Assembly: GCF_029428875.1 (NCBI RefSeq)
Contig: NZ_JAJSOO010000001.1
Coordinates: forward strand, 5,146,001 to 5,210,000
Source: Streptomyces sp. JH34
GTDB lineage: Bacteria > Actinomycetota > Actinomycetes > Streptomycetales > Streptomycetaceae
DNA: 64,000 nt
Direction of reading: 5' to 3'
Part shown: one piece after another, positions 1-64,000 of the stretch
Numbering within the stretch: position 1 is the stretch's first letter
Layout: the number at the start of each line of letters is the position of its first letter
Made by a program: the position numbers and the translations under genes
The notes under the pieces: model-generated
The model's input: only the letters and a program-made list of their open reading frames with translations
Told to the model about the DNA's origin: nothing
Database searches by the model: none

Positions 1-153
1 ACGTGTGCTGCCCGCCTACCCGCGGACACCCGAGATCACCCCGGGGGATACCGATTGGCGGAGCACCCCCCTGCTTGCGCTAATGTATGTGTCGCAGCGA
101 ACGCGCGCCGCTCGGCAGCCGCCAGGCAGGTACGATTCGAGGCACCGCAGCAA

Positions 154-226
154 TCCCCTGTAGCTCAATTGGCAGAGCAGCCGGCTGTTAACCGGCAGGT
201 TACTGGTTCGAGTCCAGTCGGGGGAG
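154..226 (+). tRNA. tRNA-Asn (GTT)
   Basis: A full 73-nt cloverleaf is visible. The acceptor arm TCCCCTG pairs with CGGGGGA, with discriminator G. The anticodon loop CTGTTAA gives anticodon GTT, and the T-arm carries GGTTCGAGTCC. No CCA is encoded, as is usual in actinobacteria. A near-identical copy follows five bases later, so the two are probably one transcript that ends at the hairpin at 316-337. Confidence 0.95.
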
Positions 227-231
227 CGCGA

Positions 232-304
232 TCCCCTGTAGCTCAATTGGCAGAGCATTCGGCTGTTAACCGGAGGGTTACTGGTTCGAGTCCAGTCGGG
301 GGAG
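232..304 (+). tRNA. tRNA-Asn (GTT), second copy
   Basis: This is a tandem duplicate of the preceding tRNA-Asn. The acceptor stem, anticodon GTT and T-arm are the same; differences lie in the D-arm/anticodon stem boundary (GCATTCGG against GCAGCCGG) and at the foot of the anticodon stem (CCGGAGG against CCGGCAG). Confidence 0.95.
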
Positions 305-315
305 CGAGACGGAAG

Positions 316-337
316 AGGACCCTTCGGGGTCCTTTTT
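316..337 (+). terminator. Intrinsic terminator after tRNA-Asn pair
   Basis: A seven-bp GC-rich stem (AGGACCC/GGGTCCT) with a TTCG tetraloop is followed by a run of T. This is the classical Rho-independent form, and it ends the tRNA-Asn transcript before the next tRNA. Confidence 0.9.
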
Positions 338-515
338 CGTGTGCCCGCGCGGGGGCACCGGTGACTCTTTCGGGGTGATTCCGTACCGCCGGGAACCGGG
401 CAGCACGCAGCGCGGTCTTCATGGTCACGCGAAGCAGGGCATCCGCAGCAGGAGATCGTATGACCGGCTATGCTGCGGCAGACGGCGCGTACACATGTAC
501 GCGCCACGCCGAGAC

Positions 516-589
516 GGGGCGGTAGCTCAGCCGGTTAGAGCAGCGGACTCATAATCCGTCGGCCGTGGGTTCGAGTCCCACCCGCCCCA
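516..589 (+). tRNA. tRNA with CAT anticodon (tRNA-Met, or Ile2)
   Basis: A 74-nt cloverleaf: acceptor stem GGGGCGG pairs with CCGCCCC, discriminator A, anticodon loop CTCATAA giving CAT. A 7-bp fully paired acceptor stem argues against initiator tRNA. Elongator Met is the simplest reading; tRNA-Ile2, whose C34 is modified to lysidine, has the same anticodon in DNA and cannot be excluded. A truncated integrase begins just after its 3' end, so this gene is probably the attachment site of an integrated element. Confidence 0.93.
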
Positions 590-605
590 CTCCAGCAGAA
601 ACGTC

Positions 606-1364
606 GTGACCTGCAGGTTCACTCGATTGATGAGCCGTCGGGCAGGCGCGGTACCGCACGAGTACCGCACGGGGCCCTCGTACGCTTGTCTTCATGGCCT
701 ATTCAAGGCAAAGAATCTGAGCTCCGGAGGGGCCTCGCACATCGTCTATTGGCGGGCCGGAGGCGGCCGCGCTGGCGCGTGGTGCAACGAGACCTTCGAT
801 GATCCCGACCCGGCGGAACGCTTTCGAGACTTGGTGAACGGTCACGGACAGCAATGGCCTCCGGGGTGGATCAAGGGCAAGGGCTTCGTCAAGCCTGACG
901 AACCGGCGGTGCCTGATGCCGAGATGTTCGCCGTGTATGCACACGCCTACGTAGGTCTGCTCACCGATATATCGGACCACACGCGTACGAACTACACCAC
1001 ATTCATCGATAACCACCTGATTCCGTGGTTCGCGGAGTTGTCGGTCTCCGACCGGGGCCCGCGGTTCACCCGCGCCCACATCAGTCAGTGGATCCTCGAC
1101 CTGCAAGGTGGCAAGCCTGGTCCGCTGCATCCTGCCGGAACCGAACGCCGACCGTATGCCGCGAAGACGATCGCGAACCCGCACGGCCTGCTGTTCAGCA
1201 TTCTCCAGGCGGCCGTGACCTCCGATCCGCCGCTGCGCGACTCGAATCCCTGCGCGCACACCCGGCTGCCCAAGGGAAACGACACGGAGGACGACGAGGT
1301 CTTCCTCGAACCCGATGAGTACGCCCTCCTTCGGCAGCACGTACGGGCGGACGCCCTGGACTGA
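606..1364 (+). pseudogene. Truncated tyrosine integrase (phage/ICE type)
   Basis: The reading frame of about 250 residues looks like the front half of an actinobacterial tyrosine recombinase. An N-terminal arm-type segment is followed by a core-binding helical domain (roughly residues 100-220, with the pattern HTRTNYTTFIDNHLIPWF). The frame stops after VFLEPDEYALLRQHV, where the catalytic domain should begin, so the R-H-R-Y residues are absent and it cannot recombine DNA. The start is uncertain (GTG 606 or ATG 630). The position directly after a tRNA 3' end fits a relic of site-specific integration. Two copies of AGTACCGCAC near 650-670 could be old arm sites; that is inference. Confidence 0.7.
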
Positions 1365-1401
1365 GCTTGCTCCGCTTTGACGGACACCATTGGTGTGGTG
1401 G

Positions 1402-1640
1402 TCAGGTTGCGAGTGCGGTCTCGTACTCAGTTGGGCTGAGGTAGCCGAGGCTGCTGTGCAGGCGGTGCAAGTTGTACCAGCCTTCGATGAAGTCGAAGAT
1501 CGCGGTGTGGGCGGCGGCCCGGCTGGGCCATGCGGAGGTGCCGAGCAGTTCGCGTTTGATGGTCAGAAGAACGACTCGGCGAGGGCGTTGTCCCAGCATT
1601 GACCGGTGCGGCCGACCGACAGTCGAACCCCGAACTCGGC
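1402..1640 (-). pseudogene. IS3-family transposase (orfB) C-terminal remnant
   Basis: On the minus strand the segment reads SVGRTGQCWDNALAESFF and, after a frameshift near 1565, TIKRELLGTSAWPSRAA followed by FIEGWYNLHRLHSSLGYLSP. These are the hallmark C-terminal motifs of the DDE domain of IS3-family OrfB, including the last catalytic Glu (ALAESFF). Everything upstream of SVGRTG is missing and the frame is broken, so it is inactive. It abuts the truncated integrase on one side and the front of the lysozyme-like gene on the other, and probably caused both truncations. Confidence 0.8.
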
Positions 1641-1655
1641 GCCACGGGCGACTCC

Positions 1656-2261
1656 GTGGTGGTCAACGAGATGCTGATGCGGATCGAGACCCGCATCGAC
1701 GGCCTGCCGGACGCGAAGGGCAACAACTACTTGATGTTGTCCAACTCCGACGAAAGCCGCCGAGAATACATCTCCGCCAACACCGAACTGATCAGAGCAG
1801 CCGCGCACGACACGGGGCTACCGCCAGAGATGATCGCCGGCATCGCGTGGCAGGAGGTCGAGGGCGACCCGGGGGCGCTCGACGACGTCGCTCATGAAGC
1901 ACGGAAGATCCTTCCTGGTGATCCGGACCAGACGTCTATGGGGCCTATGGCCATCCAGGTCCGTCGTGCGGCTGAGGTCCTTGGGTACGACCCAAGCAAC
2001 CTCACCGACATGCAACGGAGCGTGGTCGTAGATTCGATCAAGGATCCCGCCAAGAACATCTTCATCGCGTCGGAGTACCTCGCCCAGCTCAAGGCAGAGA
2101 GCGGCTTCGCCGACATACCTCCGGAACAAATGACCCGCGCGCAGATGCAGGAACTCGCCGCCCGCTACAACGGCGGTCCCTACTACGAGGACCCCGCCGC
2201 CCAGGCATATGGTCGAGGCTTCGACCGGAAACTGGACGACGCAACGGAGGCACTGAAGTGA
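1656..2261 (+). CDS. Lysozyme-like/lytic transglycosylase-like protein, 5' end disturbed
   Basis: About 200 residues. The pattern IAGIAWQEVEGDP (candidate catalytic Glu), then TSMGPMAIQV, LTDMQRSVVVDSIKDPAKNI, and AARYNGGPYYE near the C terminus follows the order of motifs in the SLT/goose-lysozyme superfamily. I infer a muramidase or transglycosylase fold acting on peptidoglycan. No signal peptide is visible. The upstream end runs into IS3-derived sequence, so the original N terminus may be lost; GTG 1656 and ATG 1671 are both weak starts. The stop overlaps the start of the next gene (GTGA), indicating translational coupling. Confidence 0.6.
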   Translation: MVVNEMLMRIETRIDGLPDAKGNNYLMLSNSDESRREYISANTELIRAAAHDTGLPPEMIAGIAWQEVEGDPGALDDVAHEARKILPGDPDQTSMGPMAIQVRRAAEVLGYDPSNLTDMQRSVVVDSIKDPAKNIFIASEYLAQLKAESGFADIPPEQMTRAQMQELAARYNGGPYYEDPAAQAYGRGFDRKLDDATEALK

Positions 2262-2605
2262 ACCAGGACGCTGGTGCATCCCCAACGATGCAAAAGGAAC
2301 GCTCTCGGGCCGCTGGACGGCTGGGAACCGGCGTCTGCGCCACTGCTCTGACCATGGTGACCCTGGTGACCGGCTACGTCGCACTCACCGCCTACATGGT
2401 CGAACCCGATGGCCCCTGGGACCAGCAAGCCGTCACCAACTCCAAGCTCGCCGGCGCCATCGCGCTGATCCTCTCCACCGTGATGGGACTACTCACGATG
2501 GCCTTCGTCAAGGCCGAATGGCTCCGGAAATGGTGGTACGCCATCCCTGCCGCCTTTGCCATCGCAGCGCTCTTGCGTCTCACCCTGCTCGCAGCCGAAC
2601 TCTGA
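2258..2605 (+). CDS. Small membrane protein, three predicted TM segments
   Basis: 115 residues starting at GTG 2258, overlapping the stop of the lysozyme-like gene. Hydrophobic stretches fall at about residues 25-46, 64-84 and 92-114, separated by short charged loops. I do not recognise a family. A small multi-span protein translated with a cell-wall hydrolase recalls a holin-endolysin pair, but Streptomyces also encodes many small membrane proteins, so that role is only a possibility. Confidence 0.55.
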   Translation: MNQDAGASPTMQKERSRAAGRLGTGVCATALTMVTLVTGYVALTAYMVEPDGPWDQQAVTNSKLAGAIALILSTVMGLLTMAFVKAEWLRKWWYAIPAAFAIAALLRLTLLAAEL

Positions 2606-2614
2606 CCATTCAGC

Positions 2615-2878
2615 TCAGCGGTCTTGGTGGGTGAACCAGTTCTGTACGCCGGCGACATCCTGCAGGTGGGAGGCGTCGGAGGCCAGAGCTGAGCGTTCGG
2701 CTGCTGCGACGGCTGCCAGAACCCATTCGTTGGGGTAGTCGAATGGCGCGTCGAGGATGGCCCTAACAGCTTCGAGGGCGTCGTTGAGGACGTCGCCGCG
2801 CACGTGGAGCGGCTCCCCGAAGGGCCCTTGCGAGTAGGGGCCGTGAGCTCTCAGTCCTGAAGCTTTCCCCTTGATCAC
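2615..2878 (-). CDS. Hypothetical protein, possibly a fragment
   Basis: An 87-residue frame with believable composition in its second half (NDALEAVRAILDAPFDYPN, then AAVAAAERSALASDASHLQ), predicted mostly helical. It starts at GTG 2878 without a clear ribosome binding site, so it may be the C-terminal end of a longer lost gene. It converges with the small membrane gene, nine bases apart. No function can be assigned. Confidence 0.35.
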   Translation of the reverse strand: MIKGKASGLRAHGPYSQGPFGEPLHVRGDVLNDALEAVRAILDAPFDYPNEWVLAAVAAAERSALASDASHLQDVAGVQNWFTHQDR

Positions 2879-3095
2879 CGTAGGTTGACCGCGGTTCTGC
2901 CTGTGCTCGGCCGGCTCGGTCGCAGCTGATTCCGAAGCGATAGCCGGTCGCCGCGAGAAGGCCGCATAGCCTCAGGCCGAGATCACCGAGTGGCCGTCGA
3001 TACACCACTCCAGCGGACGTGACCCGGCCCACCGGTCAGCGCTTTCCCGTGGGGCCAGGCCGGCAAGGTGGCAGTTGAGCCAAGACATCGCAGGT

Positions 3096-3908
3096 CTACC
3101 GCACGGTCCTGGCATAGCCACCTGCGCTCATGCCGAACTCCCGCCGGAAGTGCCGGTTGAGCTGGCTCTGGTCACAGTAACCAAGCTCGGCGGCGGTCTC
3201 TGCCACGGATCGTCCCGCTGCCAGCATGGACTTGGCGCGTGCCAAGCGCAACAGGGTCCGGTAATGGTGCGGTGGAACCCCGTAAGCCTGCCGGAAACTC
3301 CTGATCAGGTGGCGTTTGCTGCAACCGGCGACTGCCGCGAGGTCGTCGAGCTTGATGTTGGAGTTCAGTTGGCTGTGGAGCATCTCTCGTACGTGACGAA
3401 GCGCTCGAGGACGAAGTGTCGGACTCGCTGCGCCGGGAGCATCCGCATGCCTGGCGAGCAGGACGGTCAGCAAGCGGATCAGCGACGATTCGAGATCCAA
3501 CTCGTCCTCGCCGTGCGCCAAACCCTTGTGCAGCGCAGCAATGCCGTTGAAGAGGCTGCGGTCTGGATAGGTCACCTCATGAAAGCGCGGCCGGCCTGTG
3601 CCGACCGGCATGAGATCGGCGTCAATGAACATCAGTTGCACAATGGCCTGGCCGTCAGCGGCGGCTTTGTCCTGATCGAGGCAGCTCACGACCTCATGGG
3701 GCTCGATCACCGTCACCGCGCCAGGAACAGGGGGATCCTGGGTTCGGCCGAGGTACTGAAAAGGGGGTGCAGAGCCGCCATGCGTGATCTTGACAGTGTA
3801 TCCACCGTTCACAACGGTGGGGAAGTCACCATCGGCAGCGCGCACAACCAGGCTCTCGACTCCGAACCGTGCTCTTCTGTGACGCCATTCGACCGCGGAC
3901 TCAGTCAT
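3096..3908 (-). CDS. AraC-family transcriptional regulator
   Basis: 270 residues. The C-terminal ~100 residues carry the double helix-turn-helix of AraC/XylS proteins: KLDDLAAVAGCSKRHLIRSF for the first HTH and SVAETAAELGYCDQSQLNRHF for the second. The N-terminal ~150 residues form a cupin-like effector domain (NGGYTVKITHGG, PGAVTVIEPHEV). ATG 3908 follows a GGGCGAAAG ribosome binding site. It faces away from the alpha/beta hydrolase at 4211, and the 300-bp gap between them probably holds promoters for both. The hydrolase is a plausible target by position only; the effector is unknown. Confidence 0.9.
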   Translation of the reverse strand: MTESAVEWRHRRARFGVESLVVRAADGDFPTVVNGGYTVKITHGGSAPPFQYLGRTQDPPVPGAVTVIEPHEVVSCLDQDKAAADGQAIVQLMFIDADLMPVGTGRPRFHEVTYPDRSLFNGIAALHKGLAHGEDELDLESSLIRLLTVLLARHADAPGAASPTLRPRALRHVREMLHSQLNSNIKLDDLAAVAGCSKRHLIRSFRQAYGVPPHHYRTLLRLARAKSMLAAGRSVAETAAELGYCDQSQLNRHFRREFGMSAGGYARTVR

Positions 3909-4210
3909 GTCACTTTCGCCCTAGTTCAGTTTGTTCTGTTGATCTTACAGTTCCCGGCAAGACAAGTGCATCCGTCGAGCTAGGGAGGCATGACAGTCGA
4001 TGGTCGAGCCAGTCGTCCTCCCCCTGCCGTCAGACCGCGGGACGAACACCTGACGAGATCTGTGCACCGCTGCGGAGATCACCGTCCACACCAACCCAGG
4101 TGCCGGGCGGCCGTTCCTGGCCCATCAGGCTCGCAGCCACGACCGCCAGTTCCATGCCTACCGCCAGTTACGACAGGCGTTATGTCAACACCGATCTCGA
4201 AAGGGCTCCG

Positions 4211-5185
4211 ATGAGCAAGCCGTACAGCGACGCCGCCAACATCCCGGTCAACGCGTCGCAACCCGTCCTCACCTACCACCCGGTCACCCTCGACGTTCCC
4301 GGCCGACCCGTGCCGCTGGAGGTCAAGGTGTCGATCCCCGCGACCGGCACCGACCTGCCGCTCATCCTCCTGTCCCACGGGCACGGGCTGGCGAACTTCC
4401 TGTCCTCCTACAACGGCTACGGGCCGCTGGCCAACTTCTTCGCCGCCCACGGGTTCGCGGTCATCCAGCCGACCCACCTGGACTCGACGGCCCTCGGTCT
4501 GCGTGACACCGATCTCAAGGACGCGCCCCTGTTCTGGCGTGACCGCGCCACCGACATGCACAACATCCTCGACCGCCTCGACGGCATCGAGGCCGCCGTC
4601 CCTGGTCTTGCCGAACGGCGGATCGACAGGGACCGTATCGGTGCCGTAGGACATTCCCTGGGCGGCAACACCGTCTCCCTCCTCCTCGGAGCCCAGATGT
4701 TGGACCCGGACGACGACCGGCCGAAGGACCTCTCCGACTCTCGTGTCACGGCGGGAGTGCTCATCGGAGCTCCAGGCATCGGCAACGACGAGTACTTCGC
4801 CGAGTGGGCCAAGACGAACTACCCGGTGCTGTATTACACCGACTTCGAGCAGATGACAGGCACCGGCCTGATCATCGTGGGCGATCAGGACCTCAACCCC
4901 AACTTCTCCAATCGGCTCAGCTACCGTGCTGACGCTTACTCGGCCAGCCCCGGCGGCAACAAGACCATGGTGACCATGTACGGCGCTGGTCACATCTTCG
5001 GTGGCATATCCGGATACGACGCGGCAGAGACGGGCGACGAGAATCCCGAGCGCGTGGCGACTCTGCGGGCTCTCGTGTGGGCCTACTTGCGCAGCCAGCT
5101 CTACTCGGCCGACCCGTCCTGGAAGAACGCGGTGAACGCCCTGGAGAACGGTGAAGACCCGATGGCCAAGGTCGAAACGAGGTAG
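4211..5185 (+). CDS. Alpha/beta hydrolase (chlorophyllase/dienelactone-hydrolase-like)
   Basis: 324 residues without a signal peptide. The oxyanion strand LPLILLSHGHGL is followed by the nucleophile elbow GAVGHSLGGNT (Ser), a candidate acid in IIVGDQDLNPNF, and the late His in MYGAGHIFGG, so the catalytic triad looks complete. The layout resembles chlorophyllase/PET-hydrolase-like enzymes, but no substrate can be named. ATG 4211 was chosen because MSKPYSDAAN begins the conserved part and follows GAAAGGG. It is divergent from the AraC gene and ends just before IS21 debris, so it survived in an otherwise decayed stretch. Confidence 0.85.
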   Translation: MSKPYSDAANIPVNASQPVLTYHPVTLDVPGRPVPLEVKVSIPATGTDLPLILLSHGHGLANFLSSYNGYGPLANFFAAHGFAVIQPTHLDSTALGLRDTDLKDAPLFWRDRATDMHNILDRLDGIEAAVPGLAERRIDRDRIGAVGHSLGGNTVSLLLGAQMLDPDDDRPKDLSDSRVTAGVLIGAPGIGNDEYFAEWAKTNYPVLYYTDFEQMTGTGLIIVGDQDLNPNFSNRLSYRADAYSASPGGNKTMVTMYGAGHIFGGISGYDAAETGDENPERVATLRALVWAYLRSQLYSADPSWKNAVNALENGEDPMAKVETR

Positions 5186-5364
5186 TTCCGCGAGGTGGGC
5201 GGCGGCGCGACGGCCCCCGCCCACCGCACTTCATCGCCGCAGCAGCAAGCGCAAGTCTGCTCTCGGTGCTCGGCCACGCAGCCCGCCGTGGCACGTCCCA
5301 GCATGCGCGCCCGTCCTCGTCGTCGCGCTCGTCGTGTTCGCGGCAGGTATCGCCGTCGCCGGCG

Positions 5365-5520
5365 TGATGCCGAGTTCCTCGGCGATCCGGGGCCGGGCTT
5401 CCTGGACGTAGAGCTTGGTCCGCTGGTAGTCGCCGGTGAACCCGTACTGCGCGGTCAGTCGCTCGTGGATCACTGCGGCCTTCATCAGGATCTCGGCCCG
5501 CAGCATCGAGTCGAGGAACT
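5365..5520 (-). pseudogene. IS21-type transposase fragment (N-terminal part)
   Basis: The minus strand reads MLRAEILMKAAVIHERLTAQ followed by YGFTGDYQRTKLYVQEARP, which resembles the region before the DDE domain of IS21 IstA proteins. It has no proper start or continuation. A larger piece of the same kind of gene lies beside it on the opposite strand, so an inversion or a second insertion broke the element. Confidence 0.55.
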
Positions 5521-5529
5521 GGCGGGCAT

Positions 5530-6270
5530 GCACCGCCGCTTCGAGGTTCCGCTGCACCCGGAGGCGGTCGGCTTCGGCCACTACGACTTCGACATCGACG
5601 TCCTGGCCGCCTACCCGGCCCACCGGCAAGGGACGCGTCGAGCGGCAAGTCCTCATCGTCCGCGACCACGTCCTGTCCGGCCGATTCTTCACCTCCGTCG
5701 AGGAGATGGACGCGGCCTTCATCACCTGGGTCCCGCAGCGACGGGCCCAGCCCACAGGACCTACCAGCAGATCATCGGAGAGCGGGCCGCCCGCGACCAC
5801 GTGGCCCTCAAGCCACTGCCACCGACCCCGTATCTCGTGGCCGAACGGCACCTGCGGCCGGTCGGCAAGGACTGCCTGGTCGCCTTCGGCGGCAACCTCT
5901 ACTCGGTGCCCGCACGCCGGGTCCGACCACGTCAACTGGTGGAGATCCGGGCCACAAAGTCGCAGATCATGCTGCATTCCACCGTCGCGGCCAGCAGCGG
6001 CGAGACGGTGCTGGCGACCCGTCCTCGGGCGATCGGCCGCGGGGTCCGCGTCGTCGAAGAGGCCCACTTGGACGGCCTGCCCACCGGCAGAGGACGTCGC
6101 ACCACAACCGGCGACGTCCTGTCCCAGCCCCGCCAAGAGCGTCCTCTGGGTGAGGAGGCCGAACCTCTGCAGGTCCTGCTGAACCGGGCCGCGGCCACCC
6201 GCGTCGAGGTCGGTCGACGGCCACTGTCGGTCTATGACGAGCTGACCGGAACCCGTCCCTTCACCACCCG
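5530..6270 (+). pseudogene. IS21-family istA remnant with frameshifts
   Basis: Plus-strand frames read YDFDIDVLAAYPAHRQG, then after a shift near 5625 KGRVERQVLIVRDHVLSGRF, and after another near 5750 QQIIGERAARDHVALKPLPP, CLVAFGGNLYSVPARRVRP and LLNRAAATRVEVGRRPLSVY. These are C-terminal IstA motifs. The C-terminal end reaches the usual boundary with istB, but no istB follows, so the element is dead. It points in the opposite direction from the adjoining N-terminal fragment. Confidence 0.75.
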
Positions 6271-7379
6271 TCCGAGCACGAGGGAAACGTCTTCGGCCTG
6301 GGGAGGCGCCCCTCGTCGGTGCGCCTGTCGGTGGTTGACTCCTCGCCGGATGACCCCGTCGTCGGGCTGCGGACGCCGTGGCCGGCCGTTGCAGGTCACG
6401 GCGCGTCGGGGGTGGTTGGTCGTCGTTTCTCAGCTGCCGTGTCTCTCAGGGACCCGGGGGCTCAGTCGTCCAGGACGACGACATGCTTGCTCGGCGTGAT
6501 GCCGGACTCGAGGCCGGCCTGGGCGTCACGGACCTACCTGCCCCAGGCCGTGGTAGACCTTCGCGCCCGTCTCGCGAACCTCGCTCCCCTTCTGGCGGTC
6601 GCTGCTGACTCGGCGACGATCCCAGTGGCTCGGACATCGGGGTGGCCGCGTCCGTCTCTGCGTGCTTCGCAGTCGAATACCTCTCTGACGCGCACCCTGA
6701 AAATCTGTGCTGACTGAGGTAGACATTGGGTCGTGGTGTGGTTATGGTTTCTGTCGTAGCCAGAAGGACAGCAGGGCCGGGCAGGGATGAACTGCCCGGC
6801 AGCAGTACCCGAAGTACAAGTAGGTGCAGTTCGCAGGGCGGTGCGGTGGCGGAGCTTCGAAGCCAGGGTGGTTGCAGGACGGCGACGGGGCTGGCGACCG
6901 GACCGGGTGGCCCGCAGTGATCAGGGGCCGCCGCACGAAGTAGCGCAATGCGCGCAGCGGCAGGACCAGCAGCGAAGTTGAGGAGAGCAACACCTCGGTA
7001 AAGGCGTCAGGCTGCGGGCGCGCGTACCGGGAAGTTCGGCAGTGGGGTTCTAAGCCAGAGTAGACGCAAGACAGGCGACGGGGCTGGCTGCCGGAACGTG
7101 GCGCTTGATCAAGCCACGAGCAGTTCGCATCACCAGCAGTACCGAATGAGCAGTACCCGCAGTTCGCAATTGATCCCCAGAGGGAAGAACGGAGGAGTTG
7201 AGCGCCATCAGGATCGCCCGGACGGAGTGTTGAGTCCGGGTACCGCAGGACATCGTCAGTGAGGTGGTCTCCGGTCAAGCAACCGCGATCCCCGCACCCC
7301 CGGCACAGTTCAGGTCGGGTCGGCGGAAACAGAAGGCCGGCGCATTACCAGGGCCGGCAGATGGTGTAGCAGTTCCTTC
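6271..7379. other. About 1.1 kb with no supported gene
   Basis: No frame on either strand shows a recognisable motif or believable codon use. The left part (6271-6720) looks like decayed sequence after the IS21 relic. The right part contains the diverged direct repeat listed separately. The sequence just before 7380 lacks a complete gene, so whatever once stood upstream of the MerR fragment has been lost. Confidence 0.5.
6800..7175. repeat. Diverged direct repeat, offset about 193 bp
   Basis: Two stretches share ordered blocks. GCGACGGGGCTGGC occurs at 6882-6895 and again at 7075-7088, preceded in both by a degenerate AAGCCAG(A/G)GT block and GCAGGAC/GCAAGAC, and followed by TGATCA. GCAGTACCCG and GCAGTTCGCA motifs recur at both ends of the region (near 6800-6835 and 7136-7168). 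The order is kept while the bases have drifted, as in an old tandem duplication. No function is evident. Confidence 0.5.
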
Positions 7380-7411
7380 GGGGCCCCGGTGCGATATCGC
7401 ACCGGGGCCCC
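7380..7411. promoter_or_regulatory. Perfect 32-bp palindrome upstream of MerR fragment
   Basis: GGGGCCCCGGTGCGAT is followed immediately by its exact reverse complement, with no unpaired centre. It ends 30 bases before the ATG of the MerR fragment. It could be the terminator hairpin of a lost upstream gene, an attenuator, or a dimer-binding site. A run of T is absent, which is common for Streptomyces hairpin terminators. Confidence 0.7.
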
Positions 7412-7440
7412 TCCACGCGTTCGACAGGAAGAGGTGCAAA

Positions 7441-7595
7441 TGACAGCAGACGATTCCTTCGGCCGTCTCGACGATGACGACCACCCCGCCTACACCTTGG
7501 GCCGGGCCGCCGTCATGCTCCACACCACCCAGGGCTTCCTTCGCGAGATCGGCGAAGCCCGCCTCATCACCCCTGCTGTTCGTCCAGCGCGGTGA
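7441..7595 (+). pseudogene. MerR-family regulator, truncated after the first HTH helices
   Basis: The first ~45 residues (MTADDSFGRLDDDDHPAYTL, GRAAVMLHTTQGFLREIGEA, RLITP) match the conserved front of a common Streptomyces MerR-like regulator that continues LRSEGGHRRYSR. Here the frame leaves the family after RLITP and ends shortly afterwards, so the wing, helices and effector part are gone. The GAAGAGG ribosome binding site and ATG 7441 are intact. The following bases up to 7907 hold no recognisable continuation on any frame, which suggests a deletion joint near 7580. Confidence 0.7.
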
Positions 7596-7907
7596 AGATC
7601 CCTTCGGCCAGCCGCAGGGCGCCGAGTTCCGCCAGCCACCCGGCGAGACCGAGCCCGCACGCGCTCGGCCGGAGGTCCGCTCGCCCCGGCGGCCTCACCT
7701 TCTCAGACCCGGACCGCCATATCCGAGCGCCACCACCACGGGTTGCGCCACGTCCAGGACCAGCTCACCACCTAGCCCCACCGCCCGGTGTGCCGGCGTC
7801 TCCACCTGGACAGTGGTCGTAGCCGGTCCGGCTCCCGCCTCGGATACCGTGTTCCTCTACGGGGTGCCATAACGGATGTGACGCCCCCCACCGGAGGTAG
7901 TCAGCGT

Positions 7908-8297
7908 ATGAGTTCAAAGCGCAGCAAGAATCCAGCCCTGCCCGTACTTGACGACGCATTCCGACTCGCGTCGGTCAAGGACGCCGAAGAGTCCACCCGT
8001 GACTTGGCCGCGCGGCTGGCCACCACCGAGCTGCGCCGCGCCTCCCACCCGGGCCGGGTCACCTGGGAGCCCATCGATCAGGCCGAACCCGTACCGGTCC
8101 CGCCGACTGTGGTCGACGGTGACGGGGACCTTTGGCTGCGGGACCGGGGCGCTGGTACCTGGACCATGCCCGAGTTCGACCCGAAGGAGTTCCCGGCCCG
8201 CTGTGGCGAGGTTCTGACGTGGACCCAGCTTGCCCGCGAGTTCGGCCCGCTGACCGGACTGGCCGACGACCGCCGCATCGGCGGCGGCCGGCGCTGA
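7908..8297 (+). CDS. Hypothetical protein (129 aa)
   Basis: ATG 7908 follows a clear GGAGG site at about 7893. The protein is charged and soluble, with a helical front (residues 10-45) and a Trp-rich middle (VTWEPID, DLWLRDRGAGTWTMPEF) that recalls small conserved proteins of integrated Streptomyces elements. No family can be named. It stands alone between the MerR relic and a 500-bp gene-free stretch. Confidence 0.55.
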   Translation: MSSKRSKNPALPVLDDAFRLASVKDAEESTRDLAARLATTELRRASHPGRVTWEPIDQAEPVPVPPTVVDGDGDLWLRDRGAGTWTMPEFDPKEFPARCGEVLTWTQLAREFGPLTGLADDRRIGGGRR

Positions 8298-8804
8298 CCG
8301 CGCAGCCTTCCGGGAGGACCGCGCTTCCGGAGCGCCCGGCCCGCCTCCGTCCGCGGGCACCGAGATCGGCCCGTTTTCCCGGCCGCCCCGGAAGTGGCGA
8401 CCCCGAGGACGGAACCGCCGGCGCGCCAGAGGCAATGGACACGCACCGGACGAGGGCTGCGCGATCGCGCACGGTCCTCGTCCGTGGTGGTCTCCCGCGC
8501 GGTCGCCCCATCGAGCAGGGGGCCGGATATCGCGCCGTGCAGAGGCCCTGGAGATCGCGATGAGGACATCGCCCTGCTGTCTCCGCTGAAGCACCGCAAC
8601 CTGAACCTGCTGGGCCGGAGGACACGGTAGGCGAGTGGGCCACGTGCGCTGCGAGCGGCCGTCATTGGCTGCTGAGCAGCCCGGTCGCGGCGTTCCGCCG
8701 GGCCGTTGCACACCAGCGGGCGCTTCGGATCGCTGCTCGGTTGGGGGACGCCGCCGGTGTACCAGGAGCGCTCTGGCTCCGCAGCGCGCTCCGGCCCAGG
8801 TGGG
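8298..8804. other. About 500 bp with no supported gene
   Basis: Long frames exist here only because of high GC content. None carries a motif, a believable start or codon use like the neighbours. No strong hairpin or operator was seen. Confidence 0.5.
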
Positions 8805-9611
8805 CTACTGAGAATCCGTCGTGACGGGCCAGCAGATCTCGGTGTGCGTGGGGCTTGAGCCTTCGATCGACAGGTAGTGCTCACGCACGGGTCCCGGAAC
8901 GCCGGTCTGCCGCTCCATGATGTACCTGCCCAGGTCCCCGCAGACCCGGTCCGCCCCTTCGCGGTCACCCGTGTGCACGGCCACGGCGTAGCGGGTGGCC
9001 GGCAGACTTATCCGCACCAGCCGGGTGTCGGTCGGCGGCGGGACGTCCATGGGGACGAAGAGAGTTGCCCTGCCCGTCTCGTCGGTGAACAGTTCTCGCG
9101 TGACGAGCCCGCCCAGCGGGCCGCGCGGGGCCCGCTCGACACGGGGCAGGGCAGTGCGGATTTCCTGCAGAGCGTCCGCGTACCAGGTGTAGTAGTCGTC
9201 CAGGCTGATCATCGAGGTCAGGGCCCACGCCCGCGTACGGGGCAGCGTGCGGAACTCGACGTCCCGTTGCCCGCTGCTTCCGGTCAGCAGTTCACGCAGG
9301 GTCTGGACGGCCTTGCTGGTTTCCCTCAGCTGGTCCTCCATGCGCTTCAGGTGCGTGGCGATGATCGCGTTGCGGTCCTCGGTTCTCTCGGCGGCCAGTA
9401 CGGCCTCGACCTCCGGTAGCGGCATGTCCATCCCGCGGTAGCAGCGGATGATCTGCGCCTGGGTGACCTGATCCGTGCCGTAGTGGCGGTATCCGGTGTG
9501 CGGGTCGGTGTGAATCGGCTCCAGGAGCCCTACTTCGTGGTAGTACCGCAGCGCCTTCTTACTCAGGTGCGTCATCAGAGCGAACTCGCCGATGCTGAGG
9601 CGTGCCGTCAT
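8805..9611 (-). CDS. MerR-family regulator with GyrI-like effector domain
   Basis: 268 residues. The N terminus (SIGEFALMTHLSKKALRYYH, GLLEPIHTDPHTGYRHY) is a standard MerR winged helix. A dimerisation helix follows at about 80-115. The C-terminal ~150 residues, ending in YLSIEGSSPTHTEICWPV, form a GyrI/BmrR-like drug-binding domain whose late Glu commonly contacts cationic ligands. This is the architecture of multidrug-sensing activators. No transporter is adjacent, so the target is unknown; it may regulate itself. Confidence 0.88.
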   Translation of the reverse strand: MTARLSIGEFALMTHLSKKALRYYHEVGLLEPIHTDPHTGYRHYGTDQVTQAQIIRCYRGMDMPLPEVEAVLAAERTEDRNAIIATHLKRMEDQLRETSKAVQTLRELLTGSSGQRDVEFRTLPRTRAWALTSMISLDDYYTWYADALQEIRTALPRVERAPRGPLGGLVTRELFTDETGRATLFVPMDVPPPTDTRLVRISLPATRYAVAVHTGDREGADRVCGDLGRYIMERQTGVPGPVREHYLSIEGSSPTHTEICWPVTTDSQ

Positions 9612-10127
9612 AACTTCTTTTTCGCGGACGTTCCGCTGGGCTGGGCACTACGTGTGAAGGGCGGCGCACCGGTCGCTCGCGACGGTGCGTGGAGCGGTGA
9701 CGCGGGACTCGTGCGTCACAGTCGGCGCAGCCAGGTTTGACCGGGATGCGCGGTGCCCATCCGCTCCACCGAGTATCCCCAGGCAGAGTCGTTCTGACCT
9801 GGGGAACCGGTTTTTCCGGAGGCCTCTTGCGTGACGTTCGCCGCACGGGGGTGTGGCGAACGTGGACCTTCGGCCCTTCAATGCAAGCCGTGCGTGGCTG
9901 TGACCTGTTCTTTTTGTGGTTCTGTACCCGTGGGAGCGCAGGACGGTCCCACGGGGCCGGCCGCGAGAGTCCGGCGGAGACTCGCACTCGCGCGAAGCGG
10001 AGGCTGCCGCTGAATTCGACGCACGGATCATTCCGCCGGCAACTGCGGGGCGCTGGGCAGCGCCGCCCTGCTGCGGCGACGCTGTCGGGTGCCGAGGCAG
10101 CGAGCGCCTGGGCACCGGCCCGGAGGC
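9612..10127. other. About 500 bp with no supported gene
   Basis: This lies between two minus-strand genes. It must contain the promoter of the MerR gene in its lower part. A weak CGCACC/GGTGCG hairpin sits near 9664-9690. No coding frame was convincing. Confidence 0.45.
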
Positions 10128-10604
10128 TCAGAGCAGGGCGAGTTCCGTGGTGAGTCTCTCCAGGGGCTGCCAGGTGAGGCCGACAAGCGCCGCGTGCTTC
10201 CACGCGATCCGTCCTCCCGGAGCGATGAGGAACACCGAGCGCCTCAGGCCTACGCCGGGGGCCGCGACGCCGAAGAGCTTGGCCACGGTGCGGTCCGGGT
10301 CGCTGAGCAGGGGCATGCGGAGGTCGTTCCTGCGGGCGAACTCCTCGTGACTGTCGATGTCCTGCGGGCTGACGGCCCAGACCTCGGCTCCCAGTTCGGT
10401 GAACTGCTCCAGCCCGCTCGAGTAGGAGCACAACTGCTTGGTGCAGACACTCGAGTTGTCCTGCGGGTAGAAGGCGAGGACCAGGGGGCGCGAGCGCTCG
10501 GCGTCGAGCCGGTAGGTCTGCCGGGTGAAGTCACCGTCTCGCAGTACGCCCCCGGAGAGGACGAACTCCGGCGCCGTACTCCCTGTTTCTATCGAGCCTG
10601 CCAT
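10128..10604 (-). CDS. Peroxiredoxin, PrxQ/BCP type
   Basis: 158 residues of the AhpC/TSA thioredoxin fold. The active site reads FYPQDNSSVCTKQLCS, with peroxidatic Cys54 and resolving Cys59 five residues apart, as in alpha-type PrxQ/BCP enzymes. Known members reduce H2O2 and organic hydroperoxides using thioredoxin. The usual TPGC before the active Cys is replaced by SSVC. It starts 55 bp after the stop of the secreted hydrolase on the same strand, so the two may be co-transcribed. Confidence 0.88.
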   Translation of the reverse strand: MAGSIETGSTAPEFVLSGGVLRDGDFTRQTYRLDAERSRPLVLAFYPQDNSSVCTKQLCSYSSGLEQFTELGAEVWAVSPQDIDSHEEFARRNDLRMPLLSDPDRTVAKLFGVAAPGVGLRRSVFLIAPGGRIAWKHAALVGLTWQPLERLTTELALL

Positions 10605-10659
10605 TGCGTCTCCTCGTGTGCCGTCTGTGCTGAGTGGACCGGTTCGAACGTCGCGCCGT

Positions 10660-11535
10660 TCATCGGGTGGCCGTCGCCGCGCGCTGGATCAGGTCGGCCA
10701 CGGTGCCCGGGCGGGTCAGCATGACCGCGTGGGGCGCGTCGACCTCGGTGGTGTGCGCGTGGGCGCGCCCGGCCATGAAGCGCTGGGTGGCCGGGGGGAG
10801 AGCGTGGTCCTGGCGCGTGACCAGGTACCAGGAGGGAACGGCACGCCAGGCTGCGTTCGTCGCGGTCTCCTCGAGGGCCGCGGCGTTGATCGGCCGTTGC
10901 ACGGCGGCGAGGCTGTTCGCCTCGCGTGCGGACAGGGACGCGGCGAACACGTCACGGTACTTGTCGGGCTTGATGGAGAGGTCCACGCCGCTCACGCCGT
11001 TGCCCATGGCGAAGGGAACGGGGTTCAGCGCGTCCGGTGTGGCGTGCGAGCCGGGATTCCTGGCAACCAGCGCGCCGAGTGACTCACCCTTGTCCGGCGT
11101 GAAGGCCGCGACGTAGACGAGTGCCTTCACCTCGGGCTCCTCCGTGGCGGCCTCCCCGATGACCGCGCCGCCGTAGGAGTGCCCGACCAGGACGACCGGA
11201 CCCCCGATGCTCTCGATCCGGCTCTTCACATAGGCGGCGTCCGAGGCGAGCCCGCGCAGGGGGTTGGCGATCGCCTGTACGGGATATCCCCGGGCCTGCA
11301 ACCGGTCGATCACCGGGCTCCAGCTGGAGGAGTCGGCCCAGGCGCCGTGCACGAGCAGGACGGTCGGCTTCGGCGCCGAGTGCGAGGTGGCAGCGGCGGC
11401 CGCGATGGTCTCTCCCTTGCCGGAAGGGCTGCTGGCGACGGCTGGGACCGCGGCGGTGGCGAGGACGGCAGCGCCGGCTACCGCGAGCACGGCGTGACGG
11501 GAGCGGCGTGCCGACCGGATGTGACGTCGGGGCAT
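10660..11535 (-). CDS. Secreted alpha/beta hydrolase
   Basis: 291 residues from ATG 11535, chosen because GAGAGGG precedes it and a signal peptide begins there (MPRRHIRSARRSRH, a hydrophobic core, then ending near AVASS). The mature part has the HGAWADSSSW oxyanion segment, the nucleophile elbow GHSYGGAV and a late His in DAPHAVMLTRP. It belongs to the esterase-like AB_hydrolase group and probably acts outside the cell; the substrate is unknown. A near-perfect palindrome (11583-11604) lies in its promoter and shares a core with the TetR operator nearby. Confidence 0.87.
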   Translation of the reverse strand: MPRRHIRSARRSRHAVLAVAGAAVLATAAVPAVASSPSGKGETIAAAAATSHSAPKPTVLLVHGAWADSSSWSPVIDRLQARGYPVQAIANPLRGLASDAAYVKSRIESIGGPVVLVGHSYGGAVIGEAATEEPEVKALVYVAAFTPDKGESLGALVARNPGSHATPDALNPVPFAMGNGVSGVDLSIKPDKYRDVFAASLSAREANSLAAVQRPINAAALEETATNAAWRAVPSWYLVTRQDHALPPATQRFMAGRAHAHTTEVDAPHAVMLTRPGTVADLIQRAATATR

Positions 11536-11582
11536 GGTTTGCCCTCTCTGCTGGTGGCGTGAGGAGACCCGGAAGGCCTCAG

Positions 11583-11604
11583 GTAGATGGAACGTTCTAT
11601 CTAC
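11583..11604. promoter_or_regulatory. TetR-type operator upstream of secreted hydrolase
   Basis: The 22-bp inverted repeat reads GTAGAT-G-GAACGTTC-T-ATCTAC, symmetric except for one central-flanking pair. It is about 50 bp before the hydrolase start and shares the GAAC/GTTC core with the site at 11746-11759, so the divergent TetR protein may bind both. Confidence 0.7.
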
Positions 11605-11745
11605 TTCGCTGACCGTAGCGCTCGCCCTCGTGATCGTCAATCGATGACCGGAGGGCTGAAAGCTACGTAGGGCGGGGAGCTGGCCGCTGGTGGGTCATCC
11701 GCGCCCAAGCGGTCGAGGAGGCTGCCACCCTGCTGCCCTGAAGAA

Positions 11746-11759
11746 GGAACGGTCGTTCC
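11746..11759. promoter_or_regulatory. TetR operator upstream of tetR gene
   Basis: GGAACG-GT-CGTTCC is a perfect inverted repeat around a two-base centre, ending 14 bases before the GTG start of the TetR gene. This spacing and AACGNNCGTT form are typical of TetR autoregulation. Confidence 0.7.
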
Positions 11760-11773
11760 GGTATGGTGGTGGA

Positions 11774-12364
11774 GTGACCCCACCCCAAGCTCCCGCGACA
11801 GCGTCTCCGGCCCGAGCCCGGCTCCTGGAGGCAGCCTCGGCCATTTTCTACGCCGACGGCATCCGTCACGTCGGCGTCGACCGCATCATCGCCGAGGCCC
11901 AGGTCACCCGGGTCACCTTCTACCGGCACTTCCCCAGCAAGGAAGACCTCGTGCTCGCCCACGTCGAGCAGCGTGACCAGCAGATCAGGTCGGTGGTGAC
12001 GGAGGCGTTCCGGACGAGTACCGATCCCGAGACCTTGCTGATCATGATGATGGCGGGCATCGGGGCGGAGATCTGCGGGCCGGGTTTCCGCGGCTGTCCG
12101 TTCATCAACGCCGCCGCCGAGTACCCCGACCCCGAGCACCCCGTCCGGCGAGCGGTCCAGGCTCACCGGTCCTGGTTCCGGCAGACGGTCCTGAACCTCG
12201 TGACCGCCGGCGGATGCACCGACAGCGAACACACCACCGCGGTGCTGATCCTCCTCCGGGACGGGGCGATGACCGGGGGAGACCTGGACGATCCGGAATC
12301 TGTGCGTGAGCACTTGATGCGGACGGTCTCCGCCGTCCTCGAAGACGGGCGGAGAGCCCGGTAG
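11774..12364 (+). CDS. TetR-family transcriptional regulator
   Basis: 196 residues from GTG 11774. The HTH reads FYADGIRHVGVDRIIAEAQV followed by TRVTFYRHFPSKEDLVLAHV. The helical C-terminal domain, with ICGPGFRGCPFINAAAEYPD, matches TetR regulators common in actinobacteria beside hydrolases or oxidoreductases. It is divergent from the secreted hydrolase, and matching palindromes sit before both genes, so it probably represses itself and the hydrolase. The XRE gene begins 60 bp downstream in the same direction. Confidence 0.9.
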   Translation: MTPPQAPATASPARARLLEAASAIFYADGIRHVGVDRIIAEAQVTRVTFYRHFPSKEDLVLAHVEQRDQQIRSVVTEAFRTSTDPETLLIMMMAGIGAEICGPGFRGCPFINAAAEYPDPEHPVRRAVQAHRSWFRQTVLNLVTAGGCTDSEHTTAVLILLRDGAMTGGDLDDPESVREHLMRTVSAVLEDGRRAR

Positions 12365-12424
12365 AAGGGGCCGTGCCCGCCCGCTCTGTCCATCCCCCGT
12401 TCGCCCCACTCGACAGGTCTGAAC

Positions 12425-13264
12425 ATGCGGCAGCCACAGAACGAACTCGGCGCCTTCCTGCGCGCCAACCGCGCCCGCACCGAGCCGACGGACGTGGGCC
12501 TGCTCGCCGGTGGCGGCCGTCGCAGAGTCAAAGGTCTGCGACGTGAAGAGGTGGCTGTGCTCGCCGGTGTGAGCGTCGACTACTACGCGCGCCTCGAACA
12601 GGGACGCGAGCGCCACCCCTCACCGCAGGTGGTCGACGCGGTGGGACGGGCGATGCGCCTGACACCGGACGCGCGGACCCATCTCTTCCGGCTGGCCGGC
12701 CTCCACTCCGCTCTCACTTCGGTCGCGGGCCGCGACACGGTCCACCCCTCCCTGCTGCACCTGCTGGATGCCTTCCCCGCAGCCGCCGCCTATGTGCTGA
12801 GCCCCGCCTTCGACGTACTCGCGAAGAACGCCGTCGCCACCGCACTCCTCGCACCCTTCGACGGCACCGTGAACATGGTCCGGGTGCTGTTCCAGCACTC
12901 CCGTGCGCGAGAGGTCTTCGTCGATTGGCCCGTCGTGGCGCGCGCCACGGTGCACGCGCTGCGGCTGCACGCGGGTCGGTTCCCCGACGACATCGGCATC
13001 AGCGGCCTCGTGGCCGAACTGTCGCAGGAGTCGTCGGACTTCCGGAGTCTGTGGCAGGAGAACGAGGTGGAGAACATGGCACGCGCGTTCAAAACCTTCG
13101 TACTGCCCGGCGTCGGCCGCATCGAGCTGACCTACCAGACGTTCGACGTCCATGACGCTCCCGGACAGCAGCTCCTGGTCGGCGTTCCCGAGCCCGGCAG
13201 CGCGAGCGCCGCTGCGATCGCGTCTCTCCTGGCGCCGGCCGAGCGCGGCGCGGCCACGGGCTGA
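12425..13264 (+). CDS. XRE-family regulator with MLTR/MmyB-like ligand domain (copy 1)
   Basis: 279 residues. Residues ~8-75 form an XRE helix-turn-helix (LRREEVAVLAGVSVDYYARL followed by EQGRERHPS). Residues ~100-270 are the MmyB-like PAS-fold ligand domain, with YVLSPAFDVLAKNAVATALL and IELTYQTFDVHDAPGQQLLV. Such proteins usually control a neighbouring dehydrogenase or reductase. A paralogue of the same layout lies at 16260. ATG 12425 is the first good start. Confidence 0.9.
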   Translation: MRQPQNELGAFLRANRARTEPTDVGLLAGGGRRRVKGLRREEVAVLAGVSVDYYARLEQGRERHPSPQVVDAVGRAMRLTPDARTHLFRLAGLHSALTSVAGRDTVHPSLLHLLDAFPAAAAYVLSPAFDVLAKNAVATALLAPFDGTVNMVRVLFQHSRAREVFVDWPVVARATVHALRLHAGRFPDDIGISGLVAELSQESSDFRSLWQENEVENMARAFKTFVLPGVGRIELTYQTFDVHDAPGQQLLVGVPEPGSASAAAIASLLAPAERGAATG

Positions 13265-13385
13265 TGCCGTCCCGTGGCGACCGCCTGATGCCGTCCCGTC
13301 ACGGCGACGTGGGGCGCGGCGGTTCCGTGCCGTCCTCGACCCGCCGGGTACCAGGCCCGCCGTTTCACCCGGATAGGTTCTTCTC

Positions 13386-14360
13386 GTGATCGCCACCTCT
13401 GCCCGGCTGCTTCGGCTGGTGTCCCTGCTGTCGAGCAGGCCCACCTGGTCCAACGCGGAACTGGCACGACAACTGGACGTCACCGAGCGCACGGTGCGCC
13501 GGGACATCGACCGGCTGCGTGAGCTCGGCTACGGCGTGGAGTCCGTACCGGGGCCGGGCGGCGGCTACCGCTTCGGCGCGGGCAACCGCATGCCGCCGCT
13601 GAATCTGGACGACGACGAGGTGTTCGCCGTGGCCGTGGCGCTCAGGGAAGCCGCACACGGTGCGGCACTCGGTGCCGACCCGGCGGCACTGTCGGCGCTG
13701 CTGAAGCTGCGGCAGATCCTCCCCGTCCGGATGGCGAGGCGGCTGGCGGGCCTGGACGCCACCGTCGAACACACCCCGCGCTGCGAGACCCCCCGGGCGT
13801 CCGCCGACGTGCTGTTGCTCCTGGCCTCCGTCTGCCGGGCCTCCGAGCGCACCACACTCACCTACCGGGACATGCACGGCACGACCACGGTCCGGTGCGT
13901 CGATCCGCACCGCCTGGTGTACACCGGGGCCCACTGGTACTTCGTGGCCCGCGACGTCGAACGCTCGGCCTGGAGGACGTTCCGGGCCGACCGGGTGGTG
14001 GAGGCCGAGTCCACCGGACAGGTGATCGAGGTCTCGGACGCCCCGGACGCCGCGCAGCTGGTCTCCGACACCATCACCCGCACCGGGTACCCCTTCTTCG
14101 CCCGTGTCCGGCTCCCGCTGTCCTACGACGACGCCCGGCGCCTGGTGGCGCCCATCGTCGCCACCCATGAACCCGACGGGCCGGACGCGACGGTCATCAG
14201 CATCGGCGGGTCCGACCCCGACCAGCTCGCCGGCTACCTCCTGGGCCTGCGCACACCGTTGGAAGTGCTGTCGCCCGACTCCGTGCGCCAGGCCCTCCTC
14301 GCCCGGCTCGACGCGCTGTACCGCGGCAACGAAGTGGGCCGGCAGGGAGCCGACGCGTAG
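13386..14360 (+). CDS. WYL-domain transcriptional regulator (YafY-like)
   Basis: 324 residues from GTG 13386. The N-terminal DeoR-type winged helix reads IATSARLLRLVSLLSSRPTW and QLDVTERTVRRDIDRLRELG. The middle carries a WYL module (LTYRDMHGTTTVRCVDPHRL, HWYFVARDVERSAWRTFRAD) and a WCX-like C terminus follows. The protein looks complete. It is followed by a promoter carrying an inverted repeat (14415-14437) and then by the saccharopine-dehydrogenase-like gene. A truncated second copy of its first 25 codons lies at 21953-22027 beside a better copy of the same repeat, which points to this family as the binder. Confidence 0.9.
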   Translation: MIATSARLLRLVSLLSSRPTWSNAELARQLDVTERTVRRDIDRLRELGYGVESVPGPGGGYRFGAGNRMPPLNLDDDEVFAVAVALREAAHGAALGADPAALSALLKLRQILPVRMARRLAGLDATVEHTPRCETPRASADVLLLLASVCRASERTTLTYRDMHGTTTVRCVDPHRLVYTGAHWYFVARDVERSAWRTFRADRVVEAESTGQVIEVSDAPDAAQLVSDTITRTGYPFFARVRLPLSYDDARRLVAPIVATHEPDGPDATVISIGGSDPDQLAGYLLGLRTPLEVLSPDSVRQALLARLDALYRGNEVGRQGADA

Positions 14361-14414
14361 CAGTGACGCTGCGCTCGTGACGACCGGGCGGGTCCCGGAC
14401 AGCGACGGCGAGAG

Positions 14415-14437
14415 ACCAGGACCGTAGCTGTCCGGAT
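14415..14437. promoter_or_regulatory. Putative WYL-regulator operator (imperfect copy)
   Basis: ACCAGGAC, seven bases (CGTAGCT), then GTCCGGAT. The arms are partly symmetric, and the layout matches the site at 22048-22070. CTGTCC lies 11 bases before TAGCCT, which may form the promoter; the same spacing occurs at the second site. Confidence 0.6.
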
Positions 14438-14540
14438 CTGCTCCTAGCCTGGATGCGAGGCACACAGCGCCGAGCGCTTCACCGCTCCGGACCTGCCTCT
14501 CCCGCAGTCCTCACCCCACACCTGTTCATGGGAGCGCATC

Positions 14541-15569
14541 ATGTCAGCCACCCCCCGCCTGCTGGTCTACGGAGCCACCGGTTACACCGGCAAGCTCGTC
14601 GCCGAGCACGCCAAGGAGTCCGGCCTCGACGTCGTCGTGGCCGGTCGCAACCAGGAGCGCGTCAAGGCGCTCGGCGAGGAGCTCGGCGTCGAGAGCCGCG
14701 CCTTCACAGTCGACGACCCCGCACTCCTGCGCGACGCGCTCGACGGCATCACCGTGCTCCTGAACGTCGCCGGCCCCTTCCACCGCACCGCACGCCCGCT
14801 GATGGACGCCTGCATCGACCAGGGGGTGCACTACCTCGACACCACTGCCGAGTACGACGTCTTCGCCACCGCACGCTCCCGTCACGCCGAGGCAGTGGCC
14901 GCCGGCGTGATGGTCATGTCCGGCGCCGGCTGGGACGTGGTGCCCAGCGACTGCGTGGCCGCCCACGCCGCGGCACGCGTCGCGGAGCCCGTCGGTCTGC
15001 GCCTGGCGCTCAAGCTCCTCAGCGCGACCCCCGAGGAGTCGGAGGGCCTGAACCTCTTCTCCCGAGGGTCCATCGTCAGCGCCACGGAGGGCATCGGTGA
15101 CCTGGGCGTGCTGGTCCGCAGCGACGGGGACATCGTCGTGCTGCCGGAGCCCAGGGTCGCCGCCTTCGACTTCGGTGACGAGGGGCCGGAGGAGTGCGTA
15201 TCCGTGTCCATGGGGGACCTGATCACCAGTCACTACGCCACCGGTGTCCCTTCGATCGAGGTGTACGTGCAGGTGGGTCAGCCGCTCCCCATCGACCTGG
15301 ACCTCTCGGCGCTGCCTGACGGACCGACCGCTCAGGAGCGGGAGGTGGGCCGCAGCAAGGTCGTCGCGGAGGTGACAGGCCGGGACGGCAGCGTGGTCCG
15401 TTCCCTGATCGAGACACCGACGGGCTACCGGTTCACCCAGCTGTCGTCCGTGGAGATCGCCCGCCGCGTACTGGCCGGGTCCTTCACGCCCGGCTTCCAG
15501 TCGCCGTCCTCCGCCTACGGCCCCGAACTGGCCCTCGCGGTCGGCGATTCGCAGATCAAGGACCTCTAG
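14541..15569 (+). CDS. Saccharopine-dehydrogenase-like NAD(P)-binding protein
   Basis: 342 residues. The first ~130 form a Rossmann domain (LLVYGATGYTGKLVAEHAKE, VVVAGRNQERVKAL, LNVAGPF). The family includes trans-acting enoyl reductases and uncharacterised short reductases, so a dinucleotide-dependent oxidoreductase acting on a small organic substrate is the safe call. No signal or membrane segment is seen. ATG 14541 follows GGGAGCG. It lies just after the WYL regulator and its operator, and a SnoaL-like gene follows 160 bp later. Confidence 0.85.
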   Translation: MSATPRLLVYGATGYTGKLVAEHAKESGLDVVVAGRNQERVKALGEELGVESRAFTVDDPALLRDALDGITVLLNVAGPFHRTARPLMDACIDQGVHYLDTTAEYDVFATARSRHAEAVAAGVMVMSGAGWDVVPSDCVAAHAAARVAEPVGLRLALKLLSATPEESEGLNLFSRGSIVSATEGIGDLGVLVRSDGDIVVLPEPRVAAFDFGDEGPEECVSVSMGDLITSHYATGVPSIEVYVQVGQPLPIDLDLSALPDGPTAQEREVGRSKVVAEVTGRDGSVVRSLIETPTGYRFTQLSSVEIARRVLAGSFTPGFQSPSSAYGPELALAVGDSQIKDL

Positions 15570-15728
15570 GGACACCGCGCGGGTGAGGCTGTCACCGCGG
15601 GAGCCCGAGCGGAACATAGGTGTGTGGCACCCAGGTAGACAGGTCCTTCCTGGCCGGTCGTCGCGCCACCAGACTGACGGTGTTCGCCCGACGGGTCGAG
15701 CGAAACCTCCTGTTGAAAGGCCACTGTC

Positions 15729-16190
15729 ATGTCTGCTGCCACCTCCTCGATCTCGAGCGCCCGACAGATCGAGAACCTCATCGCCCGCTACTCGCACCTC
15801 GTCGACGAGGGGAACTTCGCGGAGTTCGGCGCGCTCTTCGAGCACGCGGACTTCGTGTCCGGTGAAGTGAGCCTGCGCGGTGGGAAGACCATCGAGGACC
15901 TGATCGGCTCGATGCTCGTCGTGCACGACGACGGGACCCTGCGTACCCGGCACATCACGACGAACATCCTCATCGAGGTGAACGAGGACGACGGCAGCGC
16001 CGAAGCGCGGTCGTACTACAACATCCTCCAGGCTGTGCCCGGCCTCCTGCCCCTGCAGATGGTGGCGGGCGGGCGGTACCGCGACCGCTTCGAGCGGCGT
16101 GAGGGCACGTGGTCCTTCGCCCGGCGGGAGGTCACCATCGACTTCACCGGCGACACCCGCTACCACCTCAAGGCCCAGCAGGACGCCTGA
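15729..16190 (+). CDS. SnoaL-like (NTF2-fold) protein
   Basis: 153 residues beginning MSAATSSISSARQIENLIAR, then a cone-shaped NTF2 fold (YSHLVDEGNFAEFGALFEHA, RTRHITTNILIEV, GGRYRDRFER). The spacing matches SnoaL_4/scytalone-dehydratase-like proteins, which act as isomerases, dehydratases or small-molecule binders. Its position suggests joint function with the preceding reductase. The start follows a GAAAGG site. Two other SnoaL-like genes occur within 10 kb. Confidence 0.82.
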   Translation: MSAATSSISSARQIENLIARYSHLVDEGNFAEFGALFEHADFVSGEVSLRGGKTIEDLIGSMLVVHDDGTLRTRHITTNILIEVNEDDGSAEARSYYNILQAVPGLLPLQMVAGGRYRDRFERREGTWSFARREVTIDFTGDTRYHLKAQQDA

Positions 16191-16259
16191 AGTGCGCCGA
16201 GGTGCCCGCTCGCCCCGTGCGCGCCGGTCCCGGGTGCGCTGAGCAGGGCAGGAGTGCGG

Positions 16260-17186
16260 ATGCGCGTGCACGTGCCGGCCATGGTGCCCCCGGGCTCCGC
16301 GCGAACCACCGGGAACGCCGAGGGGTCACGGGACAACTCCCTGGGAGAGTTCCTCCGGGCCTGCAGGTCCCGGCTGACTCCCGCGGATGTCGGCCTCGGT
16401 ACCGGTGGCCGTCGCCGTCGGGTGGAAGGACTGCGCCGGCAGGAGGTGGCTGTCCTGGCGCACGTCAGCGCCGACTACTACAGCCGTCTCGAGCAGGGCC
16501 GGGAGCGAAACCCCTCGCCCCGGATCACCGAATCCCTCTCCCGAGCCCTGCGGTTGGTCCCGGAGTCGCGAAGCCGGCTGTTCCGTCTCGCCGGACTCAA
16601 CCCGAACCTTCGTCCCGACACCGCCCGTAGGCAGGTGCACCCAGAACTACTGCACACAATGGAGGCGTCTCACCGGGCAGCGGCCTACGTGCTGAGCCCC
16701 TGCCTCGACATCATGGCGGCCAACGCGCACGCCCGGGCACTGCTGTCTCCCTTGTGCGGCCCCGGTGCTGCCGACGACGCGGACGCCGTCGGCCCCGATC
16801 AGAACCTTCTCCGGATCCTCTTCACACACCCCGGGGCGCGGAGCTACTTCACCGAATGGCCGCCGGCCGCCGCCGGCTCGCTGCACACACTGCGTCTCAA
16901 TGCCCTCCGGCTGCCCCAGAACACCGACATCGCGGACCTGGTCGCCGACCTGTCCGCCGAGTCGGCCGACTTCGCAAGGAGGTGGGACGGCGACGAGACG
17001 TTCGGCCTGGACCGCGCGTACAGAAGCGTGGTCCATCCAGCAGCCGGACACATCGAGCTCTCGTACCGCGTCCACGGCGTGGCGGCCGCCCCGGGACAGC
17101 ACCTGCTGATCGGCGTCCCCGCCCCGGGAAGTCGCAGCGCCGAGGCCTTCACCTACCTCGCGGCCATGGGCGGGCAGCAGCCATGA
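16260..17186 (+). CDS. XRE-family regulator with MLTR/MmyB-like ligand domain (copy 2)
   Basis: 308 residues from ATG 16260, chosen for the AGGAG site at 16250-16254. It is a paralogue of the gene at 12425: HTH (LRRQEVAVLAHVSADYYSRL) and the ligand domain (YVLSPCLDIMAANAHARALL, IELSYRVHGVAAAPGQHLLI). It lies 47 bp upstream of gnd in the same direction, so gnd is the likely target or operon partner. Confidence 0.9.
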   Translation: MRVHVPAMVPPGSARTTGNAEGSRDNSLGEFLRACRSRLTPADVGLGTGGRRRRVEGLRRQEVAVLAHVSADYYSRLEQGRERNPSPRITESLSRALRLVPESRSRLFRLAGLNPNLRPDTARRQVHPELLHTMEASHRAAAYVLSPCLDIMAANAHARALLSPLCGPGAADDADAVGPDQNLLRILFTHPGARSYFTEWPPAAAGSLHTLRLNALRLPQNTDIADLVADLSAESADFARRWDGDETFGLDRAYRSVVHPAAGHIELSYRVHGVAAAPGQHLLIGVPAPGSRSAEAFTYLAAMGGQQP

Positions 17187-17233
17187 CCACCTACTCGCAT
17201 TGCGCCGTACAGGCGGCAGAGAAAGAGATCACC

Positions 17234-18673
17234 ATGAACGCACGCGCGCACATCGGAGTCACCGGACTCGCGGTGATGGGCCGCAATCTGGCCCGCAACT
17301 TCGCACGCCACGGCTACACGGTCGCCGTCCACAACCGGACCCCGGCGCGTACCCGGACCCTCATGGAGGAGTTCGGTCACGAGGGCACTTTCGTACCGGC
17401 CGAGACCGCCCGGGATCTCGTCGATGCCCTGCAGCGCCCCCGCCGCCTCATGATCATGGTGCAGGCGGGCGCCGCCACGGACGCCGTCATCGACGAATTC
17501 GCTCCGTTGCTCGAGCCCGGGGACATGATCATCGACGGTGGGAACGCCCACTTCGCCGACACCCGGCGTCGCGAGACAGACCTGCGTGAACGTGGTGTCC
17601 ACTTCGTCGGAGCAGGTGTCTCCGGCGGTGAGGAGGGCGCTCTGGACGGCCCGTCGATCATGGTCGGCGGTTCGAAGGAGGCCTACGCGGTCCTGGGCCC
17701 CATGTTCGAGACCATCAGCGCTTATGTCGACGGGGAGGCCTGCAGCACGCACATCGGATCCGACGGCGCCGGTCACTTCGTGAAGATGGTCCACAACGGC
17801 ATCGAGTACGCCGACATGCAGCTCATCGCCGAAGCCTACGACCTGCTGCGCCAGGTGGCCCAGTACAGTCCGGCCGAGATCGCCGAGATCTTCCGCACCT
17901 GGAACGAGGGGCGGCTGAACTCCTATCTCATCGAGATCACCGCCGAGGTGCTCTCCCACACGGATGCCGGCACCGGGAGGCCGTTCGTCGACGTGGTCGC
18001 CGATGCCGCCGGACAGAAAGGCACCGGCCGCTGGACCGTACAGACCGCCCTCGACCTCGCCTCGCCCGTCACCACCATCGCTCAGGCGACCTTCGCACGC
18101 GCGGCGTCCGGCCAGTCCGCCCTGCGTACCGCATACCGTCCACTGCCCGGCGGTATGCACATACCGAAGACGCGCTCGGAGGCGGAACGCTTCACGTCGC
18201 AGGTCGAGCAGGCGCTGTACGCCTCCAAGGTCATCGCCTACGACCAGGGTTTCACGATGATCCAGGACGCCGCGCTCGCATACGACTGGGACATCGACTT
18301 CGGAGCGGTGGCCGGCATCTGGCGAGGCGGCTGCATCATCCGCGCCGCCTTCCTCGATCGCATCCGCACGGCCCACAAGGCCGCCCCCGACCTCGTCAGC
18401 CTGCTGGCCGAGCCCGGTTTCGCGGAGGAGATCACCGCAGCCCAGGTCCCCTGGCGCGAGGTCGTCGCCACCGCCGCCCGACGCGGTGTCCCCGCTCCCG
18501 CGTTCGCCGCGGCGCTGTCGTACTACGACACACTGCGGGCCGACCGGCTGCCCGCCGCACTGCTGCAGGGCCAGCGGGACTATTTCGGCGCTCACACCTA
18601 CCGGCGTATCGACCGGCAGGGCGCCTTCCACACGCACTGGGCGCACCCCGACCGCCCTGAGACGGACGCCTGA
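17234..18673 (+). CDS. gnd: 6-Phosphogluconate dehydrogenase, decarboxylating
   Basis: 479 residues, the normal length for long-form 6PGDH, which oxidises 6-phosphogluconate to ribulose 5-phosphate and CO2, making NADPH. Visible signatures are GLAVMGRNLARNFARHG (nucleotide site), FVGAGVSGGEEGALDGPSIM, FVKMVHNGIEYADMQLIAEA with the catalytic Lys, and IWRGGCIIRAAFL. The usual Gly-Met-Ala dinucleotide motif reads GLAVMG. Since it sits between a ligand-sensing regulator and an aldo/keto reductase rather than with pentose-phosphate genes, it is probably a stress-linked isozyme supplying NADPH; that is inference. A strong hairpin follows the stop. Confidence 0.95.
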   Translation: MNARAHIGVTGLAVMGRNLARNFARHGYTVAVHNRTPARTRTLMEEFGHEGTFVPAETARDLVDALQRPRRLMIMVQAGAATDAVIDEFAPLLEPGDMIIDGGNAHFADTRRRETDLRERGVHFVGAGVSGGEEGALDGPSIMVGGSKEAYAVLGPMFETISAYVDGEACSTHIGSDGAGHFVKMVHNGIEYADMQLIAEAYDLLRQVAQYSPAEIAEIFRTWNEGRLNSYLIEITAEVLSHTDAGTGRPFVDVVADAAGQKGTGRWTVQTALDLASPVTTIAQATFARAASGQSALRTAYRPLPGGMHIPKTRSEAERFTSQVEQALYASKVIAYDQGFTMIQDAALAYDWDIDFGAVAGIWRGGCIIRAAFLDRIRTAHKAAPDLVSLLAEPGFAEEITAAQVPWREVVATAARRGVPAPAFAAALSYYDTLRADRLPAALLQGQRDYFGAHTYRRIDRQGAFHTHWAHPDRPETDA

Positions 18674-18678
18674 TCCGC

Positions 18679-18713
18679 GCAGACCGTCGGATCCACGATC
18701 ACCGACGGTCTGC
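18679..18713 (+). terminator. Hairpin terminator after gnd
   Basis: GCAGACCGTCGG pairs with CCGACGGTCTGC across an 11-base loop, starting six bases after the gnd stop. No T-run follows. It separates gnd from the aldo/keto reductase, which needs its own promoter; a GTGTGG-GGT-CCACAC repeat at 18770-18784 may be its operator. Confidence 0.8.
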
Positions 18714-18847
18714 CTGGGTGTGGCGCACCCACCCTGACACAGCCTCCCCCTTCGGAGCGCTGTCGACGAGTGTGGGGTCCACACCCCCCGGGCGACCTCT
18801 TCGTCCGGATCGCAGTTCCGAGACTTCGAACACGCAGAAGGAACACC

Positions 18848-19903
18848 ATGTCACTCACCTCGTACCGCACCCTCGGCCGCTCCGGGCTCCGCGTGAGCCC
18901 TCTCGCCTTCGGCGCGATGAACTTCGATGACGGCAGCTGGGGATCCGGCCCCGAGACCTCGTTCGGGCTGCTGGACCACTACCTCGACGCCGGTGGCAAC
19001 TTCGTGGACACCGCCAACATGTACAACGGCGGCGCCTCGGAGGAGACCCTGGGCCGCTACTTCGCCCAGCGTCCCGGCCGCCGTGACCGCGTCGTCCTGG
19101 CGACGAAGTTCGGCGGCAGCATGGCGGCGGACGATCCCAACTCCGGCGGTGCCGGCCGCAAGGCGATCCGCGCGCAACTGGACGCGTCTCTGCGTCGGTT
19201 GAACACCGACTACATCGACCTCTACTGGATGCACCAGTGGGACCGGCACACTCCCGTCGAGGAGACCCTTTCCACCCTCACCGATCTGGTCCGCGCGGGC
19301 AAGATCCACGCCATCGGCCTGTCCAACGCGCCCGCCTGGTGGGTCGCCGAGGCCGCCACCACCGCCCGGCTGCGGGAATGGGAGCCCGTCGCCGCACTCC
19401 AGGTCGAGTACTCCCTGCTCGCCCGCGGTGTCGAGGGCGAGACCTTCGGAGCCGCCCGCCGCTTCGGGCTCGGCATCACACCGTGGAGTCCGCTGGCCAG
19501 CGGCGTCCTGTCCGGCAAGTACTCGCGCACCGCCACCGAGGTGGCCGGTTCCGGGCGCACCGCGTACGCCGCCTCCTACTTGAGCGAACCGACCTTCGTC
19601 CTCCTCGACGCCCTGCAGGAGATCGCCGACGGCCTCGGAACGACTGTGGCAGCGGTGGCACTCGCCTGGGTCCGGCAGCGCTCCGAGGTGACGTCCACGC
19701 TCGTCGGGGCCCGGACACGGGAACAACTGGCCGCCAATCTCGCCTCGCTCGACGTCACGCTCACCGACACACAGATCACAGAGCTCGACACCCTCACGGC
19801 GCCGAGCCTCGACTACCCGCACAACATGATCGAGTCGATGGTCGGTTTCCAGCAGGGAGACACCACGATCAACGGCCGGTCCGCCAAGGCCTTCGTCCGC
19901 TGA
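18848..19903 (+). CDS. Aldo/keto reductase
   Basis: 351 residues forming a TIM barrel. The catalytic tetrad can be traced as Asp in FVDTANMYNGG with its Tyr, Lys in VLATKFGG and His in LYWMHQWDRHTP. The C-terminal TLVGARTREQLAANL segment binds NADPH. The family reduces aldehydes and ketones, and this subgroup often works on reactive carbonyls or sugars. ATG 18848 follows an AGAAGGA site. It heads a tight group: the next gene starts 40 bp after its stop, and the third 13 bp after that. Confidence 0.92.
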   Translation: MSLTSYRTLGRSGLRVSPLAFGAMNFDDGSWGSGPETSFGLLDHYLDAGGNFVDTANMYNGGASEETLGRYFAQRPGRRDRVVLATKFGGSMAADDPNSGGAGRKAIRAQLDASLRRLNTDYIDLYWMHQWDRHTPVEETLSTLTDLVRAGKIHAIGLSNAPAWWVAEAATTARLREWEPVAALQVEYSLLARGVEGETFGAARRFGLGITPWSPLASGVLSGKYSRTATEVAGSGRTAYAASYLSEPTFVLLDALQEIADGLGTTVAAVALAWVRQRSEVTSTLVGARTREQLAANLASLDVTLTDTQITELDTLTAPSLDYPHNMIESMVGFQQGDTTINGRSAKAFVR

Positions 19904-19943
19904 CCCCCGGCCGCACCACGACGTGACCAGAACGGAACGCACC

Positions 19944-20246
19944 ATGACCGAGACGCTGGAAATCACCACACTGCGCCCAGCCCCGGGCCACACCGCCGAT
20001 GACTTCGTGAAGGCGAACGCGGACATCGACGCCTACCTCGCACGGCAGCCCGGCTTCGTGTGGCGGCGCATCGTCGAGACCGATGACGGGCGCGTCATCG
20101 ACATCGTCGCCTACGACAGCCTGCCGCACGCACGAGCCGGTGCCGCCGGCATCACCGGCGAGATGGCGGACTCCCCCGTCCACGCCACGATCGACCACGA
20201 CAGCGTGGACTGGCAGCTCACCACCGCGCTGCACCACCTCACGTGA
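19944..20246 (+). CDS. Small dimeric alpha/beta-barrel-like protein
   Basis: 100 residues (MTETLEITTLRPAPGHTADD, YLARQPGFVWRRIVETDDGR, VIDIVAYDSL). The strand-helix-strand pattern and QPGF segment resemble ABM/ferredoxin-like monooxygenase or YdhR-like proteins. No enzyme activity can be assigned. ATG 19944 was preferred over GTG 19923 because GGAACG precedes it. It lies between the aldo/keto reductase and the DNA-repair gene with short spacers, so one transcript is likely. Confidence 0.7.
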   Translation: MTETLEITTLRPAPGHTADDFVKANADIDAYLARQPGFVWRRIVETDDGRVIDIVAYDSLPHARAGAAGITGEMADSPVHATIDHDSVDWQLTTALHHLT

Positions 20247-20259
20247 CGGAGGGACCAGC

Positions 20260-21375
20260 ATGCCGTTCGCCGACGAACTCATCAGCCGCCACACCGTGCA
20301 GAGCCTCACACAGGCCATCCGGACCGCGGCTCCGGACGCCGACCTCACGGCACTGCGCGCGGCGGTTCGACAGATCGGCCCACTGCCTCTGCGGCAGCGC
20401 GCCGACCTGCTGCGTGACGCACTGCTGACGGACGTACCGGGCGACTACGCCACACTCGCCCACACCGTACGCACCGCCCGTGACAAGGCTCCGGACTTCA
20501 CGGGATGGCTGATCTGGCCGGTCACCGGCGCGGTCGCCACCCGTGCCGTCCAGGAGGACGGGACCGCCGCCTTCGACGACGCGATGGCGCTGCTCGCGAG
20601 CCTCACCGGGCGCCTCTCCTCCGAGTTCGCGATCAGGACACTGCTGCGACACGATCTCGACCGTGCCCTCGGCACCATCGTCGGCGCGTGGGCCGGATCG
20701 GCCGACGTCGACGTGCGCCGGCTCGCCTCCGAAGGCACCCGTCCCTACCTGCCCTGGGCGGTACGGGTCCCGCAGATCCTGGCCCGTCCGGGGGCGACCG
20801 TGCCCGTTCTGGACGCCCTCTACCGGGACGAGAGCGAATACGTACGCCGCTCGGTCGCCAACCACCTCAACGACCTCAGCCGCGACCACCCCGACCTCGT
20901 CGTCGACACGGCACGCCGCTGGCTGGGCACCCCCACCGCCACCACCGAACGCCTGGTGCGGCACGGGCTGCGCACGCTCATCAAGCGCGGCCACCCCGGG
21001 GCGCTGGAAGTGCTCGGCTACGCCCCCGCGGTCCTGGACATCGGCGGGCCGCGACTGGACCGGGACAGCGTCCCTCTCGGCGGGAGGATCCGGTTCACCG
21101 CGTCGATTCGCAACACGGGTGATTCCCCGGCGCGGCTCGCGGTCGACTACATCGTGCACCACCGCAAGGCGAACGGAACCCGGACCGGCAAGACCTTCAA
21201 ACTCACCACCCGCACCCTCGCACCGGACGAGCGGATCGAGGTGACGCGGGAGCACTCGTTCCGGCCGATCACGACACGCCGCTACTACCCCGGGACGCAC
21301 GCGATCTCCCTGCAGATCAACGGAATCGAGTCCGACCGGACCGAATTCGAACTGACCCCCACGGACACACCGTGA
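20260..21375 (+). CDS. AlkC-like DNA alkylation repair glycosylase
   Basis: 371 residues from ATG 20260, after GGAGGGA. The N-terminal ~240 residues are HEAT-like helices with AWAGSADVDVRRLASEGTRP, LDALYRDESEYVRRSVANHL and NDLSRDHPDLVV, typical of AlkC/AlkD DNA glycosylases. The C-terminal ~110 residues (RIRFTASIRNTGDSPARLAV, THAISLQINGIE) look like the Ig-like domain described in some AlkC proteins. Known AlkC enzymes remove 3-methylcytosine and 1-methyladenine. Genes beside it supply reducing power and detoxify carbonyls, suggesting a response to alkylating or electrophilic damage. Confidence 0.85.
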   Translation: MPFADELISRHTVQSLTQAIRTAAPDADLTALRAAVRQIGPLPLRQRADLLRDALLTDVPGDYATLAHTVRTARDKAPDFTGWLIWPVTGAVATRAVQEDGTAAFDDAMALLASLTGRLSSEFAIRTLLRHDLDRALGTIVGAWAGSADVDVRRLASEGTRPYLPWAVRVPQILARPGATVPVLDALYRDESEYVRRSVANHLNDLSRDHPDLVVDTARRWLGTPTATTERLVRHGLRTLIKRGHPGALEVLGYAPAVLDIGGPRLDRDSVPLGGRIRFTASIRNTGDSPARLAVDYIVHHRKANGTRTGKTFKLTTRTLAPDERIEVTREHSFRPITTRRYYPGTHAISLQINGIESDRTEFELTPTDTP

Positions 21376-21570
21376 CGCGTGGCACGGAGGGAAGCCGGGC
21401 AGCTTCCGGGCCGCGGCCGGCGATCACTGTCCACGTGCGCCGCCCTGTCGGTCACACGCATCACCCGTCTGCCGACAGACCGCATCACCACCTGGCAGAC
21501 GGGGAACAAAGCCGTGCGCATCTGCCTCTGGCATCGCGACGGTACGAACCACTCCCGAAAGGACACCCAG

Positions 21571-21942
21571 ATGAACGAGACGCCGATGCCCGATGACAAG
21601 ACCGGGCTCGTCGAGGCCGACGACAGGGCGCTGAAGGTGCGAGCCCAGTACGAGCAGATCGAACAGCGCGTACTGGGCCGGACCTGGACCCTGCCGGAAC
21701 TCGCGCTCGGCTTCACCAACGACGCCGCCTACGTGGGGCGTCTGGTGCTCGCCGCCGAGCGCACCTGGGACATCGACGGTGACGTGGACGCCGAACTGCG
21801 GCACAAACTGGCCGAATGCCTGTGGTGGGTCTTCGTGCTGGCCGACCGACTCGACGTCGACATGCCGGAAGCCTACGAAGCCACTATGGACCGCATCGGT
21901 GACGGCCTGCGGCGGACCCTGCAGAGCATGCCCAAGGGCTGA
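21571..21942 (+). CDS. MazG-like nucleotide pyrophosphohydrolase family protein
   Basis: 123 residues (VRAQYEQIEQRVLGRTWTLP, ELALGFTNDAAYVGRLVLAA, KLAECLWWVFVLADRLDVD). The helix-rich pattern fits MazG-like NTP pyrophosphohydrolases; E and D residues at LAE and LADRLDVD could hold the metal, but I do not see the full EExxE motif, so activity is uncertain. ATG 21571 follows GAAAGGA. It stands 195 bp after alkC, and a joint with a truncated WYL gene lies about 10 bp after its stop. Confidence 0.65.
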   Translation: MNETPMPDDKTGLVEADDRALKVRAQYEQIEQRVLGRTWTLPELALGFTNDAAYVGRLVLAAERTWDIDGDVDAELRHKLAECLWWVFVLADRLDVDMPEAYEATMDRIGDGLRRTLQSMPKG

Positions 21943-21952
21943 CACACAGATG

Positions 21953-22027
21953 TTCGGCGTCGGCCCACGAGGGGCGTGCGGACAGCAGACCGACCAGACG
22001 CAACAGGCGGGCAGAGGTGCTGATCAC
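21953..22027 (-). pseudogene. Truncated WYL-regulator 5' remnant
   Basis: From GTG 22027 leftwards the frame reads VISTSARLLRLVGLLSARPS followed by WADAE, nearly the same as the first 25 residues of the intact WYL regulator at 13386 (VIATSARLLRLVSLLSSRPT, WSNAE). Similarity stops at about 21953 and the frame runs into the end of the MazG-like gene. So a once-complete regulator divergent from the cupin gene was cut off by deletion. Confidence 0.82.
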
Positions 22028-22047
22028 AGGCGAGAGTCTCCTCCAGA

Positions 22048-22070
22048 ACCAGGACTGAAGCTGTCCTGGT
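22048..22070. promoter_or_regulatory. Putative WYL-regulator operator (symmetric copy)
   Basis: ACCAGGAC, seven bases (TGAAGCT), then GTCCTGGT: a perfect 8-bp inverted repeat between the truncated WYL gene and the cupin gene. CTGTCC lies 11 bases before TAGCGT. The site at 14415-14437 has the same spacing, and AGCTGTCC is identical in both. Confidence 0.75.
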
Positions 22071-22090
22071 CTCCCCGTAGCGTCTTCGTC

Positions 22091-22498
22091 ATGACCACAG
22101 AACACGTTTCCGCACATGAACTCGGCCGGCCGCAGCACCGGATCTGGAGTGAGATCGAGCCGACGCCTCTGGGTGACTTCGGTAACCGGATCATGATCAA
22201 AGCGCTGACCGCCGACAAGGCACAGGTGCTGCACGTGGCGATCGCCGCGGACACGGTAATCCCCGGTCCCGCGGATCCGAGCGAGCAAGAAGTGCACCCG
22301 ATGGAGCAGATCGACGTCATCCTGACCGGTCGCATGGCATACGTCGTCGACGGAAAGCAGCTTGTCCTGGGACCGGGCGAGGCACTTGGCATCCCGGGTG
22401 GAGTGCCCCATTCCGCGGTCGCCCTCGAGGACACCACCATGATCGAGGTCTTCACACCGATCCCGGACTTCCCCACCGGCGAAGTGCGCACACCGTGA
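22091..22498 (+). CDS. Cupin-domain protein
   Basis: 135 residues with one cupin barrel. The first motif region is VLHVAIAADTVIPGP with EVHPMEQIDVILTGRMAYVV; the second is GPGEALGIPGGVPHSAVALE. Metal-binding His/Glu positions are partly present. Single-domain cupins of this kind may be isomerases, dioxygenases or binding proteins. Its promoter carries the symmetric operator, linking it to the WYL regulator family. A short ACACCGT/ACGGTGT hairpin overlaps the stop codon (22490-22507) and may end transcription. Confidence 0.82.
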   Translation: MTTEHVSAHELGRPQHRIWSEIEPTPLGDFGNRIMIKALTADKAQVLHVAIAADTVIPGPADPSEQEVHPMEQIDVILTGRMAYVVDGKQLVLGPGEALGIPGGVPHSAVALEDTTMIEVFTPIPDFPTGEVRTP

Positions 22499-22655
22499 GC
22501 ACGGTGTCGCACGGATACACATGCGCGAGCTGAAACGGAACATGTGGACAACGGGACAGGAACGTGAGCGTCCGGCGGCCTCGGGATACACCCGACGCCA
22601 CCGGACGACAGTCAACATCCTCCGGGGCCGGCCCCGCCAGCAAGGAGTCCTCTGA

Positions 22656-23036
22656 ATGAGCGCCCACACCGATACCCGTCCTGCGATCCGCTACCTGGCC
22701 GTCACCTTCGACTGTTCCGACCCCGCCGAGCTGTCCCGCTTCTACAGTGAGGCCCTCAACCTGCCCGTCACTCTTTCCACTGACGACTTCGTGCTGCTGG
22801 CCCGTGAGGGTTCACCCGGGCTGGGCTTCTACCGCGTGGACGACTACCGACCTCCCAGCTGGCCGGGTCCCTCGGTACCGAAGCAGGCTCATCTGGAACT
22901 CGGGGTGGACGACCTGGACGTGGCCCTGGCCCGGCTCATCGCCCTGGGAGCCGTCGAAGCGGAGGTGCAACCGCTTCCTGACCGGCGGCGAATCCTTCTG
23001 GACCCTGCGGGTCACCCTTTCTGCATCACTCTGTGA
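22656..23036 (+). CDS. VOC/glyoxalase-like protein
   Basis: 126 residues from ATG 22656 with a strong AAGGAG site. The paired beta-alpha-beta-beta-beta units read YLAVTFDCSDPAELSRFYSE, KQAHLELGVDDLDVALARLI and RRILLDPAGHPFCITL. This resembles the actinobacterial glyoxalase_6 subgroup, whose members range from resistance proteins to uncharacterised lyases. Metal ligands are not obvious. No operon partner lies close by. Confidence 0.85.
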   Translation: MSAHTDTRPAIRYLAVTFDCSDPAELSRFYSEALNLPVTLSTDDFVLLAREGSPGLGFYRVDDYRPPSWPGPSVPKQAHLELGVDDLDVALARLIALGAVEAEVQPLPDRRRILLDPAGHPFCITL

Positions 23037-23166
23037 GGCAACGCCCACTCTCGGGCAGGGGCGCCGCCCATGCGTCTTGCAGACCCATGTCGGGCTCCAT
23101 GGTCCGCGTGTTGTCGCTCCTCGTGAGCGCCTCGGGGCGTCGGTGTGGTGAGCGTGCGGCTGCGCC

Positions 23167-23541
23167 TCAGCTGTGCTGACCGACGGGGATGTAGTTGGCG
23201 TACGCCTCGATGCGGGTGATCAGGCCGACGCCGTCGAAGTCGAAGTGGACCGCGGCGTGCACCTCCCCACGCCTGCCGTCGTTCGCCGTGACGTGTACGA
23301 CGTGCTGCTGGAGGACTTCACCCGGCTGGGAGAGCTGGCGGAGTATGACGTAGCGGATCGATTCGTAGGAGCCGATCTGCCGTCTCAACCCCTCGAAGTA
23401 CTCCTCGAGCGTCTCATCGCCCTTGCCGTCGTTGTGCCAGACGGTGGCCGACTCGGAGCACAGCGCACGCGCGGTCTCCCAGTCGGACTTCTCCAGTGCG
23501 CGGAGGTAGGTGATGACCTTGTCTTTGAGGTTCTGGCTCAT
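23167..23541 (-). CDS. SnoaL-like (NTF2-fold) protein
   Basis: 124 residues (VITYLRALEKSDWETARALC, GKGDETLEEYFEGLRRQIGS, AAVHFDFDGVGLITRIEAYA), a SnoaL_2-like fold. The conserved late IEAYAN segment is typical of the ester cyclase/isomerase-like branch. No catalytic residue can be fixed. ATG 23541 follows AAAAGGGA. It precedes no close same-strand gene. Confidence 0.8.
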   Translation of the reverse strand: MSQNLKDKVITYLRALEKSDWETARALCSESATVWHNDGKGDETLEEYFEGLRRQIGSYESIRYVILRQLSQPGEVLQQHVVHVTANDGRRGEVHAAVHFDFDGVGLITRIEAYANYIPVGQHS

Positions 23542-23716
23542 GGAAGTCCCTTTTCTGATGGAAGCTGCGGGGCGCCGACAGAGCAGGCTGCGGGTCCGGT
23601 CCGACCGGACGCTCAGTGCGGCCGACGTGGGGAGCGGCGACCTGAGCCGGTGGCCGATTCCCTCGCCTCTCGGGGCGTCGGTCTCTCCATGACGATGACC
23701 GGGCGCCGCCCGGGGT

Positions 23717-24181
23717 TCAGGCGGGCGGCGGGCCGTCGTGGTTCACGATCCCGTACTCCGACGCGAGGTCGGTGTGCTCGGAGTCTGCACGCGCGTCGGC
23801 GGGTCCGACCGTGTGGAAGAGCCCCTCGACGGCTCCGGGGTTGTTGATGACGAGGACCTCCGCGGTCGGTGTGATCGTCTGAAAAGTGTGCGGGACCAGC
23901 CGGGACACGTAGATGTAGGCCCCTGCTTCGGCGTCGTGCACCTCGCACTCGTCCAGCGAGGTCGACCCGACCCAGAACCGGACGCGGCCGGACAGGACCA
24001 CCCAGCTCTCGTCCTCCCGGCTGTGGGTGTGCAAGGGCGGCGCATCCTCGCGGCCGACGGTGAGACGCATGACGCTGACCGCCCCGCTCGTCTCGGCGTT
24101 GGTCGCCACCTGCTCGATGACGTTGTCGTAGTAGGGGAAGTCCTGGCCGTCGCCTGGGTTTCGTACGAGGGCGATGCTCAT
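23717..24181 (-). CDS. Cupin-domain protein
   Basis: 154 residues. The metal-binding cupin motif is clear: PPLHTHSREDESWVVLSGRV followed by GAYIYVSRLVPHTFQT, giving the His-His-Glu-His set. It resembles quercetin-dioxygenase-like cupins, but the substrate is unknown. ATG 24181 follows GGAGACA. A TetR gene lies 204 bp upstream on the same strand and may control it. Confidence 0.85.
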   Translation of the reverse strand: MSIALVRNPGDGQDFPYYDNVIEQVATNAETSGAVSVMRLTVGREDAPPLHTHSREDESWVVLSGRVRFWVGSTSLDECEVHDAEAGAYIYVSRLVPHTFQTITPTAEVLVINNPGAVEGLFHTVGPADARADSEHTDLASEYGIVNHDGPPPA

Positions 24182-24385
24182 GTCGCTGTCTCCTTCCGAC
24201 GAGCGGCGGCAATGAGGCGGCCGGTTCGTCGAAGCCGATGTGGTTGGCGCCGCACGGGCGGAATGCGGCGGTGCGGTCGTACGGCGGGCATGCCCGTGCG
24301 CCATGGTGATGAGGGCACACCGGCGGCACGAGCGCACGGTGATGCTTTGAGGCTGGTCGGTGTCACGGCCGGCCGAGCGGTCGGC

Positions 24386-24997
24386 TCAGTTCGTCGGCGA
24401 CTGCGGTGGCTGACGGACCCAGTCGGGGAGGAGGGCGTACAGACGGACAGCGATCTCTTCCGGGTCGCAGTCGGTGTTACCCCCGACGGCGGCAGAGAAG
24501 ACTCCGTGCACGCCGGAGGCGGTAAATACGTCCTCGACCGAGTTGTGCGGGCCGGATTCCCGCTCGTCGACACCGAGGTCGCGCCGAAGAGCGCGGAGCT
24601 GCTCCAGGAGAAGGTCGCCGATCCCCATCAGGCCGCTCGACGACCGCCAGGTCGAAGCCAGCAGGAAAAGGCTTCTGCGCTGCCTGAGGGAGTCGAGCAT
24701 GGCGTTCAGCGTCGCCACTGCCACGGCGGTCGGGTCCGCGCCCATCTGCCGATCGCTGATGTTCAGGACGTGGAGGGAGCGGAAATCGTCCGCGATCACG
24801 TATACGGCCGCCTCTTCGACGGAGTCGAAGTGGTTGTAGAAGGTGGCGCGGTGGATGCCGGCGGCTTCCGCCAGGGCGGAGACCGAGGGGCACGACTGTG
24901 TCCGCTGCATGAGGTCGGCCAGCGCGTCCGCGATCGCCCGTCGCGAACGCGTGAAGCGTGGGTCCGCGTCATTTGCCGGGGGCTGATCACTCACCAT
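24386..24997 (-). CDS. TetR-family transcriptional regulator
   Basis: 203 residues. The HTH reads SVSALAEAAGIHRATFYNHF; helices follow with a variable ligand domain ending RLYALLPDWVRQPP. ATG 24997 opens the frame. It is divergent from the SnoaL-like gene at 25334, with a 336-bp region between them that carries two palindromes. It may control that gene, the downstream cupin, or both. Confidence 0.88.
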   Translation of the reverse strand: MVSDQPPANDADPRFTRSRRAIADALADLMQRTQSCPSVSALAEAAGIHRATFYNHFDSVEEAAVYVIADDFRSLHVLNISDRQMGADPTAVAVATLNAMLDSLRQRRSLFLLASTWRSSSGLMGIGDLLLEQLRALRRDLGVDERESGPHNSVEDVFTASGVHGVFSAAVGGNTDCDPEEIAVRLYALLPDWVRQPPQSPTN

Positions 24998-25333
24998 GGA
25001 AGCACCCTACTTCGCGGGTGATCGCAGCGCTTCACCTCCTTGGCCCCGGGGCCGCCGTCGCCGACCGGCCCTCGGCGGGTACGCCGAGGGAGCCTCGCAG
25101 GCGCCGACGAGGAGACCCGGGCTTCGCCTCCGTGCGGCGCGCGGCCGGCAGGGCGGCACGGGAAGGTCCGAGCCTCTGCCGACTCCGGCGACGGCCGTTA
25201 TTCGAGCACGCTGATTCATGTCTGACATGTCGCTCCTTCGGCCGGGTTCGCTCTCGACGTTACCACTATTCGACACCTGTCGCTTAGTGGTCTACCGTGG
25301 ATCGCGTACCGGCCCGTCAAGTAAGGAAGCGTC
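24998..25333. other. Divergent intergenic region with two palindromes
   Basis: This 336-bp gap between the TetR gene and the SnoaL-like gene holds no convincing gene. CATGTC-T-GACATG (25217-25229) is a perfect short palindrome, and the larger site at 25264-25289 is listed separately. The AT content rises near 25260, as expected for a promoter. Confidence 0.6.
25264..25289. promoter_or_regulatory. 26-bp operator-like palindrome
   Basis: The site reads CACTA-N2-CGACA-N2-TGTCG-N2-TAGTG, so both half-sites match over ten positions and only the spacer bases break symmetry. It ends 44 bases before the ATG at 25334. This length and spacing fit a TetR dimer or pair of dimers; the neighbouring TetR protein is the obvious candidate. 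Confidence 0.75.
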
Positions 25334-25810
25334 ATGTCGACAACAGGCAGCAGCACCTCCACCGCGGCAATCGCGGACAAGTTCGCCGTGGTGGAGACCA
25401 TCTACCGATACGCAGCCGGCCTCGATCTGCGTGACAAGGACCTCCTCTCGTCCGCGTTCACAGACGATGCCGTAGCCGATTTCGGTCCGGCCACGAAGAA
25501 GGCCGGCCAGGAGTACCCGCCGGTCGAAGGCCGCGAGACCATCGCCGCAGCCCTGTTGGCCTCGCTCGGTCACCTGGACACCACGCACTCCGTGAGCAAC
25601 CCGCGCGTGAGCCTCGACGGCGACAGGGCGAAGCTCGAAGCGATCGTGGCGTGCCAGCATCTGCCCCGAGAGGACCACTCCCGCCACGTCCTCATGACCA
25701 ACCGCTACGACGTCGAACTGGTCAGGAGCGGCGACGTCTGGCTCATCCAGCACGTCACCGTCGACAACGCCTGGACCCAAGGAGACCCCACCGTCCTCGC
25801 CGGCATCTAG
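25334..25810 (+). CDS. SnoaL-like (NTF2-fold) protein
   Basis: 158 residues (VVETIYRYAAGLDLRDKDLL, SSAFTDDAVADFGPA, LDTTHSVSNPRVSLDGDRAK, DVWLIQHVTVDNAWTQGDP). The conserved Tyr/Asp of the front helix and the HSVSN segment place it in SnoaL_4, together with naphthalene-dioxygenase beta-like and scytalone-dehydratase-like proteins. ATG 25334 follows AAGGAAG. The palindrome just upstream indicates tight control, probably by the divergent TetR protein. Confidence 0.85.
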   Translation: MSTTGSSTSTAAIADKFAVVETIYRYAAGLDLRDKDLLSSAFTDDAVADFGPATKKAGQEYPPVEGRETIAAALLASLGHLDTTHSVSNPRVSLDGDRAKLEAIVACQHLPREDHSRHVLMTNRYDVELVRSGDVWLIQHVTVDNAWTQGDPTVLAGI

Positions 25811-25830
25811 GGGCTGCCCGGCGACGGCCA

Positions 25831-25854
25831 CACCCAGCAGAGCGGGGCTGGGTT
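25831..25854 (+). terminator. Hairpin after SnoaL-like gene
   Basis: ACCCAGC pairs with GCTGGGT across an eight-base loop, about 20 bases after the stop. The stem is short, so confidence is moderate. Confidence 0.5.
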
Positions 25855-26000
25855 GCCTCCAACTCGGGCAGCGCGGGACCGAGTCGGCCGACGGTGAGGC
25901 GCAGCGCCTCAAGCTTGCCGAGCCGGGGGCGTCGCGGAAGGCCCCACGGCGGCACCTGCGGGTGGTGAACCGGACGTCCCAGCGGGCTCGTCGACTCCGG

Positions 26001-26594
26001 TCAGGTGGCGCAGTCGTACTGCTTGGTCAGGTTCTCCACGGCATCGAGGACCACGGTCCGCGAGTCCCTCGTCAGCGACGGGTAGTCCCAGTCCCGTCCG
26101 GTGACGGCGACGGGCGAGACCTTCAGTGAGACCGTGATGTACCGCGCGTCGGGCCTCCGCATCTTCTTCTCGCACCCGCCCGGCAGCTGGACCTCGCTCT
26201 GCCGGGGTCCCACCCAACCTGTGCGGCCGTTCCCGACAGGGGTGGCGCCCTTCGGGCGGTCGTTCAGCGTGCTGGTGGACCTGACGTCCAGGGTGTACTG
26301 GAGCCGCGAGCCGTCCTCGTCGTCGGCGTTCTTCCGATTCACGGAGCAGATGGTGGAGAAGATTGGGTCCGCCGGCTCGGCTGCGGATCCCGAGCTGTTC
26401 GGAATGAACTCGTCGACCACGACGTCTCCGCCCTTGCCGTCCTGGAGGAGACCCGCGGTCTGTTCCGTCAGCATGCCGAGACACAGATTCTGCTCGCGCA
26501 GTCTCCTGAGCTCCGTGGGCCGGAGTTCGACCGCTGCGACGACCGCTGCCGCGAGAACGAGCACGGCCGGCAGAGCCAGGTACTTCTTGTTCAT
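26001..26594 (-). CDS. Membrane-anchored or secreted protein of unknown function
   Basis: 197 residues from ATG 26594. The N terminus MNKKYLALPAVLVLAAAVVA is a hydrophobic anchor or uncleaved signal. The outer part contains four Cys (in QNLCLGML, STICSVNR, PGGCEKK and the terminal YDCAT) that could form two disulfides, as expected outside the cell. No known domain was recognised. It lies downstream of the beta-propeller gene on the same strand, but a strong terminator separates them. Confidence 0.7.
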   Translation of the reverse strand: MNKKYLALPAVLVLAAAVVAAVELRPTELRRLREQNLCLGMLTEQTAGLLQDGKGGDVVVDEFIPNSSGSAAEPADPIFSTICSVNRKNADDEDGSRLQYTLDVRSTSTLNDRPKGATPVGNGRTGWVGPRQSEVQLPGGCEKKMRRPDARYITVSLKVSPVAVTGRDWDYPSLTRDSRTVVLDAVENLTKQYDCAT

Positions 26595-26755
26595 GGCTAC
26601 GGCTGTCCCCTCTTCTTCCGCGCGTCCTCGATGCCGTGCCGGTACCGGTTCTCGGCAGTGGAAGGCGACCGCCAAGGTACCTGTGTGATCAGACGATCCG
26701 CCAACCACGGGTCTTGGGCGGTCTCCTGCGAAGGCCCCGAGGCTCCGGCGGACGC

Positions 26756-26787
26756 CGAGTGCCCGGACCCGCGGGTCCGGGCACTCG
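26756..26787 (-). terminator. Terminator after beta-propeller gene
   Basis: CGAGTGCCCGGACCC pairs perfectly with GGGTCCGGGCACTCG around a two-base gap, giving a very stable 15-bp stem. It follows the stop of the minus-strand gene at 26863 by about 75 bases. Confidence 0.85.
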
Positions 26788-26862
26788 GCCGATGTGCGCT
26801 CGGGTGTGGTGCCTTCCCCCGGCGGTCCTCCTGTCGTGACAGGTCCGGGGGCCCGGTTCTCG

Positions 26863-27804
26863 TTACCTGTTCAGCCAGTCGGTCGGGATCGCGGCCGGGC
26901 CCGTGAGGACCTGGAGTTCCGTTCCGTCGGCCGCGTCGACGACATGGGTGCTGCGGGTCTGGTCGACGTCGTTCATGGCGGAGAAGGCTATGCGGGTGCC
27001 GTCGGGAGAGTAGACCGGGCCTTGGACGCTGCTGAGGGGGGTCGCCCAGCTGCTCTGCAGCTCGGTGACCGCGCCGGTCGCCACGTCGACCGTGTTCAGG
27101 CCGGTCCCGGTGCCATAGACGATGCGCTGCCCGTCGGGGGACCAGTCGACGGACGTGGACACGGCGTCGCGAGACGCGCTGACCTGGCGCGCCTGCCGGG
27201 TGGCGGTGTCCATGGCCCAGACGTCCTTGCCGTACTCCCAGCCGTCGGGGGTCTCGTACGCGGTGGTTCTCACGAAGGCGATGGTCCGGCCGTCGGGCGA
27301 GAAGGTGCCGGCGCCGCCGGTGGTGGTGAGCACCTCCTGCCCCGTGCCGTCGCTCTTGATCCACTCCAGACCGCGCGGGCTGTCGTAGACGATCCGCTTG
27401 CCGTCCGGCGACCAGTCGGGGTGCCCGACGTACGGGGCCTCGTTGGTTTCGGGTGCGATGCCTTCGACCAGAACGCGCCGGCCGCTGCCGTCGCTTTCGG
27501 CGACCACCAGGTTCCGGGCGTAGACGCAGCCCTCGGTCCGGGGGAGGCAGGTGCTGCCGCGCTGGATGTAGGCCGCGGTCGCCCCCTTCGGGGAGAGGAC
27601 GCCGTCCTCGGCGTCCTGCGCGAAGGTCCGGACGACGTCGCCGTTCGCGGGGTCGAGCGAGACCAGAGCCGGAGAGCCGGAGGAGTAGTCGGTGGCGGTG
27701 ATCCAGGTTGCCGCCGTCCCCTGCTCCGCCGCGGCGGTCGCTGTTGTCGTCAGACCGGCGGCGACGGCGATGGCCACGGTCAGTACGGCGCGTTTGATGA
27801 GCAC
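26863..27804 (-). CDS. Secreted TolB/WD40-like beta-propeller protein
   Basis: 313 residues. A signal peptide (LIKRAVLTVAIAVAAGLTTT, ending near ATAAAE) precedes repeated PD40 units: DWSPDGKRIVYDSP, FSPDGRTIAFVRT, DWSPDGQRIVYGT and YSPDGTRIAFSA. Such propellers bind proteins or ligands outside the membrane; without other domains no enzyme role is suggested. Two Cys (TCLPRTEGC) near residue 90 could make a disulfide. It is divergent from the sigma-factor gene and ends at a strong terminator. Confidence 0.88.
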   Translation of the reverse strand: MLIKRAVLTVAIAVAAGLTTTATAAAEQGTAATWITATDYSSGSPALVSLDPANGDVVRTFAQDAEDGVLSPKGATAAYIQRGSTCLPRTEGCVYARNLVVAESDGSGRRVLVEGIAPETNEAPYVGHPDWSPDGKRIVYDSPRGLEWIKSDGTGQEVLTTTGGAGTFSPDGRTIAFVRTTAYETPDGWEYGKDVWAMDTATRQARQVSASRDAVSTSVDWSPDGQRIVYGTGTGLNTVDVATGAVTELQSSWATPLSSVQGPVYSPDGTRIAFSAMNDVDQTRSTHVVDAADGTELQVLTGPAAIPTDWLNR

Positions 27805-28021
27805 GTGTGTCCTCCCAGGGAAACCGGAGCTTCCGGCCCCAGTACATGAGCGCCGACGGACCGGGAAACATCACCGGGCGGCGGCACGCACCGGCAGACC
27901 TGACGGCCGGATGGGGAGTACAGCCGGCAAGGGCGTCGAGGCGGACGCGCCGTCTGTGACGTTTCTGTGCGTCAGAACGCTTAAGAAGGGGGGAGATTGC
28001 CGAACGATCGAAGAGGCACGT

Positions 28022-28651
28022 GTGGGCAGGGGTGGGGACCGGCGTCAGGCACAGGCGGACGACGTGGAGCTGGGATCGGCCGTGTCACGTGCCCAGCAGG
28101 GGGATGACGACGCCTTCGCGGCCGTCTACCGGCTCGTACATCCGGGCCTGCTCGGGTACGTGCGCGGGCTGGTCGGGGCCGATGCCGAGGACGTCGCCTC
28201 GGACGCCTGGCTGGAGATCGCGAGGGATCTGAGGCGCTTCCGGGGGGACGGTGCGGGCTTTCGGGGCTGGACGGCGACCATCGCGCGGCACCGGGCGCTG
28301 GACCACCTTCGCAAGCAGAAGCGCCGCCCTCGTACGTCACTGATCGAGCAGGACGTCCTCGATCTGCCCGGGCGGGCGGACACGGCGGACGAGGCGCTGG
28401 AGTCGGTGTCCACGCAGTGGGCCCTCGCGCAGATCGTACGGTTGCCGCAGGACCAGGCGGAGGCGGTGCTGTTGCGCGTGGTGGTGGCGCTGGACGGGCC
28501 GGCGGCCGCACGGGTACTGGGTAAGCGGCCGGGTGCCGTGCGGACGGCCGCCTACCGCGGACTGAGGCGGCTGACCGATCAGTTGGCCTCCGGAAGCCGA
28601 GCGGCGGACACCGTGCCCGCGGCGACGGCCGCACTGAGGAACGAGACATGA
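28022..28651 (+). CDS. ECF-type RNA polymerase sigma factor
   Basis: 209 residues from GTG 28022, chosen for the GAAGAGG site. Region 2 is seen in AFAAVYRLVHPGLLGYVRGL, DAEDVASDAWLEIARDLRRF and GWTATIARHRALDHLRKQK; region 4 in QIVRLPQDQAEAVLLRVVV and VLGKRPGAVRTAAYRGLRRL. No extra C-terminal domain is present. The stop overlaps the ATG of the next gene (ATGA), so the sigma factor and its membrane partner are translated together, the usual sigma/anti-sigma layout. It may transcribe its own promoter, but I cannot define that promoter. Confidence 0.9.
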   Translation: MGRGGDRRQAQADDVELGSAVSRAQQGDDDAFAAVYRLVHPGLLGYVRGLVGADAEDVASDAWLEIARDLRRFRGDGAGFRGWTATIARHRALDHLRKQKRRPRTSLIEQDVLDLPGRADTADEALESVSTQWALAQIVRLPQDQAEAVLLRVVVALDGPAAARVLGKRPGAVRTAAYRGLRRLTDQLASGSRAADTVPAATAALRNET

Positions 28652-29361
28652 GGCGCAAGACGGAGAACAGTGAGGCGGAGCTCTTCGCGCCGGAGGCCGA
28701 GGCGCTCGCGGAAGCCGTGCGAGGCAGGGTGGAACCGGAGGGCGCCGAACGTGCGCTCGCGGCGTTCCGGGAGTTCCGCGCGGCGGAGGGCGCAGGCCCG
28801 CAGCGCCCCCGAAGGCGGGACGACTGGCGCCCCTCGCGCCGTTCCCCCGCTTCCGTCTCCCTGAGGGCGGCGCTCGGAGCCGCCCTGGCGACCGTCGCAC
28901 TCGGCGGTGTCGCGCTCGCGGTCGGCACGGGTGCCCTGTCCGGGCCGTTCGGCGAGGCCGACGACGATGTCCGGAGGCCCCAGTCGCCGCCGGTCGTGGA
29001 CGCCCCGCGGACTCCCGGCGGTGGCCGGGGCGAGACGGGCCGGCCGTCCTCCGCACCGACGGCGTCGCCCTCGGACCGGGCTCCTGTGCCCAGGAGCCAC
29101 GCGGCGCTCTGCGCGGCATGGGGCAAGGGGAACGGCAAGCACCTGGGCAAGGCGTTCCGGCGACTGGCCGATGCCGCGGGAGGAGAGGCCGCCGTGCCTT
29201 CCTACTGCGCCGCGTCGGCCGGTGCGAGCGGGACGCCGACGTCGTCGACCGGGAATCCGGGCGGGAGGACGGCGCCGGGACAGTCGAAGAAGTCCCCGGC
29301 GGCCTCCTCCGTACGAGGCAGGGGCGCGGAGCACGCCCGCGGCGCCGGAGCGGACGAGTAG
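28648..29361 (+). CDS. Single-pass membrane protein, probable sigma-factor partner
   Basis: 237 residues. A charged cytoplasmic part (residues 1-70) is followed by one membrane segment (about 71-92, AALGAALATVALGGVALAVG) and an outer Pro/Ser-rich part with two Cys (ALCAAWGKGNGK and VPSYCAAS). The order and four-base overlap with the ECF gene suggest an anti-sigma factor, but the HxxxCxxC zinc motif of the ZAS family is absent. It may belong to another class or respond through the outer Cys pair. Confidence 0.7.
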   Translation: MRRKTENSEAELFAPEAEALAEAVRGRVEPEGAERALAAFREFRAAEGAGPQRPRRRDDWRPSRRSPASVSLRAALGAALATVALGGVALAVGTGALSGPFGEADDDVRRPQSPPVVDAPRTPGGGRGETGRPSSAPTASPSDRAPVPRSHAALCAAWGKGNGKHLGKAFRRLADAAGGEAAVPSYCAASAGASGTPTSSTGNPGGRTAPGQSKKSPAASSVRGRGAEHARGAGADE

Positions 29362-29497
29362 GACGTCTGCCGACCGGCGCCGGTGCGTGCCGACGACCTC
29401 GAGGCCCAGGGTTGTACGAGTGGCTGGAACTCGCTGTATGAGAACCGTCACCTCGTGTACGCGTGATGCTTTCAGGGGGTGTGTCGCTGGGGCAGAC

Positions 29498-29950
29498 ATG
29501 GACTTTGATTCCGGGGGACCCCACCCCTCGTCGAGACAGATGCGTGCCTACGTCGCGTGCTTCGTCGCCGGACTGCCGGAGCGGAACCGTCTGCCGCTCG
29601 ACTACTCCATCGCCAGCCTGCGCCTCGTCGACCTGGTCATCGACGGCTTGCGGCGCGACCAGCCCGACCGGAGGCGGGTCGACCCGGTGCTGCGGGGGCT
29701 GGGCGCCTACCTCGGCGAGGTCATGGTCCGAAGGGCTGACGGCCGATGGGTGGATTTCGACGCCGAGCAGAGGCTCTTCTTCGGCCAGTCCGTGGGCGTC
29801 CGGATGGGCGACGGTCGCGTGTGGAACCCGCTGGGGAAGCCGGTGCGCCGGTTCGAGGCCGGTTCCGAGGAGTCGGTTCAGCGCTTCTACCTGCTGGTGC
29901 ACGGTCGTGCCCGCCGTGCCGTACCCACCCGCGGCCTGCCCGTGCCCTAG
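29498..29950 (+). CDS. Hypothetical conserved protein (150 aa)
   Basis: ATG 29498 opens a soluble protein with AYVACFVAGLPERNRLPLDY, LRLVDLVIDGLRRDQPDRRR, LRGLGAYLGEVMVRRADGRW and VWNPLGKPVRRFEAGSEESV. The segment around YLGEVMVRRADGRWVDFD recalls small DUF3806-type proteins, but this is from memory and weak. No signal peptide, membrane span or catalytic motif is seen. It is followed after 250 bp by the SUKH gene. Confidence 0.65.
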   Translation: MDFDSGGPHPSSRQMRAYVACFVAGLPERNRLPLDYSIASLRLVDLVIDGLRRDQPDRRRVDPVLRGLGAYLGEVMVRRADGRWVDFDAEQRLFFGQSVGVRMGDGRVWNPLGKPVRRFEAGSEESVQRFYLLVHGRARRAVPTRGLPVP

Positions 29951-30202
29951 GTTCCGCGAACCGCGCCGTGACGTGGCGTCCGCGGAGGCCACGGAGGCCT
30001 CGGGGGAGGGCACTTCACCGCGGCACCTGGTCCGGCCGAACACTTCTGTGGCGGTGGCACGTCGGACGTGCCGACCGCTGACGGCGAGGGGACGACTGAC
30101 CGTACCGCCCTTCTCGCCGAGGGTGAGAGATGACGGCCGCCTGCTCGTGCACCGCGATCAACTCCCGGACCGGTAAGGGTCCGACATGCTGGAAGGGGCA
30201 TA

Positions 30203-30727
30203 GTGGTGGCATCGCTCTCGGAGGTCCGGGCCCTGTTGGGTGAACCCCGGTTCAACTGGTCGGATCCGACCCCGTGGGTCGAGTTGGAGGGGGAACTCGG
30301 AATGCGATTCCCCTCGGATTTCCGTGAGATCGTCGACGCCTACGGGTCGATATCGGTCAATGGGCAGCTGTATCTGAAGCATCCCGCCGGCCATCTTCTG
30401 CACAGTCTGGGTGTGATGGTCGGAAGGGATCTCGAACTCTGGCGCGAGGAGGACATGGCGGAATTCCTGCCCGCTCCGGTGGGGAGCGGTCCCGGCGAAT
30501 TGATGCCGGTGGCGACGGCCACGACGGGGGAAGCCGTCTTCCTCCGCGTTCCCGACGACGCCTCGTCACCCTGGCGTGTCGTGGTCCAGGAGTTCGACAG
30601 CCCGGCGTGGACTCTGTACGAGATGACGTTCGGTGAGTGGCTGCTGGACTATCTCAGAGGCAGGGACGTGACGTTGTGCTCCCGTGACGTCGCGCCGGAC
30701 GGCCCGTTCTGGGAGTTCCTCCCGTAG
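30203..30727 (+). CDS. SUKH (SMI1/KNR4-like) family protein
   Basis: 174 residues from GTG 30203 after GGAAGGGG. The motif WVELEGELGMRFPSDFREIV followed by DAYGSISVNGQLYL is the SMI1/KNR4 front, and DSPAWTLYEMTFGEWLLDYL the back. Many SUKH proteins are immunity proteins against polymorphic toxins, others are regulatory. No toxin gene lies next to it, so it is an orphan immunity gene or housekeeping member. A hairpin at 30734-30774 ends the gene. Confidence 0.85.
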   Translation: MVASLSEVRALLGEPRFNWSDPTPWVELEGELGMRFPSDFREIVDAYGSISVNGQLYLKHPAGHLLHSLGVMVGRDLELWREEDMAEFLPAPVGSGPGELMPVATATTGEAVFLRVPDDASSPWRVVVQEFDSPAWTLYEMTFGEWLLDYLRGRDVTLCSRDVAPDGPFWEFLP

Positions 30728-30733
30728 GACCGG

Positions 30734-30774
30734 ACGCGGTGGTGCCTCGTGCCCGAGTGACAGCACCACCGCGT
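30734..30774 (+). terminator. Hairpin terminator after SUKH gene
   Basis: ACGCGGTGGTGC pairs with GCACCACCGCGT across a 17-base loop, seven bases after the stop. The stem is perfect; a T-run is missing. Confidence 0.75.
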
Positions 30775-30945
30775 GAAGGCGTACCGGTCATCGGGTTCCC
30801 CGGGCCGCGCTCCGTATGCCGGCGGCGGTCCGGCCGAACTCGGCCCCGAGGGCCCGGCTTCGACGTGCGGGGAAGGGGGAGAGAGCCGGACGGCCCCGCG
30901 ACCATCCGCTCCGGTCACGCCCTCCACACCCTGCCGGCGGCCCCG

Positions 30946-31743
30946 TCAGGAGACCTCGGTGACACTCGGCATCTCGCCGCCGGTCGTGGAGGGGTCGAAC
31001 AGCGAGAACACCGCGCCCTGCGGATCCGTCAGCGACGCGAACCGGCCGAACGGGATGGTCATCGGTCCGAACCGGAGCTGAGCACCCAGCGACTTCGCCT
31101 TCTCCACCGCCGCGTCGCAGTCGGCGACGCCGAAGTAGACGTTCAGATGGGCCGGCACCTGCGGCGGGAACTCCTCGCCCATCTTCATCCGTCCGAGCAC
31201 GGGGTCGGCGCCCAGGTCGTAGAGCGAGAAGTCGATCGCGTCGTCGTCCAGGTGCTTCACCCCGTACCCGAAGACGCCCGAGAAGAAGCCGTCCGCCTTC
31301 TCCGGTTCCCGGGTGTAGATCTCGGCCCAGGAGAAGGCCCCGGGCACCGCCTGCGCCTCGAACCCCTTGTGGCTGCCCGCCTGCCAGACCCCGAAGGTCG
31401 CCCCGCCGGGGTCGGTGGCCAGCACCATCGTCCCGAAGTCGCCGACCCGCATCGGTTCGACGAGCACCTCACCCCCGTGCTCGCGGATCTTCGCGGTGGT
31501 GGCGGTGGCGTCCGGCGACGCGAGGTACAGGCACCAGGCGTTGGGCGCCTCCTGGCCAGGCATGGGGGGCGACAGGGCGGCGACCGCCCTGCCGTCCACA
31601 TGGGCCTGGGTGTAGCCGCCGTACTCCGGCATCGAGTCGCCGTACGTCCAGCCCAGGAGCTCACCGTAGAAACGCTTCGCCCCTTCGAGGTCGCCGAACG
31701 TACCGTCGGCCCAGCACGGAGTCCCCTCGGATTCTGCGGCCAT
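30946..31743 (-). CDS. Two-domain VOC/glyoxalase family protein
   Basis: 265 residues with two VOC halves: residues ~8-120 (GTPCWADGTFGDLEGAKRFY, GELLGWTYGDS) and ~135-260 (GAFSWAEIYTREPEKADGFF, SGVFGYGVKHL). The repeat of PCWADGT...FYGELLGW and FSWAEIYT...FFSGVFGY shows internal duplication. Such proteins are frequent in Streptomyces and are annotated as hydroxylases or glyoxalases without known substrate. ATG 31743 follows GAAAGG. It shares strand with the SARP gene, 122 bp downstream of that gene's stop. Confidence 0.87.
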   Translation of the reverse strand: MAAESEGTPCWADGTFGDLEGAKRFYGELLGWTYGDSMPEYGGYTQAHVDGRAVAALSPPMPGQEAPNAWCLYLASPDATATTAKIREHGGEVLVEPMRVGDFGTMVLATDPGGATFGVWQAGSHKGFEAQAVPGAFSWAEIYTREPEKADGFFSGVFGYGVKHLDDDAIDFSLYDLGADPVLGRMKMGEEFPPQVPAHLNVYFGVADCDAAVEKAKSLGAQLRFGPMTIPFGRFASLTDPQGAVFSLFDPSTTGGEMPSVTEVS

Positions 31744-31865
31744 GACTCGGACCTTTCTGTACTCGGCGGATGGTCCTCCTTCTCACGCTAGCCAACCCTC
31801 GCCCGGGCGGCGCGCCGAAGAGGTCCCGGCCGTCCGGCGAGCGGAGCGGCGACCGAGCCGGCGGG

Positions 31866-34640
31866 TCACGGCTCCCGGATGAGGGCGAGGCGCTCCCTTA
31901 CGGCGTCCGCCTCCGGGTCCCGCAGCGCGTCGAAGATCGCGGCGGCACGGCGCCAGACGCCTTCGGCTCGCCGGGTGTCGCCCGTCGCCCGGAGCGTCTC
32001 TCCCAGCCGTACCAGGGTCTCCGCCTCGTGGTAGCGGTCCGCCGAGGCCCGGAACAGGGCTACGGCCTCCTCGTAGCTGGCGACCGCGCGGTCGTGACGG
32101 GCCAGATGGTGATAGGCGAAGCCGAGGCTGTCCAGGGTGGCGGCCTGGCCGTTGCGGTCACCGGCGTGCCGCTGCCGTTCGAGGGCCTGGGAACAGTTGT
32201 CGATGGCCCGTTCGTAGTCTCCCCCCGCGGCGTGCAGCCACCCGATCGCGTTCAGGGTGCGGGCCTCGCCGTCCCGGTTGCCGGACAGCCGGTACAGACG
32301 CAGCGCCTCGTCGCCGTGCCGCAGCGCCTCCGCCAGCCGTCCGTCCATGTAACAGAGTTCGACGTAGTTGTGCAGGGTCTGCGCCTGGCCTGTGGCGTCG
32401 CCCAGGCGGGCGTACAGCTCGAGGGAACGGCGCAGTCGGCTCTCCGCGGCACCGAGATTCCCGAGACGGGAGTCGGCACGGGCGAGCAGACGGCAGGCCA
32501 TGGCCTGGCCTGCCGCATCGCCGGCTCTTTCGGCTGCGACGAGCGCGGTCTCCTGGACCGTGCGCTGGTCCTGCCACAGACCGTGGGGCGCCAGGTAGGC
32601 GGTGAGTGCCCAGGCCAGCTGCCAGCTGTACGCCTCGAAGCCGTGCCGCTCCGCCTGCGCCACGGTGCGCAGCAGGACCTGGTGCTCGGCGGCGAACCAG
32701 CCGAGGGCGGTGTCGGCGTCCCGGGCGTGCCCTCCGCTGTTGGCCGGCAGCCGTGGCACGGGCGTGACGGCCGGCCACTGAGGCTGCACGAGTACGGCTG
32801 CCGCGTGAGCGCGGTGCAGGAAGTGGTCGTACAGTCGTTCGAGGGCCTCCCCGCGTTCCGCGGGCGGCTCCGTCGTCCGCACGAGCTCGGCCGCGTAGGC
32901 CCGCAGCAGATCGTGGAACAGGTAACGCCCGGGGGAGTGCTCCGTCAACAGGTGCAGCCGTGTCAGCTCCAGGAGCAGAGGCCGGACCGAGGGCTCCGGG
33001 TCTCCGGCCAGCGCCGCCGCCGCGTCCAGTGTCAGGTCGGGGCCCGGGTGGAGTCCGAGCAGGCGGAAGAGGCGGGCCGCCCCGTCGGTGAGGGCGAGCG
33101 CGGACCAGGACAGGATCCGCCGTGCGTCGCCGTCCTCCAGTGCGTTCAGCAGCGCCCCGGCGGGGCGCAGTTCGGAGGCGAAGGTGTGGAGGGGGAAGGA
33201 CGGGTGGTCCGCCATCCGTGCGGCCACGACGGCGAGGGCGAGGGGGAGCCGTCCGGTGGCGGCCACGATCTCCGCCGCCGCGGCCGGCTCGGCCGCGATC
33301 CGCTCACCCAGGCGGCGGGCGAGCAGGTCGGTCGACTCCCGCTCGGTCAGTACGTCCAGGGTGAGCGGCTGCGCCCCCTCGGTCGTCACCAGCCCGTGCA
33401 TCCGCTCCCGGCTGGTGACGACCACCACGCTCCCTCCGGCTCCGGGCAGCAGCGGCCGCGCGTGGGCGGAGTCCCGTGCGTTGTCCAGGACGACGAGTAC
33501 GCGGCGTGAGGCCAGCAGGCTGCGGAAGAGGCCCGCGCGGGCCTCCGTGCCGGAGGGTATCCGCGCCTGCGGTACCCCCAACGCCTCGATGAACCCCCGC
33601 AGGGCGTCGGTGGCCGGCAGCGGGCCCTCCTCGTCGTATCCGCGCAGGTTCACGTGGAGTTGACCGTCGGGGAAGCGGCCGGCCACCCGATGGGCCCAGT
33701 GCAGCACGAGAGCGGTCTTGCCGATGCCCGCCATTCCGGAGACCACGGTGATCACCGCGGTTCCCGGAACGGCGGTCGCGCCGCCGAGACAGGAGTCGAG
33801 CGCGGCGAGCGCGGCATCGCGGCCGACGAAGCCGGCCGTGACGAGCGGCAGTTGCCTGGGGCTGGGGGTGGCCGGGGCGTGCGCGGCCGGTGGGGGCACC
33901 GCGCGCTGCCTGAGTATGTCCTGGTGCAGACGGCTCAGTTCGGGGCCGGGTTCGAGGCCGGTCTCCCGGACCAGTACCTCGCGCGCCCGGCTGTGGGCCT
34001 CCAGCGCCCCCGCCACGTCACCGCCCCGGAAGAGGCCCAGCATCAGATGGAGCCAGGCGCCCTGCCGCAGCGGACGGCGCTCGACCAGCCCCCGCATGCG
34101 GAGGACCGCCTCCGGGCAGCGGTCCTCCGCGATCAGCGCCTCCGCGTAGTCCTCCTCGGCGTGCCAGCGCCGCTCCTCCAGCCGGCCCGCCCAGCGGTCG
34201 AGCGCGTCCGACAGCGGCAGCCCTTCGAGGAACGTCCCGCGCCACAGGCCCAGTGCCCGGTCCAGCTCCTCGCAGGCCCTGGCGGGATCGCCGAGGGTCA
34301 GGGCCCGGCGGCCGCCGGCCGCCGCCTCTTCGAAGAGGTCGACGTCCCGCTGCCCCGGCTCGATCCGGAGCAGGTAGCCGCCCGGTGTGCGCGGCACCCC
34401 GTCCCAGGGGCCGCCGCCGCCCAGGGAGGTCCGCAGACCGCGCACATAGGTCCGTAGGTTCGCGGCGGCGGAGGCCGGCGGGTCGTCGCCCCAGAGGGCC
34501 ACGGTGAGTGCGGCGGTCGGTACGGTCTCGGAAGGGCGCCGGAGGAGGGCTGCCAGCAGCAGGCGCTGTTTGGCGGAGCCCAGGTCGAGGCGGTCGCCGT
34601 CGCGGGAGACCTCCAGCGGGCCGAGAAGAGCGAAATGCAC
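31866..34640 (-). CDS. SARP/AfsR-type regulator with NB-ARC and TPR domains
   Basis: 924 residues. The order is an OmpR-like winged helix (residues ~1-95, LDLGSAKQRLLLAALLRRPS, NLRTYVRGLRTSLGG), the BTAD domain (~95-245, DVDLFEEAAAGGRRAL, PGPELSRLHQDILRQ), an NB-ARC ATPase (from ~280; Walker A VSGMAGIGKTALVLHWAH, Walker B RRVLVVLDNARDS), and TPRs (~690-910). This matches AfsR, a pathway-spanning activator of secondary metabolism and development. It is divergent from the small secreted tendamistat-like gene, and an inverted repeat lies between them, so that gene is the nearest candidate target. No biosynthetic cluster adjoins it. Confidence 0.92.
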   Translation of the reverse strand: MHFALLGPLEVSRDGDRLDLGSAKQRLLLAALLRRPSETVPTAALTVALWGDDPPASAAANLRTYVRGLRTSLGGGGPWDGVPRTPGGYLLRIEPGQRDVDLFEEAAAGGRRALTLGDPARACEELDRALGLWRGTFLEGLPLSDALDRWAGRLEERRWHAEEDYAEALIAEDRCPEAVLRMRGLVERRPLRQGAWLHLMLGLFRGGDVAGALEAHSRAREVLVRETGLEPGPELSRLHQDILRQRAVPPPAAHAPATPSPRQLPLVTAGFVGRDAALAALDSCLGGATAVPGTAVITVVSGMAGIGKTALVLHWAHRVAGRFPDGQLHVNLRGYDEEGPLPATDALRGFIEALGVPQARIPSGTEARAGLFRSLLASRRVLVVLDNARDSAHARPLLPGAGGSVVVVTSRERMHGLVTTEGAQPLTLDVLTERESTDLLARRLGERIAAEPAAAAEIVAATGRLPLALAVVAARMADHPSFPLHTFASELRPAGALLNALEDGDARRILSWSALALTDGAARLFRLLGLHPGPDLTLDAAAALAGDPEPSVRPLLLELTRLHLLTEHSPGRYLFHDLLRAYAAELVRTTEPPAERGEALERLYDHFLHRAHAAAVLVQPQWPAVTPVPRLPANSGGHARDADTALGWFAAEHQVLLRTVAQAERHGFEAYSWQLAWALTAYLAPHGLWQDQRTVQETALVAAERAGDAAGQAMACRLLARADSRLGNLGAAESRLRRSLELYARLGDATGQAQTLHNYVELCYMDGRLAEALRHGDEALRLYRLSGNRDGEARTLNAIGWLHAAGGDYERAIDNCSQALERQRHAGDRNGQAATLDSLGFAYHHLARHDRAVASYEEAVALFRASADRYHEAETLVRLGETLRATGDTRRAEGVWRRAAAIFDALRDPEADAVRERLALIREP

Positions 34641-34685
34641 CGTGACTCCCTGCCGTGCGTCCGAGGGTCCGCAAGTCCGTCTGCC

Positions 34686-34706
34686 GAGTGCGAGTTGTGC
34701 GCACTC
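34686..34706. promoter_or_regulatory. Inverted repeat between SARP and small secreted gene
   Basis: GAGTGCG, seven bases, then CGCACTC: a perfect 7-bp inverted repeat 45 bp before the SARP start and about 75 bp before the small gene. A further GCGCGG..TGCGCC lies beside it. Placement in the divergent promoter suggests an operator, though SARPs usually prefer direct repeats. Confidence 0.55.
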
Positions 34707-34781
34707 TATGCGCGGAATGTGCGCCGCTCGCCATAGCGTGCCGCCTGTTGCGAAACACGTCTTCTCGACAAGGAGTCCTTG

Positions 34782-35087
34782 ATGCGTATGTCCCGGAGGG
34801 CGGCACAGGCCGCAGTGACCGCTGCGGCTCTGGGCGGAACCATGATCATCTCGGCGACGCCGGCCGCCGCGGCGACGACGGCCCCGACCTGCATCGGCCG
34901 CATGGTCACGCAGACGACCGACGGCTTCGACGTCCTTCTCACGAACAAGTGCGGTGGCACCCGCTCGGTGAAGGTCGTCGTCTCACTGGCCGCGGACAGC
35001 CCCTGTTACGTGATGTCCAAAGGCACCAACGCCCTGTACGTCTACCACGGGATCTTCGGGAACTACGACCGTACGGTCAACTGCTGA
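34782..35087 (+). CDS. Small secreted protein, tendamistat-like (alpha-amylase-inhibitor fold)
   Basis: 101 residues from ATG 34782, six bases after AGGAG. A signal peptide (MRMSRRAAQAAVTAAALG, ending near ATPAAAA) leaves a ~70-residue mature chain. Four Cys (37, 57, 75, 101) and the frames NKCGGTRSVKVVV and DSPCYVMSKG match the spacing of tendamistat (NGCAQTVTVKVVY and GLCYAVAPG, recalled from memory), predicting the same two disulfides. The WRY triad that blocks alpha-amylase is absent; the equivalent loop reads VTQTTDGFDVL. It is therefore probably a different binder on the same scaffold. It is divergent from the SARP regulator. Confidence 0.75.
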   Translation: MRMSRRAAQAAVTAAALGGTMIISATPAAAATTAPTCIGRMVTQTTDGFDVLLTNKCGGTRSVKVVVSLAADSPCYVMSKGTNALYVYHGIFGNYDRTVNC

Positions 35088-35108
35088 CGAGGTCTCATCA
35101 GCTGTCGC

Positions 35109-35143
35109 CACAGGGCCCTTCCGCGCGGCGGAAGGGCCCTGTG
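35109..35143. terminator. Bidirectional terminator
   Basis: CACAGGGCCCTTCCGC pairs with GCGGAAGGGCCCTGTG around a GCG loop, a perfect 16-bp stem. It sits between the convergent tendamistat-like gene and accD-like gene and can serve both. Confidence 0.92.
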
Positions 35144-35153
35144 CCGTGTCCCG

Positions 35154-36515
35154 TCAGCCGCCCGTGGCCCGTGCGGGGCCGACCACCGACCGGGCCACTC
35201 CGAGCTCCACCAGGTCCTGGGGGCGAAGCCGGAGCTGATCGGCGGTGGACCGTACCTCGTCCGGACCGCGCTTCAGGATGGCCGCCGCCAGTTCCGGTGC
35301 GATCACCGAGAAGTAACTGTCCGTGGTGACATGGGTGTTGTCCGGCGCCGCCAGGGCGAGTGCGCCGCCGGAGCCGCCCTCGCCGATCACGAGCGTCGTC
35401 ACGGGGACCCGGGCTCCGGCGACCGCCGCGAAGGCGTCCGCGATGGCGGCGCCCGCGCCGGCCCGTTCCGCCTCGGCGTCGTTGGCCGCGCCCGGGGTGT
35501 CGATCAGGGTGAGCACGGGAAGGCCGAGCCGGTCCGCGAGCCGGATCAGCCGGGCGGCCGTGCGGTAGCCCGCCGGACGGGTCGCGGTGCCGCACTGCGC
35601 GGCGTACGCCACCGGCCGTCCGGCGTGCAGGCCCACCCCGCAGAGCAGCCCCGGGTCCCTGCCGCCGCACCGGTCGCCGCCGATCGGCAGACGGTAAGCG
35701 AAGTAGGCGTCCAGATAGGCCTCCGCCCGTGGCCGCGCCACCGCCCGAGCCTGTTCCACCGCGTCCCAGCCGGTCGCGGGCAGCTCCGCGGCCGACAGTG
35801 CGTCCGGTACCGGGGCTGCCTGCGCGGGACCGGTGACCGCCAGCGCGGCCAGCCAGCGGCCCAGGGTCCCGGGCAGCTCCTCCGGCGCGACGACCGCGTC
35901 GATCTGGCCGGCTGCCAGTTGTCCCTCGGCGGTGTACGCGTACGGGTCCGCGTCGGCGGGCCGCACCCGGGAACCCGCGAAGCCGATCTGCGCCCCGGGC
36001 AGCGCCAGCACCACATCGGCGCCCGCCCCCACCGTGGCCCAGCCCCCACCGGTCGTCGGATCCCGCAGTACCGCGATCTGCGCAAGCCCCTCGGCCCTCA
36101 GCGAGGTGGAAGCGCGGGCCACGCGCTGCAGCTGTGTCAGCGCGATCATGCCCTCCTGCATCCTGCTGCCCCCGGTGGCGACGAGCGAGACGAGCGGCAG
36201 CCGCCGCTCGGCCGCCAGCGCGTACGCGGCCTCCAGACGGTCTCCGGTGTGTCCGCCCAGCGAGCCGCCCATGAAGCCGAACTCGAACGACACCAGAACG
36301 CACTCCCGGTCCCCGACGAGGGCGGTCCCGTACACGACGGACTCCTCCTCGCCTGTCCGTGCCGAGGCGCGCGCCCTGGACTCCCCGTAGCCGTTCCAGC
36401 CGAGCGGGCCGTCCGGTGGTGCGGGGCGTCCGGCCGGCAGGTGCTCCGCGAACCTCCCCGTGACGGCGGCGATCGCCTCCCGCGCCGACAGGCGGGCGCA
36501 CCCGGAGTCAGTCAC
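35154..36515 (-). CDS. Acetyl-CoA/acyl-CoA carboxyltransferase subunit (AccD-like)
   Basis: 453 residues covering both crotonase-like halves of a biotin-dependent carboxyltransferase. The first half has FEFGFMGGSLGGHTGDRLEA and the oxyanion motif GGSRMQEGMIALTQL; the second has LIDTPGAANDAEAERAGAGA and VIGEGGSGGALALAAPDNTH. It would transfer CO2 from biotin to an acyl-CoA, forming malonyl-CoA or a related product. No zinc ribbon is evident at the N terminus. It starts inside the 3' end of matB (8-bp overlap), so both are made from one transcript and feed the malonyl-CoA pool. Confidence 0.9.
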   Translation of the reverse strand: MTDSGCARLSAREAIAAVTGRFAEHLPAGRPAPPDGPLGWNGYGESRARASARTGEEESVVYGTALVGDRECVLVSFEFGFMGGSLGGHTGDRLEAAYALAAERRLPLVSLVATGGSRMQEGMIALTQLQRVARASTSLRAEGLAQIAVLRDPTTGGGWATVGAGADVVLALPGAQIGFAGSRVRPADADPYAYTAEGQLAAGQIDAVVAPEELPGTLGRWLAALAVTGPAQAAPVPDALSAAELPATGWDAVEQARAVARPRAEAYLDAYFAYRLPIGGDRCGGRDPGLLCGVGLHAGRPVAYAAQCGTATRPAGYRTAARLIRLADRLGLPVLTLIDTPGAANDAEAERAGAGAAIADAFAAVAGARVPVTTLVIGEGGSGGALALAAPDNTHVTTDSYFSVIAPELAAAILKRGPDEVRSTADQLRLRPQDLVELGVARSVVGPARATGG

Positions 36516-37971
36516 CCAGGGACCTCTTCATGATCTTGCCCAGCTCGTTGCGGGGGAGGGCGTCGAGGTAGCGGACGACGCGCGGGCGCTTGTGCGGTGC
36601 CAGCAGGTCCGCCACGTGGTCCGCGAGTTCCTGCTCACCAGGGGGCGGCCCGGGGGTTTCCGGTACCACCCAGGCGACGATACGCTCGCCGAGGTCCGCG
36701 TCCGGCTCGCCGGTGACGGCCGCCTCACGCACGCCGGGATGTTCCAGGAGGGCGTTCTCGATCTCGCCCGCGCCGATCTTGTAGCCGCCGCTCTTGATGA
36801 GGTCGGTGGCCTTGCGGCCGACGATCCTGACGTAGCCGTCGGGGTCGATCGTGGCCATGTCGCCCGTGCGGAAGAAGCCGTCCTCGGTGAAGGCGGCCGC
36901 CGTGGCGTCAGGGCGGTTCAGGTATCCGGTGAAGAGGTTCGGCCCGCGCACCTGGATCTCGCCGATGGACGCGGTGTCCTCGAGCACGGTGCCGTCCTCC
37001 TCGACGAGCCTGAGCTCGACGCCGGCCAGCGGTGGTCCGACCGTCCCGGCGCGCGGCGCGCCGTCGGCCCGTACGCCCGTGTTCATGAGGGTCTCCGTCA
37101 TCCCGTACCGTTCGACGACCGTGCGTCCGGTGGCCGCGGCGATCCGTTCGTGGTCGTGGACCGGGAGGGCCGCCGAGCCGGAGACCAGCAGTCGTGCGCC
37201 CGCCAGGGCCTTCGCGAGGTTCCCGGGGCCCTCCGGGCCGGTCAGCGCGCCGGCGAGCCGGTGGTACATCGTCGGCACGCCGAACAGCATCGTGCCCCCG
37301 GAGAGAAGCTCCCGGGCCACCCCTTCGGTCGAGAACCTGCCGAGGTGGCGCACCGAGCCGCCCCTGCGCAGCGGGCCGAGGACGCCCAGGATCAGCCCGT
37401 GCACATGGAACAGCGGCAGGGCGTGGACGAGCACGTCCTCACCGGTCCACGCCCAGGCGTCCTCCAGAGCGTCCAGTGACGCGGCGATCGCCCGGCGGGT
37501 CAGGACCGCCCCCTTGGGCGGGCCCGTCGTGCCCGAGGTGTAGACGACCAGGGCCGGGGACTCCTCGGAGGGCTCGGCCGGGACGGCCCCGGCAGGACGG
37601 CCCGACGCGAGCGTGCTGACGTCCAGCCGTTCCAGGCCGTCCAGCGCGGGCGGCAGTGCGTCGGCCGCAGCGGCCAGCACCGTCGAGGGCGCGCTGTCGG
37701 CGACGATGTGCGCGAGTTCCCGCTCGCCGGTCTTCGGGTTGAGCGGTACGGCGGGCACCCCCGCCTGAAGGGCCGCCACCACGGCGACGACGGTCTCGGG
37801 GGTGGACGTGGCCCAGACGGCGACACGCCCCGCTCCCGCGATCCGGGTGGCGAGGGAGGCGGATGTCTCGGCCAACTGGGCGTAGGTCAGGACGTGTTCG
37901 CCGAACCGGACGGCCTCGGGGGAGTCCGTCCGGCCGGACGCTCCGCGCAGCGCGGGCAGTAGAGAGGTCAC
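36508..37971 (-). CDS. matB: Malonyl-CoA synthetase (acyl-CoA ligase)
   Basis: 487 residues of the ANL adenylate-forming family. The P-loop reads VVYTSGTTGPPKGAV, then LPLFHVHGLILGVLGPLRRG, RYGMTETLMNTGVRADG and GRKATDLIKSGGYKIGAGEI; the C-terminal catalytic Lys lies in LGKIMKRSLGD. The sequence is very close, as I recall, to S. coelicolor MatB (SCO2444), which ligates malonate or methylmalonate to CoA. Pairing with the carboxyltransferase indicates extender-unit supply for fatty acid or polyketide synthesis. Confidence 0.92.
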   Translation of the reverse strand: MTSLLPALRGASGRTDSPEAVRFGEHVLTYAQLAETSASLATRIAGAGRVAVWATSTPETVVAVVAALQAGVPAVPLNPKTGERELAHIVADSAPSTVLAAAADALPPALDGLERLDVSTLASGRPAGAVPAEPSEESPALVVYTSGTTGPPKGAVLTRRAIAASLDALEDAWAWTGEDVLVHALPLFHVHGLILGVLGPLRRGGSVRHLGRFSTEGVARELLSGGTMLFGVPTMYHRLAGALTGPEGPGNLAKALAGARLLVSGSAALPVHDHERIAAATGRTVVERYGMTETLMNTGVRADGAPRAGTVGPPLAGVELRLVEEDGTVLEDTASIGEIQVRGPNLFTGYLNRPDATAAAFTEDGFFRTGDMATIDPDGYVRIVGRKATDLIKSGGYKIGAGEIENALLEHPGVREAAVTGEPDADLGERIVAWVVPETPGPPPGEQELADHVADLLAPHKRPRVVRYLDALPRNELGKIMKRSLGD

Positions 37972-38193
37972 GCGGTGCAGCCTAGAAGACCGATGAGGAT
38001 CCCGTCGGGGCTATGCGGTGGACGGGCAGGACTCGAAGTCGCCCGTAACAGCGGTCGGCCCGGGCCAGTGGGTCACCGCCACGGATGAGTGCGCACATGA
38101 CTCGGATGCCGAGCTGTCATCGGCGTTTCAATGCACCTTTTCTGACATTCTGTCGGTTTGTGCGCTTGGTGCGACACGGAACGTCCCTAAGGG

Positions 38194-39891
38194 GTGCGCT
38201 TGAACGCGGTGAAGCGGAGCCGGACGACGAGGACTGCCGCTGGAGTCTCGGCCGCAGTCCTTCTGATGCTTACAGGGTGTGAGGTGCCCGGTGTCTACCG
38301 GCAGGCCCGCCCGGCCAGTGGCGGTCCGTATGTCTTCTACGTGAGCCACGACGGTGATGACGAGAACGACGGCATGTCGCCGGAGAAGCCCTGGCGGACC
38401 CTCGACCACGCCGACGCAGTGCGCTTCCGGCCCGGCGACCGGCTCCGGCTCAAGGGCGGCGAGCGGTTCCGGGGCAGTGTCACCCTGGAGAAGGGCGAGG
38501 CCGGCAGCTCGACGGAGCCGGTCGTGATCGATTCGTACGGCACCGGCCGAGCCACGATCGCGCCGCGCGGCAGGTCCGGCATCACCGTGCACGACACCGC
38601 CGGAGTGGAGATCAGGAACGTCTCGCTGGTCGGCGACCGCGAGGCGCTGCGAGAGGGCATCGGGATCGCCTTCCGCACCAGGCTCCCGGGCGGCCGGCGA
38701 CTCGACCACGTCAGGATCACGAACGTCGAGGCCACAGGCTTCCAGAACGGGATCAGCGTCGGCGCGGGTAAGGGCGCTGCCGAGGGCTACAGCGACGTGC
38801 GCATCACAGACGTGTCCGTGCACCACAACCTCGAGGCCGGACTCGTCTTCTACGGGCCGGGGTTCGAGGCCGAACGCCCAGCCTACGCGCACGCCGGAAT
38901 CCGGATCGACCGGGTCAAGGCGTATTCCAACACCGGTGACCCGGACAGCGACACGCGCAACACGGGCAGTGGTGTCGTGCTCGGCAGCGTCCGCGACGCC
39001 AAGGTGATGCGCTCGGTGGCCCACGACAACGGCTCGAGGTCGGCGGCCGACGCCGAGGAGGGCCCCGAGGGCATCTGGGTGTACGACTCCACCCGCGTGG
39101 TGCTGGAGAACAACAGGGCGTACCGCAACCGCACCGGCTCGCGCGTCGACGGTGGCGGATTCGGGCTCGACAACAACGTTTCGCGATCGGTCATGCAGTA
39201 CAACCTCGCGTACGGCAACGACGGGCCTGGCTTCCTCGTCTATTCCGGCAAGCCCACCGGCGCCCACAAGAACAATGTCGTCCGCTTCAACATGAGCTGG
39301 GACGACGCGCGGAAGCTGCCCGAGTACGGCGGCATCGTCGCCTACGGCGTCCGCATGAGGAACCTGGACATCTACCACAACACGGTCGTGATGCGTACGG
39401 GGGACCTGGCTTCCCCGGTGGACGACGGGAACCGGCCTCCCGCGCTGCGGCTGCAGGACGGCATGCGCGGCGTGCGGGTCCACAACAACATCTTCGCCAC
39501 CGACGGCGGTCCGCTGGTGGCGGCCGAGTCGTCGTACGGCCCCGGGACGCTGCTCCTCCAGGGGAACGACTACTACAGCACGGGCCCTTGGTCGTTGGAG
39601 TGGGGAACGCGGCGCTTCACGACGCTGGCCGACTGGCGCACCGGCTCCCGCCAGGAATTGCTCGACGGCGAGCCGACCGGCTCCAGCGACGACCCGTGCC
39701 TGTCCGGTCTGGCCGGACCGGTCCCCAGCGGGGCCGGCCCCGGGAGCCTGGTGCCGCACTGCGAGGGCGAGGTCCCCGCCGGTATCGCCCCGCAGGCGCT
39801 GGGCGTCGATGTGGGCTCCGTCGACTACTTCGGCAACCGGGTCCCGCGGTCGCCGGACGTCGGGGCCGTGCAGGCTCCCGCAGCCGACTGA
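38194..39891 (+). CDS. Right-handed parallel beta-helix lipoprotein
   Basis: 565 residues from GTG 38194. TTG 38200 is equally possible and has better spacing from AAGGGG. A lipoprotein signal ends in LLMLTGC (Cys29). The mature chain opens with YVSHDGDDENDGMSPEKPWR, the usual start of beta-helix surface proteins, then shows PbH1-type coils rich in VRITNVEATG, GIRIDRVKAYSNTG and NNVVRFNMSW. Known relatives are polysaccharide lyases, C5-epimerases and glycan-binding proteins. It converges on the UDP-sugar/glycosyltransferase genes, so it may modify or cut the glycan they make; that is inference. Confidence 0.87.
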   Translation: MRLNAVKRSRTTRTAAGVSAAVLLMLTGCEVPGVYRQARPASGGPYVFYVSHDGDDENDGMSPEKPWRTLDHADAVRFRPGDRLRLKGGERFRGSVTLEKGEAGSSTEPVVIDSYGTGRATIAPRGRSGITVHDTAGVEIRNVSLVGDREALREGIGIAFRTRLPGGRRLDHVRITNVEATGFQNGISVGAGKGAAEGYSDVRITDVSVHHNLEAGLVFYGPGFEAERPAYAHAGIRIDRVKAYSNTGDPDSDTRNTGSGVVLGSVRDAKVMRSVAHDNGSRSAADAEEGPEGIWVYDSTRVVLENNRAYRNRTGSRVDGGGFGLDNNVSRSVMQYNLAYGNDGPGFLVYSGKPTGAHKNNVVRFNMSWDDARKLPEYGGIVAYGVRMRNLDIYHNTVVMRTGDLASPVDDGNRPPALRLQDGMRGVRVHNNIFATDGGPLVAAESSYGPGTLLLQGNDYYSTGPWSLEWGTRRFTTLADWRTGSRQELLDGEPTGSSDDPCLSGLAGPVPSGAGPGSLVPHCEGEVPAGIAPQALGVDVGSVDYFGNRVPRSPDVGAVQAPAAD

Positions 39892-39940
39892 GCCGAGCAC
39901 CGCGAGCTCCGCGAACACCGAGGAGCCGGCCGGATCGGGG

Positions 39941-39968
39941 CGGTCCACCACCCTCCGCGTGTGGACCG
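39941..39968. terminator. Hairpin after beta-helix gene
   Basis: CGGTCCAC pairs with GTGGACCG across a 12-base loop, 50 bases after the stop of the beta-helix gene. It is moderate as a terminator. Confidence 0.5.
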
Positions 39969-40081
39969 CCGCCGACGCCGGTGGCGTCTTCGCGTCCCGG
40001 ACGCCGCTCTCCCGGCAGCTGTCGGAGAACCACCTCACCGTGCCGACCGCTGCTGCTGGAGTACGGGCGTGAAACGGCTCG

Positions 40082-40118
40082 GCCCCGCGCTCGTGACCGA
40101 GGGCCATGAGCGCGGGGC
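40082..40118. terminator. Hairpin at the end of the ugd operon
   Basis: GCCCCGCGCTC pairs with GAGCGCGGGGC across a 15-base loop, 16 bases past the ugd stop on the minus strand. It lies between convergent genes and can end both transcripts. Confidence 0.75.
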
Positions 40119-40133
40119 AGATGCCGGAGGGGT

Positions 40134-41570
40134 CTATCCCCGGCCGGCCGGCAGTGCGGCGGCCATGGCCGCCGTCCGGCCCGGTTCGGCCGTCATGGGC
40201 GCGATCACGGCCCGCAGCGGCTCCCCGACCCGGCCGGCCGACGGCAGGCCCGGCGACGCCGGCCGCCCCAGTGCCTTGACGGTCCATCCGGCGGCCCGCC
40301 ACGTGTCGTGCGGGAGCGCGTTCCGTCCGTCGATGAGGACCGGCCGGCGGACCACGCGCGCCAGCTTGACCGGGTCCGCCTGGCGGTACTGGCCCCACTC
40401 GGTGAGATGGAGGACGATCTCCGCCCCCTGGCAGGCCGTCAGCAGGTCCGGGCTGCAGCGCAGCTCCGGATGGGCGAGGCGGGCGTTCGCGGTACCCTCC
40501 GGGTCGTGGACCCGGACGTCGGCGCCCTGCCGGTGCAGCGACATCGCGACGGCCAGAGCCGGCGAGTCGCGCACGTCGTCGCTGTCCGGCTTGAAAGTCG
40601 CACCCAGGATGGTCACCCGACGCCCGGTCAGGTCGCCGCCGACCATCTGACGGGCGAGCGCGACGGTACGGGCCCGCTGGCGTTCGTTGATCTCGTCGAC
40701 CTGGTGGAGGAACGCGACGGCCGGACCGACGCCGAGCTCCTCCGCGCGGGCGGTGAACGCCCGGATGTCCTTGGGCAGGCAGCCACCGCCGAAGCCCAGA
40801 CCGGCGTTCAGGAACCGCCGGCCGATCCGGGTGTCGTGGCCGAGGGCGTCGGCGAGGGTGGCCACGTCCGCGCCCGCGGCGTCGCAGATCTCGGCCATCG
40901 CGTTGATGAAGGAGATCTTCGTGGCGAGGAAGGAGTTGGCCGCGACCTTCACCAGTTCGGCCGTGCTCGGGTCGGTGCAGATGTAGGGGACGCCCGCCTC
41001 CAGCATCGGCGCGTACACCCGGCGCAGCGTCTCGTCGGCCTCCCGGCTGGTGGTGCCCGCCACGAGCCTGTCCGGCCGCAGCGTGTCCTCGACCGCGAAG
41101 CCCTCCCGCAGGAATTCGGGGTTCCACGCCACCTCGGCCCGCACCCCCTCCGGCACGAGATCCGCGATGCGGGAGGCCAGCCGGGCAGTGGTGCCGACCG
41201 GCACGGTGGACTTGCCGACCACCAGGCACGAAGCGGGCAGGTGCGGCGCGAGCCCGTCGACGACCGCGTCCACGTACCGCAGGTCGGCCGCGAGGGAGCC
41301 GGCCTTCTGCGGGGTACCCACGCAGATGAAGTGGACCTCGCCGTGGGCCGCCGCCTCGCGCAGTCCGGTGCTGAAGCGCAGGCGCCCGGAGGCGAGCGCC
41401 CGGGTCAGGACATCGTCGAAGCCGGGTTCGTAGAAGGGCGGTCGCCCTTCGACGAGGGCGGTGATCTTCTCGCTGTCGACATCGACGCCGAGCACGTCGT
41501 GTCCGATGTCGGCCATGCAAGCGGCGTGCACGGCTCCGAGATACCCCGTACCGATGACGGTCAGCTGCAT
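40134..41570 (-). CDS. ugd: UDP-glucose 6-dehydrogenase
   Basis: 478 residues from ATG 41570, preceded by GGAG. The NAD site is VIGTGYLGAVHAACMADIGH; the catalytic Cys264 is in GFGGGCLPKDIRAF; further marks are GKSTVPVGTTARL, AWNPEFLREGFAVEDTLRPD and the C-terminal TILGATFKPDSDDVRDSPAL. The enzyme oxidises UDP-glucose to UDP-glucuronate in the cytosol. It is the last gene of a four-gene minus-strand group and its start overlaps the galE stop by 10 bp. Its product is the substrate of the Uxs-like enzyme encoded first in the group. Confidence 0.95.
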   Translation of the reverse strand: MQLTVIGTGYLGAVHAACMADIGHDVLGVDVDSEKITALVEGRPPFYEPGFDDVLTRALASGRLRFSTGLREAAAHGEVHFICVGTPQKAGSLAADLRYVDAVVDGLAPHLPASCLVVGKSTVPVGTTARLASRIADLVPEGVRAEVAWNPEFLREGFAVEDTLRPDRLVAGTTSREADETLRRVYAPMLEAGVPYICTDPSTAELVKVAANSFLATKISFINAMAEICDAAGADVATLADALGHDTRIGRRFLNAGLGFGGGCLPKDIRAFTARAEELGVGPAVAFLHQVDEINERQRARTVALARQMVGGDLTGRRVTILGATFKPDSDDVRDSPALAVAMSLHRQGADVRVHDPEGTANARLAHPELRCSPDLLTACQGAEIVLHLTEWGQYRQADPVKLARVVRRPVLIDGRNALPHDTWRAAGWTVKALGRPASPGLPSAGRVGEPLRAVIAPMTAEPGRTAAMAAALPAGRG

Positions 41571-42649
41571 GTGCTGGTCTCCTGTCTGGGCGAGGGTGCG
41601 GGGAGGGACGAGGTGTACGGGGCGCGGCGGGGGGCGTAGCCGTGCGGGTTCCGCTGTTGGAAGTTCCACGCGTCGCGGCACATCGCGGCCAGGTCGCGCT
41701 GCGCGCTCCACCCCCAGGCCGCGGTGACCTTCGCGGGATCGGCGACGAGTTCCGCGACGTCGCCGGGGCGGCGCTCGGTGATGCGGTGCGGGATCGGCCG
41801 TCCCGAAGCCTCCTCGAAGGTGCGCACCAGTTCCAGGACGGACGCCCCGTGCCCGGTGCCGAGGTTGAAGACCCGCATGCCGGTCGCGTCGTCGATGTGG
41901 TCGAGGGCCGCGCGGTGTCCCTCGGCGACGTCCACGACGTGGATGTAGTCGCGCACCCCGGTGCCGTCGGGCGTCGGGTAGTCGTCGCCGAAGACGCTGA
42001 GCTCGTCGCGACGGCCCACGGCGATCTGGGTGAGGAAGGGCATGATGTTGTTCGGTACGCCGCGCGGGTCCTCGCCGAGCAGCCCGGTGGGGTGGGCGCC
42101 GGCCGGATTGAAGTACCGCAGCGCGAGCACGCGCAGTTCGGGCACGTGCCGGCACAGGTCCGTGAGGACCTGCTCGCAGGTCCACTTGGTGGTGGCGTAC
42201 GGGTTGGTCGGCGCGGCCGGGGAGTCCTCGGTCAGCGGGACGGTACTGGCGTCGCCGTAGACCGAGCAGGAGGACGAGAACACCAGGCGGTGCACCCCGT
42301 GGTCATGCATGGCCGAGACCAGGGCCGTGGTGCCGCCGACGTTGATGTCGTAGTACGCGAGCGGGATCTGTACCGACTCGCCGACGGCCTTCTTCGCGGC
42401 GAAGTGGATCACCGCGTCGATCGGGTGGCTCATGAAGACGGCGTCCAGGGCCCGTCGGTCACGCACGTCCGCGACGTGGGTCGCGGCGAGCGGACGCCCC
42501 GCGATCTTCGTGACGCGTTCGAGGGCTTCGGGAGAGCTGTTGGAGTGGTCGTCGAGCACGACGACCTCGTGGCCGGAGCGGAGGAGCTCGACGCAGGTGT
42601 GGCTTCCGATGAAACCGGCGCCGCCGGTTACCAGGACCGTTTGGGACAC
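41561..42649 (-). CDS. galE: UDP-glucose 4-epimerase
   Basis: 362 residues. TVLVTGGAGFIGSHTCVELL binds NAD; VFSSSCSVYG and the YATTK pair are the SDR catalytic residues; ALRYFNPAGAHPTGLLGEDP is the GalE sugar-binding stretch. It interconverts UDP-glucose and UDP-galactose. It is somewhat longer than typical GalE because ~20 extra residues (YTSSLPAPSPRQETSTCS) run into the start of ugd. It lies 34 bp after the glycosyltransferase. It is probably a dedicated copy for the glycan, distinct from a gal-operon enzyme. Confidence 0.93.
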   Translation of the reverse strand: MSQTVLVTGGAGFIGSHTCVELLRSGHEVVVLDDHSNSSPEALERVTKIAGRPLAATHVADVRDRRALDAVFMSHPIDAVIHFAAKKAVGESVQIPLAYYDINVGGTTALVSAMHDHGVHRLVFSSSCSVYGDASTVPLTEDSPAAPTNPYATTKWTCEQVLTDLCRHVPELRVLALRYFNPAGAHPTGLLGEDPRGVPNNIMPFLTQIAVGRRDELSVFGDDYPTPDGTGVRDYIHVVDVAEGHRAALDHIDDATGMRVFNLGTGHGASVLELVRTFEEASGRPIPHRITERRPGDVAELVADPAKVTAAWGWSAQRDLAAMCRDAWNFQQRNPHGYAPRRAPYTSSLPAPSPRQETSTCS

Positions 42650-42683
42650 GGGAACCTCGTTTCTCGATCGGCCGCAGGGGCCG

Positions 42684-44573
42684 TCACCAGGCGTAGAAGC
42701 CGGTGAGATAGGTGGGGAAGACGGCGACGGCGAGCGCGAGGGGGAGCAGGGTCAGCGCGCCGGCGGCGAGCGGAAGCGCGGCCGTGCGCAGTGTCCGGAA
42801 GACGGAGACACCGGTTGCGCGTGCCGTCTCCCTGACGTGCAGCCCGCCGATCGCGAGCGTGACGGCGGTGTACGAGGCGGAACCGAGGATGCAGAGGAAG
42901 ACGTAGCCGACGGCCGGACCCGTGAACTGGCCGACCAGGGCCGAGCCCGACAGGAAGGTCGTGATCAGCAGGTACGGGGCGACGGCGCGCAGCGGGAGCG
43001 GCTCCAGGCCGTCGCGCTTCTTCGGCGTCACCTTGAAGGTGACCTGACGGGGCCGCAGTTTCTGCCTCAAGGCTGCCAGTACTCCCCAGGCGACGTAGGG
43101 CCAGCTGGAGAGCCCGAAGAGCCAGATCTCCCAGCTGACGACCACGGAGTCCTTCGGACGCATCAGACCGCGACGGCGGCAGAGCAGCGACAGCAGGATG
43201 AGCCAGACGGACATGCTCCAGAAGCGCGCCAGGAACTCGAAGTAGTTGACGTTGATCCAGGGAGCACCGGTGATCGCGGCGATCGGCGGCAGCAGGAGGC
43301 CGGTGATGACGGCCATGGCGAGGAGCGGGTAGTACATCAGCGCCGCACCGAAGCGCACCCGCAGCTTGAGGGACATGCGGCCGAGGTGGCGTGGCAGCAT
43401 TCCCAGGAGCATGACAGCCAGGCTGCGGGACCACTGGAACTCCTGGGTGATCATGGCGCCGAAGGTGAGAGGACCCTCGCCGTGTGCCTCCGCGTCGATC
43501 GCGAACGCGCCCTGCCAGCCGGCCGAGCTGAGCAGGAAGGTGGTCGAGAAGTCCTCGGCGAGCTCGGGGCCGAGACCGCCGATGTCCCGCAGCGCCCGGG
43601 TACGGACGGCGTAGTGCGAGCCGATGCACACCGGGGCGAGGCCGGCGGAGTGGCCCAGTTGCATGGGGCCGTGGAACGTGGCCTCGCGCTGCAGCCGGCC
43701 GCGGGCCGCCCAGGACTCGCCGGCGTTCGAGTCGCAGACGCTGGGGGCCGCGACGTAGCCGATGGCCGGGTCGGCGAAGGGGCGGACGACCTCGGCGAGG
43801 TACCGGGTGCCGGGGACGTGGTCGCAGTCGAGTTGGGCGACCACGTCGTAGCGGGCGTAGCCCCAGTGGTCGTAGAAAAAGGCCAGGTTGCCCTCCTTGC
43901 AGCGCGTGCGCCGCGGCCAGTCGGCCCGGTGGTAGTCGGTGCGGCCCCGTCGGCAGGAGACGCCGACGCCGTGGGCCCGGCACCAGTCCGTGATCTCCTC
44001 GGTGGGGTCCTCGTCGCACAGCCACACGTCGTAGGCGTGAGGGAAGTCCTGGTCGAGCATCGCCTCCAGGGTGGCGCGGGCGAGGTCCCAGCCCTCGGAC
44101 GGAGCGCGGGTCACCACGAACGCGGTGCGGACCGCGGGCACCTCGACGGCCGGGTCGAAGCGCCGCATACGAAGCAGCGCGACGAGGAAGTGCACCGGCT
44201 GGTAGGTCAGGTACAGCAGGAGAGCGCTGTTGATGACCATGCCCAGCCAGCCGACGCGGTGGGACGGCTGGAGCCACCAGGCCCAGAACCAGACCAGGCA
44301 GCTCGCCCAGCCCAGCGACAGCAGTGCGACGAGGAAGCGGTCGTAGCGTGAGAACGCCCGCACGGAACTGGAGGGGAGGGTGGTCAGCCGGTGCGACGGC
44401 CTTGCGAGGACGGGGCCGTCCGGGCCGATGGAGGCCACCGAACCCTTCGACAGGGCTCGGATCTCCTCGCCCAGCGCATCCCACTCCTCCGGTGACCCGG
44501 GAGCAGGGGAGGGCTGCGGGAAATCCTTGACGGTTCCGGTCCCGAGGACGGGACCCTGCTCCAACGACGTCAT
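42684..44573 (-). CDS. Membrane-embedded GT2 glycosyltransferase (cellulose-synthase-like)
   Basis: 629 residues. Two membrane helices lie at about 80-130. The GT2 catalytic core follows with TAFVVTRAPSEGWDLARATL, VWLCDEDP, the DxD-type QLDCDHVPGT, the TED-like LAEDFSTTF and QEFQWSRSLAVML in place of QxxRW. Further helices fill the C-terminal third. This is the layout of processive synthases of cellulose, hyaluronan and related glycans, which polymerise UDP-sugars and pass the chain through the membrane. No PilZ domain is seen. The adjacent ugd, galE and uxs imply a heteropolymer or uronic/pentose-containing chain rather than cellulose. Confidence 0.9.
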   Translation of the reverse strand: MTSLEQGPVLGTGTVKDFPQPSPAPGSPEEWDALGEEIRALSKGSVASIGPDGPVLARPSHRLTTLPSSSVRAFSRYDRFLVALLSLGWASCLVWFWAWWLQPSHRVGWLGMVINSALLLYLTYQPVHFLVALLRMRRFDPAVEVPAVRTAFVVTRAPSEGWDLARATLEAMLDQDFPHAYDVWLCDEDPTEEITDWCRAHGVGVSCRRGRTDYHRADWPRRTRCKEGNLAFFYDHWGYARYDVVAQLDCDHVPGTRYLAEVVRPFADPAIGYVAAPSVCDSNAGESWAARGRLQREATFHGPMQLGHSAGLAPVCIGSHYAVRTRALRDIGGLGPELAEDFSTTFLLSSAGWQGAFAIDAEAHGEGPLTFGAMITQEFQWSRSLAVMLLGMLPRHLGRMSLKLRVRFGAALMYYPLLAMAVITGLLLPPIAAITGAPWINVNYFEFLARFWSMSVWLILLSLLCRRRGLMRPKDSVVVSWEIWLFGLSSWPYVAWGVLAALRQKLRPRQVTFKVTPKKRDGLEPLPLRAVAPYLLITTFLSGSALVGQFTGPAVGYVFLCILGSASYTAVTLAIGGLHVRETARATGVSVFRTLRTAALPLAAGALTLLPLALAVAVFPTYLTGFYAW

Positions 44574-44634
44574 GGCAGCGAGTTCTCCAGATGGTGCGAC
44601 AGGGGGCCGTCGGGTGTGGGGGAGGAGAAGGGGG

Positions 44635-45732
44635 TCACTTCGCCGAGGCGGGCAGCCCGGGTGAGGTGGCGGACGCCACGGCGGTGACGGCGGACGAGGG
44701 GCCGGGGATCGTCTGCGGTGTGGTCGCCGTGGTCTTCACCGCGGCGAGCGGTACCGTCTCGCTCTGGCCGCCGCGGATCGCCGCGGCAGACGTGCCGAGC
44801 CGGTCCGGGCGGGCGGCGAAGTACGCGACGGTCCTGCGCAGGCCCTCGGTGATGTCGATCTCCGGCTCCCAGCCCAGTACCTCGCGGGCGCGGGTGATCA
44901 CCGGGCGGCGGCGGACCGGGTCGTCGACGGGCAGCGGGTGGTGCTGCACCTCGGACGGCGAGCCGGTCATCGCCAGCACGATCTCGGCGAGCTCGGTGAC
45001 GGTGCGTTCGACCGGATTGCCGAGGTTGAACGGGCCCATCTCGGACGAGTCGAGGAGTGCGACGAGACCGCGGATCAGGTCGTCCACGAAGCAGAAGCTA
45101 CGGGTCTGCCCGCCGTCGCCGTAGATGGTGAGCGGTTCACCGGTGAGGGCCTGGGTGATGAAGCTGGACACCACACGCCCGTCGTGCGGGCGCATCCGCG
45201 GGCCGTAGGTGTTGAAGATCCGTGCGATGCCGACATCGAGGCCGTGCGTGCGGCGGTACGCGGCGGAGACCGCCTCGGCATACCGCTTCGCCTCGTCGTA
45301 GACGCTGCGCGGACCGATGGAGTTGACGTTGCCCCAGTACGTCTCCTCCTGCGGGTGGACCAGGGGGTCGCCGTAGATCTCGCTCGTCGACGCGAGGACG
45401 AAGCGGGCGTCGTGACGCAGCGCCAGACGCAGCGCGTTCTCGGTGCCGCGGCTGCCGACCGCGAGGGTCTCGAGCGGCTGGCGCAGGTAGTCGGGCGGGG
45501 ACGCGGGGGACGCCAGGTGGGCAACGGCGTCCACGCGGCCGGTGACCTCCACGGAAAGGCTCACGTCGACGGGCTGGAATTCGAACGACGGGTCGGACAG
45601 GAGGTGTGCGATGTTCGCGGGGTCGCCCGTCGAGAAATTGTCCAGGCATACGACCGAGTCGCCGCGCAGCAATAGCGCTTCGCACAGGTGCGAACCAAGG
45701 AAACCACCGCCACCGGTAACGGCAACGCGCAT
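44635..45732 (-). CDS. UDP-glucuronate decarboxylase-like SDR epimerase (Uxs-like)
   Basis: 365 residues from ATG 45732, after GGAGAAACAC. VAVTGGGGFLGSHLCEALLL binds NAD; LASPASPPDYLRQPLETLAV, YDEAKRYAEAV (Tyr/Lys) and IFNTYGPRMRPHDGRVVSSF followed by TIYGDGGQTRSFCFVDDLIR are signatures of UDP-glucuronate decarboxylases making UDP-xylose. The last ~45 residues are a low-complexity Ala/Thr tail. It is first in the group, with a long AT-rich leader upstream. With Ugd it can turn UDP-glucose into UDP-xylose. A dTDP-glucose dehydratase role is less likely from the motif set. Confidence 0.87.
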   Translation of the reverse strand: MRVAVTGGGGFLGSHLCEALLLRGDSVVCLDNFSTGDPANIAHLLSDPSFEFQPVDVSLSVEVTGRVDAVAHLASPASPPDYLRQPLETLAVGSRGTENALRLALRHDARFVLASTSEIYGDPLVHPQEETYWGNVNSIGPRSVYDEAKRYAEAVSAAYRRTHGLDVGIARIFNTYGPRMRPHDGRVVSSFITQALTGEPLTIYGDGGQTRSFCFVDDLIRGLVALLDSSEMGPFNLGNPVERTVTELAEIVLAMTGSPSEVQHHPLPVDDPVRRRPVITRAREVLGWEPEIDITEGLRRTVAYFAARPDRLGTSAAAIRGGQSETVPLAAVKTTATTPQTIPGPSSAVTAVASATSPGLPASAK

Positions 45733-46130
45733 GTGTTTCTCCAGGAATGAGAGGTGAATTGGCCCCACGTCCCGCGCGCATGGACAGCAGAATGCGGACG
45801 GCTCGGACAAGCCGATATGCGGAGCGGTCTCGGGAAACGTAGGCCGAGAGTATGGGAATACGTAACCATTTTTATAAGGCTAGTCCGAGGAATGGGCTGT
45901 TCGGCGGGTGTCACGCGAGGCGGTGCACGGGGCTCTTCCCGGTTCGGGGCTGTTCCGGCTTTCGAACGGCGTAATCCGCCAAGGTCACACGCATGTGTGA
46001 GGTCGGGTCGCGTATGCCGGACCGGTGGCTGAGCTGTCTGTACACGCGTCGCGGGTGCACGCGTTCGAGGCGTGCGGGGAGGTGGCCCCAGGAGTCGCGG
46101 TACCGCCCGCGCCCGGTCGTCTGTGTGTGA
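45733..46130. other. Promoter region of the uxs-GT2-galE-ugd group
   Basis: This 398-bp gap is unusually AT-rich for the window around 45855-45885 (ACCATTTTTATAAGGC on the plus strand), which on the minus strand gives a TTATAAAAATGG patch suitable for a promoter about 130 bp before uxs. A small CACAC-GCAT-GTGTG hairpin lies at 45986-45999. No coding frame is supported. Confidence 0.55.
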
Positions 46131-47111
46131 TCACCCGAATCGCGCTACGTACGCGTCCCGCCCCGCGGGGAACTCCGACAGCGTCCCGCCGCCCCAGTCA
46201 TGGTCGAAGTAGGACTGGTACGCGACATCACCCCAGGAGAAGTATTCGACCATCCGGTCGATGTAATACGGGTCGTCACCGCCCCCTGCGAACGCGTCTC
46301 CGGGGCGGTACAGACCCCACTCGGAGCACACATTGCGCTTCCCCCGCGCGCGGACGAAGGCGACATGGGCGTCGAGGCCCAGTTCCTGGGACCGGATCCA
46401 GGACCAGCGGTCGGCCGGGGACACCGCCGGGGCGGCCCACTTGAGGTCGTAGGCGTTCATGCCCAGCCAGTCGACGTACCCGTCCCCCGGGTAGTAGTCG
46501 GCGAAGGTGCGCAGCCGCCGTCCGGGCTGCACACCGAGCGCGCTCGACAGCTCGAACGTGAAGCGTGCTCCTGGCGTCGCGCGGAACACGTCGACGACGT
46601 GCCGGAACAGAGCCGCGTAGCCCGCGGGGTCGTCCGTCGCCTGCCACGCGCCGATGGCCCGGTTGTTCGGCTCCCAGCCGAGCCGGACCACCGCGTCGCA
46701 GTGGCCCGACTCCACCAGCGCCCCCGCAGCCCGTGCGTACGCCGCGTCGAACTCGCCCGCCACCCCGCGCGCGAACGCCCCCTCGAAACCGTCGACCAGC
46801 GGCGGAACGCCGTACACGAAGGCCGAGCCCGGGCGTCCGTCCCGCCATGCGCGCCACGGACCGAGCTGGTACCGGCACATGGCCGCCGGATCGAAGTCCG
46901 TCCAGCTCGCGTGCGGCAGGTAGTCGTTGCCGATCTCGACGGGCCGGCCCAGAAGCTCCTCGTGCCGCACCGTGGCTTCGACGGCCTCGGCGCCGTACCC
47001 CTTGTACACGCCCAACAGGGCGTGGGCGGATCTGTCGATGACACACCTGCCGGGGACGGAACGGGCTTCGGTCCGCCCATGGTCTCCGGGACCGCCGCGA
47101 CGCGGGGCCAT
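46131..47111 (-). CDS. GH26-like glycoside hydrolase
   Basis: 326 residues with the pattern of GH26-type TIM barrels: LLGVYKGYGAEAVEATVRHE at the front, acid/base Glu147 in VVRLGWEPNN, YYPGDGYVDWLGMNAYD in the middle and nucleophile Glu264 in NVCSEWGLYRP. Known GH26 enzymes cut beta-mannans or mixed-linkage glucans, and this branch is often unassigned. No clear signal peptide is seen from ATG 47111, so the enzyme may be intracellular or the start may lie elsewhere; the first ~28 residues look non-conserved. It lies upstream of the glycan genes on the same strand, so it may trim or proof the glycan. Confidence 0.78.
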   Translation of the reverse strand: MAPRRGGPGDHGRTEARSVPGRCVIDRSAHALLGVYKGYGAEAVEATVRHEELLGRPVEIGNDYLPHASWTDFDPAAMCRYQLGPWRAWRDGRPGSAFVYGVPPLVDGFEGAFARGVAGEFDAAYARAAGALVESGHCDAVVRLGWEPNNRAIGAWQATDDPAGYAALFRHVVDVFRATPGARFTFELSSALGVQPGRRLRTFADYYPGDGYVDWLGMNAYDLKWAAPAVSPADRWSWIRSQELGLDAHVAFVRARGKRNVCSEWGLYRPGDAFAGGGDDPYYIDRMVEYFSWGDVAYQSYFDHDWGGGTLSEFPAGRDAYVARFG

Positions 47112-47172
47112 TTCGGCGCTCGTGTCGCACCTCGCCCGGCGCCACCCGCCGAACCGCCGGCCGGCTCCTGGG

Positions 47173-48393
47173 TCAGCCGTCGCGCCGGACGGTCCGCATC
47201 CGGCCGTAGGCGTACACCGCGCCCGCCAGTGCGAGGTCGGAGAGCAGCATGAAGCCGATCGAGTACGAGCTCTTCGCGCTGTAGATCGCGCCCATGACCA
47301 GCGGGGGCACGAAGCCGCCGAGTCCGCCCATCGCGCCCACGATGCCGGTGACGCTGCCCACCTCGGCCTGCGGTGTCACCTGCGAGACCAGGGCGAAGAC
47401 GCTTCCGCTCGCGGTGCCGAGTCCGGCAGCCATGCACAGCAGCGCGATCGTACCGAGCGGATCCAGCGGCGGGTCGAAGGCCTGGACGATGGCCGTCAGC
47501 GCCGCCAGGAGCAGCGCCGCGGCCGCGACGAGGGCGGGGTGGATCCGGTCCGACAGCCAGCCGCCGACCGGCCGGAAGATGACCGTGACCAGCGCGAAAC
47601 CCGCCGCCTTGGTGCCCGCCTCGGTCGGCGACATCTCGTACCAGGTCTTCAGGTACGTCGGCAGGTACACACCGAAGGCGACGATGCCGCCGAAACCGAT
47701 CGCGTACAGCGCGGCCAGCTCCCACGTCACCCGCAGCCTGCCCGCCCGCCCCAGCCGGTGGCCCAGCGAGTCCGTGGGCGCCTTGCGGTCCGGATGGTCG
47801 CTGACCAGCACCACGGCCAGGAGCGAGTACACCAGGAGCGCGCCGGCGACGATCAGGAAGGGGAGGTTCTCGTCGTGCTCGGCGATCCGCGGCGTGAAGA
47901 AGCCGGACAGTGCGACGCCCCCCATGCCCATGCCGAACACCCCGAGTGCGAAACCTCTGTCCGCGGGCGGGAACCACGAGTTGACCAGGGGGATGCCGAT
48001 CGCGAACGTCGTCCCGCCGAGGCCGAGGAGAAAGCCGACGGCCAGCATCGCCCCGTAGTTGTCCTTCGCCGGGATGAGCAGCAGGACCGGGACGACCGTC
48101 AGGGCCGAGACGAGGGGGAACATCCGTCTGGCGCCGAACTTGTCGGTCAGCGCGCCCGCCGGGACACGGCCGAGCGAGCCGACGAGCACGGGCACCGCCA
48201 CCAGCAGCGACTGCTGGAAGGAGCTCAGATCCAGCCGCTCCTTGAAGTCGCCCGACAGCGGGGATACCAGGTTCCACGCCCAGAAGGTGAGGGTGAAGCC
48301 GATCGTGGCCATGATCAGGTTCCGGTACGCGGCAGATCGTCTCCGATCCGGGGCGGGGGCCTGCTGGGCGGCTGTCTGCACACCGCAAGTCAA
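47173..48393 (-). CDS. narK: NarK-type nitrate/nitrite MFS transporter
   Basis: 406 residues with about 12 membrane spans. The nitrate-signature segments GLGGTTFAIGIPLVNSWFPP and SVTGIVGAMGGLGGFVPPLV are present, together with RVPAGALTDKFGARRMFP between helices 2 and 3. NarK proteins exchange or import nitrate and nitrite. No nitrate reductase or assimilatory genes lie nearby. The GH26-like gene starts 61 bp after its stop on the same strand, possibly by chance. Confidence 0.9.
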   Translation of the reverse strand: MTCGVQTAAQQAPAPDRRRSAAYRNLIMATIGFTLTFWAWNLVSPLSGDFKERLDLSSFQQSLLVAVPVLVGSLGRVPAGALTDKFGARRMFPLVSALTVVPVLLLIPAKDNYGAMLAVGFLLGLGGTTFAIGIPLVNSWFPPADRGFALGVFGMGMGGVALSGFFTPRIAEHDENLPFLIVAGALLVYSLLAVVLVSDHPDRKAPTDSLGHRLGRAGRLRVTWELAALYAIGFGGIVAFGVYLPTYLKTWYEMSPTEAGTKAAGFALVTVIFRPVGGWLSDRIHPALVAAAALLLAALTAIVQAFDPPLDPLGTIALLCMAAGLGTASGSVFALVSQVTPQAEVGSVTGIVGAMGGLGGFVPPLVMGAIYSAKSSYSIGFMLLSDLALAGAVYAYGRMRTVRRDG

Positions 48394-48539
48394 GGGCGGG
48401 GAGGAGGTCGGGGCACGGCGGGTTGGGCCATCCGGGTAGACGGCGCCGGGCAGGCGTCCGTAGGGCGGAGGGCCTCCGAGCGGCCACCCCGGGGCCGTCC
48501 GCAGGCCGTTTCCGGCCCCGGGCTGGGAGAATCAGCGGT

Positions 48540-48971
48540 ATGGACCGGCTGGACAGAGAGATCCTCGGCATCCTCCAGGAGGACGCCCGGATCTCGTACC
48601 GCGATCTGGGCGTGCGTGTCGGACTCAGTGCCAACGCGGCGGGCGACCGCGTGCGCCGTATGCGCCGCGACGGGGTGATCCGTGGCTTCACGGTCATCGT
48701 CGACCCCGCCGCCGACACCCGTTCGGGCCTCGTCGTCTTCATCGACGTGTCGTTGCGCCTCGACACGACGAACGAGGAGTTCGAGCGTTCGGTGCTGACC
48801 CTGCCCGGCATCACCGAGGTGGTGCACGTGACGGGCGGCCACGACTACCTCGTACGCGCCACGGCGGCCGATCCCGGCTCCCTGGACACACTGCTGCGGC
48901 GGCTGAAGAAGGACGCGGGCGTGGCCCACTCCACCACCCGGATCGCCCTCAGAGCGGCGCCTGCCAGATGA
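48540..48971 (+). CDS. Lrp/AsnC-family regulator
   Basis: 143 residues. The HTH is LDREILGILQEDARISYRDL followed by GVRVGLSANAAGDRVRRM; the RAM domain follows (VVFIDVSLRLDTTNEEFERS, EVVHVTGGHDYLVRA). Lrp proteins sense amino acids or related ligands as octamers. It is divergent from narK with a ~147-bp gap that holds both promoters. Its last 23 bases overlap the end of the GAF kinase gene on the opposite strand. Confidence 0.9.
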   Translation: MDRLDREILGILQEDARISYRDLGVRVGLSANAAGDRVRRMRRDGVIRGFTVIVDPAADTRSGLVVFIDVSLRLDTTNEEFERSVLTLPGITEVVHVTGGHDYLVRATAADPGSLDTLLRRLKKDAGVAHSTTRIALRAAPAR

Positions 48972-50451
48972 CCGTCGGCGACCGGCCGCCGTCCTCGGCG
49001 CGCCCGTCGTCCGCGACCACGAGCCGCACCGCCGCACGCCCGTCGGCCAGCCGTGCCGTCGCGTCCACCTCCACCTCGACGGCCGACACCCCCTCCCGCC
49101 GGTGCGCGCCGGCGAGTGCCCCGCGCAGCACGTCGAGCAGTTCGCCGTCCACCGGCTCCGTCACCAGGGCGTCCACCGCGCCGGTGAACTGCACCGACGG
49201 CTGGAACCCGAGCACCGCCGCCGCGCCGCCCGTCTCCCTGAGGACCCGGCCGCGGAAGGTCGTGGGTGCTTCGGCGGGTGGTTGCTGGAGCGCGAAGATC
49301 GTGGTCCTGACCTCCTGGATGGTGGAGTCCAGCTCGTCGACCGCGTGTCCGAGCAGCTCGGCGGTCTCCGTGTCCCCGGCCAGGTCCCTGCGACGGGTCG
49401 ACTCCAGCATCATCTCCGTCGCGAACAGCCGCTGTACGACGAGATCGTGCAGGTCGCGGGCGATGCGGTCGCGGTCCTCGTAGACCGCCAGCTGCTCCCT
49501 GTAGTGCTGCGCGTCGGCCATCACCAGGGCGAGCGCGGCCTGGGAGGCGAACTGCGAGGCGAGCAGCCGGTCCATCGCCGTGTACGGGGCGCCACCGCGT
49601 CGGCGGGGCAGCGCGAGCGTGCCGATGAGCCGGCCCCCGCTCTGCAGGGGCAGCATCATGCTGGGCCCGTAGCGGGACCGTACCGGGGTCGTCATCCGTT
49701 CGTCCGTCGCGGAGTCCTCGATGAAGACCTCCTCGCCGCCCAGCAGCTGGACGAGGACGGGGGAGCCCGGCTCGATGGCCGTACCCACGATGCCCGCCGG
49801 GTCGTCGAGGGTGGAGGCGGCGACGATCTCCATCCCGCCGTCCGGGGTCGGCAGGAGGATCACCCCGGCCGCGGCTCCCGCCAGCACCCTGGCCCGCTCG
49901 GCGACCGTCGTCAGGGCGTCCGTCGTACCCGCTCCGGTCAGCAGCGCCCTGGTGACGGCGGCCGCCCCCTCGATCCAGTGCTCCCGCTGCCTCGCCGCCT
50001 CGTACAGGTGGGCGCCTCCGATCGCCGCGGCCGCCTGGGAGGCCAGCAGCCGCAGCAGCGCCAGTTCGGTGTCGGTGAAGCGGCCCGGTTCGTCCGCGGT
50101 GAGACAGAGGCTGCCGAGCACCTCGGTGTGGACCCGGACGGGCGCGCCCAGGAAGGAGCGCGCGGAGAGAGGGGCCGGCACGTCGCGGCGGTGCGGTCCC
50201 GCCGTCAGATCGTCGACGCGGACGGCCTGCGCGTCGTCCACGAGCGCCCCGAGCGCCCCTGTACGCCCGTCCAGGAGCGGACCCGCGGCGCGGCGTTCGT
50301 CGTCGGACATGCCGGCGGTGAACAGGTCGGTGACCCTGCGGTCCTCACCGTGGAGGAGGGCCAGGGCGCCGTGGCGCGCCCCGGCCAGCGCCGTGGCGGT
50401 GTCCACGATGTGCTGGAGGGTGGTCTTCAGGTCGAGGCCCGTCCCCGCCAC
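48949..50451 (-). CDS. GAF-domain histidine kinase with degenerate ATPase domain
   Basis: 500 residues from GTG 50451 after GGAGAGG. Two GAF domains (residues ~5-150 and ~165-312) precede a HisKA_3 motif, EDRDRIARDLHDLVVQRLFA with phospho-acceptor His335, as in DevS/DosT kinases. The ATP-binding part is odd: the N-box position reads LRGALAGAHRREG with no conserved Asn, the D-box survives as VVADDGRAED, and the chain ends about 10 residues later without the G2 box. It may not autophosphorylate, and might act as a ligand sensor or be phosphorylated in trans. It follows mbl by 19 bp, one operon. Confidence 0.85.
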   Translation of the reverse strand: MAGTGLDLKTTLQHIVDTATALAGARHGALALLHGEDRRVTDLFTAGMSDDERRAAGPLLDGRTGALGALVDDAQAVRVDDLTAGPHRRDVPAPLSARSFLGAPVRVHTEVLGSLCLTADEPGRFTDTELALLRLLASQAAAAIGGAHLYEAARQREHWIEGAAAVTRALLTGAGTTDALTTVAERARVLAGAAAGVILLPTPDGGMEIVAASTLDDPAGIVGTAIEPGSPVLVQLLGGEEVFIEDSATDERMTTPVRSRYGPSMMLPLQSGGRLIGTLALPRRRGGAPYTAMDRLLASQFASQAALALVMADAQHYREQLAVYEDRDRIARDLHDLVVQRLFATEMMLESTRRRDLAGDTETAELLGHAVDELDSTIQEVRTTIFALQQPPAEAPTTFRGRVLRETGGAAAVLGFQPSVQFTGAVDALVTEPVDGELLDVLRGALAGAHRREGVSAVEVEVDATARLADGRAAVRLVVADDGRAEDGGRSPTVIWQAPL

Positions 50452-50469
50452 CGGTGACCTCTCCGGCTC

Positions 50470-51507
50470 TCAGCCCGCGAGAGGGGTGAGGACCAGCGGC
50501 TGGACCGTGCCGTCCAGCATCGCGCCCAGCCCCAGGACGGAACAGACGTCCGGCCGTTCGGCGATGTTCACCGGCACGCCCGTCGCTTCGCGCAGCATCT
50601 GGTCGAACCCCGGCAGCAGGGCGCTTCCACCGACCATCATGATTCCGGACTCCGCGATGTCAGCCACCAGGTCGGGCGGGCAGTCGCGCAGCACCTTGCC
50701 CAGCCCGTCGAGCACGGCGGTGAGCGGGGCGTGGATCGCCTGGCGTACGGCTGCGGTGTCGACCTGCACCGAACGGGCCAGGCCGGTGGCCACGTCACGC
50801 CCGTGGATCTCCGTCACCGCCGGACCGTTGAGCGTGAGGCCGTTGCCCCGGAGCGCCAGTTGCAGGGGGCGCACCGACTGGCTGGGCAGCATCAGCTGGT
50901 GGTGCTGGCGCAGGTGCTGGATCACCGCGTTGTCGATGGCCTCGCCGCCGATCGGGATGCGTACGGCGGTCACGATCGAGCCGAGCGAGAGCACGGCGAT
51001 CTGGGTGGTCGCCGCCCCGCACACCATGATCATGGTGGCGGTCGGCTGCTCGACCGGCAGTCCGCAGCCGAGGGCCGCCGCGATCAGGGTGTCGACCAGC
51101 TCCACCCGCCGGGCCCCGAGCCCCACGAGTGTCTCCACGGTCGCGCGCTGGGCCAGCGGATCGGCGTCGTGCGGGGTGCAGGCGGCGGCCCGCAGCCGGG
51201 GCTTGCGGCGCAGCTGGCGGCGGAGCTTCTCGCCGAGCAGGTGCCGCAGCATGCGCTGCGCCATGTCGATGTCGACGACGGTCCCGCCCGAGACCGGGCG
51301 GGCCACCCGGATGTAGGCGGGCGTACGGCCGGTCATCTGTTCGGCGAGCGCGCCGACCGCGATGAGCGAGCCGGTGCGCGTGTTCACGGCGGCGACACTG
51401 GGCTCGTCGACGACGAGACCCACTCCCTTGACGAACACGCGGGTCCTCGAGGCCCCGAGATCGACGGCGATGTGGCAACGGCGCAACTGTTCGAGACTGA
51501 CGGTCAC
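50470..51507 (-). CDS. mbl: MreB-like actin homologue (Mbl)
   Basis: 345 residues from GTG 51507, after GGGAGA. Actin-fold marks: phosphate-1 IAVDLGASRTRVFVKGVG, phosphate-2 MIMVCGAATTQIAVLSLG and adenosine motif IMMVGGSALLPGFDQMLREA. Length equals MreB. Streptomyces carries MreB plus Mbl-type paralogues; in S. coelicolor, Mbl (SCO2451) contributes to spore-wall synthesis, and this gene's surroundings resemble that locus. No mreC/mreD genes adjoin it, which separates it from the main mre operon. The kinase-like gene is its downstream partner. Confidence 0.9.
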   Translation of the reverse strand: MTVSLEQLRRCHIAVDLGASRTRVFVKGVGLVVDEPSVAAVNTRTGSLIAVGALAEQMTGRTPAYIRVARPVSGGTVVDIDMAQRMLRHLLGEKLRRQLRRKPRLRAAACTPHDADPLAQRATVETLVGLGARRVELVDTLIAAALGCGLPVEQPTATMIMVCGAATTQIAVLSLGSIVTAVRIPIGGEAIDNAVIQHLRQHHQLMLPSQSVRPLQLALRGNGLTLNGPAVTEIHGRDVATGLARSVQVDTAAVRQAIHAPLTAVLDGLGKVLRDCPPDLVADIAESGIMMVGGSALLPGFDQMLREATGVPVNIAERPDVCSVLGLGAMLDGTVQPLVLTPLAG

Positions 51508-51640
51508 GGCAAGGTCTCCCGAGAGCGCTGGCGGCGGGCACCGGCGGCAGCCGGTCCTCCCTGCATCGTCACGCCGCGGCGGGGGAGGCGCGCGTTGGGT
51601 GGGCCGTAGGGGGGAACCGGAGCTGACGGCGCGACAGATC

Positions 51641-52213
51641 TCAGGCGAAGCGCGGCAGCAGTCGCTGGAACAGCCCCCAGGTGAACTCCGCGACACAGGG
51701 CCGCCCGTCGGCCGGATCGGTGAAGGCCAGTGCCCAGCGGGTCGGCGCGCTGCCCTCCATGGGCCGCACCGGGGCGAAGGCCCTGGCCACCTCGTCCACG
51801 GTGCAGGACCAGGGGCGCAGGTCGGCGGCCGTGCGCGGCTCGGGGTCCGCCGAACCGGGGGCGCGGACGAGCCATTCGTTCCACACCGCTCCACCGGGAC
51901 CCGCCATCACCTCGAACCGCAGGTCCGGCCAGAGCGGCAGCGGCCACAGCAGCGCGTCGCACTCCAGGTCGCCGACCTTGCGGCGTACGGACGACTCGGG
52001 CTCACCCAGGACGGAGCGGTAGCGGCGCAGTGCCCCCCTGCCGCGCGGGGCGCGCAGCATCGCCTGCCAGCGGCGGTTCGCCTCCCGCATGTCGGCGAGC
52101 GACGCGCTCAGTTCGTGACGGGCGTCCTCCACGAGGTCCGGCTGGTGGTCGGCCATCCGGCGCAGCAGGACGAGCTGGAACTGGAGAGGCCCGAACGGGA
52201 CGGGAGCGGTCAT
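51641..52213 (-). CDS. Hypothetical conserved protein (190 aa)
   Basis: ATG 52213 (MTAPVPFGPLQFQLVLLRRM); an in-frame ATG nine bases upstream is an alternative. The protein is soluble with helices in the first 70 residues (LVEDARHELSASLADMREAN) and a Trp-rich second half (WPDLRFEVMAGPGGAVWNEW). No family is recognised. It is divergent from the zinc-ribbon membrane protein and about 130 bp upstream of mbl on the same strand. Confidence 0.7.
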   Translation of the reverse strand: MTAPVPFGPLQFQLVLLRRMADHQPDLVEDARHELSASLADMREANRRWQAMLRAPRGRGALRRYRSVLGEPESSVRRKVGDLECDALLWPLPLWPDLRFEVMAGPGGAVWNEWLVRAPGSADPEPRTAADLRPWSCTVDEVARAFAPVRPMEGSAPTRWALAFTDPADGRPCVAEFTWGLFQRLLPRFA

Positions 52214-52336
52214 GGAACCCATCCTGCCGCGTGTCACGAGCAGGGGACGTCGCGCATCGGAGTCCCGCATTCCACACAGGATCCTCACCTGTGTGCCTTC
52301 CTGTGGCGTTCCCCGGCCGTCTAGTCTGCGGGCGCG

Positions 52337-53035
52337 ATGGATTACTGTCACCCGTGCCAACGGCACCTCAACGGGGCGCTCGCCTGCGCCGGTTGCGGGA
52401 CACCCGCCGACGCGCTGGCCCCCTACGCCGTCGTCGCCGAACGCTCGAGCCGCGCCGCGGAGCCCGCCGGGGAGACCCCGGAAGCCGCCGACGCCGGCGG
52501 CCACCGTCGCCGTGCCCGGGGCGCCACCCGGCGGCGCGGCCGTCGTACGCACCGCCGGCGCGGCCGCGCGCTGCTCCTGACGGCGGTGGGTGTGGTGCTC
52601 GCGCTGGGTGCGCTCAGTCTGGCCGAGCTGGCCATGGAGCCCGGTGGCGACAGCGGGGCCTCGGAGTACGTCAGCGAGGCGACGTCCTCCGCCACGGAGC
52701 CCTTTCCGTCGGCCTCGTCGAGCACGGAGCCCGACGAACCCGGTCCGGTGGACGTGCCCACCGTGGCGCCGGTCACCGATTCCCACTCGGCCACGGCGAC
52801 GGAGGGTCCCGTCGTCGACGGGGCGACCGGGGCCGCCTCTCAGGCGCCCGCGCCCGTGGAGACCTCGGCTTCCGTGCCGGCACCGGGCACACCGGATCCG
52901 GAGGTGACCGGGTCACCGGCCGAGCCGCCGGGCCCGGGCACCCCGTCGGCGGATCCCACGCAACCGGAGCCCTCGGAGGAACCCACTCCCACGCCGACGC
53001 CCACCGAGACCTGCCGATGGTGGATCTTCTGCTGA
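52337..53035 (+). CDS. SCO2400-like zinc-ribbon membrane protein
   Basis: 232 residues. The front MDYCHPCQRHLNGALACAGC has CxxC-x9-CxxC and can bind zinc. An Arg-rich stretch (residues ~54-80) precedes one membrane span (about 81-100, LLLTAVGVVLALGALSLAEL), followed by ~115 residues rich in Pro, Thr, Ser and Glu and a terminal CRWWIFC. The arrangement suggests an inner ribbon, one helix and an extended outer stalk. I recall a widespread Streptomyces family named after SCO2400; no function is known to me. Confidence 0.82.
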   Translation: MDYCHPCQRHLNGALACAGCGTPADALAPYAVVAERSSRAAEPAGETPEAADAGGHRRRARGATRRRGRRTHRRRGRALLLTAVGVVLALGALSLAELAMEPGGDSGASEYVSEATSSATEPFPSASSSTEPDEPGPVDVPTVAPVTDSHSATATEGPVVDGATGAASQAPAPVETSASVPAPGTPDPEVTGSPAEPPGPGTPSADPTQPEPSEEPTPTPTPTETCRWWIFC

Positions 53036-53128
53036 CGCGGCGCTGACGGGGGCTGACGCGGTCCGACCCGGGTCCGACGCGGTCTGACCCCGGTTCGAAG
53101 CAGGGCTCACGCGGGCTCGGCGCTCCGG

Positions 53129-53563
53129 TCAGGCGGCGTCCTCGCCGAGCATCCGGCGCAGCAGGTCGCGCAGTACCGTGCGCTCCGCCTCCGACAGCTC
53201 GGCGAGCGGCTCCCGCGCGAAGTCCAGCGCTTCCCGCAGCTGCTCCGCCGTCCGGATGCCCTCCTCGGTCGGGGCGGCGAGCTTCACCCGCCGGTCCGCC
53301 GGGTCCGGGCGGCGTTCCACCAGGCCACGGAGCTCCAGCCGGTCGACTATGCCCGTGATGTTGGACGGTTCACACTTCAGCTTCCGGGCGACCTTGCGCA
53401 TGGGCATCGGCTGCAGCGAGAGCAGCCCGAGGACCCTGGCCTGCGCGCCGGTCAGCGCGTGCGTGGCCGCGGCCCGGTCGTACTCCTCGTGGTAGCGCGC
53501 CACGACTCCGCCGATGAGCTGGATGACGTCGAGGGTGAGCGGGTCGGTTCGCGAGGAGGCCAT
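53129..53563 (-). CDS. MarR-family transcriptional regulator
   Basis: 144 residues. The winged helix reads VARKLKCEPSNITGIVDRLE, LRGLVERRPDPADRRVKLAA. One Cys lies in the HTH (KLKCEPS); the N-terminal Cys of OhrR is missing, so it is probably not the ohr regulator despite ohr 2 kb away. It is divergent from an oxidoreductase, and a short palindrome sits in the shared promoter. Control of itself and of that oxidoreductase is the likely role. Confidence 0.9.
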   Translation of the reverse strand: MASSRTDPLTLDVIQLIGGVVARYHEEYDRAAATHALTGAQARVLGLLSLQPMPMRKVARKLKCEPSNITGIVDRLELRGLVERRPDPADRRVKLAAPTEEGIRTAEQLREALDFAREPLAELSEAERTVLRDLLRRMLGEDAA

Positions 53564-53584
53564 GACACCCAGGGTACCGAATTA

Positions 53585-53593
53585 CTTGACAAG
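53585..53593. promoter_or_regulatory. MarR-type operator core
   Basis: CTTG-A-CAAG is a small palindrome within an AT-rich patch (AATTACTTGACAAGGTGAAA), 22 bases from the marR start and 84 bases before the oxidoreductase start. TTGACA also reads as a -35 box, so binding would block the promoter. Confidence 0.6.
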
Positions 53594-53676
53594 GTGAAAT
53601 ATCTGGACGCATGGTTGTTTCACGTCCTGAAGCTTTTCGCTTCGCCCCCGTACGACATCGAGGAGAACCCGAGCCC

Positions 53677-54696
53677 ATGTCTGCACTTCCCACGTCCAGC
53701 CGCGAATGGCACCTCGTCGCCCGCCCGCACGGCTGGCCCGAGCCCACGGATTTCGCGCTGCGCGAGGCGCCGGTGTCCGCCCCCGGTGAGGGCCGCGTCC
53801 TCGTCCGCAACCTCCACTTCTCGGTCGACCCCTACATGCGCGGCCGGATGAACGACGTGAAGTCCTACACCCCGCCCTTCAAGCTCGACCACCCCATGGA
53901 CGGCGGCGCGGTCGGCGAGGTCATCGCGTCGAACGCCGAGGGCTTCGCCGTGGGCGACCACGTCCTGCACGGTCTCGGCTGGCGCGAGTACGCCGACGTC
54001 CCGGCCAAGCACGCGGTCAAGGTCGACGCCTCGCTGGCCCCGCTGTCCGCCTACCTCGGCGTGCTCGGCATGACCGGGCTCACCGCCTACGCCGGCCTGT
54101 TCGACGTCGCCTCCTTCAAGGAGGGTGACGCGGTCTTCGTCTCCGGCGCGGCCGGTGCGGTCGGCAGCCAGGTCGGCCAGATGGCGAAGCTCAAGGGCGC
54201 CTCCCGGGTCATCGGCTCGGCCGGCTCCGACGAGAAGGTCAAGCTCCTCACCGAGGAGTACGGCTTCGACGCGGCCTTCAACTACAAGAACGGCCCCGTC
54301 CGCGAGCAGCTCGCAGAGGCCGCCCCCGACGGCATCGACGTCTACTTCGACAACGTCGGCGGTGAGCACCTGGAAGCCGCGATCTCCTCGATGAACGTCC
54401 ACGGCCGGGCCACCATCTGCGGGATGATCGCCCAGTACAACGCCACGGAGCCCACCCCGGGCCCGCGCAACCTGGCGCTCGTCATCGGCAAGCGGCTGCG
54501 CCTGCAGGGCATGCTCGTCGGCGACCACGCCGATCTCCAGCCGCAGTTCGTCCAGGAGGTGGCCGGCTGGCTGGCCTCCGGCGAGCTGAAGTACAACGAG
54601 ACGAAGGTCCAGGGCATCGAGAACGCCTACGACGCCTTCGTCGGCCTGCTGCGCGGCGAGAACACCGGCAAGATGATCGTCTCGCTGGACGCCTGA
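53677..54696 (+). CDS. NADP-dependent medium-chain oxidoreductase (LTB4 dehydrogenase/CurA-like)
   Basis: 339 residues. It lacks zinc ligands and has SVDPYMRGRMNDVKSYTPPF at the front, the nucleotide motif FVSGAAGAVGSQVGQMAKLK, GSAGSDEKVKLL for the NADP phosphate, and VDVYFDNVGGEHLEAAISSM-like text (IDVYFDNVGGEHLEAA). These are hallmarks of alkenal/one oxidoreductases that reduce the double bond of alpha,beta-unsaturated carbonyls. It is divergent from the MarR gene, fitting induction by reactive electrophiles. A hairpin terminator follows. Confidence 0.92.
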   Translation: MSALPTSSREWHLVARPHGWPEPTDFALREAPVSAPGEGRVLVRNLHFSVDPYMRGRMNDVKSYTPPFKLDHPMDGGAVGEVIASNAEGFAVGDHVLHGLGWREYADVPAKHAVKVDASLAPLSAYLGVLGMTGLTAYAGLFDVASFKEGDAVFVSGAAGAVGSQVGQMAKLKGASRVIGSAGSDEKVKLLTEEYGFDAAFNYKNGPVREQLAEAAPDGIDVYFDNVGGEHLEAAISSMNVHGRATICGMIAQYNATEPTPGPRNLALVIGKRLRLQGMLVGDHADLQPQFVQEVAGWLASGELKYNETKVQGIENAYDAFVGLLRGENTGKMIVSLDA

Positions 54697-54716
54697 CGGC
54701 TCCCGGCCCGGTTCGT

Positions 54717-54743
54717 GGCCGTCGCGCGAATCCCGCGACGGCC
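54717..54743. terminator. Hairpin terminator between convergent genes
   Basis: GGCCGTCGCG pairs with CGCGACGGCC across a seven-base loop, 20 bases after the oxidoreductase stop. It may also serve the convergent gene at 54786. Confidence 0.8.
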
Positions 54744-54785
54744 GCGGGCCGGGCCGTCGTCGTCCGCCGCCGCCCGTCGGGCCCG

Positions 54786-55259
54786 TCACCGAGCCGGGCG
54801 GTCCGAGGGCGGCCACACGTACGGAAGGTCGGGCGGCACGTCGGGGAACAGCGGCCGGTAGTAATCGGGGTCCTTGCGCACCAGTGCGGAGCGATGGCTC
54901 TCGTGCAGTGCCTCGTCACCCAGCCACGGGGGCAGTTCCCCCGCCGCCGCGAGCTCCGCGGCCGACCGGACGGCGGTGCGCCCGAGCGACCCGGCGAGGT
55001 CCGCGCGCAGGGTCGTGGCGCAGGTGTCCGCCCTGCCCCCGGTGGTCCACACGGCGCACACGTCCAAGCCGTACCGCACGAGTGCCTCCTCGTACCCGGT
55101 CCACATCCGGACCGCGGGGTGGTGGCGCCAGCCGTAGCCGGGGACGGTGAGTCCCCGCAGCACCTGGATCGCCTCGACCCGCTGCTTGCCCAGTCTGCGG
55201 GGGTCCAGCGCGGCGGCGCTCGTGACGAAATCGGCGTACGGCAGGAATGTCTGCATCAT
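54786..55259 (-). CDS. MSMEG_6728-type protein, possible pyrimidine-dimer DNA glycosylase
   Basis: 157 residues. MQTFLPYADFVTSAAALDPR followed by RLGKQRVEAIQVLRGL and PGYGWRHHPAVRMWTGYEEA match an actinobacterial family related to T4 endonuclease V (Pyr_excise). The LDxRRLGKQRVE stretch is shared with it, but I cannot map the catalytic residues. DNA repair is a reasonable but unproven role. It converges with the oxidoreductase and is divergent from ohr. Confidence 0.75.
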   Translation of the reverse strand: MMQTFLPYADFVTSAAALDPRRLGKQRVEAIQVLRGLTVPGYGWRHHPAVRMWTGYEEALVRYGLDVCAVWTTGGRADTCATTLRADLAGSLGRTAVRSAAELAAAGELPPWLGDEALHESHRSALVRKDPDYYRPLFPDVPPDLPYVWPPSDRPAR

Positions 55260-55382
55260 CCATCCCTATCCCGTGCGCGCCCGGCGGCGGTCCCGCCCGC
55301 GCGCCGTCACCCGTTAGGCTCGGCCCAGGCCGTCGCGGTCGTGGGCGCGAGCCGCGGCGCATCAGCAGGAGGAATCACCGGT

Positions 55383-55811
55383 ATGACGATCCAGCACATA
55401 GACGTGGCCTACACCGCCGTCGCCACCGCCGAGAACGGCCGTGACGGCCGTGTCTCCACCGACGACGGCAAGCTCGACGTCGTGGTCAACCCGCCGAAGG
55501 AGATGGGCGGCAGCGGCGCGGGGACCAACCCCGAGCAGCTCTTCGCGGCCGGCTACAGCGCCTGCTTCCAGGGTGCGCTCGGCGTGGTCGCCCGTCAGGA
55601 GAAGGCCGACATCACGGGTTCGACGGTGACCGCGTCGGTCTCCATCGGAAAGACCGAGGCGGGTGGCTTCGGCCTGGAGGTCGCGATCAGCGCCTCCATC
55701 CCGAACGTCGACACGGCCACCGCGCAGGCGCTCGTCGAGAAGGCGCACCAGGTGTGCCCGTACTCGAACGCCACCCGGGGCAACATCAAGGTCGAGCTGT
55801 CGGCCGGCTGA
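55383..55811 (+). CDS. ohr: Organic hydroperoxide resistance protein
   Basis: 142 residues of the Ohr/OsmC fold. Catalytic Cys61 in FAAGYSACFQGAL and Cys125 in AHQVCPYSNATRGN form the redox pair; Arg in the front segment (GRDGRVST) completes the site. Ohr reduces organic and lipid hydroperoxides with dihydrolipoyl thiols. ATG 55383 follows AGGAGGAAT. No OhrR-type MarR with an N-terminal Cys is next to it. Confidence 0.95.
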   Translation: MTIQHIDVAYTAVATAENGRDGRVSTDDGKLDVVVNPPKEMGGSGAGTNPEQLFAAGYSACFQGALGVVARQEKADITGSTVTASVSIGKTEAGGFGLEVAISASIPNVDTATAQALVEKAHQVCPYSNATRGNIKVELSAG

Positions 55812-55834
55812 GCTCCAGCTCCTCGCACACGCCC

Positions 55835-55870
55835 GAGGGCCGCATCCCGTCACGGGGATGCGGCCCTCGG
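55835..55870 (+). terminator. Terminator after ohr
   Basis: CGAGGGCCGCATCCC pairs with GGGATGCGGCCCTCG around a six-base loop, a perfect 15-bp stem 24 bases after the stop. Confidence 0.9.
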
Positions 55871-55915
55871 CCGTGTGCGGCCGTCCCGCATCAGGAAGAG
55901 CGCGCGCAAGGGCAT

Positions 55916-55982
55916 TGACTGCCGCGGAGGTTGAAAACTACGGTCCGTTCGAGTTCACGATCAGCATCCGAAATATCGAACG
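55916..55982 (+). promoter_or_regulatory. Putative promoter and operator of abfA
   Basis: TTGACT at 55916-55921 and CTACGGT about 17 bases later look like -35 and -10 boxes. Downstream, CGTTCGA (55946-55952) and TCGAACG (55976-55982) form a separated inverted repeat just before the AAGGAAG ribosome binding site, where a sugar repressor could bind. Confidence 0.5.
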
Positions 55983-55994
55983 AGTAAGGAAGCC

Positions 55995-57512
55995 ATGACC
56001 CGCACCGCGCGCTTCACCCTCGACCCGGCCTTCACCGTCGGCGACGTGGACCCCCGGCTCTTCGGCTCCTTCGTCGAGCACCTCGGCCGCTGCGTCTACG
56101 ACGGCATCTTCGAGCCCGGCCACCCGTCGGCGGACGAGGCCGGACTGCGCACCGACGTCCTGGACCTCGTCCGCGAACTCGGCGTCACCGCGATCCGCTA
56201 CCCGGGTGGCAACTTCGTCTCCGGCTACCGCTGGGAGGACAGTGTCGGCCCCGCCGACGAACGCCCCCGCCGTCTCGACCTCGCGTGGCGCTCCACCGAG
56301 ACGAATCGTTTCGGCCTCTCGGAGTACATCGACTTCCTCCGGAAGGTCGGCCCGCAGGCCGAACCGATGCTCGCGGTCAACCTCGGCACCCGCGGCGTCC
56401 AGGAGGCCATCCAGCTCCAGGAGTACGCCAACCACCCGTCCGGCACCGAACTCTCCGACCGCCGCGTCGCGCACGGCGACAAGGACCCCTTCGGGATCAA
56501 GCTGTGGTGTCTGGGCAACGAGATGGACGGCCCGTGGCAGACCGGGCACAAGACCGCCGAGGAGTACGGGCGGCTCGCCGCCGAGACGGCGCGCGCGATG
56601 CGGCAGATCGATCCGTCGGTCCAGCTCGTCGCCTGCGGGTCCTCCAGCCGCGCCATGCCGACCTTCGCGGCATGGGAGGCGACGGTCCTCGCCGAGACCT
56701 ACGACGTCGTCGACTACGTCTCGCTGCACGCCTACTACGAGGAGACCGACGGCGACCGCGACTCCTTCCTCGCCTCGGCCGTCGACATGGAGTCCTTCAT
56801 CGAGAGCGTCGTCGCGACCTGCGACCACGTGGGGGCACGCCTCAAGTCGCCGAAGAAGATCAACCTCTCCTTCGACGAGTGGAACGTCTGGTACATGAGC
56901 CGCTTCCAGAAGGAAGCGGAGGAGAACCCGCTCGACTGGCCCGAGGCGCCCCGGCTGCTGGAGGACAACTACAGCGTCACCGACGCCGTCGTCTTCGGCA
57001 GCCTGCTCATCGCGCTGCTGCGCCACGCGGACCGGGTGACCGTCGCCTGTCTCGCCCAGCTGGTCAACGTGATCGCGCCGATCATGACCGAGCCAGGCGG
57101 GCCCGCCTGGCGTCAGACCACCTTCTTCCCCTTCGCCCAGGCCGCGCGGTACGGGCGGGGCCAGGTCCTGGACGTGCGGGTGGACTCGCCGACGTACGGG
57201 ACGGCGAAGTACGGCGAGACGGACCTGCTGCACGCCACCGCCGTACGCGACCCGGAGACGGGCGCCGTCACCGTCTTCGCCGTCAACCGCAGCCAGGACG
57301 CGGCACTGCCGCTCGAAGTCGCCCTGACCGGGATGGACCTGGACCGGGTCGTCGAGCACCTGGTGGTGGCCGACGCCGACCCGGAGGCGCGGAACACCCT
57401 CGCCGAGCCCGAGCGGGTCGTGCCCCACGCCGCCGAGGGCACGGAGCTGTCCGGCGGAACGCTGAAGGCCGTGCTGGAGCCGCTGTCCTGGAACGTGATC
57501 CGGCTGGTCTGA
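55995..57512 (+). CDS. abfA: GH51 alpha-L-arabinofuranosidase
   Basis: 505 residues, full length for intracellular GH51. The acid/base Glu176 is in LWCLGNEMDGPWQ and the nucleophile Glu295 in LSFDEWNVWY; TAIRYPGGNFVSGYRWEDSV and the C-terminal beta domain are also typical. It removes terminal arabinofuranose from arabino-oligosaccharides. No signal peptide is present, so it acts on imported oligosaccharides. It stands close to the sugar ABC importer and mutarotase, which fits arabinose use. Confidence 0.95.
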   Translation: MTRTARFTLDPAFTVGDVDPRLFGSFVEHLGRCVYDGIFEPGHPSADEAGLRTDVLDLVRELGVTAIRYPGGNFVSGYRWEDSVGPADERPRRLDLAWRSTETNRFGLSEYIDFLRKVGPQAEPMLAVNLGTRGVQEAIQLQEYANHPSGTELSDRRVAHGDKDPFGIKLWCLGNEMDGPWQTGHKTAEEYGRLAAETARAMRQIDPSVQLVACGSSSRAMPTFAAWEATVLAETYDVVDYVSLHAYYEETDGDRDSFLASAVDMESFIESVVATCDHVGARLKSPKKINLSFDEWNVWYMSRFQKEAEENPLDWPEAPRLLEDNYSVTDAVVFGSLLIALLRHADRVTVACLAQLVNVIAPIMTEPGGPAWRQTTFFPFAQAARYGRGQVLDVRVDSPTYGTAKYGETDLLHATAVRDPETGAVTVFAVNRSQDAALPLEVALTGMDLDRVVEHLVVADADPEARNTLAEPERVVPHAAEGTELSGGTLKAVLEPLSWNVIRLV

Positions 57513-57634
57513 GTGCTGGTTCCTGACGTGGGGCGCCCGCGCTGCTCTCATGCCGTCCCGATCGTCCGGGGCGCCCCCGAGGCCGGACGTGGGGTCTGCT
57601 TCTTCCGGAGCGGCCCGAACCGGAGGGTGACCTG

Positions 57635-58126
57635 ATGAACGATGGAGGCCCGGTGGAGAGCGAAATGCGGTACGCCGACGAGCTGACCGCCGACGTCGTC
57701 CGGGAGGTCGGTGACTTCCTGCTCCCCCGACTGGAACGAGCGGCACGTACTCACCCCTCGGACAGCGAGGAGGCCATCACCGCCTCGGCGCTCGCCGAGG
57801 CGGTGGCCACACTGGTCCTCACCCTGGAGGGGACCATCACCGGCCGGACACCCGGCCGCGGCCGCGTCCGCGAGGGGGCTCCGCCGCCCCGGGTGCCTGC
57901 CGAGGAGGAACGCCGGGTGCGGGCGGAGGTACGGCTCGAGCGCCTTCGGGAAGACTGGAACCGCCTCTGTGTCCTTGCGGGACACTGGCGCTCCGTACCC
58001 GGTCACCAGGACTCCCGCTGGCGCAGGCTCGAGTTCCTGGACGCGGAGGACGAGCGCCGGTACGACCGCCGGCGGGCCGAGGGCCGGATGGAGGGCCACG
58101 TGGCCCGACCACCGCGACAGGGCTGA
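57635..58126 (+). CDS. Hypothetical protein (163 aa)
   Basis: ATG 57635 follows GGAGGGTGA. The front half is helical (ELTADVVREVGDFLLPRLER, AVATLVLTLEGTITG); the rest is rich in Arg and Glu (EEERRVRAEVRLERLREDWN), probably a coiled or charged helix. No domain is recognised. It follows abfA by 122 bp and ends at a strong bidirectional terminator. Confidence 0.65.
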   Translation: MNDGGPVESEMRYADELTADVVREVGDFLLPRLERAARTHPSDSEEAITASALAEAVATLVLTLEGTITGRTPGRGRVREGAPPPRVPAEEERRVRAEVRLERLREDWNRLCVLAGHWRSVPGHQDSRWRRLEFLDAEDERRYDRRRAEGRMEGHVARPPRQG

Positions 58127-58156
58127 CGTCCGGTCCCCGGCGCCGTACCGACGACG

Positions 58157-58196
58157 GCGGACGGCGCCCTCCCCGGCCGGGGAGGGCGCCGTCCGC
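58157..58196. terminator. 40-bp perfect palindrome, bidirectional terminator
   Basis: GCGGACGGCGCCCTCCCCGG is followed directly by its exact reverse complement. It lies between two convergent stops (58126 and 58210) and will form a very stable hairpin in both transcripts. Confidence 0.92.
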
Positions 58197-58209
58197 GTGC
58201 CGCGCGGGG

Positions 58210-59376
58210 TCAGCGCGCCGAGAAGGCGTGCACCGTCGTCGAGCGGTAGGTGTCGCCGGGGCGCAGTACCGTCGACGGGAACGACGGCTGGTTCGGGGAG
58301 TCCGGGAAGTGCTGCGACTCCAGGCAGAACGCGTCGCCCTGGCGGTAGACCCGCCCCGAGGTGCCGGTCAGCGTGCCGTCGAGGAAGTTCCCCGTGTAGA
58401 CCTGCATGCCGGGTTCCGTCGTGTACATCTTCATCACCCGGCCCGAGCCGGGGTCCGTGACGGTCAGCGCGTATTCGGGGCGGGCCGTGATCCCCTTGTC
58501 CAGCACGTAGTTGTGATCGATTCCCTGCCCGTACCCGACCTGCTCGTGCGGGGTGCGGACGGCCTCCCCGACGGCCCGGGACCGCCTGAAGTCGAACGGC
58601 GTACGCGCCACAGGGGCGAGCTCTCCCGTCGGGATCAGCGTCGCGCCGACCGGCGTGTAGCGCGCCGCCGCCAGCTCCAGCAGGTGCCCGTCGACGCTGC
58701 CGCTGCCCTCGCCCGCCAGGTTGAAATAGGTGTGGCTGGTCAGGTTGAGGACCGTGGCGCGGTCCGTGGTCGCCGTGTAGTCGATGCGCCACTCACCCCG
58801 TGAGGTGAGGGTGTAGACGACACGGACGGCGAGCGCGCCCGGATAGCCGGCCTCGCCGTCCGGGCTGGTCCGGGTCAGGACCAGCCCGACGTCACCGCGT
58901 CCGGTGAACGGCTTCACGTCCCAGACCCGCTTGTCGAAGCCCTGGTCACCGCCGTGCAGGCTGTTGGGGCCGTCGTTGACGGGCAGTTGGTGCGTGACAC
59001 CGTCGAGGGTGAAACGGCCCCCGGCGATCCGGTTGCCGTACCGCCCGATCAGCCCGCCGAAGTACGGGGACTTCGCCACGTAGTCCGGCAGGCCGCCGAA
59101 GCCGAGCGACACGTTCGCCGTCCGGCCCCGGCGGTCGGGGATCTCGAGGGACTGGACGACACCGCCCCAGGAGAGGACCTTCAGCCGGGTCCCGCCGTTG
59201 GCGAGGGTCCAGCGGTGCACCTTCGTCCCGTCGGCGAGCGTGCCGAAGAGCTCCTTGGACGGGGTGTGTCCGGTGGCGGAGGCGTGCGCGGCGGGGGAGC
59301 CCGCCGCCACGGCCAGCCCGGCGGCGGCCGTGGCCGCCAGGACGGTGCGTCTGCTGGTTCCGGTGGTGAAGGTCAT
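58210..59376 (-). CDS. Tat-exported aldose 1-epimerase (mutarotase)
   Basis: 388 residues. The signal has the twin-arginine motif TSRRTVLAATAAAGLAVAAG and ends near AAHASA. The mature enzyme shows RIAGGRFTLDGVTHQLPVND, the catalytic His in NLTSHTYFNLAGEGSG and the catalytic Glu in FCLESQHFPDSPNQPSFPST, as in GalM. It interconverts sugar anomers outside the membrane. It begins 28 bp after the permease stop, so it is the last gene of the importer operon and may present the right anomer for uptake. Confidence 0.92.
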   Translation of the reverse strand: MTFTTGTSRRTVLAATAAAGLAVAAGSPAAHASATGHTPSKELFGTLADGTKVHRWTLANGGTRLKVLSWGGVVQSLEIPDRRGRTANVSLGFGGLPDYVAKSPYFGGLIGRYGNRIAGGRFTLDGVTHQLPVNDGPNSLHGGDQGFDKRVWDVKPFTGRGDVGLVLTRTSPDGEAGYPGALAVRVVYTLTSRGEWRIDYTATTDRATVLNLTSHTYFNLAGEGSGSVDGHLLELAAARYTPVGATLIPTGELAPVARTPFDFRRSRAVGEAVRTPHEQVGYGQGIDHNYVLDKGITARPEYALTVTDPGSGRVMKMYTTEPGMQVYTGNFLDGTLTGTSGRVYRQGDAFCLESQHFPDSPNQPSFPSTVLRPGDTYRSTTVHAFSAR

Positions 59377-59404
59377 GAAACAACTCCTGTCGGATGAAGG
59401 GGCG

Positions 59405-60649
59405 TTACGAGCCGACCTTGCGCTTGTTCCATACGTCGAACCCGACCGCGGCCAGCAGGACGAAGCCCTTGATGACCTGCTGGTAGTCGGTTCCGATACC
59501 CACGAGGTTCATACCGTTGTTCAGCACGCCCAGGACCAGACCACCGATGATCGCGCCGAGGACCGTGCCCACGCCGCCGCTCATCGACGCGCCGCCGATG
59601 AACGAGGCGGCGATGGCCTCCAGCTCGAAGTTGAGGCCCGCCTTGGGAGAGGCCGCGTTGAAGCGGGCGGCGAAGACCAGACCCGCCAGGGCCGCGAGCA
59701 TGCCCATGTTCAGGAAGACCAGGAAGGTGACCTTCTTGTCCTTCACACCCGACAGCTTGGCCGCGGGCAGGTTGCCGCCGATGGCGTAGATGTGGCGGCC
59801 GATGATCGCGTTGCGCATCAGGTAGCCGAACCCGACGACCAGCACACCGAGGATGAGCAGCACGACCGGTGCGCCCTTGTAGCTGGCGAGCAGCAGGGTG
59901 ACCACGAGGACGGCCGAGACGAGGGCGACCAGCTTCAGCAGGAAGAGCTTGGCCGGCAGCACCTCCAGGGCGAACTCCTGCTGGCGCTTGCGGTCACGGA
60001 CCTCCTGGAGCACCACGAAGGCGATCAGCGCGAAGCCCAGCAGCAGCGTGAGGTTGTGGTAGTTGGTGCTCGGCCCGACCTCGGGCAGGAAGCCGTTGGC
60101 TATCTCCTGCAGGTCCTTCGGGAAGGGGCCGAGGGTCTGCCCCTTCAGGAAGATCTCCGTCAGACCGCGGAAGAGCAGCATGCCCGCGAGGGTCACGATG
60201 AACGACGGAATGCCGAGGTAGGCGATGAAGAACCCCTGCACCGAGCCCGCGACCGCGCCGATGGCCAGGCACAGCACCACCGCGAGCGGCCAGGGCATGT
60301 CGTGTTCGACCATCAGCACGGCGGCCATGGCGCCGATGAACGCCGTCAGCGAGCCGACCGAGAGGTCGATGTGGCCCGCGATGATGACGAGCATCATGCC
60401 GATCGCGAGGATCAGGATGTAGCTGTTCTGCAGCACCAGGTTGGAGACGTTGCGCGGCAGCAGCAGGTCGCCGTCCGACCACACCGCGAACAGCACCACG
60501 ATCAGGCCGAGCGCCATCAGCATGCCGTACTGACGCATGTTGCGGCGCATGCCGTCCAGCACCAGCTGCAGCAGGCCGTCGCCCGAAGCCGCCTTGCTCT
60601 TGCCGGGGGGCGCGGGGGCCGGGGTCCGGTCGGTGACGTCCGTGCTCAT
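59405..60649 (-). CDS. Sugar ABC transporter permease (GguB/XylH-like)
   Basis: 414 residues, about ten or more membrane helices. [20 protein letters not shown] is the signature of the carbohydrate-uptake-2 permeases, with [20 protein letters not shown] and [20 protein letters not shown]. The long insert with extra helices (~200-290) is typical of GguB/MmsB-type permeases rather than RbsC. The ATG overlaps the stop of the ATPase gene by four bases. It forms the membrane channel with the ATPase and binding protein. Confidence 0.92.
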
Positions 60650-62196
60650 CGGGTTACCTCTTTGTCCTTCGTCATCTGACGCATCAGCGCTTCCTGCGAT
60701 GCCTCGGCCCGCGAGAACTCGCCCGTCAGCCGTCCCGCGGCCATCGTGTAGATGCGGTCGCACATGCCGAGCAGCTCCGGCAGTTCGGAGGATATGAAGA
60801 CGACCGCCTTGCCCTGGGCGGCCAGCTGGTCGATGACCGTGTAGATCTCGTACTTGGCGCCCACGTCGATACCGCGCGTGGGCTCGTCCAGGATCAGCAC
60901 CTCGGGACCGGCGAAGATCCACTTGCTGAGGACGACCTTCTGCTGGTTGCCGCCGGACAGCTTGCCCACCGGCTCGAAGACGGTCGGCGCCTTGATGTTC
61001 ATGGACTTCCGGAAGTCCTCAGCGACCTGCCGCTCCCCGTGCTCGTCGACCACACCTCGTTTGGCGACCTTGCCCAGCGCGGTCAGCGAGATGTTCCGGT
61101 TGATGGTGTCGATGAGGTTGAGGCCGTAGTGCTTGCGGTCCTCGGTGGCGTACGCGATGCCGTGCGCGACCGCCTCCGGGACGGACTTCGTACGGATCTC
61201 GGCGCCGTCCTTCAGGACGGTGCCGCCCGCGTACCGGCCGTAGGAGCGGCCGAAGACGCTCATCGCCAGCTCGGTGCGGCCGGCGCCCATGAGCCCGGCG
61301 AGGCCGACGATCTCACCTCGCCGCACCTCGATCGAGACGTCGTCGACGACCTTGCGCTGCTGGTCGATGGGGTGGTGGACGGTCCAGTTGCGGATCTCCA
61401 GAGCGGGCGCGGTGCCCTCCTCAGGATGGTGCGGGGTCCGGTCCGGGAAACGGTTCTCCAGGTCACGGCCCACCATTCCGCTGATGATCCGGTCCTCGGT
61501 CGTCCCCTCCGCCTTCACGTCGAGCGTCTCGATGGAGCGCCCGTCGCGGATGATCGTGACCGAGTCGGCGACCCGGCGGATCTCGTTCAGCTTGTGCGAG
61601 ATGATGATCGAGGTCATGCCCTGTTCCTTCAACGAGAGGATCAGGTCGAGGAGTTTGCCGCTGTCCTCGTCGTTGAGAGCCGCCGTCGGCTCGTCGAGGA
61701 TGAGCAGCTTCACCTTCTTCGACAGGGCCTTGGCGATCTCCACCAGCTGCTGCTTGCCCACGCCGATGTCGGCTACGCGGGTCTCCGGATGCTCGTCGAG
61801 GCCGACCCGGCGCAGCAGTTCACCGGCGTGCCTGAGGGTGTCGTTCCAGTTGATGAGCCCGCGCTTGGCGTGCTCGTTGCCGAGGAAGATGTTCTCCGCG
61901 ATGGAGAGGTACGGCACCAGCGCCAGCTCCTGGTGGATGATCACGATGCCGTGCTGCTCGCTCGCCCGGATGTCCTTGAAGCGGCAGGTCTCGCTCTCGA
62001 AGAGGACGTCCCCTTCGTAGCTGCCGTGCGGATGGACGCCGGAGAGCACCTTCATCAGGGTCGACTTGCCGGCGCCGTTCTCACCGCAGATGGCGTGGAC
62101 CTCGCCCTGACGGACGGTCAGTGTGACGTCCGAAAGCGCTTTGACACCGGGAAAGGTCTTGACGATCGAGCGCATTTCCAGGACGGGTCCCGCCAT
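60646..62196 (-). CDS. Sugar ABC transporter ATP-binding protein (GguA/XylG-like)
   Basis: 516 residues with two ABC modules. Module 1 has Walker [17 protein letters not shown], signature region [15 protein letters not shown] and Walker [12 protein letters not shown]. Module 2 has the altered Walker [17 protein letters not shown], the signature [15 protein letters not shown] and [13 protein letters not shown]. This is the CUT2 pattern, as in RbsA and GguA. ATG 62196 was chosen for the GGAAGG site. It overlaps the permease start and follows the binding protein by 33 bp. Confidence 0.93.
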
Positions 62197-62229
62197 GGTC
62201 TTGCCTTCCAATCCTTGAGGGGTGCCCGG

Positions 62230-63339
62230 TTACTTGAGGTCGTTCTCGGTGTAGTAGCCGTCGTCGATGAGGGCCTGCTTGTAGTTGGCCTTGTCGACGC
62301 TGACCGGCTGCAGCAGGTAGGCGGGGACGACCTTGACACCGTTGTCGTAGGACTTGGTGTCGTTGACCTCGGGCTTCTTGTCGTTCAGGGCGGCGTCCAC
62401 CATGTTCGAGGCGACCTTCGCCAGCTTGCGCAGGTCCTTGTAGACGGTCTGCGTCTGGTCACCCGCGATGATCGACTTCACGGATGCGAGCTCGGCGTCC
62501 TGGCCGGTGACGACCGGCATCGGCTTGGCCTTGGTGCCGTAGCCGTCCGACTTCAGGGCGGAGAGGATGCCGATGGAGATGCCGTCGTACGGGGAGAGCA
62601 CGGCGTCGACCTTGGCGCTGCGGTAGCTGGACGTCAGCAGGTCGTCCATGCGCTTCTGCGCGGTGCCGCCGTCCCAGCGCAGGGTGGTTACCTGGTTGAG
62701 GGCGGTCTGCTTGGACCGGACGACCAGCTCGCCCTTGTCGATGTGGGGCTTGAGGACGTTCATCGCGCCCTGGAAGAAGTACTTGGTGTTGTTGTCGTCG
62801 TTGGAGCCGGCGAACAGCTCGATGCTGAAGGGCCCCTTCTTGCCGTCCGCCAGGCCCAGCTTGTCCACGATGTACGAGCCCTGCAGCTCGCCGACCTTCT
62901 CGTTGTCGAACGAGGCGTAGTAGTCGACGTTCTCCGTGCCGAGGATCAGCCGGTCGTAGGAGATCACCGGGATGTCGGCGTCCTTGGCCTGCTGCAGCAC
63001 GTTGTTGAGGGACTTGTTGTCGATCGCGGCGACGATCAGGGCGTCCACGCCCTGGGTGATCATGTTCTCGATCTGCGAGACCTGCTGGTCCGGGTCGTCC
63101 TCGCCGTAGACGAGCTTGGTCTTGTAGCCCTTCGACTTCAGTTCCTTCACGACGTTGGCGCCGTCGGAGATCCAGCGTTCGGAGGACTTGGTCGGCATCG
63201 CGACGCCGATGGTGGCGCCGTCGGCGCCACCCTTCTTCTCCTCGCCGCCGCCTTCGCTGTTCTGGCCGCAGGCGGTCAGAGCGAGGGCGAGGGAGGCGGC
63301 GGAGGCGACGGCGGCGAGTGCGGCTCTGCGGTTGCGCAT
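62230..63339 (-). CDS. Sugar-binding lipoprotein (ChvE/XylF-like)
   Basis: 369 residues from ATG 63339, preferred over the two upstream ATG codons because AAGGA lies eight bases before it. A lipobox LALTACG anchors the protein. The type-I periplasmic-binding fold shows [60 protein letters not shown] and [15 protein letters not shown] with VVTGQDAE. Known relatives bind xylose, arabinose, galactose or glucose. With GH51 and the mutarotase nearby, arabinose or xylose is the best guess. Confidence 0.92.
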
Positions 63340-63469
63340 AGTCATCATCCTTGATGTGTGTCAGAGCTCGGTCCGGTTGTGCCGGAACGCTGAGGGCAGA
63401 TCGACCGAGAACAGGTGTGTGGGATTGTGCGCGGCTGTGTCTTCTTTTGGGGAGAGTGTTTCCGGAACG

Positions 63470-64000
63470 TTATGACGAGATCGCGAACCGGTTGAGCGGG
63501 CCCGGGAGCCGGCTGCCGAGCGGGGCCATCCCGCCGTCTGCCCCGTGCCGCGCGAGCAGGTCCAGCGCGAGCCTGCCGCGCCTCACCCGCTCCTTGGCGG
63601 TGGACAGTGCCAGCTCCCTCATGTGCTGGCCGTAGGGGTAGATCCCGGGTGACTTGGCGAGGCCGAACTTCAGGTACAGCGGGGCGCCCCGCCGGATCAG
63701 TTCGGCGACCTCGTACATCCGCACATAGCCGCCGAGGTCGTCCGGCGCCTCGATGTAGAGGTCCATCGGAGCCCTCGACACCCGTCGGATCTCGGTGAAC
63801 TGAGCGAGCGTCAGGTCGGAGGGGATGTTGATCGAGTCGGCGCCGAGCTGCTCGAACACGGCGTACGAGGCGGGGTTCACCGGCCCGATGAGCGCCGACA
63901 CCTTGAAGGTGGTGTCCGCGGGCAGGACGCCCTGCTCGCGCAGCCGGTGCAGGGTCCACAGCACCCCCTCGTCGGCGACGAGCAGGCACTTCACGCCGAG
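63470..64000 (-). CDS. U32-peptidase-like protein, 5' end outside window
   Basis: At least 175 residues; the frame continues past the window edge, so the GTG near 63994 is probably internal. The text LLVADEGVLWTLHRLREQGV, VSALIGPVNPASYAVFEQLG, ADSINIPSDLTLAQFTEIRR and PMDLYIEAPDDLGGYVRMYE resembles the TIM-barrel of the U32/COG0826 group. Catalytic residues cannot be judged here. It precedes the binding-protein gene by about 130 bp on the same strand and may be the first or second gene of the sugar operon; its role there is unclear. Confidence 0.65.
   Translation of the reverse strand, partial: LGVKCLLVADEGVLWTLHRLREQGVLPADTTFKVSALIGPVNPASYAVFEQLGADSINIPSDLTLAQFTEIRRVSRAPMDLYIEAPDDLGGYVRMYEVAELIRRGAPLYLKFGLAKSPGIYPYGQHMRELALSTAKERVRRGRLALDLLARHGADGGMAPLGSRLPGPLNRFAISS

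What the first reader, a model, noticed from the sequence alone, without database searches (positions are those of the whole stretch)
48949..51507. Mbl operon partner: a GAF kinase with acceptor His but eroded ATP-binding domain
Seen: DRDRIARDLHD with His335 intact, two GAF domains, but no N-box Asn and no G2 box; gene ends right after the D-box; start 19 bp behind mbl. Inference: a cytoskeleton-linked sensor that no longer phosphorylates itself, possibly acting as a ligand-driven scaffold or phosphorylated by a partner kinase.
Basis: partly seen in the sequence, partly recalled or inferred. Interest (0 to 1): 0.5.

Follow-up and report, generated by a model that had tools for sequence, protein, structure and literature searches.

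The report
Sensor kinase without its ATP site
Next to a gene for a spore-wall cytoskeleton protein, many Streptomyces bacteria keep a sensor 'kinase' that has lost the part needed to use ATP but has kept its phosphate-handling centre almost unchanged, so it probably tunes a sister kinase's signal instead of making its own.

Summary
Window 48949-50451 (-) encodes a 500-aa GAF-GAF-HisKA_3 protein (here T) 18 nt behind mbl. No HATPase domain is detectable, although His335 is intact. T is not truncated. The ATP lid and G2 loop are missing from inside, and the last beta-strand is kept. The remnant is predicted to fold, like the DosS or DesK ATPase domain.

The loss is ancestral. All 114 aligned mbl-linked Streptomyces orthologues lack the N-box Asn, and in all the lid/G2 stretch is missing or replaced. 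Yet 113/114 keep the His and 114/114 keep the adjacent DxxxQ phosphatase motif. None of 78 intact relatives is mbl-linked. The nearest is P, a cydCD-linked DevS/OsdK-like kinase.

T tracks P: 93 of 94 T-bearing genomes have P. The exception has the only His-to-Tyr change, and a near relative without P has only a remnant of T. A second kinase-dead clade, not linked to mbl, lost the same parts independently, again in genomes with P.

Best reading: a kinase-dead, phosphoryl-handling partner or brake of the P pathway, co-expressed with Mbl. The 'cannot self-phosphorylate' and 'partner kinase' ideas gain support; the 'scaffold' idea does not. Biochemistry is untested.

The parts
48949..50451 (-). 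T: kinase-dead GAF-GAF-HisKA_3 protein, 500 aa, GTG start
50020..50436 (-). GAF1 (residues 6-144), DosS/DosT haem-GAF fold; the haem-ligand His position is replaced here (APLSARSFLG against HPPMRTFLG in DosT and DosS)
   Evidence: that this His is the haem ligand is recalled
49525..49959 (-). GAF2 (residues 165-309); of the domains compared, the only one that varies less in T than in the intact paralogue
49276..49476 (-). DHp / HisKA_3 (residues 326-392)
49447..49449 (-). His335, phosphoacceptor position; 113 of 114 orthologues His, 1 Tyr
49432..49446 (-). D336-xxx-Q340 (DxxxQ phosphatase motif of HisKA_3); 114 of 114
   Evidence: motif from passages of PMC3510030
48952..49260 (-). CA remnant (residues 398-500): N-box helix and strands of the ATPase fold without lid and G2
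49084..49134 (-). former N-box helix (residues 440-456): Glu, Asn, His replaced
48979..49002 (-). short linker (residues 484-491) at the site of the loss; between D-box Gly and terminal Trp a median of 12 residues in T against 42 in intact kinases
48958..48975 (-). retained last strand of the CA sheet (TVIWQA, residues 493-498; W496 in 113 of 114)
50470..51507 (-). mbl, MreB/Mbl actin-like protein, 345 aa, upstream in the same direction
48540..48971 (+). convergent Lrp/AsnC regulator whose 3' end overlaps that of T by 23 nt (neighbour, not part of the system)

Best explanation
T is a duplicate of a DevS/OsdK-like cytoplasmic sensor kinase that became the second gene of the mbl operon in Streptomyces. 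Shown: its ATP site was removed by loss of the N-box Asn and His and of lid plus G2, while the rest of the CA fold, GAF2 and above all the H-box were kept by selection. Inferred: T cannot phosphorylate itself. It works as a dimeric DHp module that handles phosphoryl groups made by its intact paralogue P (the cydCD-linked kinase). The likeliest form is removal of phosphate from a shared NarL-type response regulator through D336/Q340, with His335 as an acceptor or phosphate sink, either as a T homodimer or as a T-P mixed dimer. GAF2 would gate this, and the CA remnant would dock the regulator or pack on the DHp. Co-expression with Mbl would place this brake at the stage when the spore wall is built.
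For: Of 203 non-identical homologue ORFs: 119 mbl-linked (114 alignable, all CA-degenerate; the other 5 are cut, split or broken), 78 intact and none of them mbl-linked, 6 others. H 113/114, D 114/114, Q 114/114, against N-box Asn 0/114 and His 0/114. The CA remnant is under purifying selection (dN/dS 0.19) and the H-box has dN 0 in the window clade. P is matched in 93 of 94 T genomes; the exception (G174) has His335Tyr, and its near relatives G030 (T remnant) and G157 (no T) also lack P. A second degenerate clade arose separately, keeps HDxxxQ in 7 of 7, and all 6 of its genomes in the 199-genome sample have P. Precedents seen in passages: DxxxQ is required for NarX phosphatase and resembles CheZ (PMC3510030); RetS pairs with GacS, siphons phosphate and dephosphorylates (PMC12189002); OsdR loses its phosphate label in the presence of OsdK (PMC5069765).
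Against: No biochemistry. P does not need T (31 of 199 genomes have P without mbl-linked T; 6 of these have the second clade), nor does Mbl. The H-box may be kept for folding or dimer packing alone. T in G174, which has no P, is not evolving unusually fast (dN/dS 0.22 against a median of 0.18; 23 of 85 comparable pairs are as high or higher). Distance correlations between T, P and Mbl show nothing beyond phylogeny. The T-P tie is by profile match, and a few P copies look split. No response regulator has been identified for P or T.
Confidence: 0.55

Rival explanations
1. T is a histidine phosphotransferase of the Spo0B/ChpT type: DHp plus a dead CA domain that passes phosphoryl groups between P, or a regulator phosphorylated by P, and another regulator, gated by GAF domains.
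For: Same anatomy (His-bearing DHp plus folded, ATP-less CA remnant by prediction); His itself kept 113/114; CA remnant under selection; Spo0B appears in the fold list of the remnant, weakly (rank 29, E 0.028). Function of Spo0B and ChpT is recalled.
Against: DxxxQ kept 114/114 points to dephosphorylation as much as to relay; no second receiver known; HisKA_3-type relays of this kind are not known to me.
Confidence: 0.18
2. One reading: T no longer does phosphoryl chemistry; it binds a ligand with its GAF domains and acts on Mbl/MreB or the spore-wall complex.
For: Same-strand order with mbl in 119 of 119 mbl-containing homologue loci; GAF2 is the one domain more conserved in T than in P.
Against: The H-box is almost invariant; T is missing from 15 of 20 mbl loci chosen for its apparent absence, so Mbl does not need it; it tracks P; the second kinase-dead clade is not linked to mbl.
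Confidence: 0.17
3. T still autophosphorylates weakly, or with another donor.
For: His, D-box and remnant CA fold remain.
Against: N-box Asn 0/114, lid and G2 lost or replaced in 114/114; no HATPase profile match.
Confidence: 0.04
4. A decaying duplicate or sequence artefact without function.
For: GAF1 and CA diverge about twice as much as in P; T is a remnant in G030 and carries a stop in G172.
Against: Open frame in 114 aligned orthologues, dN/dS 0.14-0.42 by domain in the window clade, almost invariant H-box.
Confidence: 0.03

Closest known systems
DevS/DosS-DosT of Mycobacterium and OsdK (SCO0203) / SCO3948 of Streptomyces (GAF-GAF-HisKA_3-HATPase kinases)
   Same: Domain order, GAF1 and GAF2 folds (DosT GAF Z 19.7, DevS GAF-B Z 16.9), H-box; CA remnant best matched by DosS CA in Foldseek, by Z tied with DesK (11.3 and 11.1). 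cydABCD is SCO3945-3947 (PMC6585502, passages) and SCO3948 is listed as an orphan kinase (PMC9739842, passages), so P is probably the SCO3948 type (inferred from gene order)
   Different: T lacks the ATP site, and the haem-ligand His position is replaced in the window protein
RetS (partner of GacS), Pseudomonas
   Same: Kinase-like protein that tunes another kinase, with siphoning and dephosphorylation (PMC12189002, passages)
   Different: RetS is a hybrid membrane protein with receiver domains (partly recalled); T has no receiver and has lost lid and G2
DivL, Caulobacter pseudo-kinase
   Same: Kinase module reused for regulation in development (PMC4211667, passages)
   Different: DivL lost the His and kept N, G1, F and G2 boxes; T is the mirror image: His kept, ATP site lost
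Spo0B and ChpT phosphotransferases (recalled)
   Same: DHp with His and a CA-like domain that does not use ATP
   Different: No GAF sensors; not HisKA_3; T has DxxxQ
NarX / CheZ DxxxQ phosphatases
   Same: DxxxQ motif kept in 114/114 (motif from passages of PMC3510030)
   Different: NarX keeps its kinase; CheZ is not kinase-derived (recalled)

Membership tests
HisKA_3 sensor histidine kinase (DevS/OsdK type) | GAF-GAF-HisKA_3 order with phosphoacceptor His | tested here: met
   His 113/114
HisKA_3 sensor histidine kinase (DevS/OsdK type) | HATPase_c domain with N-box, G1 and G2 | tested here: not met
   no profile match; N-box Asn 0/114; lid/G2 missing or replaced
HisKA_3 sensor histidine kinase (DevS/OsdK type) | haem-ligand His in GAF1 | tested here: not met
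   window: APLSARSFLG; His in 60 of 96 T rows with a residue there, 53 of 53 P rows. That this His is the haem ligand is recalled
HisKA_3 sensor histidine kinase (DevS/OsdK type) | ATP-dependent autophosphorylation | not testable with these tools
   needs purified protein
DxxxQ-type response-regulator phosphatase | Asp next to His and Gln five after the His | tested here: met
   114/114 each
DxxxQ-type response-regulator phosphatase | dephosphorylates a response regulator | not testable with these tools
   no regulator known
Spo0B/ChpT-like phosphotransferase | DHp with His plus a folded CA-like domain without ATP site | tested here: met
   (structure by prediction; definition recalled)
Spo0B/ChpT-like phosphotransferase | takes phosphate from a receiver and passes it on | not testable with these tools
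   needs assay
RetS-like partner of a kinase | occurs together with an intact partner kinase | tested here: met
   93 of 94; joint absence of T and P needs at least 3 changes on well-supported branches
RetS-like partner of a kinase | forms a mixed dimer with the kinase | not tested
   no complex prediction tool used
Mbl/MreB spore-wall complex component | encoded wherever mbl is | tested here: not met
   15 of 20 mbl loci fetched for lack of a known T show no T match
Mbl/MreB spore-wall complex component | binds Mbl or MreB | not testable with these tools
   two-hybrid or pull-down needed

The most novel reading that the evidence does not exclude
Within one genus, DevS-like kinases have twice been converted by the same surgery (N-box lost, lid and G2 cut out, H-box untouched) into GAF-gated, ATP-free phosphatase or phosphotransfer partners of their own intact parent kinase, and in one case the device was wired into the operon of the spore-wall actin Mbl, linking a respiration-associated signal (cyd operon) to spore-wall building.
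Probability: 0.35. Interest if true: 0.72.

Novelty: new variant of a known kind. Interest (0 to 1): 0.52.

Why it matters
Pseudo-histidine-kinases are known from a few cases (DivL, RetS). Here is a natural series of more than 100 orthologues in which the ATP site is gone and the phosphate centre is frozen, with a matching intact parent in nearly every genome and an independent repeat. It makes the question of what a DHp domain does without its kinase directly testable in a well-studied developing bacterium, and it gives the little-studied kinase of the cyd operon and the mbl operon a possible common pathway.

Tried and rejected
Local mutation or sequencing fault: rejected, the loss is in all 114 aligned mbl-linked orthologues. 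Truncation at the D-box: rejected, the terminal strand is kept. Orthologues with a whole HATPase next to mbl: none among the 119 mbl-linked ORFs nor among the 55 (80 of 549 relatives kept there, capped).

Coevolution by distance correlation of T with P or Mbl in 43 paired genomes: no signal beyond shared phylogeny. Relaxed selection on T after loss of P in G174: not seen. The one natural His-to-Tyr change in the one genome without P is a single case. The Fisher value for T against P is not corrected for phylogeny; in the mbl tree joint absence needs 6 changes as drawn and at least 3 on well-supported branches (a change may be a loss or a gain).

Rows dropped or counted with care. Left out of the alignment: 5 mbl-linked rows (L055 and L173 at contig ends, L156 with a stop, L171 split, L175 remnant), and L004, L107, L155. 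In 'degenerate' meant failing an intact-motif pattern, so cut rows fell there by default. In one search, T includes G116 and G163 (contig ends), G093 (split) and G183 and G195 (placed by match next to mbl, not read); the second clade includes G064 from a listing only. P was counted by match (E<=1e-125), not by reading each frame; G174's match was its own T and was removed; G143, G119 and G172 have P in two pieces. In one search L175 (T remnant) is labelled as having no T, and L251 (G311) as having P although its P copy carries a stop. Both trees used thinned rows (95 and 68).

Correction made on checking: the first count of cydC-like neighbours (82 of 83 loci) counted two genomes twice and did not test adjacency; recounted.

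The fold search of the whole model was filled by GAF domains, so the CA remnant was folded and searched alone. Literature: searches found no paper on this gene, as far as their listings and the passages read show; Heichlinger 2011 (PMC3067644) is not held. Promoter and terminator scan: nothing of use.
Full report
WHAT IS THERE. The gene runs 50451-48949 on the minus strand (500 aa, GTG start), 18 nt after the mbl stop. Pfam gives two GAF domains and HisKA_3 and no HATPase model at E<=10. In the same genome 34 HisKA_3 stretches were found; comparing by eye with the HATPase_c matches (listed up to E 10, some below the family cut-off), 33 have one just downstream and this gene alone has none.

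ANATOMY OF THE LOSS. The genome holds one close paralogue, P (53% identical, 569 aa, L002), with complete N-box, G1 and G2. Aligning the two families shows that T keeps everything up to the D-box, then lacks about 30 residues holding the lid, the G2 loop and the following helix, and then resumes with the last strand. Between D-box Gly and terminal Trp there is a median of 12 residues in 114 T (range 5-79) and 42 in 77 intact proteins (range 39-95); L044 (79 residues) and L164 (34) carry long linkers there. N-box Glu 4/114, Asn 0/114, His 0/114 against 77/77 each in intact ones; first G1 Gly 106/114, second 17/114. Profile comparison of the remnant with the P ATPase domain aligns 92 columns up to the D-box Gly at 99.9% probability. 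AlphaFold2 gives the whole protein mean pLDDT 83 and the remnant alone 92. Among solved structures the remnant is matched best by DosS CA in Foldseek (E 1.2e-4); by structural Z, DosS CA (11.3, rmsd 2.0, 94 aligned) and DesK (11.1, rmsd 2.5, 96 aligned) are tied.

WHAT IS KEPT. His335 113/114 (one Tyr), Asp336 114/114, Gln340 114/114, and the block DRDRIARDL unchanged in 114. In 43 genomes that hold both genes (903 pairs), divergence of T relative to P is 2.0 for GAF1, 1.84 for the CA remnant, 1.59 for DHp, 1.00 for the H-box and 0.84 for GAF2. So GAF1 and CA are relaxed, the H-box is frozen, and GAF2 is under somewhat more constraint than in the parent kinase. Counting dN/dS in 8 close relatives: GAF1 0.42, GAF2 0.23, DHp 0.14, H-box dN 0, CA remnant 0.19. 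The DosS-type haem His position holds His in 53 of 53 P rows with a residue there, in 60 of 96 T rows, and not in the window protein.

WHERE IT OCCURS. Among 203 non-identical homologous ORFs, 119 lie with mbl on the same strand and none of these shows the intact CA pattern; 78 intact ones are not with mbl; 6 others are distant homologues (L003, L004), a broken copy (L155), a contig end (L138) or members of the second clade (L157, L158). All 80 records but one are titled Streptomyces. Of 24 rows from other genera of the family that were held and tested, 24 fit the intact pattern. A maximum-likelihood tree made without the CA region puts the mbl-linked rows in one clade (support 100/99).

A SECOND, INDEPENDENT CASE. 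Seven further proteins (L157, L158, L282-L286), with no mbl in the fetched stretches, have lost the N-box and G2 as well and keep HDxxxQ in 7 of 7. The tree places them apart from T, inside the intact kinases (100/100). The same loss therefore happened at least twice.

DEPENDENCE ON THE PARENT KINASE. In 199 genomes of the genus: T with P 93, T without P 1, P without T 31, neither 74 (from; limits under Tried and rejected). The two loci lie 1.6 Mb apart in this genome, so one deletion is unlikely to remove both. The single T without P (G174) carries His335Tyr. It sits in a tight clade of the Mbl tree with G129 (both genes, His kept), G030 (T remnant, no P) and G157 (neither). All six genomes of the second clade in the sample have P. 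In 81 genomes with a P-type locus in hand, a cydC-like ABC gene (67-100% identical to that of the window's genome) lies on the same strand within 1.2 kb upstream of the P match in 79, at 1.4 kb in one (L276), and was not found in L268, where P lies 148 bases from a contig end. In S. coelicolor cydABCD is SCO3945-3947 (PMC6585502, passages), SCO3948 is listed as an orphan kinase (PMC9739842, passages) and is said to be the kinase most like OsdK (PMC5069765, passages); P is therefore probably the SCO3948 type (inference).

HOW IT LIKELY WORKS. Shown: no ATP site, a remnant that folds (by prediction), a frozen phosphate centre, linkage to mbl, co-occurrence with P. Inferred: T acts on phosphate made by P. 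DxxxQ is required for phosphatase action in NarX and highly conserved in HisKA_3 kinases (PMC3510030, passages); that a DHp domain alone can be a phosphatase is recalled from EnvZ. RetS is a precedent for siphoning and removal in a mixed dimer (PMC12189002, passages). DivL is the mirror case, with His lost and ATP motifs kept (PMC4211667, passages). OsdR affects sporulation timing and spore germination (PMC5069765, passages), and MreB with Mbl organises spore-wall remodelling (PMC4255298, passages), so a brake made together with Mbl is plausible but not shown.

AGAINST THIS READING. P and Mbl both do without T in many genomes; T in the P-less genome shows no fast evolution; distance correlations are uninformative; no regulator is known; invariance of the H-box could reflect packing. 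In G172 T carries a stop while P is still matched, though in two pieces, and in G161 T is absent and P present, so T can be lost where P remains. The mbl link rests on gene order only.

IN PRINT? No paper on this gene was found by searches of an open-licence library; one search found two papers that name SCO3948, each once. Most subscription papers, including the main Mbl paper, are not held there. Of the nine papers cited or consulted only passages were seen.

Noticed in passing
L157, L158, L282-L286: A second clade of CA-less DevS-like proteins in Streptomyces, not with mbl; in L157, L282 and L286 it lies near what reads like an ABC-exporter frame (not profiled).
   Followed up: partly
   Followed up: no
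48949-48971: The 3' ends of T (-) and a convergent Lrp/AsnC gene (+) overlap by 23 nt.
   Followed up: no
L044:3169-4863: In this orthologue the lid/G2 gap is filled by a long low-complexity linker (79 residues between D-box Gly and terminal Trp).
   Followed up: no
L150, L151, L152, L057, L170: In several orthologues the stretch from the H-box to the end is about 10 to nearly 100 residues longer than in most, apparently from insertions ahead of the CA remnant.
   Followed up: no
L243 (G143:C24): The intact paralogue P is split into two frames in one genome that keeps T; frameshift or assembly fault not resolved. G119 and G172 look similar in the match table.
   Followed up: no
window 50430-50451: The window's T starts directly at GAF1, while many orthologues have an open frame some 30-50 residues longer upstream.
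   Followed up: no
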